A DNA stretch of 39,292 bases from Sebaldella sp. S0638 (GTDB taxonomy: Bacteria > Fusobacteriota > Fusobacteriia > Fusobacteriales > Leptotrichiaceae): positions 1-39,292 of the forward strand of contig NZ_JAMZGM010000032.1 in assembly GCF_024158605.1 (NCBI RefSeq), read 5' to 3'. Below the pieces are notes generated by a model, which had not been told where the DNA came from, searched no databases, and saw nothing but the letters and a program-made list of their open reading frames with translations. A program made the translations under genes and the position numbers. This document shows positions 1 to 39,292 of the stretch, one piece after another; position 1 is the stretch's first letter; each line of letters opens with the position of its first letter.

Positions 1-381
1 ATAGTGCGGATTTTTCATGGGTTTAAACATATAATATTAAATAAGAAAGCATTGTTTGAAAAGTGCCGTAAATTATAGTCTATAATTGAACCCTAAGTCA
101 AGGAGGTTGTAGAATTAAGCAAACAAAAATAAAAGAGCGTGTATGAGGTATTTTTAGCAGTAATTTTTTGAATATTATTATAGAAATTTTTATAATTGTT
201 TAGTAAACAATATATTGAATGTGTAAATTTCGTATGCTATAATTTTGAAAAGATTATTTTTTTCTGGGTAAAATGTTTTGATATATTTCAAAATTATTAA
301 ACAATGAAAAAAAAATTTTTTTTATTTATATTTTTTTTTAACAACTACAAATATAAAATACAGCAAAATTAAAATAAATTA

Positions 382-410
382 TTGACAAAAACCATGAAAA
401 ATAATAGAAT
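382..410 (+). promoter_or_regulatory. Sigma-70-type promoter of the M48 protease gene
   Basis: TTGACA at 382-387 and TAGAAT at 405-410 are separated by exactly 17 bases and lie 36 bases before the start codon. The rest of 1-445 is very AT-rich and I see no coding sequence in it. A second TATAAT at 81-86 has only a poorly spaced (19 nt) TTGAAA partner. Confidence 0.75.
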
Positions 411-445
411 TTTAGAAGGAATATAAAAAATCAGGAGGTATATGG

Positions 446-1261
446 GTGAAAAAGTTAAAATTATTATTGCTTACATTAGTAAGTATATTTGTGTTAGTAT
501 CATGTTCAAGTGCGCCTATCACAGGAAGACAGCAGCTGAAATTTGTTGACGATGAGAAACTTGCGAATGAATCATCAGCAGCTTACAGTGATTTTATTGC
601 ACAGGCAAAACAGCAAAATCTGCTTGCCAACAGTACAAATGACGGAAAAAGAGTGACGAATGTCGGAAATAAACTGTCAGTAGCAGTTGAAAAGTACCTT
701 AGAGAAAATGGTCAGGCTAATAAAGTAGACTATTTGAATTGGGAATTCAATTTAATAAAGTCAGATGACGTAAACGCATTCGCTATGCCTGGCGGTAAAA
801 TAGCATTTTATACAGGAATAATGCCTATAGCTAAAAATGATGCAGGGATAGCAGCTATTATGGGACATGAAATAGGTCACGTTATTGCAGGGCATCATGC
901 CGAAGGTAAAAGTAATGAAACTGCAGCAGGATTTGTAATGTTGGGGAAACAGGTTGCTGATATAGTAACTGGAGGAGCAACATCAGTAATCAGCAATGAT
1001 CTGGTTGGCCAGGGTCTTTCTCTGGGTCTGTTGAAATTCAACAGAACACAAGAGTACGAAGCAGATAAATATGGTATGATTTTCATGGCAATGGCAGGAT
1101 ATAATCCGGAAGAAGCACTTGCAGTATGGGAAAGAATGGCAGCTGCTGGATCGGCAGGCGGTCCTGAAATATTAAGTACACATCCGAATACTGAAAACAG
1201 AATCAAAAAAATGAAAGAATACTTACCGGAAGCAATGAAATATTACAATCAAAGTAAATAA
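446..1261 (+). CDS. M48-family zinc metalloprotease, lipoprotein
   Basis: This is probably a periplasmic, lipid-anchored M48 peptidase of the LoiP/BepA-like group, which is involved in outer-membrane protein quality control in other bacteria. The N-terminus is a type II signal peptide ending in the lipobox LVSC (Cys20), followed by the SAPITGRQQL stretch typical of these lipoproteins. The zinc site HEIGH is at residues 141-145, and the third ligand is likely the Glu of EYEADKYG further on; the DVNAFAMPGG motif is also characteristic. The start is GTG at 446, with AGGAGG at 433-438 placed 7 bases upstream; the ATG at 442 is out of frame. It is monocistronic, between its own promoter and a terminator. 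The family is clear; the substrate is not known. Confidence 0.92.
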   Translation: MKKLKLLLLTLVSIFVLVSCSSAPITGRQQLKFVDDEKLANESSAAYSDFIAQAKQQNLLANSTNDGKRVTNVGNKLSVAVEKYLRENGQANKVDYLNWEFNLIKSDDVNAFAMPGGKIAFYTGIMPIAKNDAGIAAIMGHEIGHVIAGHHAEGKSNETAAGFVMLGKQVADIVTGGATSVISNDLVGQGLSLGLLKFNRTQEYEADKYGMIFMAMAGYNPEEALAVWERMAAAGSAGGPEILSTHPNTENRIKKMKEYLPEAMKYYNQSK

Positions 1262-1270
1262 TTTAAAATA

Positions 1271-1304
1271 AAAAGAGCTGTTAAGTAATAATAACAGCTT
1301 TTTT
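1271..1304 (+). terminator. Intrinsic terminator after the M48 gene
   Basis: Arms AGCTGTTA (1276-1283) and TAACAGCT (1292-1299) enclose an 8-base loop and run into six Ts. Confidence 0.85.
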
Positions 1305-1396
1305 ATTTAGATATTTTTGAAATTCAGTTTTTATAATATGAAAATAATGTATATACAAATTCAAATAAAAATCAAAAAAATTACTAAGGGGGAGAA

Positions 1397-1597
1397 TGTT
1401 ATAATTTTTTTAACAAAACTGAGAGGAGGAAAATTTTTTAATTTGCCTGATATCTTATCTGCTGCATATTCAAAATAAGACAGGCAGGTGAGGTATGAAT
1501 GTTTTGACGTTAATACCCAAAATATGGATGCAGAAAACACAGGATTAGAAATGACTTTTTGTCTTTAATAAAATAGATTAAGAAATAAAAAAACAGA
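1397..1597 (+). other. Possible leader: extended -10, hairpin and tiny ORFs
   Basis: An extended -10 (TGTTATAAT, 1397-1405) precedes a hairpin formed by GCCTG plus TCTTAT (1445-1449, 1453-1458) and ATAAGA plus CAGGC (1475-1485). AGGTGAGG then sits just before an ATG at 1495 that opens only 17 codons; another frame from a GTG at 1488 opens 26 codons. No peptide is recognisable. It may be the untranslated leader of the small gene at 1598 or the scar of an older gene. Confidence 0.35.
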
Positions 1598-1798
1598 ATG
1601 AAGAAACTAGATGATGAGATAAGAGAAATTTATGAAGCTTTGGAAACATTAAATGAAGGAAAGAAAGAAAAGTTTGATATATTTTCCCAGAATGAGGATA
1701 CGTTGGTGGGAGAATTGGAAAAGCTGAAATTCAGCTATTTTAAAAAAGGCTTTATTGCATGTTTGTTACATGACGAAGAAAACTCTGTCTCAAAATAA
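1598..1798 (+). CDS. Small acidic helical protein of unknown function
   Basis: A 66-residue, charged, predicted helical protein with no signal peptide or membrane segment. The second half, with a KLKFSYFKKGFIACLLHDEE stretch after a central helix, resembles in outline small phage/plasmid-type DUF6809-like proteins, but this is a visual resemblance only. The ribosome binding site is poor (only AACAG before the ATG), which lowers confidence in the start. It ends just before a bidirectional terminator shared with the convergent XRE repressor. The pairing with a CI-like regulator hints at a phage or plasmid remnant, which is inference. Confidence 0.5.
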   Translation: MKKLDDEIREIYEALETLNEGKKEKFDIFSQNEDTLVGELEKLKFSYFKKGFIACLLHDEENSVSK

Positions 1799-1824
1799 AT
1801 TTTAGAGAAAAATAAAAGATAAAA

Positions 1825-1850
1825 AAAATGGGCTGTAAAAAGCTCATTTT
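1825..1850. terminator. Bidirectional terminator between convergent genes
   Basis: AAAATGGGCT (1825-1834) pairs with AGCTCATTTT (1841-1850) with one G-U pair around a 6-base loop. A- and T-runs on either side let it work for both strands, ending the small ORF and the XRE gene. Confidence 0.75.
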
Positions 1851-2479
1851 TATAAATTATAATTAATTATTGCAACAACTTTTCCAAGAATTTTTACATC
1901 ACTTAGGTTATTAAATACTGTAATTTTTTTATCAAAATAATTTATTAAAACAATGGTTTTCTCTTTTTTATAATAGTTGCTTATAAAGATATCATCCTGA
2001 TTTTTAAAAACTCCGATATCTTTAGTGTTAAGAACTTTTATTTCAGGATTAAATATAACGACATACTCTTTGTTAAACTCTATTGCCCTACAAACTTTTG
2101 AAACATAAGGAAATTTTAGAAAATCTTTTGAGTATGTACTGTTAATTTCATTAAAACTGTTAAAAGGAACAATTTCAATTTCCTCTTTTTCAAGCTCTTT
2201 TTTAGTCGAGAGAGTGGTATAATAGTTCAGAATATCATCTTCTGTTATGTAATTAATCAAATTATACAAGGTCAAAAGATTAATCGCATAAAAGTCTGCA
2301 AGGGACTTTAGAATCAAGGGGTTTATACGTAGAATAGTCCCTTGTTCAAGTCTGCTCAATGTTGCAGAATCTATGCCGGTAGCCTTCTCAAGTTCCTTGA
2401 AAGTAAGCTCTTTTTTGTGTCGCAGTTCCTTTAGGATTTCTCCCAGTTTCAAAGCATCGTTATATGTAACCTTAAACAT
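1850..2479 (-). CDS. XRE-family (CI-like) transcriptional repressor with degenerate S24-like tail
   Basis: 209-residue DNA-binding regulator. An HTH_3 domain occupies about residues 8-65, with the LGEILKELRHKKELTFKELE and SATLSRLEQG signatures. The C-terminal half ends in ILGKVVAIINYNL, which resembles the last strands of LexA/CI (S24) peptidase domains. I find no GDSM-type serine or matching catalytic lysine, so self-cleavage is unlikely. The start is ATG at 2479, preceded by AGGGGGA at good spacing; a longer frame starting at 2521 would run through this ribosome binding site and is rejected. A perfect 15-bp palindrome just upstream (2517-2531) may be its operator. Its targets are unknown; autoregulation is inferred. 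Confidence 0.8.
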   Translation of the reverse strand: MFKVTYNDALKLGEILKELRHKKELTFKELEKATGIDSATLSRLEQGTILRINPLILKSLADFYAINLLTLYNLINYITEDDILNYYTTLSTKKELEKEEIEIVPFNSFNEINSTYSKDFLKFPYVSKVCRAIEFNKEYVVIFNPEIKVLNTKDIGVFKNQDDIFISNYYKKEKTIVLINYFDKKITVFNNLSDVKILGKVVAIINYNL

Positions 2480-2516
2480 AGTAATTCCCCCTATGACGCA
2501 ATATTTATTAGAATAT

Positions 2517-2531
2517 AACATTTTAAATGTT
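2517..2531. promoter_or_regulatory. Palindromic operator candidate for the XRE repressor
   Basis: AACATTTTAAATGTT is a perfect palindrome of 7-bp arms around one T. On the minus strand it lies just downstream of a TTTACA (-35-like, 2536-2531) and before TATTCT (2515-2510), so a bound repressor would block the gene's own promoter. The promoter spacing (15) is short, so this is tentative. Confidence 0.45.
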
Positions 2532-2695
2532 GTAAATAATCAATAAAATCATAAAAAAAGATTTTAGTCAATCAAAAAAAAATAATTAATAAAAATTGAC
2601 CGCAATGATAATTTTTTAATTATTTAATCTCAATATATATGTTGCTAAATTTTTCAGATAATACTCAATAAAAATAAAAAAAATGTTTTTGATCA

Positions 2696-2724
2696 TTGAC
2701 AAAAAAGAGAAAAAATAGTATAAA
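2696..2724 (+). promoter_or_regulatory. Consensus promoter with no downstream protein gene
   Basis: TTGACA (2696-2701), a 17-base spacer and TATAAA (2719-2724). The next plus-strand gene begins at 4101 and has its own promoter, so this promoter probably drives a noncoding RNA. Confidence 0.6.
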
Positions 2725-2922
2725 ATATTTATTAGTAAAAAAAAGAGATTCTATATTTTTAAAGCTGAAATAAATTTAAAAATTTTATCCGTATATCATT
2801 TATTTCACTTTTTATTAACAAATTTAGTAAAAAAATTCAGCTTACAGATTTTTTTATTTTGTAAAGAAAACCTCCGGAATTTAATAAATATAATATTAAA
2901 CTAAAATCTGGCTGGGAAACAG

Positions 2923-2969
2923 AATAAATGAAGTGTTATAAAATAATATTTTAGAAGACTTCATTTATT
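2923..2969. repeat. 12-bp perfect inverted repeat
   Basis: AATAAATGAAGT (2923-2934) and ACTTCATTTATT (2958-2969) are exact reverse complements separated by 23 bases. It is preceded by a small TCTG...CAGA hairpin at 2907-2923. Confidence 0.6.
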
Positions 2970-3033
2970 TTCTTGTATTGGTTATGAAGATTTTGTAATA
3001 TAAAACGGATAAAAAAATAATATCAAATAAAAT

Positions 3034-3085
3034 AGAACTAGAAAACGCATGTGAGGGGTAAGCTGTGTTACTGGTTCTGTTTTTA
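3034..3085 (+). terminator. Terminator-like long hairpin
   Basis: AGAACTAG (3034-3041) pairs with CTGGTTCT (3071-3078) and AACGCA (3044-3049) with TGTGTT (3064-3069), leaving a 14-base G-rich loop (3050-3063). GTTTTTAT follows. It would end a transcript from the 2696 promoter. Confidence 0.5.
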
Positions 3086-3109
3086 TATACTGGTTTTTTA
3101 TTTGTTAAT

Positions 3110-3145
3110 AAAAAATGACACATTACTATTGCAGTAAAGTGTCAT
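3110..3145 (-). terminator. Terminator of the Spy/CpxP-like gene
   Basis: ATGACAC (3115-3121) and GTGTCAT (3139-3145) form the stem with additional internal pairing. Read on the minus strand it is followed by six Ts. Confidence 0.75.
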
Positions 3146-3185
3146 AACAGTTTATAGCTAAATATTTTTTAGAAAATATCTGCTG

Positions 3186-3773
3186 CTAAAAAATATTTTT
3201 ATCCTGAATAACTGCGAGCTGATCTTGTGAAAGAAGAGCAGCAATTTTATCATTTCTTACTTTTTTTAATTCATTATACTGATCTGTAAAATCATCATTT
3301 GCCAGATTTTGTTCAACCAGACCATCAATCTTTCTCTGGAATTCTCCTTCATATCTTAGAATACCTGATTTTTGCTCATGTGTAAGATCCAGCGAACTTA
3401 TAACATCAGCAATTTTATTGTTTCTTTCTTCAAATTCAAGTCTTTTTTCATTCATAAAAGTGTTATATTTTTTCATTTGTTCGTGTGACAAAACTTTAAA
3501 AATTTCTTCTTTTCTTGATGTTCTAAGTGAATTTAACGAAGAAACTTTCTTGGTATAGCTGAAAGGCTGGTTTGCCACTTCTTCTGCCTTTAACTGATAT
3601 TTAGTGAATATTTTGTTCAATTCTTTCTGCTGTTTATCAGAAGCATTAATAGCCGTAAAAAGCTCTGTTTTATTTATTTTCAGAGTATACACTTTTTTAT
3701 AATAATCAGAAAGCGAGAATGAAATATTAAACAAAAAAACAACAATTAATATTCTAAATAAAATTTTTCTCAT
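3186..3773 (-). CDS. Exported Spy/CpxP-like helical protein with LTxxQ-type repeats
   Basis: 195 residues with an N-terminal signal peptide (hydrophobic residues about 5-20) and an otherwise all-helical, charged mature part. It contains repeated motifs of the LTxxQ kind known from Spy/CpxP periplasmic chaperones: LSHEQMKKY, LTHEQKSGI and LSQDQLAVI, with a weaker SDKQQKELN near the start. A role as a periplasmic envelope-stress chaperone or adaptor is inferred from this pattern. AAGGAG lies 5-6 bases before the ATG at 3773. It is monocistronic, with its own terminator. No two-component system is adjacent. Confidence 0.6.
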   Translation of the reverse strand: MRKILFRILIVVFLFNISFSLSDYYKKVYTLKINKTELFTAINASDKQQKELNKIFTKYQLKAEEVANQPFSYTKKVSSLNSLRTSRKEEIFKVLSHEQMKKYNTFMNEKRLEFEERNNKIADVISSLDLTHEQKSGILRYEGEFQRKIDGLVEQNLANDDFTDQYNELKKVRNDKIAALLSQDQLAVIQDKNIF

Positions 3774-4022
3774 TTTAGCTCCTTAAAAATAATATTTTAC
3801 ATAATTATAGCATAAATTATAAAAAAAATGAATTTATTAGGGTGAATATTATCAATGTCAAAGTTATGCACTGGGAAAAAATATCAGGAAAGAAAATTTT
3901 AAAGTAAGAAATATCAGATATAACTTTTGAAAATATGTGTTTTGTTTTCTGTAATATAAAAGAATATTATATGATAAAAATAATAAGAATAAAATATAAA
4001 TAAAATATAAATTAAATTTGTC

Positions 4023-4052
4023 TTGACTATTTTGGCGGAATAGATATATAAT
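4023..4052 (+). promoter_or_regulatory. Promoter of the DUF4760-like gene
   Basis: TTGACT (4023-4028), an 18-base spacer and TATAAT (4047-4052), about 50 bases before the start codon. Confidence 0.6.
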
Positions 4053-4100
4053 GATTTATAAAAAAAATTTTTTAATGAGTGTAGAATCTGGGGGGATTAT

Positions 4101-4868
4101 GTGGAGTTTAAAGAATTTTTTCAAATGCTGACAATTATGTTATCGGTGTTTTTCATGTATCGCCAAATAAAAAATTCCAATAAACAGAAAGAAAAAGAAT
4201 ATGATTACAAAAGAAAAGAAAAAGCTGTGGAAATGGCAGTTGTTTTCCAGAAAATGCTAAAGGAAGTGTCATATATTGTAGGTATCCTGGAAAAAACAAA
4301 AATAAAAGAAATGTATCATGACAGAATTAAGTTTAATGAATTAAAAGAATTCGACTATGAAGAACTAATTTCAAAGTTCGGAAAAAATGCAATCAGAGAA
4401 ATAAAAGGAGCGGATATACTCGAAACAGTGAGTATTAATGATGCAGCAAATTTATATATAAGATATAATTACGCAGATGAAAATTTTTTGAAACTTTGTG
4501 ACAGTCAGGAAACTGAGAAAATATCTTTATTTATTATGAATGATTTTTTTGAACGTAAATCCAGAGTGCTAAATAAATTAGAATGGTTCTCGATGAATTT
4601 TACATCAGGACTTGCAGACGAATCTGTGGTATATCAGTCGCTTCATCAGGTATATTTGAGTTTTGTGAAGCTTTTTCATTTTGAAATATCAATAAAAAAT
4701 AAAGAAGGACCAAAAGATAAATACTACTGTAATATTATAGATCTGTACAGAGAATGGGCAGAGCATTATGAAAGGGCTTTGGAGAGAGAAACGAATGCAC
4801 AAAGGGAATTTGAAGATAAAATGAATGATAATATCAGAAAAACTGATAAATTTAGCATCAAATATTGA
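4101..4868 (+). CDS. Membrane-anchored protein, DUF4760-like
   Basis: 255 residues. One N-terminal membrane segment (about residues 5-20, QMLTIMLSVFFMYRQIK) is followed by a lysine-rich cytoplasmic helix and a globular helical domain. The stretch VLNKLEWFSMNFTSGLADES, followed by a hydrophobic helix, resembles the core of DUF4760 proteins, whose function is unknown. The start is GTG at 4101 behind GGGGGA; the overlapping ATG at 4099 is in another frame and stops after ten codons. It may form a transcript with the 29-codon ORF that follows. The annotation rests on pattern resemblance only. Confidence 0.6.
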   Translation: MEFKEFFQMLTIMLSVFFMYRQIKNSNKQKEKEYDYKRKEKAVEMAVVFQKMLKEVSYIVGILEKTKIKEMYHDRIKFNELKEFDYEELISKFGKNAIREIKGADILETVSINDAANLYIRYNYADENFLKLCDSQETEKISLFIMNDFFERKSRVLNKLEWFSMNFTSGLADESVVYQSLHQVYLSFVKLFHFEISIKNKEGPKDKYYCNIIDLYREWAEHYERALERETNAQREFEDKMNDNIRKTDKFSIKY

Positions 4869-4913
4869 TTTTTTAATAAAAATATAGTATTTTAAAAGAA
4901 AGGGTGTGATTAT

Positions 4914-5003
4914 ATGTGGCATAAAGTTTGTGATTTTATAACTTTGGATCCTAAATGGGATGATCAGGAAGAAACAGATAATAACAGCGGGAAAGACAGT
5001 TGA
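4914..5003 (+). CDS. Possible 29-residue small protein
   Basis: A short frame reading MWHKVCDFITLDPKWDD and then an acidic tail, with AAGGGTG 8-9 bases before the ATG. It lies between the DUF4760-like gene and a terminator at 5056. Nothing is recognisable in it; its compact placement is the only support. Confidence 0.3.
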   Translation: MWHKVCDFITLDPKWDDQEETDNNSGKDS

Positions 5004-5055
5004 CACAGAATAAAATAATTTTGTATAACTAAAATTACAGTTATTATCTTATGTA

Positions 5056-5083
5056 AAAACAGGAAAACTTTATTCCTGTTTTG
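5056..5083 (+). terminator. Terminator-like hairpin
   Basis: AAAACAGGAA (5056-5065) and TTCCTGTTTT (5073-5082), a perfect 10-bp stem with a 7-base loop. The U tract is provided by the stem's own TTTT. Confidence 0.65.
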
Positions 5084-5140
5084 ATTGCATGTATTTAGAA
5101 AATAAAATTAGTATTTATAAAAGTATGGAGCAGAGCTGAA

Positions 5141-5824
5141 ATGAAAAAAATTATATTTATGTTATTAATTACGATACTGACTGTATTATCCTGCGGAAGT
5201 AAAACGGATAATACAGATAAGAAAAATGAAATGAATAAAAAATACTCTGATTTCTGGGTATACTTTAAAAGTGTAGAAGGAAAAGCAGAAAATATTTCAA
5301 AATTAAATCCGGAAGAACAAAAAGCATTACTGAGCGGCCTAAAGGAAAAGCTTGTAAAGATTGATTATAATCTTGATGTAGAGTTATCAGGTGAGAAAAA
5401 AGAACTGTTTGTTACATCAGGAGGAATAAAAAGCAGTTTTTCCAGTGTGAAAAATCTGGCAGAGTCAGCTCCGAAAGATCTGGGCTGGAAAGTAACAGCA
5501 TTTAAACAGAGAAAGGAACTGCCTTTTACTCTTTCATTTGATAAGACCTTTTCTGTAAATTCAGAAAATATTATGTTCAAAACAGCTGAAGATGGTGAAT
5601 ATCTGAATATTACAGTCTTTTTTGAAGGTCAGGATGTACTTCAGGATGAACAAAAGAAACAGGTTATGTTTGAGTTTCTGGACGGAATAATTGGAGAATA
5701 TGATACAGAAACATACATAGGGACTATAGATATAGACAGCGGTCCTGACAGTACTTTTGTAAGTGCTGAAAAATTTAGGGAAACTGTGGATAATTTTAAG
5801 AAAAAAGTAAAAAGGACAGAATGA
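5141..5824 (+). CDS. Lipoprotein of unknown function
   Basis: 227 residues. A type II signal peptide ends in LTVLSC (lipidated Cys18), followed by a charged linker and an alpha/beta domain. The segment KELFVTSGGIKSSFSSVKNL followed by ESAPKDLGWKVTAFKQR resembles an uncharacterised, widely distributed bacterial family that I recall by its AP.L.GW.V.AF+.R pattern; I cannot name it. The second half (EYLNITVFFE, then IIGEYDTETYIGTIDI) supports one folded domain rather than a repeat protein. The ribosome binding site is weak. It lies upstream of the T-box promoter and is transcribed separately. Confidence 0.65.
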   Translation: MKKIIFMLLITILTVLSCGSKTDNTDKKNEMNKKYSDFWVYFKSVEGKAENISKLNPEEQKALLSGLKEKLVKIDYNLDVELSGEKKELFVTSGGIKSSFSSVKNLAESAPKDLGWKVTAFKQRKELPFTLSFDKTFSVNSENIMFKTAEDGEYLNITVFFEGQDVLQDEQKKQVMFEFLDGIIGEYDTETYIGTIDIDSGPDSTFVSAEKFRETVDNFKKKVKRTE

Positions 5825-5880
5825 ATCAATTGTATAATAAACGTATATATCAATTATCTAAAAAATATATCGTTATACAA

Positions 5881-5909
5881 TTGACATATTAATGAAATAG
5901 AACTATAAT
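5881..5909 (+). promoter_or_regulatory. Perfect consensus promoter of the T-box/asnB unit
   Basis: TTGACA (5881-5886), exactly 17 bases, TATAAT (5904-5909). Transcription should begin near 5916, just before the T-box leader. Confidence 0.85.
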
Positions 5910-5915
5910 AGATTA

Positions 5916-6218
5916 CAATCTTAAAATAAAGGCTGAGAAGAGGAGAGTAACTTTAGTCAGAAGCTTTGAGCGAATTAGGGATGGTGAGAGCCTAATTAGT
6001 GGAGTCTAAAGTGAAGAACACCTTGGAGCTGTCTACCGAAAACTTATTGTTAGTAGGCTAGAACGTAGACCAATGACGTTAGAATTGGCGGGTATCGAGT
6101 ACTCAAAGAAGTATTTCCGTACCATGTAACTAAATATGACAGATATAATACTGTTATTTCTATAATTGTAGATTATTAATTTTAGTTATATAGGTAAACC
6201 CGCGATGCGGGTTTTTTT
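5916..6218 (+). promoter_or_regulatory. T-box riboswitch leader, specifier AAC (Asn), controlling asnB
   Basis: This 5' leader senses uncharged tRNA-Asn. Visible T-box hallmarks in order are GAGGAGAGTAA (stem I base), GAGCGAATTAGGGATGGTGA with the following complementary AGCCTAATT (distal stem I), GTGAAGAACACCTTGGAGC (specifier loop, with AAC at 6017-6019 in the standard place before ACC), and the AGTAGGCTAGAACG...CGTTA block of stems II/III. TGGC at 6086-6089 could pair with a GCCA tRNA 3' end, as expected for tRNA-Asn with discriminator G. The terminator is AAACCCGC / GCGGGTTT (6196-6203, 6207-6214) plus a T-run. GCGGGT at 6089-6094 is complementary to the terminator's left arm. The exact antiterminator fold is unresolved. 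Confidence 0.85.
6196..6218 (+). terminator. Regulated terminator of the T-box leader
   Basis: AAACCCGC (6196-6203), loop GAT, GCGGGTTT (6207-6214) and a T-run. It is placed about 40 bases before the asnB start, as expected for T-box attenuation. Confidence 0.85.
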
Positions 6219-6257
6219 GTATTCGATGCATAAATTTAATTACAGGGAGTGATCAGG

Positions 6258-7844
6258 ATGTGTGGATTTGTATTTACGTCATATGAGGGGACTAAGCAAA
6301 AAGAATTTGATAAGGGGTTTCAGAAAATATATCACCGTGGGCCGGATAATGAAAGTGTAACAATACAAAAAGGCGGAGTATGGGGATTTCACAGGCTGGC
6401 AATTATGGATTTGAGTAACAAGGGAAATCAGCCGTTTATGTATAATGGAAGTGAATTAATGTGTAACGGGGAGATATTTAATTATCATGAGCTGCAAAAA
6501 ATAGTAGAGGATATATATGAGTTTCATTCAGAAAGCGACTGTGAAGTTCTTCTCCCGCTTTATGAAAAATTTGGAATAGAAGTAATGGTAAAAATGTTGG
6601 ATGCAGAATTTGCAATGGTGCTGTATGACGGGAAAACAGGAGAAGTAATGGCAGCTAGAGACCCTATAGGGATAAGACCATTATTTTATGGCTTTGAAAA
6701 TGAAACCGGGAAAATTTCTTTTTCCAGTGAAGCGAAAGGATTGGCAGATTTTTGTAAAGGAGTGAAGCCCTTTCCTCCGGGGCATTATTATAAAAACGGG
6801 GAATTTCATAGTTATAATGATATAGCTGATCCCAAAATGATAATAGATGAGAAAGAAGAAGCTATAACAGGAAAAATCAAGGATAAACTGGAAGCAGCAG
6901 TAATAAAAAGACTTCATTCTGATGCACCTGTAGGCTTTCTTTTGAGCGGAGGTCTGGATTCATCACTGGTATGTGCTATTGCCCAGAAACATCTGAAAAA
7001 ACCTATAAAAACTTTTGCAATAGGAATGGAAACAGATCCTATAGATTTGAAATATGCCGGTGAGGTGGCAGAATATCTCGGGACGGAACACACAGAGGTC
7101 AGAATTACAAAAGATGACGTTCTGGGAGCTCTAAGAGATGTAATATATCATCTTGAAAGCTGGGATATTACCACAATAAGGGCAAGTATAGGAATGTTCC
7201 TCATTTGTAAATATATACATGAAAATACAGAATTAAAAGTTCTGCTTACAGGAGAAGTCAGCGATGAAATTTTTGGATATAAATATACAGATTTTGCACC
7301 GTCTCCGGAAGAATTTCAGAAAGAAGCACAAAAGAGAATCAGGGAGCTGTATATGTATGATGTATTAAGAGCAGACAGATGTATTGCAGCACATTCTCTT
7401 GAAGCCAGAGTGCCTTTTGGAGATCTGGATTTTGTGGATTATGTTATGAGTGTAAATCCTGAAAAGAAAATGAATAAATATGGTCAGGGAAAATATCTTT
7501 TAAGAAAAGCTTTTGAGAATGCGGGATATCTTCCGGACAGCATTCTTTACAGAGAAAAAGCAGCTTTTAGTGATGCTGTGGGACACTCTATGGTTGATTA
7601 TCTGAAAGAATATGCAGAATCTAAATATTTGGCAGAAGATTTGGAAAAGGCCGGGGAAAAATATCCGTATAAAACACCTTTCACTAAAGAATCCCTTTTG
7701 TACAGAGAGATTTTTGAAGAGTTCTATCAGGGAAATGCAGAATGGATAAAAGATTTTTGGATGCCTAATCAGGAATGGGAAGGATGCAGAGTTGATGATC
7801 CAAGTGCCAGAGTATTGTCAAACTACGGAGACAGCGGAAAATAA
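6258..7844 (+). CDS. asnB: Asparagine synthase (glutamine-hydrolysing)
   Basis: Converts aspartate, glutamine and ATP to asparagine, glutamate, AMP and PPi in the cytoplasm. The start is taken as ATG 6258 because the protein must begin Met-Cys-Gly: Cys2 becomes the N-terminal nucleophile of the class II amidotransferase domain (about residues 2-190, with NGEIFNY and RDPIGIRPLFYG). The upstream in-frame GTG at 6249 lies in the AGGGAGTG ribosome binding site. The synthetase domain has the PPi loop LLSGGLDSSL at about residues 228-237 and GEVSDEIFGY later. At 528 residues it is slightly shorter than E. coli AsnB (554). It is controlled by the Asn-type T-box upstream. Confidence 0.96.
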   Translation: MCGFVFTSYEGTKQKEFDKGFQKIYHRGPDNESVTIQKGGVWGFHRLAIMDLSNKGNQPFMYNGSELMCNGEIFNYHELQKIVEDIYEFHSESDCEVLLPLYEKFGIEVMVKMLDAEFAMVLYDGKTGEVMAARDPIGIRPLFYGFENETGKISFSSEAKGLADFCKGVKPFPPGHYYKNGEFHSYNDIADPKMIIDEKEEAITGKIKDKLEAAVIKRLHSDAPVGFLLSGGLDSSLVCAIAQKHLKKPIKTFAIGMETDPIDLKYAGEVAEYLGTEHTEVRITKDDVLGALRDVIYHLESWDITTIRASIGMFLICKYIHENTELKVLLTGEVSDEIFGYKYTDFAPSPEEFQKEAQKRIRELYMYDVLRADRCIAAHSLEARVPFGDLDFVDYVMSVNPEKKMNKYGQGKYLLRKAFENAGYLPDSILYREKAAFSDAVGHSMVDYLKEYAESKYLAEDLEKAGEKYPYKTPFTKESLLYREIFEEFYQGNAEWIKDFWMPNQEWEGCRVDDPSARVLSNYGDSGK

Positions 7845-7940
7845 ATATGAAATACTGCTTATATTATAGACTTTACAAATAACAGAATTTTAAGTAAAAT
7901 ATCATAAAGAGACATTTTATAAATAAGCAGAGGTGAGTGA

Positions 7941-8312
7941 ATGGATAAAAAAGAACAGATAATAAGAAGATACTTTGATTCATGGATTACCGGTGAAGTT
8001 TCGGTATTATCGGAAACATTTGCTGAAAATGCCGTTTATGTGGAATCATACGGTCCTTTATACAGAGGTTTGGATGCTATTATCAAGTGGTTTGACAACT
8101 GGAATGAACATGGATCTGTTTTGGAATGGAAGATTCTCAGATTTATACATTCCAGTGAAACAGTGGTATGTGAATGGTTTTTTAAATGTGTGTATGATGA
8201 GAAAAAAGAAGAATTTAACGGAGTATCCCTTATTTCTTTTGATTCCAAAAATAAAATTACACAGTTAAGGGAATTTTATTCAAAACTTCCTAATTACGAA
8301 CCTTATAGATGA
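7941..8312 (+). CDS. NTF2-like / SnoaL-fold protein
   Basis: A 123-residue cystatin-like alpha+beta barrel protein. The N-terminal helix (EQIIRRYFDSWITGE), the AENAVYVESYGPLYRG segment and the C-terminal strands (EFNGVSLISFD, KITQLREFYSK) are the usual SnoaL/NTF2 pattern. These small proteins act as isomerases, hydrolases or ligand binders, and no specific substrate can be read from the sequence. AGAGGTGAG precedes the ATG. It lies about 100 bases after asnB with no visible terminator between, so weak co-transcription is possible. The first sRNA module follows it. Confidence 0.8.
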   Translation: MDKKEQIIRRYFDSWITGEVSVLSETFAENAVYVESYGPLYRGLDAIIKWFDNWNEHGSVLEWKILRFIHSSETVVCEWFFKCVYDEKKEEFNGVSLISFDSKNKITQLREFYSKLPNYEPYR

Positions 8313-8354
8313 TTTTATAAAATAAAACGGAGGGTATGAAAACAGCTTATAAGA

Positions 8355-8382
8355 TTGAAAGTCGAAATAAATAAAATATAAT
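8355..8382 (+). promoter_or_regulatory. Promoter of sRNA module copy 1
   Basis: TTGAAA (8355-8360), 16 bases, TATAAT (8377-8382). The TATAAT and its flanks are conserved in all three copies (9536-9541 and 11225-11230); the -35 is weaker in copies 2 and 3 (GTAAAA, TTAAAA). Confidence 0.6.
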
Positions 8383-8387
8383 GCATA

Positions 8388-8502
8388 AAAAAAGATTAGG
8401 CTAAGAGAAAAGCCCTATAATTATATCAAGCTAATAAGAAGAATAATTTTTTCATATACCCCCTTAGTTGTCTCGAAATACCCGTTTTGAGACAACTTTT
8501 TT
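8388..8502 (+). ncRNA. Sibling sRNA module, copy 1
   Basis: Predicted small RNA of about 115 nt. The A-run 8388-8393 plus ATTA (8395-8398) can pair with TAAT plus TTTTT (8444-8452), closing a domain that contains a TAGGCT/AGCCCTA hairpin and a segment (8415-8440) almost invariant between copies. CATATACCCCC (8453-8463) is left unpaired before the terminator AGTTGTCTCGAAA / TTTTGAGACAACT (8466-8478, 8485-8497) with loop TACCCG and a T-run. There is no ORF of note. The next gene is on the opposite strand, so this is not a leader of a downstream gene. I know no Rfam family that matches. Confidence 0.6.
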
Positions 8503-8540
8503 ATTTGATAGGTTATTTGCTTATCTGATAATTACAATAA

Positions 8541-8580
8541 AAAAATCCACCTTTCTGCAATAAATGAAGGGTGGATTTTT
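8541..8580. terminator. Bidirectional terminator
   Basis: AAAAATCCACCTTTC (8541-8555) pairs with GAAGGGTGGATTTTT (8566-8580) with one wobble. It terminates the minus-strand gene at 8593 and insulates it from the sRNA module. Confidence 0.85.
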
Positions 8581-8592
8581 CCATATTCTAAA

Positions 8593-9240
8593 TCAAATTC
8601 TTTTTTTTGAGAGTAATTTATTAATAAAATTCTTTAATTCCTTAAAAGCACTTCTTGTATTTATTTCATCAAGTGTTTCTATAAGAATTTTGATATGTTC
8701 GTCGTCAAGACTTTCTTTTTTGTCAGCTATAAAAGTAGCTCTGCTTTTTATAATAAATGTAAGTATCTCATCCCGCGACATGCTATTTGCAACCATATCA
8801 GCAACAGTTTTACTTTTGGAAGCAAATTTTATAAAATCTTTGTTCATAAGTGCATAATTTAATTTACCTTTTTCATCACTGTATCTTTCTATGATGGCCT
8901 GATACTCATCGCTGTTTACCATATCAATTATTTCCTGCTCAGGTTCTTCCACTTTTTCAGTATATTTAGAAACATCAATTTTTATATTTTGGCGTCCTGA
9001 ATAAGGCATTCCCAGTGTTAGTTCCATTGCTTCCTCAAACGCTTCAATAGGAAACAAAGTTTCATCAATTTTTCCATAAGGGACAGGTTCTCCTGTACTT
9101 TTGTCCAAGGTCGCTGCTGCTGTTGCTTCAGTATCTAAACGAAGTATTTTTATACCTGCACCTCCGGACGTGAGCTTTTGCTTATAGGCAATTGCCGGAA
9201 TTATACTTAATTCCACGGATTTTGTTCTTACAATAGTCAT
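8593..9240 (-). CDS. Unrecognised acidic cytoplasmic protein
   Basis: 215 residues with no signal peptide or membrane segment. The N-terminal third is beta-rich and glycine/alanine-containing (LTSGGAGIKILRLDTEATAA, GEPVPYGKIDETLFP); the C-terminal two thirds are acidic helices ending in a basic tail (NFINKLLSKKRI). I do not recognise the family. The start is ATG 9240, with AGGGAGG 8 bases upstream; a longer frame from 9273 contains that ribosome binding site and is rejected. It is flanked on both sides by copies of the sRNA module, so it may be part of a duplicated or mobile cassette; that is speculative. Confidence 0.75.
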   Translation of the reverse strand: MTIVRTKSVELSIIPAIAYKQKLTSGGAGIKILRLDTEATAAATLDKSTGEPVPYGKIDETLFPIEAFEEAMELTLGMPYSGRQNIKIDVSKYTEKVEEPEQEIIDMVNSDEYQAIIERYSDEKGKLNYALMNKDFIKFASKSKTVADMVANSMSRDEILTFIIKSRATFIADKKESLDDEHIKILIETLDEINTRSAFKELKNFINKLLSKKRI

Positions 9241-9535
9241 AATATCGACCTCCCTGATTTTTTTACTGTACATATAAATATGATACCAGAAGAAAAATAG
9301 TTTGTATAGTTATAATAAATTTTTATATAATATTATCTGAATAAATATATTTGTTTATTGTTAAATTATTGAGGTGCGGCACATATGATTATTTCAAATA
9401 CTAATTTATTTCTTTAATAAATAAAAATGAAAAATTTTATATTTGTGCCTGTTATGAGTAAAACATATTTATTTTCATGTGAAATTTTAATAAAAAGATA
9501 GATTCTTATAAATGTAAAAGCTGAAATAAATAAAA

Positions 9536-9662
9536 TATAATACATAAAAAAAGATTATACTAAGAGAAAAGCCCTATAATTATATCAAGCTAATAAGAAG
9601 AATAATTTTTTCATATACCCCTTGAGTTGTCTCGAAATACCCGTTTTGAGACAACTTTTTTA
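9536..9662 (+). ncRNA. Sibling sRNA module, copy 2 (with its -10)
   Basis: Nearly identical to copy 1. TATAAT is at 9536-9541 and the start is expected near 9547. The invariant body segment is 9574-9599, CATATACCCC is 9612-9621, and the terminator is AGTTGTCTCGAAA / TTTTGAGACAACT (9625-9637, 9644-9656) with loop TACCCG and a T-run. GG of the first hairpin in copy 1 is TA here, and the alternative pairing GATTATA / TATAATT appears instead. Upstream similarity extends back to about 9501. The stretch 9274-9500 holds nothing else I can support. Confidence 0.6.
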
Positions 9663-9759
9663 TTGCCGGTATTTCTTATGAATGAATGGTTTATTGACTA
9701 ACGGGTAAAAATCAGTATAATTATATGGTGTAAATAAAATAACAGAGAGGAGAAGGTTA

Positions 9760-10224
9760 ATGGAGGAAAAGAAACTTGTACAAAAAGTAAAAGAAGATGC
9801 GGAAAACTTGTTTCGAGAAGGGAAATTTTATTGTTCAGAAGCAATAGTTTCTTCTATAAGAACAAATCTTGATCCTGATATGCCTGAAAGCATGATTGCC
9901 GCAGCATCAGGTTTTCCTATAGGGATAGGAAAATCAAAATGTGTATGCGGTGCTGTTTCCGGCGGGATTATCAGTCTGGGATATTTTTTTGGAAGAACAA
10001 AGGGGGCGGACTCCAAAGTGGATAGAACACTTGCTTTGGCTAATGAATTACAGGAAAGCTTTCGAAGCAACCATAAAGTTTTATGCTGCAAAATACTTAC
10101 TAAAGGAATGGATATGAGTTCGGGGGAACACAAGAATCAATGTGTATCATTCACTGGGGAGATAGCAGAAAAAGCAGCGGAAATAATTTTGAGAGAGCTG
10201 AATCACAGTGAGAGCCATGAATAA
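9760..10224 (+). CDS. C_GCAxxG_C_C family redox protein
   Basis: A 154-residue cysteine-rich protein of the C_GCAxxG_C_C family, putative redox-active proteins of anaerobes. Characteristic cysteines are Cys25 (FYCSEAI), Cys61 and Cys63 in CVCGAVSGG, a Cys pair in VLCCKIL (about 109-110) and one in NQCVSF (about 128). There is no signal peptide, so it is cytoplasmic. The function is unproven; binding of a metal or disulfide exchange is inferred. AGAGAGGAGAAGG precedes the ATG. The last codons overlap the start of the TDT transporter gene, so the two are almost certainly translated from one mRNA. Confidence 0.88.
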   Translation: MEEKKLVQKVKEDAENLFREGKFYCSEAIVSSIRTNLDPDMPESMIAAASGFPIGIGKSKCVCGAVSGGIISLGYFFGRTKGADSKVDRTLALANELQESFRSNHKVLCCKILTKGMDMSSGEHKNQCVSFTGEIAEKAAEIILRELNHSESHE

Positions 10225-11173
10225 AATTATAAAGAACATACCTCTGCCAATAGCGGGCCTGATTCTTTCAATGGCAGTAACGGGAAATATACTTGAAGAT
10301 ATACATGTTAATATAAGATATGCGTATGGGGTTACAGCAGCAGTTTTAATGCTGTTTCTTATTTTGAAAATATTGTTTTACAGGGAGACTGTAGTAAAAG
10401 AACTGGAGAATCCTGTGGTTTTAACAGTGTTTCCTACATTTGATATGGGATTAATGGTACTTGCCACTTATATAAGCAGATTTCACGCGACAGCTGCTTT
10501 TCACATATGGGTTTTTGCTGTTTTTATTCATTTTTGCTGGATTATATATGTTACTAAAAAATTATTTTCGAATTTTGATATAAATAAAATTTTTCCGAGT
10601 ATTTTTGTAACATATGTAGGAATAGTAACAGCCAGTGTTACAGCACCTGTATTCAAAATGCAGACTCTCGGGCAGTATATTTTTTACTTCGGATTTATAT
10701 CTTATTTATTGCTGACAATTATAGTTTTTTTCAGAATGGTTAAAATAAAAGGAATTCCAGAACCGGCTTTTCCCGCAGGAGCTATTTTGGCGGCACCGGC
10801 TAGCCTTTGTCTTGCAGGATATATAAGTTCCTTTAAGGATAAAAATGAAGTGATTTTATATTTTTTACTGATATTATCGTTATTTATGACATTTTTTGTA
10901 TTATTTTTCTTTTATAAATTTCATACAAAAAAGTTTTATCCCAGTTTTTCGGCTTTTACCTTTCCATTTGTGATAAGCACTCTTGCATTGAAAAGTTATA
11001 TTAAATATCTGAATACATATCAGGGAACAGGTAATATGATTTTTTCAAAAGAACTGCTCACAGGTGTGTATTATTTTGAACTGATATTTTCGGTTGCAGC
11101 TGTTTTTTATGTATTTATAAGATATGTGATGTTTTTTAAAGCTAAATTTGCAGCAGTGAAGGAAAGTAATTGA
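10217..11173 (+). CDS. TDT/SLAC1-family (TehA-like) membrane transporter
   Basis: Integral membrane protein of about 318 residues with roughly ten hydrophobic helices. The opening PLPIAGLILSMAVTGN, the conserved FHIWVF region and the AGAILAAPASLCLAGYIS segment are typical of tellurite-resistance/dicarboxylate transporter (TehA/SLAC1) proteins, which conduct small anions across the inner membrane. The substrate is not predictable here. The start is ATG 10217, overlapping the upstream stop by 8 bases; an in-frame GTG at 10208 is an alternative. It is translationally coupled to the C_GCAxxG_C_C gene. Confidence 0.88.
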   Translation: MNKIIKNIPLPIAGLILSMAVTGNILEDIHVNIRYAYGVTAAVLMLFLILKILFYRETVVKELENPVVLTVFPTFDMGLMVLATYISRFHATAAFHIWVFAVFIHFCWIIYVTKKLFSNFDINKIFPSIFVTYVGIVTASVTAPVFKMQTLGQYIFYFGFISYLLLTIIVFFRMVKIKGIPEPAFPAGAILAAPASLCLAGYISSFKDKNEVILYFLLILSLFMTFFVLFFFYKFHTKKFYPSFSAFTFPFVISTLALKSYIKYLNTYQGTGNMIFSKELLTGVYYFELIFSVAAVFYVFIRYVMFFKAKFAAVKESN

Positions 11174-11224
11174 TTTTACAGGTAAATTTGATTCTTATAA
11201 ATTTAAAAGCAGAAATAAATAAAA

Positions 11225-11357
11225 TATAATGTATAAAAAAAGAGTAAGCTAAGAAAAAAATTCTATAATTATATCAAGCTAATAAGAATAATATTTTTTT
11301 CATATACCCCCAAAGCAGGCCGCTTGTTTCAAAAGAACGAGCGGCCTGCAATTTTTA
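11225..11357 (+). ncRNA. Sibling sRNA module, copy 3 with a different terminator (with its -10)
   Basis: TATAAT is at 11225-11230 and the start is expected near 11236. The invariant body segment 11263-11287 and CATATACCCC (11301-11310) match copies 1 and 2 at the same spacing, but the terminator is unrelated: GCAGGCCGCTTGTT (11315-11328) pairs with AACGAGCGGCCTGC (11336-11349), followed by TTTTT. The body differs at several positions (AGGCTAAGAG becomes AAGCTAAGAA). Upstream similarity to copy 2 begins at about 11190. The hairpin is strikingly GC-rich for this genome. Confidence 0.6.
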
Positions 11358-11382
11358 TGTAAAAAAATAATTGATAAAAACC

Positions 11383-12430
<1,048 letters not shown>

Positions 12431-12483
12431 AATCAACACTGGAGATTATATAAAATTTGGATATAAATCCTAATATAAAATAA

Positions 12484-12525
12484 TTGACCTGTTTATTCTC
12501 TGAAACAATGAGAAAAACAGGTCAA
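12484..12525. terminator. Strong bidirectional terminator
   Basis: TTGACCTGTTTATTCTC (12484-12500) pairs with GAGAAAAACAGGTCAA (12510-12525) almost perfectly. T-runs on both sides end the aldo/keto reductase and anSME genes. Confidence 0.88.
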
Positions 12526-12535
12526 TTTTATATTT

Positions 12536-13627
12536 TTACATTCCGGCAATATGTCTCATTCTTTCCAGTGAATAAGAGAAAAATTCCTTATACGATTCAC
12601 AAAAATAATTCAATCCTAAAGAAGCTTTCTGCTCTCTGTATCTTCTGCATCCGCCCCTGCACATATAAAGAAATTCACAATCAGTACATTTTTTGTCCAA
12701 AGTATGGGACATCTGTTCAAACTCTTTTATTTTAGGACTCTTTTTTATATCTGAATAAGAGCTTTCTGTGATATTGCCAAGTTTCCATCTGTCCAAAACA
12801 TAAAAGTCGCAGGGATAGACACTTCCGTCGGCTTCAAGCAGATAATAAAATTCACAGCGTCCTTTCATAGCACAATTTTCAGGGGGATATCCTTTCAGCA
12901 TATTTATATAGTTATTAAAGTCCCTGATGCTGATATAAGTTCCTGCCATAAAATCTTCGTACCATAAATCAAACAGTTTTTTCAGAAAAAAGCTGTATGA
13001 AGAAGGAGTGAGAAAAGACGGCTTATTAGAGTCAAAGCTGTTTATAGAGGGAATGAACTGAAGATACCGGAAATTATTTTCCTTAAAAAAATTATAGATA
13101 TCTTCAACAGCGGCTGCAAGCTCATTAGTAACTACTGTTAGTATATTATATTCCACATTATATTCGTTAAAAATTTTTACAGTATTCATTATTTCGGCAA
13201 AAGAGCCTTTGTTTTCTGTATTAACTCTGTGAAAATCATGGGTTTCCTCGTTCCCGTCAAGTGAAAGTCCCACAAGAAAATTATTTTTTGCAAAAAAGTC
13301 TGCCCATTCTTCATTTAGTAAATATCCATTAGTTTGAACAGAATTATATATATCAAGATTTTTATAATTATACTTTTTTTGAAATTCCAGAAGTTTTTTG
13401 TAAAAATCCAGTCCCGCAAGAGTAGGTTCTCCGCCTTGAAAAGCGAATGAGCAGTAGCTGTCAGCTTCCATAAGAGTTTTTTTGACTATTTCTTCCAGAA
13501 TCTCTGTTTTCATAATTCCATAACTTTCTATTTCACGACATGCCGCCACATCAAAGTAAAAGCAATATTTGCATCGCAGATTACACAGACTGGAAGCAGG
13601 TTTTATAAGTAAATTTATCGGTTCCAT
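12536..13627 (-). CDS. Anaerobic sulfatase-maturating enzyme-like radical SAM/SPASM protein
   Basis: 363 residues. The radical SAM motif CNLRCKYC (Cys15, 19, 22) binds the catalytic 4Fe-4S cluster. QGGEPTLAG and SLDGNEETHDFHR are typical of anSMEs. The C-terminal SPASM domain has cysteines in CAMKGRCEFYY, SVYPCDFYV and CTDCEFLYMCRGGCRR for two auxiliary clusters. Such enzymes oxidise an active-site Cys or Ser of sulfatases to formylglycine. No sulfatase lies in this window, so it would act in trans; a peptide-modifying role cannot be excluded. AAGGAG precedes the ATG. Confidence 0.9.
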   Translation of the reverse strand: MEPINLLIKPASSLCNLRCKYCFYFDVAACREIESYGIMKTEILEEIVKKTLMEADSYCSFAFQGGEPTLAGLDFYKKLLEFQKKYNYKNLDIYNSVQTNGYLLNEEWADFFAKNNFLVGLSLDGNEETHDFHRVNTENKGSFAEIMNTVKIFNEYNVEYNILTVVTNELAAAVEDIYNFFKENNFRYLQFIPSINSFDSNKPSFLTPSSYSFFLKKLFDLWYEDFMAGTYISIRDFNNYINMLKGYPPENCAMKGRCEFYYLLEADGSVYPCDFYVLDRWKLGNITESSYSDIKKSPKIKEFEQMSHTLDKKCTDCEFLYMCRGGCRRYREQKASLGLNYFCESYKEFFSYSLERMRHIAGM

Positions 13628-13825
13628 ATTTTTCTCCTTACTTTAAATACAGATTTTTTATAAAAATCCGTATAATCTTATTCTAGCATTTTATAAAATT
13701 TTACTCAAATATAAAAACAGAAGGTTTATTTTATGGATTCAATGCTTATAGACATATACAGGACTTACTGGTATAATAGATATAAATCAATTGAATAATA
13801 TAAAACAAAAATAAGGAGCTGTGAA

Positions 13826-14593
13826 ATGAGAATATATTCGTGGAATGTAAACGGGATAAGAGCGTTATACAATAAGGGAGAATTTTTGAGAATATTTGAA
13901 GAAGAACCGGAAATTATTTGTATTCAGGAAACAAAGGCACAGGCTGAACAATTGTCTGAAGAACTCTTAAATATAAACGGTTATAATTCTTTTTTTGAGT
14001 CTGCCGATAGAAAAGGTTACAGCGGTGTGGCGGTTTACAGTAAAGAAAAACCGATTATGGTGAAAAAGTTTGATATTGAAAGATTTGATTCTGAGGGAAG
14101 ATATATAGAACTGGAGTATGAAAAATTTATACTGATAAACTGTTATTTCCCAAACAGTCAGGAAAAAGGAAAAAGGCTTGATTATAAAATAGATTTCTGT
14201 GATGAGATTTTGAATTATCTCGAAGAAAGAAAAAAAAGCGGGAAAGCAGTGATAATAACAGGTGATTATAATATAGCACATGAGCCGATAGATCTTGCCA
14301 GACCGAAGGATAACGAGGAAAATCCGGGATATCTTCCGGAAGAAAGAGCATGGATGACAAAGTTCATAGAAGCCGGTTATGTGGATAGTTTTAGAAAATT
14401 TTATCCTGAAGAAGTAAAATATACCTGGTGGTCTTACAGAACACGTGCGAGAGAGAAGAATATCGGCTGGAGAATAGATTATTTCTGTATAAATAAAGAG
14501 GCAGAAAGGATATTAATTGATTCTGGAATAAGAAATGACGTGTTTGGATCTGACCATTGTCCTATTTACATTGATATCAATGTAAATGATTAA
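13826..14593 (+). CDS. xth: Exodeoxyribonuclease III (AP endonuclease)
   Basis: 255-residue DNA repair nuclease of the ExoIII/APE1 family, cleaving at abasic sites and degrading 3' ends. Signature segments are SWNVNGIRA (N-terminus), IQETKAQ (metal-binding Glu), VITGDYNIAHEPIDL, RIDYFCI and the C-terminal GSDHCPI (catalytic Asp-His). The length matches the family (268 in E. coli). AAGGAG precedes the ATG at 13826. It is single and faces away from the anSME gene. Confidence 0.96.
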   Translation: MRIYSWNVNGIRALYNKGEFLRIFEEEPEIICIQETKAQAEQLSEELLNINGYNSFFESADRKGYSGVAVYSKEKPIMVKKFDIERFDSEGRYIELEYEKFILINCYFPNSQEKGKRLDYKIDFCDEILNYLEERKKSGKAVIITGDYNIAHEPIDLARPKDNEENPGYLPEERAWMTKFIEAGYVDSFRKFYPEEVKYTWWSYRTRAREKNIGWRIDYFCINKEAERILIDSGIRNDVFGSDHCPIYIDINVND

Positions 14594-14638
14594 TACTTTG
14601 ATAGATTTAAATTTAAAGTAACGGATATGAAAATATTG

Positions 14639-14686
14639 ATACCCTGTTTGATAAAATTAATTATAAAAATTTTGAAATCAGGGTAT
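14639..14686 (-). terminator. Terminator-like inverted repeat between xth and the recombinase gene
   Basis: ATACCCTG (14639-14646) and CAGGGTAT (14679-14686) with further AAAATT/AATTTT pairing inside. It can terminate the recombinase gene. It abuts the recombinase stop codon exactly, so it might also be a recombination site. Confidence 0.5.
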
Positions 14687-15258
14687 TAAATATTGAAAAT
14701 TGCCCTGCTGCTGATTTTTTCGAGATCAATATCAGAAATACCAAGATAGCGCTGGGTAACTGAAGTGTTGCTGTGATTCAGAAGGCGTCTTACTAATTCT
14801 ATATTATTCTTGCTCTCCTTATATTTCAGTGTAGCAAAGGTTTTTCTGAAGCTGTGTGTGGAAATATCCCTTAGTCTTAAATACTTTATAACTGTTTTTA
14901 GATTCTTTTGTACAGTACGTACATTTAAATTGTCAAATAAAAGGTCATCATATCCAATATGGTTTTCCTGACAGTATTCATTAATTGCATTATAGGTATT
15001 TCTAGGATAAGAACGGGACAGGTTCTTTTTGGTTTTCTGTTCTGTTATATTAATCCGGGAATTCAGGATATGTTTTCTTCTAAGCTGCAGGATATCCCCG
15101 ATCCGTAATCCGGTGTTAACCTGAAATAGTAACAGATAATAAATCTTTTTTTTAGATCTGAAAGTTCGGATTTTTTGATCGTCTCTATATGTAAAGCCGT
15201 GTTTTAACAAATCCAGGATACTGTTTAATTCTTTAAAAGTCAATGCTCTAGTTTTCAT
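14686..15258 (-). CDS. Solo tyrosine recombinase (FimB/FimE-sized)
   Basis: 190-residue site-specific recombinase consisting only of the catalytic domain, with no N-terminal SAM-like arm-binding domain. Catalytic residues are present: Arg52 (TGLRIGD), a Lys near 75-78, His135 and Arg138 (THSFRKTF), His162 (LLNHSNTSV) and the nucleophile Tyr171 (QRYLGI). This size and layout match FimB/FimE-type inversion enzymes and some integron- or phage-derived recombinases. The start is ATG 15258 behind GGAGGA; an ATG at 15276 precedes that site and is less likely. No prophage genes are nearby. A 7-bp inverted repeat (AGCATAT, 15298-15304; ATATGCT, 15313-15319) lies upstream. Confidence 0.85.
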   Translation of the reverse strand: MKTRALTFKELNSILDLLKHGFTYRDDQKIRTFRSKKKIYYLLLFQVNTGLRIGDILQLRRKHILNSRINITEQKTKKNLSRSYPRNTYNAINEYCQENHIGYDDLLFDNLNVRTVQKNLKTVIKYLRLRDISTHSFRKTFATLKYKESKNNIELVRRLLNHSNTSVTQRYLGISDIDLEKISSRAIFNI

Positions 15259-15504
15259 AGCTCCTCCAATGTCCATTATATATAATGTAACTATAATAGC
15301 ATATCTTTATAAATATGCTTATATATTATCATAATAATAATTTAAATATATTGATAAAATTTATTATAGAAATTATTTCAAAACTCTAAAGAAAGTTAAA
15401 TTGATTTTCGGAAAAATTTAATCGCGGCATTGACGATACGCTATTTTAGGGGTTTATGCAGATTAGAAAGCTTTTCAAAATTTTAACAAAGTGAAAGGAA
15501 ACTT

Positions 15505-16032
15505 ATGAAACAAATATTTTTAGCAATAACAGTAATATTTTTTATTTCTTGCACAATATTAGAAGCAGATACATCACTTAATGAAAATCAGATGTTAAGT
15601 GACGGAAAAGAAATTTATAATCTTATGGGGAATCTGAATAAGGCAATAACAGATAAAAATCCCAAGAAAATAAGGGATATTACTGATCTTGACTCTAAAG
15701 AAACAAATGTAAAGGAAACAACGGATTTTGCATTAAAGATTCTTGCAAGTACGGATTATCAGGTGTTATTTCAGATGGTAAATACTGACAGCTTTAATAC
15801 AAGTCTTCTAAAGGATAAAGTAACAAAAATATATGAAGTAAATATGGAAGATAAGGCTAATCTTACTTCTAATTTTCTTATAGTAAACAGATATAGTAAT
15901 GATAATTATACACTGATAGTGGTGAAAAGCAAGAAAAACAAAGGATTTAATGAAGTGAGCAGAATATCATTTGAAATAAAGAGAAAGGGTAAGAAGTTCA
16001 GGATAGCAAAAATAGGGCTTTTTTCATCATAA
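15505..16032 (+). CDS. Small lipoprotein of unknown function
   Basis: 175 residues with a signal peptide ending in a weak lipobox (FFISC, Cys16). The mature part is helical at first (MLSDGKEIYNLMGNLNKAIT), then a mixed domain ending in beta strands (NYTLIVVKSKK, VSRISFEIKRKGKKFRIAKI). I recognise no family. AAAGGAAA precedes the ATG. It is not in an operon; a weak hairpin (AGGA ctcg TCCT, followed by TTTT, near 16110) may end it, with a stronger one at 16157. Confidence 0.65.
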   Translation: MKQIFLAITVIFFISCTILEADTSLNENQMLSDGKEIYNLMGNLNKAITDKNPKKIRDITDLDSKETNVKETTDFALKILASTDYQVLFQMVNTDSFNTSLLKDKVTKIYEVNMEDKANLTSNFLIVNRYSNDNYTLIVVKSKKNKGFNEVSRISFEIKRKGKKFRIAKIGLFSS

Positions 16033-16156
16033 AGTATTGTAGAAATATAAACGATTCAGTCGATGGGGAATTGAGATAAGGGATGGTTTCTGCCAAAACA
16101 GGACTCGTCCTTTTTATAATATTCTTTTTTATAATTATGTTAATTTAAAGAAAAAG

Positions 16157-16193
16157 CCTCCGGATAATTTATAGTAATCTAAATTTCCAGAGG
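16157..16193. terminator. Bidirectional terminator
   Basis: CCTCCGGA (16157-16164) and TCCAGAGG (16186-16193), flanked by A- and T-runs. It separates the plus-strand lipoprotein from the minus-strand TPR gene. Confidence 0.75.
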
Positions 16194-16207
16194 TTTTTAT
16201 TATAGTT

Positions 16208-18847
16208 TTAATGCATAGGATTAAAAACAATATTCGTTTTATCGCGTAATTCTTCATTGCTTGCTTTTATTTTTTCTATAGCTGAGATTTTATCTTCTGT
16301 AAGATATTTTGCGTAGTCTGAATTCAGTCTTTTTACAATATCTTCTCTGTTATTTTTTTCAAGGTTATCTCTTACGTTTACCAGTATCATGCTTGGAAGC
16401 AGACTATAAAATTCTTTATAATCTTTTGTAAAATTCGTTTTAGAGAAAAACTGGTCTACAGCACTGCCTATTTTAGAAGTTGTCTCCTTTAAAATAGTAT
16501 CTTCTTCACTGTCATACCCGGATACCATTTCCTGTTCAAGAATATCATTTATGTGTGAAAATTCTTTTACATATTTATCGCTGAAAAATAAAATTCCGTT
16601 TTCAAATATTTGTTTTCTTGAATAAGTTATAGTTGATTTTTCATTAGCTGATAATTCTTTGGTATTTATATTCCATTCTTTCAGAAGCATTGAAAGCATA
16701 AAGTTGCCGTCAGTATTATTAGGATAGAATGAAACTCCTTTTTTATTTTTATATAAATTCTTGTATGACTTTTTGAATTCATTTTTTAGTGTATTGTCAC
16801 TATAATTCAAAAATTTATTTTTAAATGAATCACTCAGGCTGAGTTCTTTTGAATATTGTTTAATTACATAAAGACCGGCTATTTTCACTGAATTTATATA
16901 ATTTTTTGAATTATCATAAGAATTATTTGTAAGTACCAGTACTTCATCTACAAAACTTTTTATTTCATCATAACTTTTATATTTCATTGTAATATTGGCT
17001 ACTTGTTCACTATTTCCCAAAAAGTCCGCATTAGGAAGAAGACTTAAAGCAAGAGGTACAAATCCCAGAAATTTTAAAGTTTCTGTTTCTGTCTTATCAT
17101 TGACTAAAAGTTTTTGAGCTTCTTCAAAGTCCCCATTTGCAGCATAATAATCAGCAAGTGACTGCTTTAATTCATAGTTGCCAAAGGCAAGAAAGCCTGA
17201 GCTGCTTGTGATCTGTTTTTCGAGCTCTTTGTATTCCTCTTCGGCATTAGTTTTCTTATAAATGTCAAGCAGATAAATTTTGTCAGGATAATAAAAAGTA
17301 TCTTTGTCATCCTGTGAAACAGAACCATACAGATAATCATAAGAATAATAATCATTATCAGATAAAAAAGAATAAATATTTTTTGCCTTCTCAAGATCTC
17401 CGAGTTTATAGTATGAATATGCCCCGTATCTCATCATAGAAGCACTAAAAGTATAATCGTACTCAGTAATTTTCAGTTCATCATTCAGGTTAATTCCGTT
17501 ATTTTGAATTAATGCCAAAGTTTTATCATACTTTTGTGTTCTGTTATACAGATCTGCCAAAGCGAGATTAATTGTATAATCTTTTGATGGAAGCATGCTT
17601 TCATATATCAAAAGAGCATTTTCAAAGTCCTTTTTTTCCTTGTATATCTGTGCCAGAACAGGTCTTGCTCTGTTTATTCCCTGTGAAATATATACTTCAT
17701 AAACAGGAACAGCTCTGTCTTTGATCATTTTCCAGTTCTCTCCGAGGTAGTATCCGTCACTGATGAGATTATCAAGAAAAGTATTTAATTTTTCTTTCTT
17801 ATCATTTAGATAATATAAAGATAACAGTTCGTTTACTGCTTCGTAATCATCTGCATCTTCGGCAATTCTGTCCAGATATATTTTTTCATTATCTTCAAAT
17901 GAAGTTTTTACTACAGAAAAATGCTCGTCTTCTGTATCTTCGTCGTCTGTTTTACCGGAAACAGACAGGTCGGCGGCATTATCCGCTGTGTCTGCGGTAA
18001 TTTCTTCACTGTACATATCTTCTGCATCAAGGGCATTTCCCTCTTCGACCTTGGTAAGATATTCCTCAAGTGTCTCCTTTGCACCTTTGTCTCCTCTTTT
18101 TATATAAGGGGCAAGCTCTTTTTTCAGCTCTTCCTTGGAATAATATTCACCAAATGCATAAAATATATGTTCATTTCCTTTATTCTTTTTCAGGTATTTT
18201 TTATAAGATTCTACAGCAGCTTTGTAATTATAAGCGTCTGTATACAAATCGCCGAGTTCTTTGTCTGCTCTTGTTTTTCCTTTGGCAGATTCGATCTTTA
18301 GCAAATCTTCCCTTGTGCTGTAGCTGTATTGACTTATCATTTGGAAATAAGCATCTTCATCACCGTTTATAACAAGATCACGGTAGAGAGAGGAAGCTTT
18401 ATCATAATCACCGTTATTTTGATATATTTCAGAGAGCATTTCCATATCGCTCCGGCTTTTTTTATTAAATAATTTTATCAGTTTGTCTTCTGAATTTTCT
18501 CTCAAATAAATAGAACCAAGTAAATGCAAAGCCTGCTTATTTTTTTTACGTGCAAGATCTTCAAGAATAACAATTGCTTTTTCTTCCTGAAGATCATCAA
18601 TGTAGTATCCGGCAAGTTTCATCTTTGCTTCATCACTTACAGGGCTGTACTTTTCATATATTTCCTTTGCCTTTAGAATTTTATTACCGTGATAGTAATT
18701 ATCTGCGAGTTCCAGTTCCTCATTTATTTTTTGTGTATCAACAGAACTTTTGGTATTTTTGGCATTTGTCTGACTGCTTTTTCCCGCCGATTCTGTGATA
18801 ACACCTAGATTAGCTATAAGTAATACAAGAATAATAATTTTTTTCAT
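16208..18847 (-). CDS. Large exported TPR-repeat protein
   Basis: 879 residues. An N-terminal signal peptide (MKKIIILVLLIANLGVITES) is followed by many degenerate tetratricopeptide units, e.g. ADNYYHGNKILKAKEIYEKY, EIYQNNGDYDKASSLYRDL, AYNYKAAVESYKKYLKK, KKDFENALLIYESML and YSYYKLGDLEKAKNIYSFL. An acidic, low-complexity linker (about residues 280-320, rich in D/E/T/A) splits the repeats into two blocks. The last third lacks clear repeats. It is probably a periplasmic scaffold; its partners are unknown. The start is ATG 18847, preceded by AGGAGGTG; an upstream ATG would put the membrane segment internally and lacks such a site. Confidence 0.8.
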   Translation of the reverse strand: MKKIIILVLLIANLGVITESAGKSSQTNAKNTKSSVDTQKINEELELADNYYHGNKILKAKEIYEKYSPVSDEAKMKLAGYYIDDLQEEKAIVILEDLARKKNKQALHLLGSIYLRENSEDKLIKLFNKKSRSDMEMLSEIYQNNGDYDKASSLYRDLVINGDEDAYFQMISQYSYSTREDLLKIESAKGKTRADKELGDLYTDAYNYKAAVESYKKYLKKNKGNEHIFYAFGEYYSKEELKKELAPYIKRGDKGAKETLEEYLTKVEEGNALDAEDMYSEEITADTADNAADLSVSGKTDDEDTEDEHFSVVKTSFEDNEKIYLDRIAEDADDYEAVNELLSLYYLNDKKEKLNTFLDNLISDGYYLGENWKMIKDRAVPVYEVYISQGINRARPVLAQIYKEKKDFENALLIYESMLPSKDYTINLALADLYNRTQKYDKTLALIQNNGINLNDELKITEYDYTFSASMMRYGAYSYYKLGDLEKAKNIYSFLSDNDYYSYDYLYGSVSQDDKDTFYYPDKIYLLDIYKKTNAEEEYKELEKQITSSSGFLAFGNYELKQSLADYYAANGDFEEAQKLLVNDKTETETLKFLGFVPLALSLLPNADFLGNSEQVANITMKYKSYDEIKSFVDEVLVLTNNSYDNSKNYINSVKIAGLYVIKQYSKELSLSDSFKNKFLNYSDNTLKNEFKKSYKNLYKNKKGVSFYPNNTDGNFMLSMLLKEWNINTKELSANEKSTITYSRKQIFENGILFFSDKYVKEFSHINDILEQEMVSGYDSEEDTILKETTSKIGSAVDQFFSKTNFTKDYKEFYSLLPSMILVNVRDNLEKNNREDIVKRLNSDYAKYLTEDKISAIEKIKASNEELRDKTNIVFNPMH

Positions 18848-18953
18848 GACACCTCCTAAAATTTTAATTATTATATCATTTTTGTGTAATTTTTCATAGG
18901 ATAAATTGCATTGAGAAAGCATGAATCTAAAAAGATATTTCAGGGTATTCCAA

Positions 18954-18988
18954 CAAAAAAATCCCCTTGTAAAATAATATACAAGGGG
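18954..18988 (-). terminator. Terminator of the phosphodiesterase gene
   Basis: CCCCTTGT (18963-18970) and ACAAGGGG (18981-18988). Read on the minus strand the stem is followed by a run of seven Ts. Confidence 0.88.
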
Positions 18989-19003
18989 TATATAATCAGA
19001 TAT

Positions 19004-19993
19004 TTAAAATTCCATGCTGTCTCCCTGATCAAGCATAATAAAGTTTACTCCGAGAGTATTTCCATTTTTCAGTTGTTCAAGAATTGTAGAACGAATATTG
19101 GAATTTTTATTTAAAGTAGGCTTCACATGACTGATTATAACATTAAGACCTTTTAGTGAACCTTTTCCGCCGCTGTATTTTTCCAGATTCTGAAGTTCCT
19201 TCAAAAGCCAGTCGGGAGTAAGGTGTCCGAATAAGTCCTTGTCAGCTACACCGTTTGCATAAGAAACTTCTATAATTATACCTTTCAGATTTTTGCTTTT
19301 TACCTTTGGACCCAGTGTTTTCCATACAGTATCCAGATGTGTAGATTTTTCTACTGTGTCTGGGCCTGTATCCCCGAAAAATGCAAAATAGTCTTTGTTT
19401 TTTCTCACTAAAATCATTGAAGATTCATAATTGCTGTGGCTGAGCGGAAGAGCAGCGCCGTATAAAGCAGTACCCTCTATTGCTGTTTCTTTACCCGGCT
19501 CAAGAGTTTTGTACGTATATTGTCCCAGTTTAAATCCTTCGCCGGAAGTGGAAAAATTCGGCCATGTTTTCCAGTTAAAGTAATTATTAGTCAAAACATC
19601 TATAACAGACGGAAGCGCATAAATATTTTTCTTGCTGTCATCTGTAGAGCTTATAACAAGTCCTGAAACATGGTCAAGATGTCCATGGCTGATAAAATAA
19701 CCTTTTACTGCATTTTTGAAAACATATCCTTCCAGAGTAAGAGGTGAATCAGCGGGAACAGTAATATTTTTAAAAGCCCCTTTAGCAGCAGCCTTTTCTA
19801 TTCCGGGAAGAAGAGTTCCTGCATCAAGTGCAAGATAATTATTTTCATCTGTACTTCTTATAAGATATGAAGTTATGTTGCCGTCAATAACTCCGCCGTT
19901 CACTCCGAGAGCCACTATTTCAAATGAAGTTTTGGCAAAAATAGAAACAGACAGAATAATACCAAATAACAGTGTAAAAAATGTTCTTTTCAT
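19004..19993 (-). CDS. Exported class II 3',5'-cyclic-nucleotide phosphodiesterase
   Basis: 329 residues. The signal peptide (MKRTFFTLLFGIILSVSIFA) is followed by a metallo-beta-lactamase-like domain of the PDEase_II type, also found in Vibrio CpdP and yeast PDE1. The metal motif HGHLDHVSG and the later FFGDTGPD, HLTPDW and SHVKP segments supply the zinc ligands. It should hydrolyse cAMP/cGMP to 5'-nucleotides in the periplasm. The start is ATG 19993, with GGAGGG just upstream; an in-frame ATG at 20005 contains that site. It follows the exported SAM hydrolase gene, with an intrinsic terminator between them. Confidence 0.88.
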   Translation of the reverse strand: MKRTFFTLLFGIILSVSIFAKTSFEIVALGVNGGVIDGNITSYLIRSTDENNYLALDAGTLLPGIEKAAAKGAFKNITVPADSPLTLEGYVFKNAVKGYFISHGHLDHVSGLVISSTDDSKKNIYALPSVIDVLTNNYFNWKTWPNFSTSGEGFKLGQYTYKTLEPGKETAIEGTALYGAALPLSHSNYESSMILVRKNKDYFAFFGDTGPDTVEKSTHLDTVWKTLGPKVKSKNLKGIIIEVSYANGVADKDLFGHLTPDWLLKELQNLEKYSGGKGSLKGLNVIISHVKPTLNKNSNIRSTILEQLKNGNTLGVNFIMLDQGDSMEF

Positions 19994-20023
19994 AAATCCC
20001 TCCAAAAATATAGTTTTATTTTA

Positions 20024-20062
20024 AAAACGGAAGATATTTACCAAGCGGTAAAAAATCTTCCG
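20024..20062 (-). terminator. Intrinsic terminator between SAM hydrolase and phosphodiesterase genes
   Basis: CGGAAGAT plus TTTACC (20028-20035, 20037-20042) pair with GGTAAA plus ATCTTCCG (20047-20052, 20055-20062). On the minus strand TTTTT follows. Only about 30 bases separate it from the phosphodiesterase start codon. Confidence 0.8.
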
Positions 20063-20069
20063 GATATGC

Positions 20070-20975
20070 TTATTTATAAATTTTTACGCTCCAGTCTCCG
20101 CCGTATTCTACTTTATAAGTAGAAGCAAAGTCTCCCATGTTTACAGCAAAAGATAATGAATCCAAGCTGTTATAATACATAAGGTTTTTACCTTCAGGCA
20201 CATCTCCGAAACTGTTGGCAAAAGGCATCTTGTCTTTGAATACAAGTTTGTCTTTATTATAGATTTCCACTGTAAAGATATCACCTTTTTTGATATTCAT
20301 TTTACTTGCAGTATTACGGTCAATATTAGTCCATACATTTCCATACTGCACATCAAGAATAGGGATATTTCCTACAAGAGTATTTTTCTCAAATTTTGCT
20401 TTTTGATAGCTGATAGCTTCCACTTTAGAAGGAAGTTTTTTTCCTACCTGTTCAAAAGTAATCGCACCTGATGCAAGTCTTGCCCCTGTATACGCATATA
20501 CATCACGTCCGTGGAAAGTATATGATTTTTCAGAGTCTTTACGTCTGTTAACAGCTTCATCAATTTGTCTAACTTCCTCGATTCCGAATTTTTCTGCTAC
20601 AAGAGTCAGAGTTCCGTTATCAGGAGTAACGAAGTATTGTCCGTTTTTAGTTTTTAGAACAACAGATAATCTCTCGGTACCTACACCCGGATCTACTATT
20701 GATACAAATACAGTACCAGCAGGCCAGTATTCAGCTGTCTGGTATAAACGGTATGCCGCATCCCATATGCTGTAGGCAGGAATTTCGTGTGTAACATCAT
20801 ATATTTTCAGGTCTTTGTCAACGCCTGTTGCTACACCTTTCATAGCAGAAACTGCTCCGTCCTTAAGACCAAAGTCAGACTGGAAAACCAGTATTTCAGA
20901 TGCTGAAAATGCAGTAGTTGAAAAAATAATAATACTTACAATAGTTAATAAAAATTTTTTCAGAGTTTTTTTCAT
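20070..20975 (-). CDS. Exported SAM hydrolase (SAM hydroxide adenosyltransferase, DUF62)
   Basis: 301 residues related to the fluorinase/chlorinase fold. Members split S-adenosylmethionine with water into adenosine and methionine. The core motifs are VFQSDFGLKDGAVSAMKGV, DVTHEIPAYSIWDAAY, SIVDPGVGTERLSVV (Asp and Arg of the catalytic triad), VTPDNGTLT and TFHGRDVYAYTGA (catalytic His). Unlike the usual cytoplasmic forms, this one opens with a clear signal peptide (hydrophobic residues about 8-23, cleavage near AFSAS), so it should act in the periplasm. Its neighbour, an exported cyclic-nucleotide phosphodiesterase, suggests nucleoside scavenging outside the inner membrane (inference). Confidence 0.9.
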   Translation of the reverse strand: MKKTLKKFLLTIVSIIIFSTTAFSASEILVFQSDFGLKDGAVSAMKGVATGVDKDLKIYDVTHEIPAYSIWDAAYRLYQTAEYWPAGTVFVSIVDPGVGTERLSVVLKTKNGQYFVTPDNGTLTLVAEKFGIEEVRQIDEAVNRRKDSEKSYTFHGRDVYAYTGARLASGAITFEQVGKKLPSKVEAISYQKAKFEKNTLVGNIPILDVQYGNVWTNIDRNTASKMNIKKGDIFTVEIYNKDKLVFKDKMPFANSFGDVPEGKNLMYYNSLDSLSFAVNMGDFASTYKVEYGGDWSVKIYK

Positions 20976-21073
20976 ATATCTCTCCTTAAATAAGATTTAG
21001 TCACTTAGAATATAGCTTTATTATGTGAAAAAGTCAAATATATAATATTAATCTGAAAATATGTGTATGATGA

Positions 21074-21292
21074 GGAATAGTACAGGATAGACGTTCATTA
21101 TTTGCTAATCATGATTTTTTAATTGAACTTAGAGTTTTTTATGATATTAACGGTTGGTAATGAAGAGATTGACAGTTACATTATTTTACTAAACATGACA
21201 AGGGAAATGGAGACGCTGTTTATTTAGAGAAATTTTCACATTATGATAAGGTAGATGAAAGTATAGTTTCTTTCAATTATGAAAAAAAATAA
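21074..21292 (+). pseudogene. Decayed protein gene fragment, frameshifted
   Basis: Three successive reading frames give plausible protein pieces: RSLFANHDFLIELRVFYDIN ending at the stop at 21158, then GNEEIDSYIILL in a second frame, then FTKHDKGNGDAVYLEKFSHY continuing to a stop at 21290-21292. Joined, they read like the C-terminal part of one protein that has lost its frame twice. I cannot name the family; proteins of this size and character are often immunity proteins of toxin systems, which is only a guess. The remaining 21293-21522 holds only the upstream region of murE. Confidence 0.4.
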
Positions 21293-21522
21293 TTTTGTTT
21301 ATATTGTATTAGGAATTATAATTCAGGTCAAATATCAAGATTAGTCATATAAACAGCAATATAAAAATATAAAGTGAAGCGGTCTTTTTCAAGGCGGGCA
21401 GTATTTGAAAAACAGAACTTTTTTTATGATAAACAATTTTTTTATTTTATCTGAAAGTAGTTCTTTTTTTTGTCGGGTTATTATGATAGAATTAGTTAAA
21501 TAAATAAAGGGAGAAGACGATT

Positions 21523-22968
21523 ATGTTCGAAATATTTGAGAATGTAAAATATGAAGTTATTAATAAAGGAAAAGACTTTGTCATAAATGATATTCATTAT
21601 GATTCAAGAAAGATAAAAAAAAATGATGTATTCTGCGCCCTTATAGGTGCTGTTACAGACGGGCATAACTATATAGAAAAAGCTGTAAACAACGGGGCTA
21701 AAATGGTAATTGTGGAAAAAAAAGATATTACAGTTACTGATAAGGATGTGACTTATATTTTTGTGGAGAATATGAGAAAACATCTTGGGGTAATGGCTTC
21801 CAATTTTTTTGGATGGCCGCAGAAAAATTTGAAAATAATAGGGATTACAGGGACAAACGGTAAGACTACATCAAGCTATATACTGGACAGTATGCTTGAA
21901 AAGACGTCTAGGATAGGAACTATAGGTTATAAAATACTGGATGAAGAAATAGAAGCTCCGAATACTACTCCTGAATCACTTGATCTGGTAAAAATGCTGG
22001 ATAAAAGTGTGAAAAAAGGTGTGGAGTATTTTATAATGGAGGTAAGCTCGCATGCTCTTGAGATAGGAAGGGTAGATATGCTTGAGTTTGATTCGGTGAT
22101 GTTTACCAATCTTACACAGGATCATCTGGATTATCATGAAAATATGGAAAATTACTTTAATGCTAAGTTTAAGCTGTTTACCATGCTTAGAAACAAAAAT
22201 GCAGCAGCTGTGAATATAGATGATTCTTATGGTGAAAGAATCTATAATTCCAATAAAAACTATAAGTCGTATTCGATAATAAAAGATTCAGACCTGAAAG
22301 GAAAAATAGAAGAATATCATAACGGCGGAATGAAGGTTTCAGTAACTTTTCAGGGTAAGGAATATTCCTTTGATACCAAACTTGTAGGCGACTATAACCT
22401 GTATAATCTTCTCGGCTGTATCGGTGTACTTCTGAATCTTGGTTTCGGCATTGATGATATAATAGAAAGAGTAAAAAGGGTAGGCTATGTGCCGGGAAGG
22501 TTTGAGCTGGTAAATGAAGGTCAGGATTTCATGGTAGTAGTAGACTATGCACATACAGATAACGGACTTGAAAATATATTGGAAACAGTGAGGAAAATAA
22601 CTGAAAACAGGGTAATAACAATATTCGGTGCAGGCGGCGACAGAGATAATACCAAAAGACCAAAGATGGCAAAGGCAGCTGCAAAATTCAGCGATTTTGT
22701 AATTATTACTTCTGATAATCCCAGAACAGAGGACCCTGTGGAAATAACAAAACAGGTGGAAAAAGGACTTACAGATATAGACTTTCCAAAAGACAGATAC
22801 ACAGTAATTGTGGACAGGGAACAGGCAATAAAATACGGTATAGAAATGTCAGGGACAAAAGACAGTCTTCTTATAGCAGGAAAAGGACATGAAGACTATC
22901 AGATACTCGGGCGTGAGAAGATTCATTTTGACGACAGGGAACAGGCTAGAAAATATTTGAAGAAATAA
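21523..22968 (+). CDS. murE: UDP-N-acetylmuramoyl-tripeptide synthetase
   Basis: 481-residue cytoplasmic ligase adding the third residue of the peptidoglycan stem peptide to UDP-MurNAc-L-Ala-D-Glu. The Mur N-terminal domain is followed by the ATP-binding loop GTNGKT (residues 110-115), the central domain (VSSHALEIGR, TNLTQDHLDYH) and the C-terminal domain with DNPR at 398-401. DNPR is the signature of meso-diaminopimelate-adding MurE; fusobacteria are known to use lanthionine in this position, so either diamino acid is possible. GGGAGAAG precedes the ATG. A terminator lies about 140 bases downstream. Confidence 0.96.
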   Translation: MFEIFENVKYEVINKGKDFVINDIHYDSRKIKKNDVFCALIGAVTDGHNYIEKAVNNGAKMVIVEKKDITVTDKDVTYIFVENMRKHLGVMASNFFGWPQKNLKIIGITGTNGKTTSSYILDSMLEKTSRIGTIGYKILDEEIEAPNTTPESLDLVKMLDKSVKKGVEYFIMEVSSHALEIGRVDMLEFDSVMFTNLTQDHLDYHENMENYFNAKFKLFTMLRNKNAAAVNIDDSYGERIYNSNKNYKSYSIIKDSDLKGKIEEYHNGGMKVSVTFQGKEYSFDTKLVGDYNLYNLLGCIGVLLNLGFGIDDIIERVKRVGYVPGRFELVNEGQDFMVVVDYAHTDNGLENILETVRKITENRVITIFGAGGDRDNTKRPKMAKAAAKFSDFVIITSDNPRTEDPVEITKQVEKGLTDIDFPKDRYTVIVDREQAIKYGIEMSGTKDSLLIAGKGHEDYQILGREKIHFDDREQARKYLKK

Positions 22969-23109
22969 TCCCGGAATTAGGGAGAATATCCAGAACAGCC
23001 AAATATAGGCAAATTTTTATAAAATAACATAAAATACTAAAAATATAAATTATATATATGTTTTATAGAAAAATTATATATATTGTTTATGATAGTGAAA
23101 TAGAGGATT

Positions 23110-23153
23110 GCCTATTTTGTCAAGGGGATATTTAACAAATAGGCTCTTTTTTT
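23110..23153 (+). terminator. Terminator after murE
   Basis: GCCTATTTTGT (23110-23120) and ACAAATAGGC (23135-23144) pair with one bulged T and are followed by CTCTTTTTTTT. Between murE and this hairpin (22969-23109) I see only AT-rich sequence. Confidence 0.8.
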
Positions 23154-23274
23154 TATTGTTTGAGTATGATAAAATTATAACAATGAAAAGTGCGGAAATA
23201 TAAATCATATTTTTGATATAAATAATTAAAAATGAGAAATAAAGAATAATAATATTTCAGAGGAGGAATTTAGT

Positions 23275-24120
23275 GTGGAAAATTTACAAAAAGTAAAAGA
23301 AGTAAAAATAAACGATAAAATAACAATAGGGAATTCCAGAATAACTCTGCTTGCAGGACCATGTGTTATCGAATCGGAAGATCTGGTCATGGAAGTAGCG
23401 GGAAGATTAAAGGAAATTACTGATAAATTAGGTATCAATTTTGTGTTCAAGTCATCTTTTGATAAGGCCAACAGAACATCAATACATGGATTCAGAGGGC
23501 CGGGGCTGGACAAAGGACTGGAAATACTTAATAAAGTCAAGGAAAAATACGGACTTCCCCTTGTAACAGATATCCATGAACCATGGCAGTGCGAAGTGGC
23601 GGCAAAAGTCATAGATATTATACAAATACCGGCATTTTTATCAAGACAAACTGATCTGCTTGTAGCTGCTGCACAGACAGGGAAAGCCGTTAATGTAAAA
23701 AAAGGACAGTTTCTTGCACCATGGGATATGAAAAACGTAGTAAGCAAGTTTGAAGAAGCCGGGAATACGAATATTATGCTTTGTGAAAGAGGAGCATCTT
23801 TCGGATATAATAATCTGGTAGTAGATATGAGAAGTCTTCTGGAAATGAGAAAATTCGGATATCCTGTTGTTTTTGACGCTACCCACTCGGTACAGATACC
23901 GGGAGGTAAGGGAAGTGCCACAGACGGAAACAGAGAGTATGTTTATCCGCTGATGAAGGCTGCGGTATCAATAGGAGTAGATGCTGTATTCGCAGAAGTT
24001 CATCCTGATCCTGACAAGGGTATGTCTGACGGGCCTAATATGCTTAGACTGGACGATATAGAAGAGATACTTACAAACATTTTAAAGATAGATGATTTAG
24101 TAAAGAACCAAGAAATTTAG
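23275..24120 (+). CDS. kdsA: 3-deoxy-8-phosphooctulonate synthase (Kdo-8-P synthase)
   Basis: 281-residue cytoplasmic enzyme condensing arabinose-5-phosphate and PEP to Kdo-8-P for the LPS inner core. Typical motifs are [38 protein letters not shown] and [12 protein letters not shown]. Cys30 in AGPCVIES marks the metal-dependent class (the E. coli-type enzyme has Asn there). The start is GTG 23275, with AGGAGG about 8 bases upstream. Ten bases after its stop the aminotransferase gene begins, with the latter's ribosome binding site abutting the kdsA stop codon: a tight two-gene operon. Confidence 0.95.
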
Positions 24121-24130
24121 GAGGAATAAA

Positions 24131-25213
24131 ATGAAAAAGAAGGTATTGCTGACACCCGGCCCCACTAATATTCCGGAAAATCTTCTCGGAGTACTGGGAA
24201 CTGACATAGTACATCACAGAAAAGTAGACTTTCATAATGTTATGAAAGAGCTGAACGAAAATTTAAAGAAGATTTTTCAGACCAAAGAGAATGTATATGT
24301 ATTGACGTCATCCGGAACCGGCGCAATGGAGGCAGCGGTAGTGAACTATTTCTCCAAAGGTGAAAAAGTCCTTGTGATAAACACAGGATACTTTGGCGAC
24401 AGATTCAGGAAAATAGCCGGAATTTACGGACTGGAACCGATAAATCTGGAATATGAATTTGGTGAGTCATATAAATTAGAAGACGTAAAAAAAGCTTTGG
24501 CAGAAAATCCTGATATAAAAGGAATTTTCATAACTCACAGCGAGACTTCCACAGGTGTTCTGAATAATGTAAAAGCAGTGGGAGAATTAACAAAAAATAC
24601 GGATATACTTTTGGTAGTGGATACCATAAGCGGACTTGTGGCAAATGACTTTGACTTTGACGGATGGAATGTAGACGTAGCAGTGGCAGGAAGCCAGAAA
24701 GCATTTTTGATACCGCCGGGACTGGCGTTTATCGCAATGAGTCAAAAAGCCAGAAAAGCTGTGGAAAAATCAGATATTCCCAAGTATTACTTTGATATAA
24801 AACAGGCTGAAAAAGCTTTGGAAAGTAAAAACGAAACTCCTTTTACGCCGGCTATAGGGCTTATAATCGCAGCAAATGTTTCATGCAGGATTATAGCTGA
24901 AAAAGGAGTGGGAAACATAGTAAAAGAGAAATATGAGCTTAGAAAGTATATCGAAGAAAAGCTTTCAGAGCTGGATTTCAAGATTCTCGTAAAAGATGAG
25001 GAAAACAGAAGTAATACTTTGATTTCTGTGGTAAAAGACGGTATAAAGATAAAGAATGTAATCAGAAGCCTTGAAGAAAGAGGATATACCGTAACCGGAG
25101 GAAAAGGAGATTTCGAGGACAGTCTTATGAGAGTGGGAATACTCGGGGAATTTTCCAAAGAGGATATAGATAAATTTCTTGTTGTTCTTACTGAAGAACT
25201 GGCAAAACAATAA
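24131..25213 (+). CDS. Class V PLP aminotransferase (alanine-glyoxylate / serine-pyruvate type)
   Basis: A 360-residue pyridoxal-phosphate enzyme. It opens with LLTPGPTNIPENL, has the cofactor loop SSGTGAMEAAV, SETSTGVLNN and VVDTISG, and the Schiff-base lysine is in AGSQKAF (Lys190). The family transfers amino groups from serine or alanine to glyoxylate or pyruvate; the specific substrate is not determined. Its coupling to kdsA is unusual and might reflect amino-sugar or serine supply to envelope synthesis, or simply shared transcription. GGAGG overlaps the kdsA stop. Confidence 0.9.
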   Translation: MKKKVLLTPGPTNIPENLLGVLGTDIVHHRKVDFHNVMKELNENLKKIFQTKENVYVLTSSGTGAMEAAVVNYFSKGEKVLVINTGYFGDRFRKIAGIYGLEPINLEYEFGESYKLEDVKKALAENPDIKGIFITHSETSTGVLNNVKAVGELTKNTDILLVVDTISGLVANDFDFDGWNVDVAVAGSQKAFLIPPGLAFIAMSQKARKAVEKSDIPKYYFDIKQAEKALESKNETPFTPAIGLIIAANVSCRIIAEKGVGNIVKEKYELRKYIEEKLSELDFKILVKDEENRSNTLISVVKDGIKIKNVIRSLEERGYTVTGGKGDFEDSLMRVGILGEFSKEDIDKFLVVLTEELAKQ

Positions 25214-25304
25214 TCTTATCCGGTTATATTTCGTTTAAAGCAGGGGAGCTTTTGAAAAAAAGCATAAATATTAATAAATAAAACAAAAAATAAAGGAGAG
25301 AAAT

Positions 25305-27035
25305 ATGTTAAATGAATTTTCGCTGAGCAGAGGAAGAGCAATGATAAATTTTACTCTAAAATACTGCGATACATCAGAAAAATTACTGGACAGTTACGGG
25401 TTCAGAAGAGTAGTAGAAGTTTTCGTCAGAAGACTAAAAAAAGATGAAGGACTGATATATAATTTTTATCTTGATGCATTTAAGACAGATGATATGTTAG
25501 CTGATTCAATGATAGAAGTATTTAAGCTTCTTACAGTTTTTGACATAGATGAAGTCTTGAAAGTGGATAATAAATATTCTGTATTCTTTGAAGATAAAAA
25601 CCTTTTTATAGAATTAATAGAATTATTATACGGATACTGGAGAAGACTGGAAAGATTCACTATTGTAAGAAACAAAAGACTTGGAGAAGGTCTTCAGAGT
25701 GTAAGATTCTCACAGGCTAATAATAATTTTAACGAATTAGTGCTTGCTACATACAGAAGAATAGAAGAAACTGTAATGGGATATAAACACAGAGTGTACA
25801 GACAGCTTAACGCAGGAGCTAATGCAGGACTTACATTAAATGATATAAACTGGAACTGCCCTATAGAATACAGAGGGCTTAGCAGAATACCTTTTATAGG
25901 ATCTGTAATACTTCATCCGCCTTTTATCTCGTATTCTAAAAGAAACACAAGAGAGGGATTATTCCAGAGACATCAGAAAAATCCATTGGAAAACATAGTT
26001 CTAAATGAGGATGACTGGTTTGTGTATCCTGCCAAAGTCGGGGATTTACTGACATTTGTATTTTTCCATAAAGACTTTATGGCTCATGGTCTTACACTTG
26101 CGAACCTGTTTGAACTGGCAAAAGAAAGTGAATATATAGGGAAAAAGCCGGATATGATTTATCTGTTCGGATATCCTGACGGGGAAAACGAAAAGAGAAC
26201 TTTCTACTATAAAGATACAAAGAATGATATTTTAATAGGATATGCCAATTATACAGACGAGATCGACTATTTCGGATATATGAAAAAAATGCTTCTGACT
26301 CTGCATAATATTAAAAAGCTTGATGAAGGACATCTTCCTATACACGGGGCTATGGTAAACATAGTTCTTAGAAACGGAAAAGAGTCTAACATAGTAATTA
26401 TGGGAGACAGCGGAGCAGGAAAGTCGGAAAGTCTGGAAGCATTCAGAACACTTAATGAAAAATATATAAAGCATATGAGAATAGTGTTCGATGATATGGG
26501 ATTCCTGAAAATAGAAAATGACGGGAAAATAAAAGGATACGGAACAGAAATAGGAGCCTTTGTAAGGGTAGATGACCTTGAGTCAGGATATGCATTTGAG
26601 CAGCTTGACAGGGGAATCTTTACTAACCCTGACAAAATAAATGCCAGAGTTACTATACCGATTTCTACTTATGAGGTTATCTCAAAAGGGTATGAAGTGG
26701 ATATAATGCTTTATGCCAATAACTATGAAGATGCTGAAAAGAAGATAAAATTCTTTGAAGATGTAGATCAGGCTATCACAGTCTTTGAAGACGGGGCAAG
26801 AAAAGCCAAAGGAACTACAAGTGAAAAAGGTCTCGTAAAATCATACTTTGCCAATCCTTTTGGAGCTGTGCAGGAGAGAGAAACAAACGAGAAGCTTGTA
26901 AGGGAGTATTTCCACAAAATGTATGATCAAGGTGTGCAGATCGGGGAAATCAATACATCACTTGCAATAGAAGGTAAGGAAAAAGACGGACCTAGAAATG
27001 CTGCGGAAGAATTATTCCAGCTTATAAATCAATAA
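25305..27035 (+). CDS. HprK/PEP-carboxykinase-fold P-loop protein
   Basis: 576-residue cytoplasmic protein. The N-terminal half (about 1-320) is helical and unrecognised. The C-terminal half carries a P-loop GDSGAGKSE at residues 367-375, which closely matches the HPr kinase / PEPCK Walker A form, followed by VFDDMGFLK (probable metal-binding Asp pair). It resembles the long proteins often labelled phosphoenolpyruvate carboxykinase-like in fusobacteria and clostridia. Whether it is a kinase, a carboxykinase or another nucleotide-using enzyme is unknown. AAAGGAGAG precedes the ATG. It is monocistronic, ending at a strong terminator. Confidence 0.75.
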   Translation: MLNEFSLSRGRAMINFTLKYCDTSEKLLDSYGFRRVVEVFVRRLKKDEGLIYNFYLDAFKTDDMLADSMIEVFKLLTVFDIDEVLKVDNKYSVFFEDKNLFIELIELLYGYWRRLERFTIVRNKRLGEGLQSVRFSQANNNFNELVLATYRRIEETVMGYKHRVYRQLNAGANAGLTLNDINWNCPIEYRGLSRIPFIGSVILHPPFISYSKRNTREGLFQRHQKNPLENIVLNEDDWFVYPAKVGDLLTFVFFHKDFMAHGLTLANLFELAKESEYIGKKPDMIYLFGYPDGENEKRTFYYKDTKNDILIGYANYTDEIDYFGYMKKMLLTLHNIKKLDEGHLPIHGAMVNIVLRNGKESNIVIMGDSGAGKSESLEAFRTLNEKYIKHMRIVFDDMGFLKIENDGKIKGYGTEIGAFVRVDDLESGYAFEQLDRGIFTNPDKINARVTIPISTYEVISKGYEVDIMLYANNYEDAEKKIKFFEDVDQAITVFEDGARKAKGTTSEKGLVKSYFANPFGAVQERETNEKLVREYFHKMYDQGVQIGEINTSLAIEGKEKDGPRNAAEELFQLINQ

Positions 27036-27049
27036 TAAAATACAGAAAT

Positions 27050-27077
27050 AAAACGGCTTTTACAGCCGTTTTATTTT
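27050..27077 (+). terminator. Terminator after the HprK-like gene
   Basis: AAAACGGCT (27050-27058), loop TTTAC, AGCCGTTTT (27064-27072), then ATTTT. Confidence 0.88.
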
Positions 27078-27217
27078 AGGGGAAATTATTTATATGACAA
27101 ATAAAAGTATAAGCTGTGGTTTTGGCATTCCGATAAAAGATATAGCTTAAAAAATTAGACTTTTTGTGATATACTAAGATGAAAAAATATCAGACTGACT
27201 TTAGGATAGGAGACAAA

Positions 27218-28105
27218 ATGAAAGCATATATAGATCTTGGTTTTATAAAAATACACTATTACAGTATTATGTACATTATTGCATTTTTTCTTGGGATATT
27301 TATAGCCGGGAGGGATATAGTAGCCAAAGAAAGAGGAGTAAAAGATAAAAAAACTATTGAGGATTTTGCATTTTGGGTAATGATATCAGGATTAATCGGA
27401 GCAAGAGTATACTATGTTTTATTTAAACTTAATATGTATAAAGATAATCCGCTTTCTGTTTTTGCAGTATGGGAAGGCGGACTTGCAATACACGGGGGAA
27501 TTATCGGCGCATTTATAGGAGCTTGTATATTCGCCAAAAGAAAAAAGATGGATTTATGGGTACTTACGGATATGGGTGTAGGGCCTCTGCTAATAGGACA
27601 GGCAATAGGAAGAATAGGGAATTATGCTAACGGCGAGATAGAGGGAGTACCCACATTTACACCATGGAAAGTTATTTTAAAAGGAAATTTCGAGCAATGG
27701 TGGACGCAGTATCAGTCTATGTCTATGGATATGCAGTCTAAGTTCAAGGAACTGGTACCATGGGGAATAGTTTTCCCGAGCGGGACTTCCGCAGGAGATA
27801 GTTTTCCGAACTTACCTTTACATCCGGCGATGTTTTACGAATCAATTCTTAATGTAATAGGTTTTCTGCTGTTATGGTTCTATTTCAGAAAGAAGAGATA
27901 TAATCCCGGTGTACTTTCGATGATTTACCTGATAATGTATGCTTTGATAAGAAGTTTTGTAAGCTTTTTCAGAGTGGAAGATCTGTCGTTTTTCGGAATT
28001 ATAAGAGCACCGCATCTGATAAGTATAATAATGTTAATTTTGGCACTGACAGGAATAAAGTTTTTTAATAAAAATAATGCTAAAAAGGATACACCTAAAA
28101 AATAG
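27218..28105 (+). CDS. lgt: Prolipoprotein diacylglyceryl transferase
   Basis: 295-residue inner-membrane enzyme transferring diacylglycerol from phosphatidylglycerol to the lipobox cysteine of prolipoproteins, several of which are encoded in this window. There are about seven membrane segments; conserved blocks are YYSIMYIIAF, WEGGLAIHGGIIGA, the signature GRIGNYANGEIEG and HPAMFYES. The start is ATG 27218 with AGGAG 4-9 bases before it; an in-frame ATG at 27179 lies at or upstream of the likely transcription start (TATACT at 27170-27175), so it is rejected. It forms an operon with the next gene (11-base gap). Confidence 0.95.
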   Translation: MKAYIDLGFIKIHYYSIMYIIAFFLGIFIAGRDIVAKERGVKDKKTIEDFAFWVMISGLIGARVYYVLFKLNMYKDNPLSVFAVWEGGLAIHGGIIGAFIGACIFAKRKKMDLWVLTDMGVGPLLIGQAIGRIGNYANGEIEGVPTFTPWKVILKGNFEQWWTQYQSMSMDMQSKFKELVPWGIVFPSGTSAGDSFPNLPLHPAMFYESILNVIGFLLLWFYFRKKRYNPGVLSMIYLIMYALIRSFVSFFRVEDLSFFGIIRAPHLISIIMLILALTGIKFFNKNNAKKDTPKK

Positions 28106-28116
28106 GAGAGATAACT

Positions 28117-28500
28117 ATGAAAAAGCAACTGGATAAAGTTTCAGAATTTCACAGAACATTTAAGCTGGGTATGGAAAAACATCCTGTTTCAAAGCTGGAA
28201 AACGATAAGGCCAAATTAAGATATGAACTGATGAAAGAAGAAAACGACGAGTATATAGAAGCTGTGGAAAATAATGATATTATAGAAGTGGCTGATGCTC
28301 TCGGTGATATGCTTTATATATTATGCGGTACAATTATAGAACACGGTATGACAGGACTTATAGAGGAAGTATTTGACGAGATTCACAAAAGTAACATGTC
28401 GAAACTGGGAGAAGACGGAAAGCCTGTATACAGAGAAGACGGAAAAGTGATAAAAGGGCCTAATTATTTTAAGCCTGATATTGCTAAGATAATTAAATAA
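28117..28500 (+). CDS. MazG-like / all-alpha NTP pyrophosphohydrolase
   Basis: A 127-residue all-helical protein. The metal-binding motif pair ELMKEENDEYIEA and EVADALGDMLYIL (EExxE ... ExxD) is the hallmark of MazG/PRA-PH-like pyrophosphohydrolases, which hydrolyse nucleoside triphosphates to monophosphates and PPi. The C-terminal LGEDGKPVYREDGKVIKGPN strand pair occurs in phage and bacterial homologues of this group. It is probably a house-cleaning enzyme. AGGAGAG precedes the ATG; it is co-transcribed with lgt. Confidence 0.85.
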   Translation: MKKQLDKVSEFHRTFKLGMEKHPVSKLENDKAKLRYELMKEENDEYIEAVENNDIIEVADALGDMLYILCGTIIEHGMTGLIEEVFDEIHKSNMSKLGEDGKPVYREDGKVIKGPNYFKPDIAKIIK

Positions 28501-28510
28501 TAAATGTAGA

Positions 28511-28537
28511 AAAACCGGCAGTTAGAGCCGGTTTTTA
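28511..28537 (+). terminator. Terminator of the lgt operon
   Basis: AAAACCGGC (28511-28519) and GCCGGTTTTT (28527-28536) with a 7-base loop. It may also serve the convergent VOC gene. Confidence 0.88.
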
Positions 28538-28547
28538 TCTTTATATT

Positions 28548-28985
28548 TTATTCCGTAATTATAAGCATATCGTTTTCATCAAAGAGCCATGAATCAGCAT
28601 AGGCAACTTCCCAGTAATAACCATCCAGATCGGTGAAATATCCTCCGTAACCGCCCCAGAATGTGTCTGCTGCTTTTTTTACCACTTTTCCGCCGAGATT
28701 TTCTATTTTATTCAGGATTTCATCTACTTCTCCTTTGTTTTTGGCATTATAAGCAAGGGTAATTCCGGGAAAAGCGGAACCTTTCTCTTTCAGGTCAGGA
28801 ACATTTACATCTTCTGCCAATCCTGATAGAGGATATAATGCGAGTTTTGTTCCTCCGTTATTGAAAAAAACAATGGCGGGATTTTCTTCTCTGACAGGAG
28901 TTTCAAAACCAAGACCGTCTCTGTAGAATTCAAGAGATTTTGATACATTTTCTACGCCGAGGGTAATTATGTTAATTCTGTTCAT
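28548..28985 (-). CDS. VOC-superfamily (glyoxalase-like) protein
   Basis: A 145-residue vicinal-oxygen-chelate fold protein made of two beta-alpha-beta-beta-beta units: ITLGVENVSKSLEFYRDGLG in the first and a second half with GITLAYNAKNKGEVDEILNK and GGYFTDLDGYYWEVAYAD. Such proteins are metal-dependent lyases, isomerases or antibiotic-binding proteins. Ligand residues are partly present (Glu in YYWEVAY), but the first-unit His is not obvious, so activity is uncertain. The start is ATG 28985 behind AAGGATG; a TTG at 29003 is in frame but contains the ribosome binding site. Confidence 0.85.
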   Translation of the reverse strand: MNRINIITLGVENVSKSLEFYRDGLGFETPVREENPAIVFFNNGGTKLALYPLSGLAEDVNVPDLKEKGSAFPGITLAYNAKNKGEVDEILNKIENLGGKVVKKAADTFWGGYGGYFTDLDGYYWEVAYADSWLFDENDMLIITE

Positions 28986-29257
28986 AAATACACATCCTTT
29001 CAAAATTTGGACTTTTTTCGTAGATTGTTTATTCTATAATATAACATAAAAAAATATATGTAAAGTAATAAAATAATATTTAATTTATTAATCAAAAGAT
29101 TGATTTTCAGAAGTTTGACAACAATTTGTTAAATAAATCAAAATTAGATTTTTTTTGCTTTAGATATAAAATTATAATTATTGAAATATTTTGTTTGCAT
29201 TTGAAGAAAACAAGTGTTATATTACAGGAGTATTTTTAAAATTGTTAAGGAGAAAAA

Positions 29258-30558
29258 ATGAAAAAGATTTTTTGGTTTGTACTGCTATAACAGTGAATTC
29301 TGCGAGTATTGATTACTTAATGAATAATTCAGCAGCGTATCTCGGGAATCCGTCGCAGGCAGGAATTATTTCAGTAGACGGGGCTTTTTATAACCCGGCA
29401 GGACTCACACAGCTTGAAGATGGGACATATATTAATATAAACGGACTTTTTTCCGGTGTAGAAGAGTCAATGAATTTGTCAGATAAAAAATTTGATGCTA
29501 AAGATTATCCAATGGCACCAAGTTTTAATCTTGTGTATAAAAAGGATAAAAGTGCATTTTACTTAAATACCAGTGTAATTGCAGGCGGGCCACACCTGAA
29601 TTTTAAGAGCGGGGTAGCCGGGCTGGAGCTTGCTGCACAAGCATTTAATAAACTTGATCCTTTAGCGGGAACAGTGAGAGCTTTGAATGCAGAGCTGAAG
29701 AACGGGGATTTTGAGGGAGAAAACAGATATTATCAGGGAATTATAGGAGGGACTTATCAGATAAATAATGTATTTTCAGTATCTTTAGGGGGAAAATATG
29801 TTTATTCTGTAAGAAAGCTTGAAGGAGATGCCGAGTATTCTTTTAATAAGGGAAATCCTATAGGTGCGTCAATAAACGGAAATGATCTTCATATAAAGTC
29901 TAAAAGGGAAGCAGATGGTTTCGGAGGAGTAATCGGTCTGAATATCAGGGTAAATGAAAACCTGAATATAGGTATGAAGTATGATACACCAGTAAAGCTC
30001 ACTTTTGACACAAATGCCACTGAAGATAAGAAGATGTATATAGGAGCTTTGGGGAAAAATCTTGGTATTTCTGACTTTTATCCTACTTACAAAGATGGCT
30101 ACAGCGGAAGAAGAGATTTACCGGGAGTTCTGTCTTTTGGTATTTCAGGAAAAGTGAATAAGTTTACTTTAATGGCAGGGTATAATCATTATTTTAATAA
30201 GGCTGCTAATATAGATAATATAGCTTATAATGACGGGAATGAGATTAACTTTGGTCTGATGTATGATATGAATGAAAAGTTTACTTGGACAGCAGGAGTT
30301 AATATTGCTGATACGGGGGCGAAAAATTCGAGCTATAATGATGTAGAGTTTGCATTGAATTCACAGTTTTACGGAACGGGAATTATTTATAAACATGATG
30401 ATAAGAATGAATTTACTTTATCTGTTTCATACGTGCATTATAATTCAGAAAACGGTGAGGATGAAAATTTTATTGCCGGAACAAAGCTTGAAAAGTCTAA
30501 GGTTACTTATAAAAAAGGTGTAATGGGAATGGGAATTGGATATACACATAAATTTTAG
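29258..30558 (+). CDS. FadL/OmpP1-family outer-membrane protein, signal peptide frameshifted
   Basis: A long-chain fatty acid/hydrophobe transporter-type beta-barrel of about 430 residues. Mature motifs are NNSAAYLGNPSQAG, AFYNPAGLTQLEDG (the FadL NPAG signature), repeated amphipathic strands and a terminal phenylalanine (GIGYTHKF). The ATG at 29258, behind AAGGAGA, opens MKKIFWFVLL and then stops; the rest of the protein is in the -1 frame. Adding one T to the T6 tract at 29268-29273 gives MKKIFLVCTAITVNSAS, a normal signal peptide joined to the mature frame. The gene is therefore off in this sequence through phase variation, a recent mutation or a sequencing error. The mature frame is otherwise intact. 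Confidence 0.8.
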
Positions 30559-30560
30559 TA

Positions 30561-30589
30561 TTGAAAATAGTGTAAAAAATTGATATGAT
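30561..30589 (+). promoter_or_regulatory. Promoter of tRNA-Arg
   Basis: TTGAAA (30561-30566), 17 bases, TATGAT (30584-30589). The transcription start would fall 2-3 bases before the mature tRNA. Confidence 0.7.
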
Positions 30590-30598
30590 AATAGTGTT

Positions 30599-30675
30599 GC
30601 ACTCGTAGCTCAATAGGATAGAGCATCTGACTTCGGATCAGAGGGTTAGGGGTTCGATTCCTCTCGAGTGCGCCA
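30599..30675 (+). tRNA. tRNA-Arg (anticodon TCG)
   Basis: A complete 77-base cloverleaf with encoded CCA. The acceptor stem is GCACTCG / CGAGTGC, the D stem GCTC / GAGC, and the anticodon stem TCTGA / TCAGA with loop CTTCGGA. Anticodon TCG is at 30633-30635 and reads CGA-type arginine codons. The T arm AGGGG-TTCGATT-CCTCT contains one G-U pair. It stands alone with its own promoter. Confidence 0.95.
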
Positions 30676-30776
30676 CTTTTTAACACAACCCCTAAAATCA
30701 GAACTGTGTGTCAATGTTATCAGTGCCTTTGATAACTATTTTTTTATTATTAAGTTCAAAGTTTCTTTCAGTTCAT

Positions 30777-30933
30777 CTATATAATCTGGAATGGCAACAA
30801 AAATTCTATAGGACTTAAATATTCTGATATGGATGTATTCTATGATTGTTGGACTAATAAATATAGTAAGTCAATTCTGCTTTTAATTCATTTCAATTGT
30901 TAAATATATTATTGTTGATAAATTCTGTTTTAA
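30777..30933 (-). pseudogene. IS3-family transposase (OrfB) C-terminal remnant
   Basis: On the minus strand one frame reads NELKAELTYYIY, a stop, SNNHRIHPYQNI, and a shifted frame continues LSPIEFLLPF before a stop at 30777. This matches the end of IS3/IS150-type integrase-core transposases (YY.YYNN.RIH ... LSP.E). At least one nonsense change and one frameshift show that it is dead. A 31-codon frame with a good ribosome binding site (GGAGATGG, ATG at 30978) overlaps its upstream edge and reads MSNKKFGIRAARKKYLKQN; its status is unclear. Confidence 0.65.
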
Positions 30934-31039
30934 ATATTTTTTTCTAGCAGCTCTAATGCCAAATTTTTTATTGCTCATTTTTCCATCTCCTCATTTCATG
31001 TTATAATTGTAGTGAGGTTTGTTCTGGGAGGTGGTCACT

Positions 31040-31147
31040 ATGACTAAGTTATTAAACAAGCTTATACAAAAGTTGTGTGCATGTATCTTAATTCTGTACA
31101 TGCTGATATTTTGGGAAGTAGACACAACCAGACTTGCATTAGCGTAA
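31040..31147 (+). CDS. 35-residue single-span membrane peptide
   Basis: It begins MTKLLNKLIQKLCACILILY and continues through a hydrophobic stretch to FWEVDTTRLALA. A basic amphipathic N-terminus is followed by one membrane span and a short charged tail. The gene is compact and complete: an extended -10 (TGTTATAAT, 30999-31007), a strong GGGAGGTGG ribosome binding site 6-7 bases before the ATG, and a GNRA-capped terminator at 31163. Size and topology resemble type I toxins or other small membrane peptides, but I recognise no family and see no clear antisense promoter. Confidence 0.55.
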   Translation: MTKLLNKLIQKLCACILILYMLIFWEVDTTRLALA

Positions 31148-31162
31148 GCTGGCAAAATCTTG

Positions 31163-31189
31163 CAAAGAGAGGCGACTCTCTTTGTTTTT
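31163..31189 (+). terminator. Terminator of the small membrane peptide gene
   Basis: CAAAGAGAG (31163-31171), tetraloop GCGA, CTCTCTTTG (31176-31184), TTTTT. From here to the next promoter (31190-31354) I see no gene. Confidence 0.88.
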
Positions 31190-31354
31190 ATTAAACCAGA
31201 CAGAAAAAAGTTAGAATATCTGATTCAAATTAAAGAAATTGTATGAATGCTTGTTCCCATCCCACTTTTTTATAACAGTAAATGTAATTTAATATACTAA
31301 CTCTGCTTAACTTTGTTAAACTAGAATATTTATTCTAAAATTATAAAAAAAACG

Positions 31355-31383
31355 TTGATTTAATTTTTAAGTTGTGATATGAT
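31355..31383 (+). promoter_or_regulatory. Promoter of the autotransporter gene
   Basis: TTGATT (31355-31360), 17 bases, TATGAT (31378-31383), about 60 bases before the start codon. Confidence 0.55.
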
Positions 31384-31444
31384 ATCCTTGCATATGATTT
31401 GAATGACAAATTCATATAGATAATAGTAAAGTAGGTAAATTTTT

Positions 31445-34069
31445 TTGAAAATAAATTTGTATAGACAAATAATTGCAGGTATTTTATGCCTTAATATATT
31501 GAGTGTTTCACAAACTGTATGGACTGATGCTGATTTTGCTACTTCTAAAGGACATACATGGGTGAATTCAGGAAATTACGAATATGGCGGAGATGTTTAT
31601 ATTCAAAATACTAATCCGGTAAAATTTGAATCAAATATGAATGGGAAACCTAATACCGGAGTATTAAGTATAGAGAGCGGAGGAAAGTTAACCGCAGATA
31701 GTGAAGTAATAGTAGAGCAGCTTGGACCGACTACAGGAGATGCGGTATTGATTACTGATGGCGGTAAAGCTTATTTTAACGGTGGTCTTACAGCTACTTT
31801 AAAAAATCCCAATAATAATTACTATGTAATAGCTACAATAAGAGGAAACTCTGAACTTCATGCAAAAGGAAATACTAATATTTTTTCAGAATTTGAAAAA
31901 GGTTATGGACTTTATTTAGGTGAAGGAACTACAAACAGCTTTAGTAAAGACAGTAATGGAAATGGAATTGTTAATATTTCAACAGGTGTCAGAGGGATAC
32001 ATTCTATAGGGAATACTGATTTTAATCAGGAAGTACATGTAAGATTAAATGCTAATGGTGCTACAGGAATTCTAACTTTAGATTCTGGTTCAGCATCACT
32101 GACAAATTTCAATGATAAAGTATATGTTACGAATAATTCAGTAAGCAATAATAGTTCTACCGCTTATGGTATTGCTGTCAACAATGTAAATGGAATATTC
32201 AATCTAAAAAATGGTGCTTTTATTAATTTTGGAGATACATATACGAATGGGAATGAAATAGGACTGTATTCAGGAAAAGGACAGCTTAATATACAGGGAG
32301 ATATTACGGTTAAGACAAATTCTGGTAATATACAGGCTGCTATTTATGCAACAAATAATGGGAAAATAAATATAAGTAATTCAATTGCTGATTTGAAAGG
32401 TGATATTCTTTCAAATAATAACTCACAGATTATAATGGATGTGAAAGACGGTTCGAGGTGGGAAGGTGCTTCGCATACAGCGAATTCCGCTTCTACTAAT
32501 ATTAGTATGACAGGAACTACATGGCAGATGACTGATGACTCTGAAATAACTAACTTTGATTTATTAAATAACTCAACTGTTTATCTGAATTCTGAGCCGT
32601 CAACAGGAGTATTTACACCGAGAACTCTAACAATATCAGATGATTATACAGGAAGTAACGGTACAATAGTTTTCAATACGAAACTAGAAGATGATCTTTC
32701 ATTAACAGATAGATTGATTGTTCAGGGAAATACTTCGGGAATTACAAAAGTACAAGTAAGAAATGCTGGTGGAACCGGTGCTGAAACTATAGAAGGTATT
32801 GAGCTGATCAGTGTAGGAGGAACATCAGACGGAATATTCGTAAAAGACGGGCGTATCGTTGCCGGTGCATATGAATATTACTTAAATCGTGGTAATGGAG
32901 ATACAACAGACACTAATAACTGGTATCTGACAAGTAAAATTCCTCAGGTAATTATAACACCGCCTGTTGATCCAACTGATCCTACAGTTCCTGTAGATAC
33001 AGTAGAACCTATAGTTCCCACTGAACCACAAGTGATTCCTCCATATGTAGAACTACCAGATAAAAAACCTGTGGCAGGAACCTTTGAATCAATATTCCGT
33101 CCTGAATCAGGAAGCTATATTGCTAATAACGCTGTAGTGAATTCATTATTTTTACAGAGACTCCATGATCGTCTTGGGGATACACAGTATACAGATTCAT
33201 CAGCAAATGGAGATAATGCCGTAAGTATATGGGTACGTAGTGCAGGAGGTTATAATACATTTAAAGATACTTCGGGACAATTGAAAACTACAGGGAAAAG
33301 CCATGTGGTACAGACAGGCGGAGATATCGCCCAGTGGACTACAGATGGTACAGACCGTTTTCATATTGGAATTATGGGCGGATATGGAATTAACCATAAT
33401 AAAACAAGTTCAAATATAACAAACTATGGTTCTAAAGGTAAAGTAGAAGGTTATAATATTGGATTATACGGAACGTGGTATTCAAATAAAGAAGACAGAT
33501 CAGGATTTTACGCTGACAGTTGGTTGATATACAACTGGTTTAATAATGAAGTTCAAGGAGATGAGCTTGCTAAGGAAACATATAATTCTAATGGAATCAC
33601 AGCTTCTGTAGAAAGCGGATATACTTTTGAAATAGATAACAATTCAAATGGAAAAGCATTTTTTATACAGCCTAAAATTCAGGCTACATATATGGGAGTT
33701 AAAACAGATAATCACACAGAATCCAACGGAACTGTAGTTGAATTAAACGGAGACGGTAATATTCAAACACGGCTTGGTATGAGATTCTATACTGGTAATT
33801 CTAATTTTATAAACAGAGATGAAAAAAGAGAATTTCAGCCGTTTATTGAAGCTAATTGGATTCACAATACAAAAGAATTTGGAGTAATTATGGATGGTAT
33901 AGAAAATAAACAGGCCAATGCAAAAGATTTAGGAGAAGTTAAAGTGGGAACAGAAATAAAATTAAACCATAAATTTGACTTGTGGGGGAATATTTCATAC
34001 CAATGGAATATGAATGGAAATAGTTACAATGATACACAGATGACTGTGGGATTAAAGTATAAACTGTAG
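31445..34069 (+). CDS. AIDA/Ag43-like autotransporter (type Va secretion)
   Basis: 874-residue surface protein. A short signal peptide (MKINLYRQIIAGILCLNILS) is followed by a passenger of about 480 residues rich in Asn/Gly/Thr/Ser with beta-helix periodicity (VLSIESGGKL, GKAYFNGGL, KINISNSIADL). A Pro/Asp/Val-rich hinge lies at about residues 504-535 (PPVDPTDPTVPVD), then FRPESGSYIANN and LFLQRLHDRLGD, the classic linker of enterobacterial-type autotransporters, and a C-terminal barrel of about 280 residues. It ends in alternating hydrophobic residues (MTVGLKYKL). The start is TTG 31445, with only a weak AGTAGG site behind a T7 tract, suggesting low or variable expression. The passenger's function (adhesion) is inferred. 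Confidence 0.92.
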   Translation: MKINLYRQIIAGILCLNILSVSQTVWTDADFATSKGHTWVNSGNYEYGGDVYIQNTNPVKFESNMNGKPNTGVLSIESGGKLTADSEVIVEQLGPTTGDAVLITDGGKAYFNGGLTATLKNPNNNYYVIATIRGNSELHAKGNTNIFSEFEKGYGLYLGEGTTNSFSKDSNGNGIVNISTGVRGIHSIGNTDFNQEVHVRLNANGATGILTLDSGSASLTNFNDKVYVTNNSVSNNSSTAYGIAVNNVNGIFNLKNGAFINFGDTYTNGNEIGLYSGKGQLNIQGDITVKTNSGNIQAAIYATNNGKINISNSIADLKGDILSNNNSQIIMDVKDGSRWEGASHTANSASTNISMTGTTWQMTDDSEITNFDLLNNSTVYLNSEPSTGVFTPRTLTISDDYTGSNGTIVFNTKLEDDLSLTDRLIVQGNTSGITKVQVRNAGGTGAETIEGIELISVGGTSDGIFVKDGRIVAGAYEYYLNRGNGDTTDTNNWYLTSKIPQVIITPPVDPTDPTVPVDTVEPIVPTEPQVIPPYVELPDKKPVAGTFESIFRPESGSYIANNAVVNSLFLQRLHDRLGDTQYTDSSANGDNAVSIWVRSAGGYNTFKDTSGQLKTTGKSHVVQTGGDIAQWTTDGTDRFHIGIMGGYGINHNKTSSNITNYGSKGKVEGYNIGLYGTWYSNKEDRSGFYADSWLIYNWFNNEVQGDELAKETYNSNGITASVESGYTFEIDNNSNGKAFFIQPKIQATYMGVKTDNHTESNGTVVELNGDGNIQTRLGMRFYTGNSNFINRDEKREFQPFIEANWIHNTKEFGVIMDGIENKQANAKDLGEVKVGTEIKLNHKFDLWGNISYQWNMNGNSYNDTQMTVGLKYKL

Positions 34070-34085
34070 CATTTAAGGCTAAACA

Positions 34086-34128
34086 AAAAAATCCAGAAGT
34101 ATTGATAATACTCTAACTGGATTTTTTT
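34086..34128 (+). terminator. Terminator of the autotransporter gene
   Basis: AAAAATCCAG (34087-34096) and CTGGATTTTT (34117-34126) with an inner AGTATT / AATACT stem, then Ts. Confidence 0.85.
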
Positions 34129-34161
34129 GAGTCTGTAGGCAAAAGTCTGTAAAATAAAAAA

Positions 34162-34205
34162 GCTTTCTATGATAAAATTGAAATATCATAGAAGGCGATT
34201 TTTTT
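34162..34205 (+). terminator. Second tandem terminator
   Basis: GCTTTCTATGATA (34162-34174) pairs with TATCATAGAAGGC (34184-34196) with one G-U pair, followed by a T-run. In 34206-34412 an eroded minus-strand frame (TFEIESIKISGIYSMQKSRG, stop near 34296) is visible but unidentified. Confidence 0.75.
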
Positions 34206-34412
34206 ATTTGAAAAATACTTCAAGATGCATTTTGTTTTCAAAATTCTATCGATCTTTTTTGTCCTTTAACTATTCCATTATTTCGATTATACGAATTTAT
34301 CTTTTGCAATATCAAGGAGACCTCTACTTTTTTGCATTGAATAGATTCCACTAATCTTAATACTCTCTATTTCAAAAGTTTCAAATATATAACTGTTATT
34401 GTTCAATATTTT

Positions 34413-34943
34413 TTATTCCGGGTCTAAAATTAATTCGTATAATAGAAAATCCGTTGTGCCTGTGTTTTCGTAAAAAAGTTGCATTGTATCAATAAAAACA
34501 AAACCAATTTTTGTATAAAGTTTTTGTGCAGGCAGATTAGAAGCCAGAACATCTAATCGGATAGCTTTTATTTGAGACTCTTTACTCTTTTTTATAACAT
34601 ATGCCAACATTTTACTGGCGATACCTTGATTTTGAAAATGAGGAGAAACTCCAAAAGCATGTATAATAAATATTTCGTTTTTTGCCCCTGTAGTTTTCCA
34701 TTTCACTTTTTCATATCCTGTAGTTGATTCATGATTAATAATCATAACACCGGCAATGTTATTGTCAATTTCAGCAATGATTATTTCGTTATTTGTGATT
34801 GAATCATAAATAAACTTTTGACTGGGATAGACATTTTTTATCCATCCGCAATTAAATTTTGAGTTTTGCATACCATCAATCAAATCATGATAAAATTTCA
34901 CAACTTCATCATATTTATCGTATTTAGCTACATTGATAACCAT
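34413..34943 (-). CDS. GNAT-family N-acetyltransferase
   Basis: 176-residue acetyl-CoA-dependent acetyltransferase. The fold is visible as EIIIAEIDNNIAGVMIINHE (beta2-beta3), FIIHAFGVSPHFQNQGIASK (beta4 and the acetyl-CoA-binding Q-x-x-G-x-A loop, motif A), then IKAIRLDVLASNLPAQKLYT and KIGFVFIDTMQLFYE (motif B). The substrate is unknown. The start is ATG 34943, with AAAGGAG 5 bases away; a GTG at 34949 lies too close to that site. It is monocistronic on the minus strand. Confidence 0.9.
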   Translation of the reverse strand: MVINVAKYDKYDEVVKFYHDLIDGMQNSKFNCGWIKNVYPSQKFIYDSITNNEIIIAEIDNNIAGVMIINHESTTGYEKVKWKTTGAKNEIFIIHAFGVSPHFQNQGIASKMLAYVIKKSKESQIKAIRLDVLASNLPAQKLYTKIGFVFIDTMQLFYENTGTTDFLLYELILDPE

Positions 34944-35090
34944 TAACACTCCTTTAAAAAAACTTGATATATATTTTTACTTGAGTAATTATAACATATT
35001 ATTATTTAAAACATACCATTTTTAAAAAAATAGCTGTTGGTATTACACTAAAAATTTGGACAAAATCAGCTTGCTGCCGTATCATAAAAA

Positions 35091-35130
35091 AATACCCCAG
35101 ATAATTTAGTTTAGCAAATATCTGGAGGTT
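35091..35130. terminator. Bidirectional terminator
   Basis: CCCCAGATA and TATCTGGAGG (about 35094-35102 and 35118-35127) with A- and T-runs outside. It lies beyond the IS256 remnant and could end the minus-strand MerR transcript. Confidence 0.65.
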
Positions 35131-35138
35131 TTTTCACA

Positions 35139-35281
35139 CTACCCGGCAAATTTAAAAAAACTATCTAAGTTTTGTTGCCGTTCCATGTAAGATTTTCCTG
35201 ACAGGAATATTCCTGTTACTCTTGTTCTTCTTATCTCTTTATTTAATCTTTCCAGTATGTGAGCTGAACTTATTTCAAAAG
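35139..35281 (-). pseudogene. IS256-family (Mutator) transposase C-terminal remnant
   Basis: The minus-strand frame reads SSAHILERLNKEIRRTRVTG and then IFLSG before diverging and stopping at 35139. ERLNKEIRR.TRV.GIF is the well-known C-terminal motif of IS256-type transposases. It begins immediately after the MerR stop codon, so the insertion junction lies at about 35281. No other part of the transposase is present. Confidence 0.6.
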
Positions 35282-35617
35282 TTACTTCTTATAGTTATTA
35301 TCATCGCTCATTAATTCAGAAAAGGTTTTAAAAAAGGTCTCAATACTTTTATTAGCTCTGAGAGCAGCAGCATCCAAAGTAAAACCTTCATCAATAAACT
35401 CTTTTATCAACAATATTTTTTTTATATTAAGATAATTATACTTTCTTGTTTCTCCATCAGAGCCTTGTTCTGAATTGATAATACCTTTTTCTTCCCAATA
35501 ACGTAGTTTTCTTGTGGGTACTCCTGTAATTTCTGAAACTTCCCCTATTCCTACAATAAGCTTTCTTAGTAATTTAGAATCAATAAGAGTTTCGATTCCT
35601 TGTTTTTCATCTTCCAT
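35282..35617 (-). CDS. MerR-family transcriptional regulator (short form)
   Basis: 111 residues. The MerR winged-helix domain is IGEVSEITGVPTRKLRYWEE plus KGII, followed by YNYLNIKKILLIKEFIDEGF (wing and helix 3-4). Only about 35 residues follow, so there is a short dimerisation helix and no effector-binding domain, as in GlnR/TnrA-like or SlrA-like small MerR proteins. The start is ATG 35617, with AAAGGAGA 7 bases upstream; an earlier in-frame start at 35662 lacks a site. An IS256 remnant abuts its 3' end, so a truncated C-terminus is possible. Confidence 0.82.
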   Translation of the reverse strand: MEDEKQGIETLIDSKLLRKLIVGIGEVSEITGVPTRKLRYWEEKGIINSEQGSDGETRKYNYLNIKKILLIKEFIDEGFTLDAAALRANKSIETFFKTFSELMSDDNNYKK

Positions 35618-35829
35618 AAAATAATCTCCTTTATTATTTAAATTTATAACATCTTCTGACATAATTCTACAATAAAAGAAAAAAAATTACAAATATTTCT
35701 TGATGTTTTTTGTAAATAAATTACAATATTTTTATATTTGATATGAAAAAAAGAAGTTAATTTGCGAAAAATTAATAAATAAACTAATGATCATAAGTTA
35801 CCGGGCGGAAAGAGTACACATGTAAAAAA

Positions 35830-36043
35830 ACGGATTTCCCAGATCCGGAAGCACCTGCAGCTTTTATCAATCTCATTGAGATACCGGCAAAGGGTATTCA
35901 TATTGGAAGTAGTAAATACCAAGCCAAGAGCCGAGGCTTTATATGAAAAATTAGGATTTCAAGTAAAGAAGAAAATATATTTTGGTTTTTTAACACACAA
36001 TTCAGGTTTCACTTCTGTTGAATATATGTTTAAAGAAATATGA
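35830..36043 (+). pseudogene. GNAT acetyltransferase remnant
   Basis: Two frames give TDFPDPEAPAAFINLIEIPA followed, after a frameshift near 35895-35905, by LEVVNTKPRAEALYEKLGFQ and a tail to the stop at 36041-36043. NTKPRAEALYEKLGF is the acetyl-CoA-binding C-terminal motif of GNAT enzymes. No start codon or N-terminal half is visible. The rest of 35663-36230 shows no other gene. Confidence 0.65.
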
Positions 36044-36230
36044 TTATATAAAAAATATAAATTGAAATAGTTGAAGCTAATTTCAACAGAATAATACAAG
36101 GTTATCTCAAAGAATATGTGTTATCCGGATTAAACTGAAAAAACAAGTCAGTAGTTATAACAAAATATTAATTGAGCAGCCTTAATTTTATTTTCTATAT
36201 TGAGATGAAAAGTTTCCCCTTCCCTTATCC

Positions 36231-36743
36231 TCAGCATTTACTATAAACCAATTCCGCGAACTGCCCGTATTGTTTCACTTCGTCAAGGTAAAACCGTTTT
36301 AACACCTCTTTTTGTGTAAATAAAGGAATCCCGCCACCTAAAAGTACCGGGGCAATCTGTATAATCAGCGTATCAACCATATCATTATCCAGTAATGGGG
36401 CTAATATTTGTGTTCCGCCTATGATCCATACATTTTGGGAGTCACTAATATTTTTTACGATTTCTGTGATATTACCTGAAATAGGAATAAAGCCGCTAAC
36501 AGGTAATTCTTCTGTATGAGTAAAAACGTAATTTTTAGTTTTCTGATAAACCAGATGCGGGTCTTTCATATTTGATATTTCATTAAATGTCTTTTTTCCC
36601 ATAATAGTAACATCCATTTTCTCATAAAAACTATCATAACCTGTTTCTTCAATTGTTCCTGTTTGATAAAGCCAGTCTAAATTATGGTTTTTATCAGCGA
36701 GATACCCATCTAGTGTAATACAGCCATAAAAATATATGCTCAT
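36231..36743 (-). CDS. Dihydrofolate reductase-fold / RibD C-terminal domain protein
   Basis: 170-residue NADPH-binding reductase of the RibD_C/DHFR superfamily, often annotated dihydrofolate reductase family (YyaP/YwjB-like). Motifs are FYGCITLDGYLADKNHNLDW (N-terminal strand and loop), TIMGKKTFNEI, KNYVFTH, VWIIGGTQILAPLL and IAPVLLGGGIPLF. A true folate role is unlikely; its substrate is unknown. ATG 36743 with GGTGAAG is preferred over an ATG at 36773, which lacks any ribosome binding site. It is isolated. Confidence 0.88.
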   Translation of the reverse strand: MSIYFYGCITLDGYLADKNHNLDWLYQTGTIEETGYDSFYEKMDVTIMGKKTFNEISNMKDPHLVYQKTKNYVFTHTEELPVSGFIPISGNITEIVKNISDSQNVWIIGGTQILAPLLDNDMVDTLIIQIAPVLLGGGIPLFTQKEVLKRFYLDEVKQYGQFAELVYSKC

Positions 36744-37047
36744 ATAATCTTCACCATTTCTTTCTTTGCTCATAATTTATATGCAAATATTATAAAATAT
36801 TGATATTGAGGTAGTCAAGTGATATTATCTTTCGAATTAAGACAAGCAGCAATAAATAAACAAAACTGTTTTCTTTAAAACTTAGAAAAAGTACATGGAA
36901 ACAGCCAAGCGGATAAAAAATTACCATAGGGAAATCAATGAAATTATTGTGCACAGGAGTTTTTTGTTTTTTTATTACAATAAACTGATAGAAAATGTAT
37001 ATGTGATGAATTACCTTTATTATCTGTACTTTTAATAATAGTTTTTC

Positions 37048-37076
37048 TTTACAGATAAAAATATAACTGATATACT
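37048..37076 (+). promoter_or_regulatory. Promoter of the HAD phosphatase gene
   Basis: TTTACA (37048-37053), 17 bases, TATACT (37071-37076). An 8-bp inverted repeat TATCTGTA (37021-37028) / TACAGATA (37050-37057) overlaps the -35 and may be an operator or the end of a transcript. The rest of 36774-37020 shows no gene. Confidence 0.55.
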
Positions 37077-37137
37077 TAAGACATTTAATCAAGAATATCA
37101 ATAAAAATCATAATATAAAATTCAGGAGGGACATAAA

Positions 37138-37980
37138 ATGGGAATAAAAGCTATTGTTATGGATGTAGACGGAACATTAACAAATGATAGAAAAGAGATA
37201 ACACAAAAAACCAAAGAAACTTTACTGAATGCTCAAAAACAAGGGATTCTGCTGATATTAGCATCGGGAAGACCAACAACAGGACTAGTCAGACTGGGGA
37301 CTGAACTTGAAATGGACAAAAATAATGGTCTGTTTATTTCATATAATGGTTCAAAAGTGGTGAATTTCCAGACAGGAGAAGATTTATTTAATGAGCCTTT
37401 GAGTGTGGAAGATGCCAAGGCTGTTTTGGAACACATGAAAAAGTTCGATGTAAGACCGATGATTGATAAAGGTGAATACATGTATGTAAATGATGTTTAT
37501 AACTGCATGATTAAGTTCAGGGGAGAAGATTTTAATGTTATAAAATATGAATCAAGAGGAGGAAATTACAAATTATGTGAGATAGATGATTTGGCAGCAT
37601 TTGTAGATTATCCGCTGAATAAGATTCTTACAACAAGCGATCCTGAATATCTGGAGGAACATTATCGGGAAATAATGGAGCCTTTTAAGGATAAACTGAA
37701 CTGCATGTTCACAGCACCGATTTATTTTGAATTTACGGCTAAAAATATAGATAAGGCGAAAGCACTGGATACTGTACTAAAACCGCTTAATATAACAGCT
37801 GATGAAGTAATCGCTTTTGGTGACGGTCATAATGATATTTCTATTGTAAAGTATGCAGGAATAGGCGTAGCAATGGAAAATGCCGTGTCTGACCTGAAAG
37901 AGATCGCAGACGAGATTACTTTATCAAATGAACAGGACGGAATTGCCAAGTCTTTGAAAAAACATATTCTCGGTTTGTAG
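37138..37980 (+). CDS. Cof-type HAD-IIB phosphatase
   Basis: 280-residue cytoplasmic sugar-phosphate or FMN-type phosphatase. HAD motif I is MDVDGTLTND (nucleophile Asp), motif II LASGRPTTG, motif III Lys in KNIDKAKAL and motif IV FGDGHNDISIV. The type IIB cap lies in between (about residues 85-190). The length matches E. coli Cof/YidA. AGGAGGG precedes the ATG. The physiological substrate is not evident. Confidence 0.93.
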   Translation: MGIKAIVMDVDGTLTNDRKEITQKTKETLLNAQKQGILLILASGRPTTGLVRLGTELEMDKNNGLFISYNGSKVVNFQTGEDLFNEPLSVEDAKAVLEHMKKFDVRPMIDKGEYMYVNDVYNCMIKFRGEDFNVIKYESRGGNYKLCEIDDLAAFVDYPLNKILTTSDPEYLEEHYREIMEPFKDKLNCMFTAPIYFEFTAKNIDKAKALDTVLKPLNITADEVIAFGDGHNDISIVKYAGIGVAMENAVSDLKEIADEITLSNEQDGIAKSLKKHILGL

Positions 37981-38103
37981 TTAATCTGAGAGAATAAAGC
38001 TGCAGGCAAAATGTCTTTCTAAATGACCAGAACATATGATTGAACATATCTTTATGGTATAATAAAGAATTCCGATAAAAACAATATAAAAATAAATTTA
38101 TTT

Positions 38104-38137
38104 AAATCTTTCTGATCACTTCAGGAAGATTTTTTTG
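38104..38137 (+). terminator. Terminator after the HAD gene
   Basis: AAATCTTTCTGA (38104-38115) pairs with TCAGGAAGATTT (38121-38132) around TCACT, followed by Ts. An extended -10 (TGGTATAAT, 38055-38063) lies upstream and could start a very short transcript ending here. Confidence 0.8.
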
Positions 38138-38267
38138 TAAATTATGGAAATAAAGTTAAAATTATTATATATAATATTATTTTATAGAATAATAATTATT
38201 TATAATTTATTTTTATGAGTAAAAAATGCTAAGATTATATTAGAGCTTTTAACAGGAGGATACAATA

Positions 38268-39221
38268 ATGAAAAAAAATTGGAAGGGAATATTATTAACA
38301 GCTGCGGTAGCTTTAGCAGCAGAGATAATAGGGAAAAAATTTGAAATAATCGGCGGTCCGATTGTAGGTATAATTCTAGGAATAATAATAAATAATTATT
38401 TTTCAATATCTAATGACTTTGTTCCCGGAATAAAATTTACAAGTAAGTATATTCTGCAATTATCTGTTGTTATTCTGGGATTCACGCTAAATCTGAACAG
38501 TGTAAGGGAGGTAGGACTCAGTTCCTTTCAGGTAACAATCTGGACTGTTTTAATTACACTGGCAGCGGCTCATTTTCTGGGGAAAGTTTTATCAATCCAT
38601 AAAGATCTGGCGACCCTTATAGGGGTAGGGACTTCTATATGCGGCGGTTCGGCAATTGCTGCTGTTTCATCTGTTATAGAACCCGAAGAACATGATCTTG
38701 CTTATGCTATGAGTACCATATTTCTGTTTAATGTCATTGCTGCGATATTATTTCCTGTTTTTGGACACTTAATGAATATGACAGACAATACTTTCGGATT
38801 GTGGGCAGGAACAGCTATAAATGATACTTCTTCTGTGGTAGCAGCGGGATATACTTTTTCCCGGGAAGCAGGAAACTACGCAACAATTGTTAAATTGTCA
38901 CGTTCAATCCTGATACTGCCGATATCACTTGGATATGCGGCTGTTAAATTATTCAAAAGCAAAAAAGAGAATAATCTTCAAAATAAAAAAATAAGATTTC
39001 ACAATATTTTTCCTTGGTTTATTTTATTTTTCTTATTAGCTTCTTTTGTAGAAACTACTGTAAATTTTTCTCCTGATACTAAACATATATTTTCTGAAAC
39101 TGCTAAATTTTTGATAATAATGGCTTTGAGCGGGATAGGTCTTTCGACTAATTTCAAAAAGATGTTTAGCTCAGGATTTAAACCGATATTTTTAGGATTT
39201 ATTTTGTGGGTACTAATGTAG
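38268..39221 (+). CDS. YeiH-family putative sulfate exporter, C-terminus probably truncated by an IS
   Basis: 317-residue inner-membrane protein of the UPF0324/YeiH family with about ten membrane segments. Conserved blocks are ILQLSVVILGFTLNL, the LIGVGTSICGGSAIAAVSSV motif and GTAINDTSSVVAAGY. Family members are annotated as sulfate/sulfite-related exporters without firm proof. AGGAGG lies 8 bases before the ATG. The final helix stops at LGFILWVLM, where homologues continue about 10-20 more residues. The stop codon lies in sequence that looks like the terminus of an insertion sequence, so the natural end appears to be lost. Confidence 0.85.
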   Translation: MKKNWKGILLTAAVALAAEIIGKKFEIIGGPIVGIILGIIINNYFSISNDFVPGIKFTSKYILQLSVVILGFTLNLNSVREVGLSSFQVTIWTVLITLAAAHFLGKVLSIHKDLATLIGVGTSICGGSAIAAVSSVIEPEEHDLAYAMSTIFLFNVIAAILFPVFGHLMNMTDNTFGLWAGTAINDTSSVVAAGYTFSREAGNYATIVKLSRSILILPISLGYAAVKLFKSKKENNLQNKKIRFHNIFPWFILFFLLASFVETTVNFSPDTKHIFSETAKFLIIMALSGIGLSTNFKKMFSSGFKPIFLGFILWVLM

Positions 39222-39292
39222 TGCTATAGTAAAGTAGGAACACCAAAATCTAAACAATGATATAATAAAAAAAGAAAGAGGTGTTTTGAAAT
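39211..39292 (+). mobile_element. Probable left end of an insertion sequence (runs off the window)
   Basis: After the YeiH reading frame breaks off, the sequence contains GTGCTATAGTAAAGTAGGAA, a TATAAT (39260-39265) and AAAGAGGTG placed just before the last bases (TTTTGAAAT), as if a transposase gene starts at the very edge. The far end and the transposase are not in view, so the family cannot be assigned and the exact boundary is uncertain. Confidence 0.45.

Follow-up and report, generated by a model that had tools for sequence, protein, structure and literature searches.

Organization of the locus

The window analysed here, the whole 39,292-nucleotide stretch of the Sebaldella sp. S0638 contig, contains three direct copies of one module, at 8346-8505, 9505-9664 (93% identity to copy 1) and 11194-11353 (73%). 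The three related modules reported in a preliminary description are thus real, and judged by their sequence they have the appearance of short regulatory RNA genes. The features discussed below are as follows.

8357..8405, + strand: copy 1 operator of AAG-type half-sites with an 11-bp period, placed by family alignment (GAAAG 8357, TAAAT 8368, TAATG 8379, AAAAG 8390, CTAAG 8401)
8377..8382, + strand: outer TATAAT of copy 1, taken earlier as its promoter; overlaps the third half-site
8416..8421, + strand: copy 1 inner -10 box TATAAT
8428..8502, + strand: copy 1 predicted sRNA, about 75 nt; start assigned where C and then A follow the -10 box
8447..8463, + strand: copy 1 seed UUUUUUCAUAUACCCCC (anti-SD, anti-AUG, anti-AAA)
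8466..8503, + strand: copy 1 terminator hairpin and U-run
9516..9564, + strand: copy 2 operator
9575..9580, + strand: copy 2 inner -10 box
9587..9661, + strand: copy 2 predicted sRNA, about 75 nt
9606..9621, + strand: copy 2 seed UUUUUUCAUAUACCCC
11205..11253, + strand: copy 3 operator
11264..11269, + strand: copy 3 inner -10 box
11276..11356, + strand: copy 3 predicted sRNA, about 81 nt
11294..11311, + strand: copy 3 seed UUUUUUUCAUAUACCCCC
11315..11356, + strand: copy 3 terminator; stem sequence unrelated to copies 1 and 2

An invariant core is present in all three copies, although it measures 26 nt (8415-8440, 9574-9599, 11263-11288) and not 24-25 nt, and the motif CATATACCCC occurs once per copy (8453, 9612, 11301) at a distance of 76 nt from the outer TATAAT, start to start, in 3/3 copies, where 80-81 nt had been claimed. 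With at most one mismatch this motif is found 6 times in the window against 1.6 expected, a number reached in 1 of 100 shuffles. The 14-mer TTTTCATATACCCC occurs exactly six times in the genome (its reversed pattern not at all), five of these sites being followed by a terminator and the sixth lying within an apparent coding sequence of the opposite strand, as judged by eye. Copy 1 converges, as described, with an opposite-strand gene (ORF 8593-9273), and the sequence supports the earlier view that the copies are sibling genes for sRNAs whose C-rich seed suits Shine-Dalgarno (SD) regions, and not leaders of downstream genes.

Promoter architecture

Members of the family were aligned on the inner TATAAT (8416, 9575 and 11264 in the window). 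This box is general among the 36 distinct members, and 10 nt ahead of it ends a series of AAG half-sites that recur every 11 bp. AAG-AAG pairs lie 11, 22 and 33 apart in 63, 30 and 20 cases, respectively, and at every other distance between 3 and 39 at most 10 times. In this alignment, whose counts are not independent because the members are related and the 36 rows were preselected by a score that includes the N10 spacing, G stands at -11, -22 and -33 in 32/36, 36/36 and 34/36 rows, and the ten letters preceding the box are not conserved. When the -10 box was placed without the use of CTAAG, the best spacing to CTAAG was, or included, 10 in 32 of 34 members, two of the 36 being ambiguous. The predicted start carries C and then A (28/36 and 35/36 members), which puts the predicted 5' ends in the window at 8428, 9587 and 11276, the A after TATAATNNNNNC, and a good -35 box is absent. 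Operators of the OmpR/PhoB type are built of direct repeats with an 11-bp period, the last of which ends some 10 bp before the -10 box, and the distances of 11, 22 and 33 and the spacing of 10 in 32/34 members agree with this layout. The promoter architecture itself can be read directly from the DNA.

It had been suggested that transcription begins instead from the outer TATAAT (8377, 9536, 11225), with 5' ends at 8388, 9547 and 11236, and yields sRNAs of 110-120 nt in which a 5' fold masks the U-run. This box is perfect and in copy 1 is accompanied by TTGAAA at 16 nt, inter-copy conservation begins far enough upstream (about 8346) to accommodate such a promoter, and by a simple sigma-70 score it is the top candidate in copies 1-3 and in G26a; it was dropped once the wider family had been seen. 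The outer TATAAT is present in only 4/36 members and there overlaps the third half-site, whereas the inner box with its N10 spacing and phased repeats is general and also stands ahead of unrelated RNAs and protein genes. The outer promoter and its 5' ends are therefore probably wrong, and an RNA of about 75-81 nt from the inner box replaces the longer one, whose existence we consider quite unlikely. One unit in G025 possesses the seed and has a consensus TTGACA-17-TATATT promoter in place of the phased array.

RNA part and terminator

The terminator described after each copy is strong, the three 78-nt RNAs having z scores of -6.5, -6.4 and -6.6 with an equally good fold in 0/200 shuffles. On the other hand, the claim that the 5' A-run pairs with the U-run, on which the fold of the longer RNA depends, is unsupported: the RNAalifold consensus contains no pair at all with 10 or with 12 members, the 12-row null being weak because the terminators were missed in that alignment too. 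Structural covariation was obtained for the terminator only, where a stem TTGTCTC/GAGACAA here corresponds to CTGTCTC/GAGACAG in G026 (a compensated change, noted by eye); the 5' part yielded none. A weak hairpin of copies 1 and 2 pairs the U-run and part of CAU, which counts against the reading favoured below.

Family size and distribution

Three copies proved too low a number, since about 24 sRNA-like units were counted in the examined loci of the same genome, and G026 yielded about 21 in the loci examined there; in chosen loci of the former, a terminator lies downstream of 24/27 sites. The exact triple-repeat pattern gave 31 matches in four Sebaldella genomes and none in 92 other genomes of the order, compared with 5 matches in the 96 genomes, none of them in Sebaldella, for the reversed control; with one mismatch the four Sebaldella genomes contain 22, 23, 8 and 25 matches vs 0, 1, 2 and 2 for the control. 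A two-repeat TAAG pattern occurs in 20/96 genomes, with at most two matches per genome outside Sebaldella. A match with two repeats in G085 was rejected on account of an apparent protein start within about 100 nt downstream. The model R1 matched 55 of the 96 genomes at E up to 0.01, yet its best match outside Sebaldella (E 1.2e-5, G066) is partial, covering model positions 35-79; we take these matches to be probably AT-rich background, and an extension of the family beyond the genus was rejected. Among the 96 genomes of the order examined, the family was thus found only in Sebaldella. It is apparently undescribed, as had been proposed, in that Rfam contains no match at the gathering score, and our literature search found no paper that combines Sebaldella and sRNA. 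The site matrix was trained partly on units that it later found and at 13 bits gave one presumed chance match in 300 kb, so that no lone site of 13-16 bits is safe by itself; such sites are those at the LTXXQ gene L148, the Hsp20 gene L146 and the unit L144.

That duplication or recombination might have spread the family as a repeat largely or wholly devoid of regulatory function is suggested by its tandem clusters and by a syntenic 8-kb stretch of G026 from which the genes between the copies are missing. However, spacer and terminator sequences vary while seed and operator are kept, the promoter element precedes protein genes too, and in the listed units the operator, -10 box, RNA part and terminator always follow one another in the same order and direction, as opposed to the random orientation of a MITE-like element. 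We therefore regard a mere repeat as very improbable; the family and its terminators are plain from the sequence.

Seed and predicted targets

The seed UUUUUUCAUAUACCCC is complementary in sequence to the SD, the AUG and AAA codons, so that the C-rich seed suited to SD sequences stands as described, but as an incomplete account, because the start codon and codons 2-3 are covered too. A scripted search of units with a terminator recovered a seed directed against the translation-initiation region (an anti-SD plus anti-AUG stretch) in 19/23 units of G000 (it was absent from 4/23) and in 17/20 of G026. When the copy-1 RNA was paired with 225 start regions from an unselected 300 kb, the mean duplex values were -10.92 for start regions, -7.55 for ORF interiors and -8.54 for a shuffled RNA, the advantage of starts over interiors being partly built in because start regions were chosen for an SD. 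Pairing was stronger with 50 signal-peptide-like starts (-13.20) vs 175 others (-10.26; p 4.5e-6). An earlier duplex test with 163 start regions, which included loci retrieved by sRNA similarity, was discarded as biased. Counts of a target pattern against its reversed control (39/19, 22/19, 14/10 and 44/23) show a modest excess only, and 6 of the 39 matches are themselves sRNA genes.

Candidate regulator and proposed mechanism

Among the protein genes behind the motif are two encoding an LTXXQ domain, L148 (G000, E 5.6e-11) and L156 (G024, E 8.3e-6). Eight OmpR-type regulators are encoded in the genome; none of the regulator loci searched carries a motif of at least 9.5 bits, none of the eight was identified as a CiaR orthologue, and an NCBIfam scan of six of them returned no model above cut-off among the matches listed. 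An aspartyl-protease gene carrying a two-repeat site follows the C21 two-component system, which was not accepted as the regulator, as this site scores below 9.5 bits and the C21 protein (at 1e-45), like the protease, is present in 2/4 Sebaldella genomes. That the motif is linked to none of the regulators, and that C21 occurs in just two genomes, would also suit an array that serves some other activator or an alternative sigma factor, or that reflects intrinsic DNA curvature, which would leave the sRNA part unchanged. Such an array is unlikely: curvature would not need the half-site G, yet this is the most conserved letter, the TATAAT -10 box fits the main sigma factor, and the array spacing equals that of CiaR sites.

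We favour, at a probability of roughly 0.7, a set of short (about 75-81 nt) sRNAs directed against translation initiation and controlled by a two-component system, similar to csRNAs and LhrC, in which transcription, regulator class, stress signal and repression are inferred. A candidate OmpR/PhoB-family response regulator would bind the helically phased half-sites, which recur every 11 bp and stop 10 nt short of the -10 box, and switch on transcription starting just downstream of the inner TATAAT. The predicted RNA, a largely single-stranded 5' part followed by the terminator, is through UUUUUUCAUAUACCCC antisense to a start region of the form GGGG-UAU-AUG-AAA-AAA and would probably keep ribosomes from loading onto messages for exported proteins, and the seeds of further predicted sRNAs from the same promoter match other SD-AUG spacings. 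Some protein genes, that of an LTXXQ protein among them, are presumably driven by this promoter too, and the system therefore resembles the noncoding branch of a response to envelope stress, which probably damps envelope-protein synthesis.

Comparison with known sRNA systems

The closest parallel is provided by the csRNAs of Streptococcus, described as CiaR-dependent and numbering 2-6 per genome (PMC3091779). In the descriptions of CiaR promoters, half-sites of 5-6 nt recur with an 11-bp period and end 10 nt before TATAAT, the G is essential, and C directly precedes the start (PMC3091779; PMC8186281). On these accounts the csRNAs and the Sebaldella units have in common half-sites of 5-6 nt, the 11-bp and 10-nt spacings, the essential or conserved G, the C before the start, an intergenic location, a terminator, several units per genome, and an unpaired anti-SD and anti-AUG (CAU) stretch before the terminator. 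They seem to differ in half-site, which is CTAAG/AAAAG in three to five repeats here and TTTAAG (NTTAAG-N5-TTTAAG) in the csRNAs as described; the family has TAAG/AAAG with the invariant G at -22, but C at -15 in 34/36 members where TTTAAG has T. The csRNA nonamer [A/C]UCCUAAA[A/C], reported as conserved though missing from a few csRNAs (PMC3091779; PMC8186281), is found in 0/36 Sebaldella members. Sebaldella belongs to a different phylum, and its 24 or so units are about four times the upper csRNA number given in PMC3091779.

A bolder reading, to which we give somewhat less than an even chance, is that some two dozen response-regulator-driven sRNA genes, an unusually large set under one operator, with seeds tuned to different SD-AUG spacings and to Met-Lys-Lys starts, grade the synthesis of the exported proteome and arose separately from the streptococcal csRNAs. 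If true, one stress signal would act as a graded brake on the synthesis of much of that proteome. On the favoured reading, the plan of csRNAs and LhrC, in which a two-component system is joined to numerous near-copies of one anti-SD sRNA, would already extend to another phylum, and Sebaldella would gain a regulon with a testable operator; because the seed classes of one genome match different SD-AUG spacings, the reason why bacteria retain multiple copies could also be tested directly there.

LhrC1-5 of Listeria are described as multi-copy sRNAs dependent on LisRK, an envelope-stress two-component system, with two stem-loops and three CU-rich sites, and their C-rich stretches bind SD regions (PMC4132741). 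The likeness, on that description, lies in multiple copies and C-rich stretches suited to the SD, the Sebaldella units having one operator and an inferred regulator; the two stem-loops and three CU-rich sites are unlike them, and the LhrC model RF00616 scored 23.3 and 22.9 bits vs a gathering score of 110. Within the same phylum, FoxI and FoxJ of Fusobacterium nucleatum are described as sigma-E-dependent and as acting on envelope proteins such as FomA (PMC11005410). The parts of that account used here mention no repeat array, whereas the Sebaldella units have one; compared by description, both possess a C-stretch seed, which in FoxI is a linear stretch.

Three repeated modules in the window

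The window is an entire contig of a 4.27-Mb genome, and the three modules of the preliminary description were borne out as 160-nt direct repeats, each with the CATATACCCC motif and a strong terminator:

8346: copy 1; inner TATAAT at 8416, outer at 8377
9505: copy 2, 93% identical to copy 1; inner TATAAT at 9575, outer at 9536
11194: copy 3, 73% identical to copy 1; inner TATAAT at 11264, outer at 11225

The invariant core is likewise present in all three copies, its length being 26 nt instead of the 24-25 claimed, while the distance from the outer TATAAT, initially taken as the promoter, to CATATACCCC is 76 nt and not 80-81. At the gathering score, an Rfam scan of the window matched a single tRNA elsewhere and nothing on the modules.

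A shared predicted promoter with spaced AAG half-sites

When 36 distinct family members were aligned on the inner TATAAT, G was found at -11 in 32, at -22 in all 36 and at -33 in 34; G at -55 occurs in 15 of 36 members, and in 13 of 16 within the window's subfamily. The distances between AAG triplets in these members are 11 (63 times), 22 (30 times) and 33 (20 times), any other distance from 3 to 39 occurring at most 10 times, whereas the control triplet GAA reaches at most 6 at any spacing, with its maximum likewise at 11. The exact triple pattern has 31 matches in the four Sebaldella genomes and none in the remaining 92 from the order; its reversed form, used as control, has 5 across all 96 genomes and none in Sebaldella. 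The ten letters preceding the inner TATAAT are without conservation, and at spacers of 16-18 only 1-4 of the 6 letters of TTGACA are matched. Because the sixth letter after TATAAT is C (28/36) and the seventh A (35/36), the analysis places the predicted starts at 8428, 9587 and 11276.

Sites of OmpR/PhoB-type regulators are laid out in the same way relative to the -10 box, and any of eight OmpR-type candidates, or something else altogether, may act as the regulator. The layout also matches the rule published for finding CiaR promoters, which asks for a pair of half-sites separated by 5 nt, a distance of 10 nt to TATAAT and an essential G (PMC3091779). CiaR promoters are also described as preferring C ahead of the start site. 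One unit of another Sebaldella genome (L040, G025:C315) shares the seed and has a terminator, but its body is unrelated and its promoter has the consensus form TTGACA-17-TATATT, possibly an escape from the regulator.

The element also precedes protein genes, in the genome of the window's strain (G000) and in a second Sebaldella genome (G024).

Protein genes with the promoter element ahead
LTXXQ gene; L148 (G000); 14.3 bits only
Hsp20 gene; L146 (G000); 14.3 bits only
LTXXQ-like gene; L145 (G000); by eye, no Pfam match
LTXXQ gene; L156 (G024)
GHL10 gene; L157 (G024)

A TPR/aspartyl-protease gene with a signal-peptide-like start (L163 3100-4669, G000:C21), immediately after two-component system genes, also lies behind an AAG-N8-AAG-N10-TATAAT site.

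Size and spread of the family

A sequence-only model built from ten members has matches in all four Sebaldella genomes, with clusters on G000:C44 and, in the related genome G026, on C1 at 85-96 kb. A promoter weight matrix, partly trained on the same units it then recovered, gave 27 sites of at least 13 bits in chosen loci of G000, 24 of them reaching a terminator after some 63-94 nt and 3 lying ahead of protein genes. A stricter script, from which the length of unit C9 is taken, returned 28 sites in these loci plus 300 kb of unselected sequence, 23 with a terminator; the other five comprise a weak hairpin, three protein genes and a presumed chance match. In G026 it returned 23 sites, 20 with a terminator and three without, one of which has a hairpin by eye.

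Predicted RNAs, seeds and targets

The RNAs are predicted to consist of a mostly single-stranded 5' part and the terminator. In the predicted folds all three copies leave the C-run free of pairing, and a weak hairpin takes up the U-run and part of CAU in copies 1 and 2 but not in copy 3. Seed classes are UUUUUUCAUAUACCCC (window), UUUUUCUUCAUAACCCCC, UUUUUUCUUCAUUCUCCCC, UUUUUCUUCAUAAAACUCCUU and others, each named class being complementary to an SD-like run followed by a spacer of class-specific length, AUG and Lys codons. The scripted seed is present in 19 of 23 units of G000 and 17 of 20 of G026; among the four G000 units without it, one has CAA for CAU, one a longer variant and two none visible. 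Two units found in both genomes (L143 1927-2055/L154 and L144/L153) have operator and terminator and no visible anti-start seed, and are possibly sRNAs of another kind.

In a duplex test against 225 start regions from the unselected 300 kb, copy-1 RNA gave a mean pairing of -10.92 at starts versus -7.55 in ORF interiors and -8.54 for shuffled RNA, the start-interior contrast being partly built in since the regions were picked for an SD. Signal-peptide-like starts (n=50) paired better than the others (n=175; -13.20 vs -10.26), a contrast that rests on the Met-Lys-Lys starts they share, for which the p of 4.5e-6 is uncorrected. A direct target-pattern search gave only a modest excess over control (39/19 in G000; 22/19, 14/10 and 44/23 in the others).

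Relation to known sRNA systems

The predicted sRNAs would resemble streptococcal csRNAs and Listeria LhrC in their way of working, as putative analogues: the csRNA nonamer occurs in 0 of 36 members, and the LhrC Rfam model scores 23 bits against 110 needed. With FoxI/FoxJ of Fusobacterium nucleatum they have in common a C-stretch and envelope targets, predicted in Sebaldella, but FoxI/FoxJ are described as sigma-E-dependent (PMC11005410). A literature search, mostly outside subscription papers, found nothing on Sebaldella sRNA, hits for Sebaldella with small RNA being off-topic by title; CiaR with Fusobacteri and sRNA gave nothing on topic, judged by title, and among the papers listed for csRNA with CiaR and TTTAAG none mentions Fusobacteria.

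Gene content between the copies

In S. oralis, duplicated csRNA genes are reported on both sides of a four-gene island (PMC8186281). Window positions 8510-12535 were compared with L102 3736-4322; the syntenic 8-kb stretch of G026 lacks the ORF at 8593-9273 and the C_GCAxxG (9760), SLAC1 (10208) and aldo/keto reductase (11405) genes, as if recombination between sRNA repeats had deleted them; of the C_GCAxxG gene a 21-codon remnant is left.
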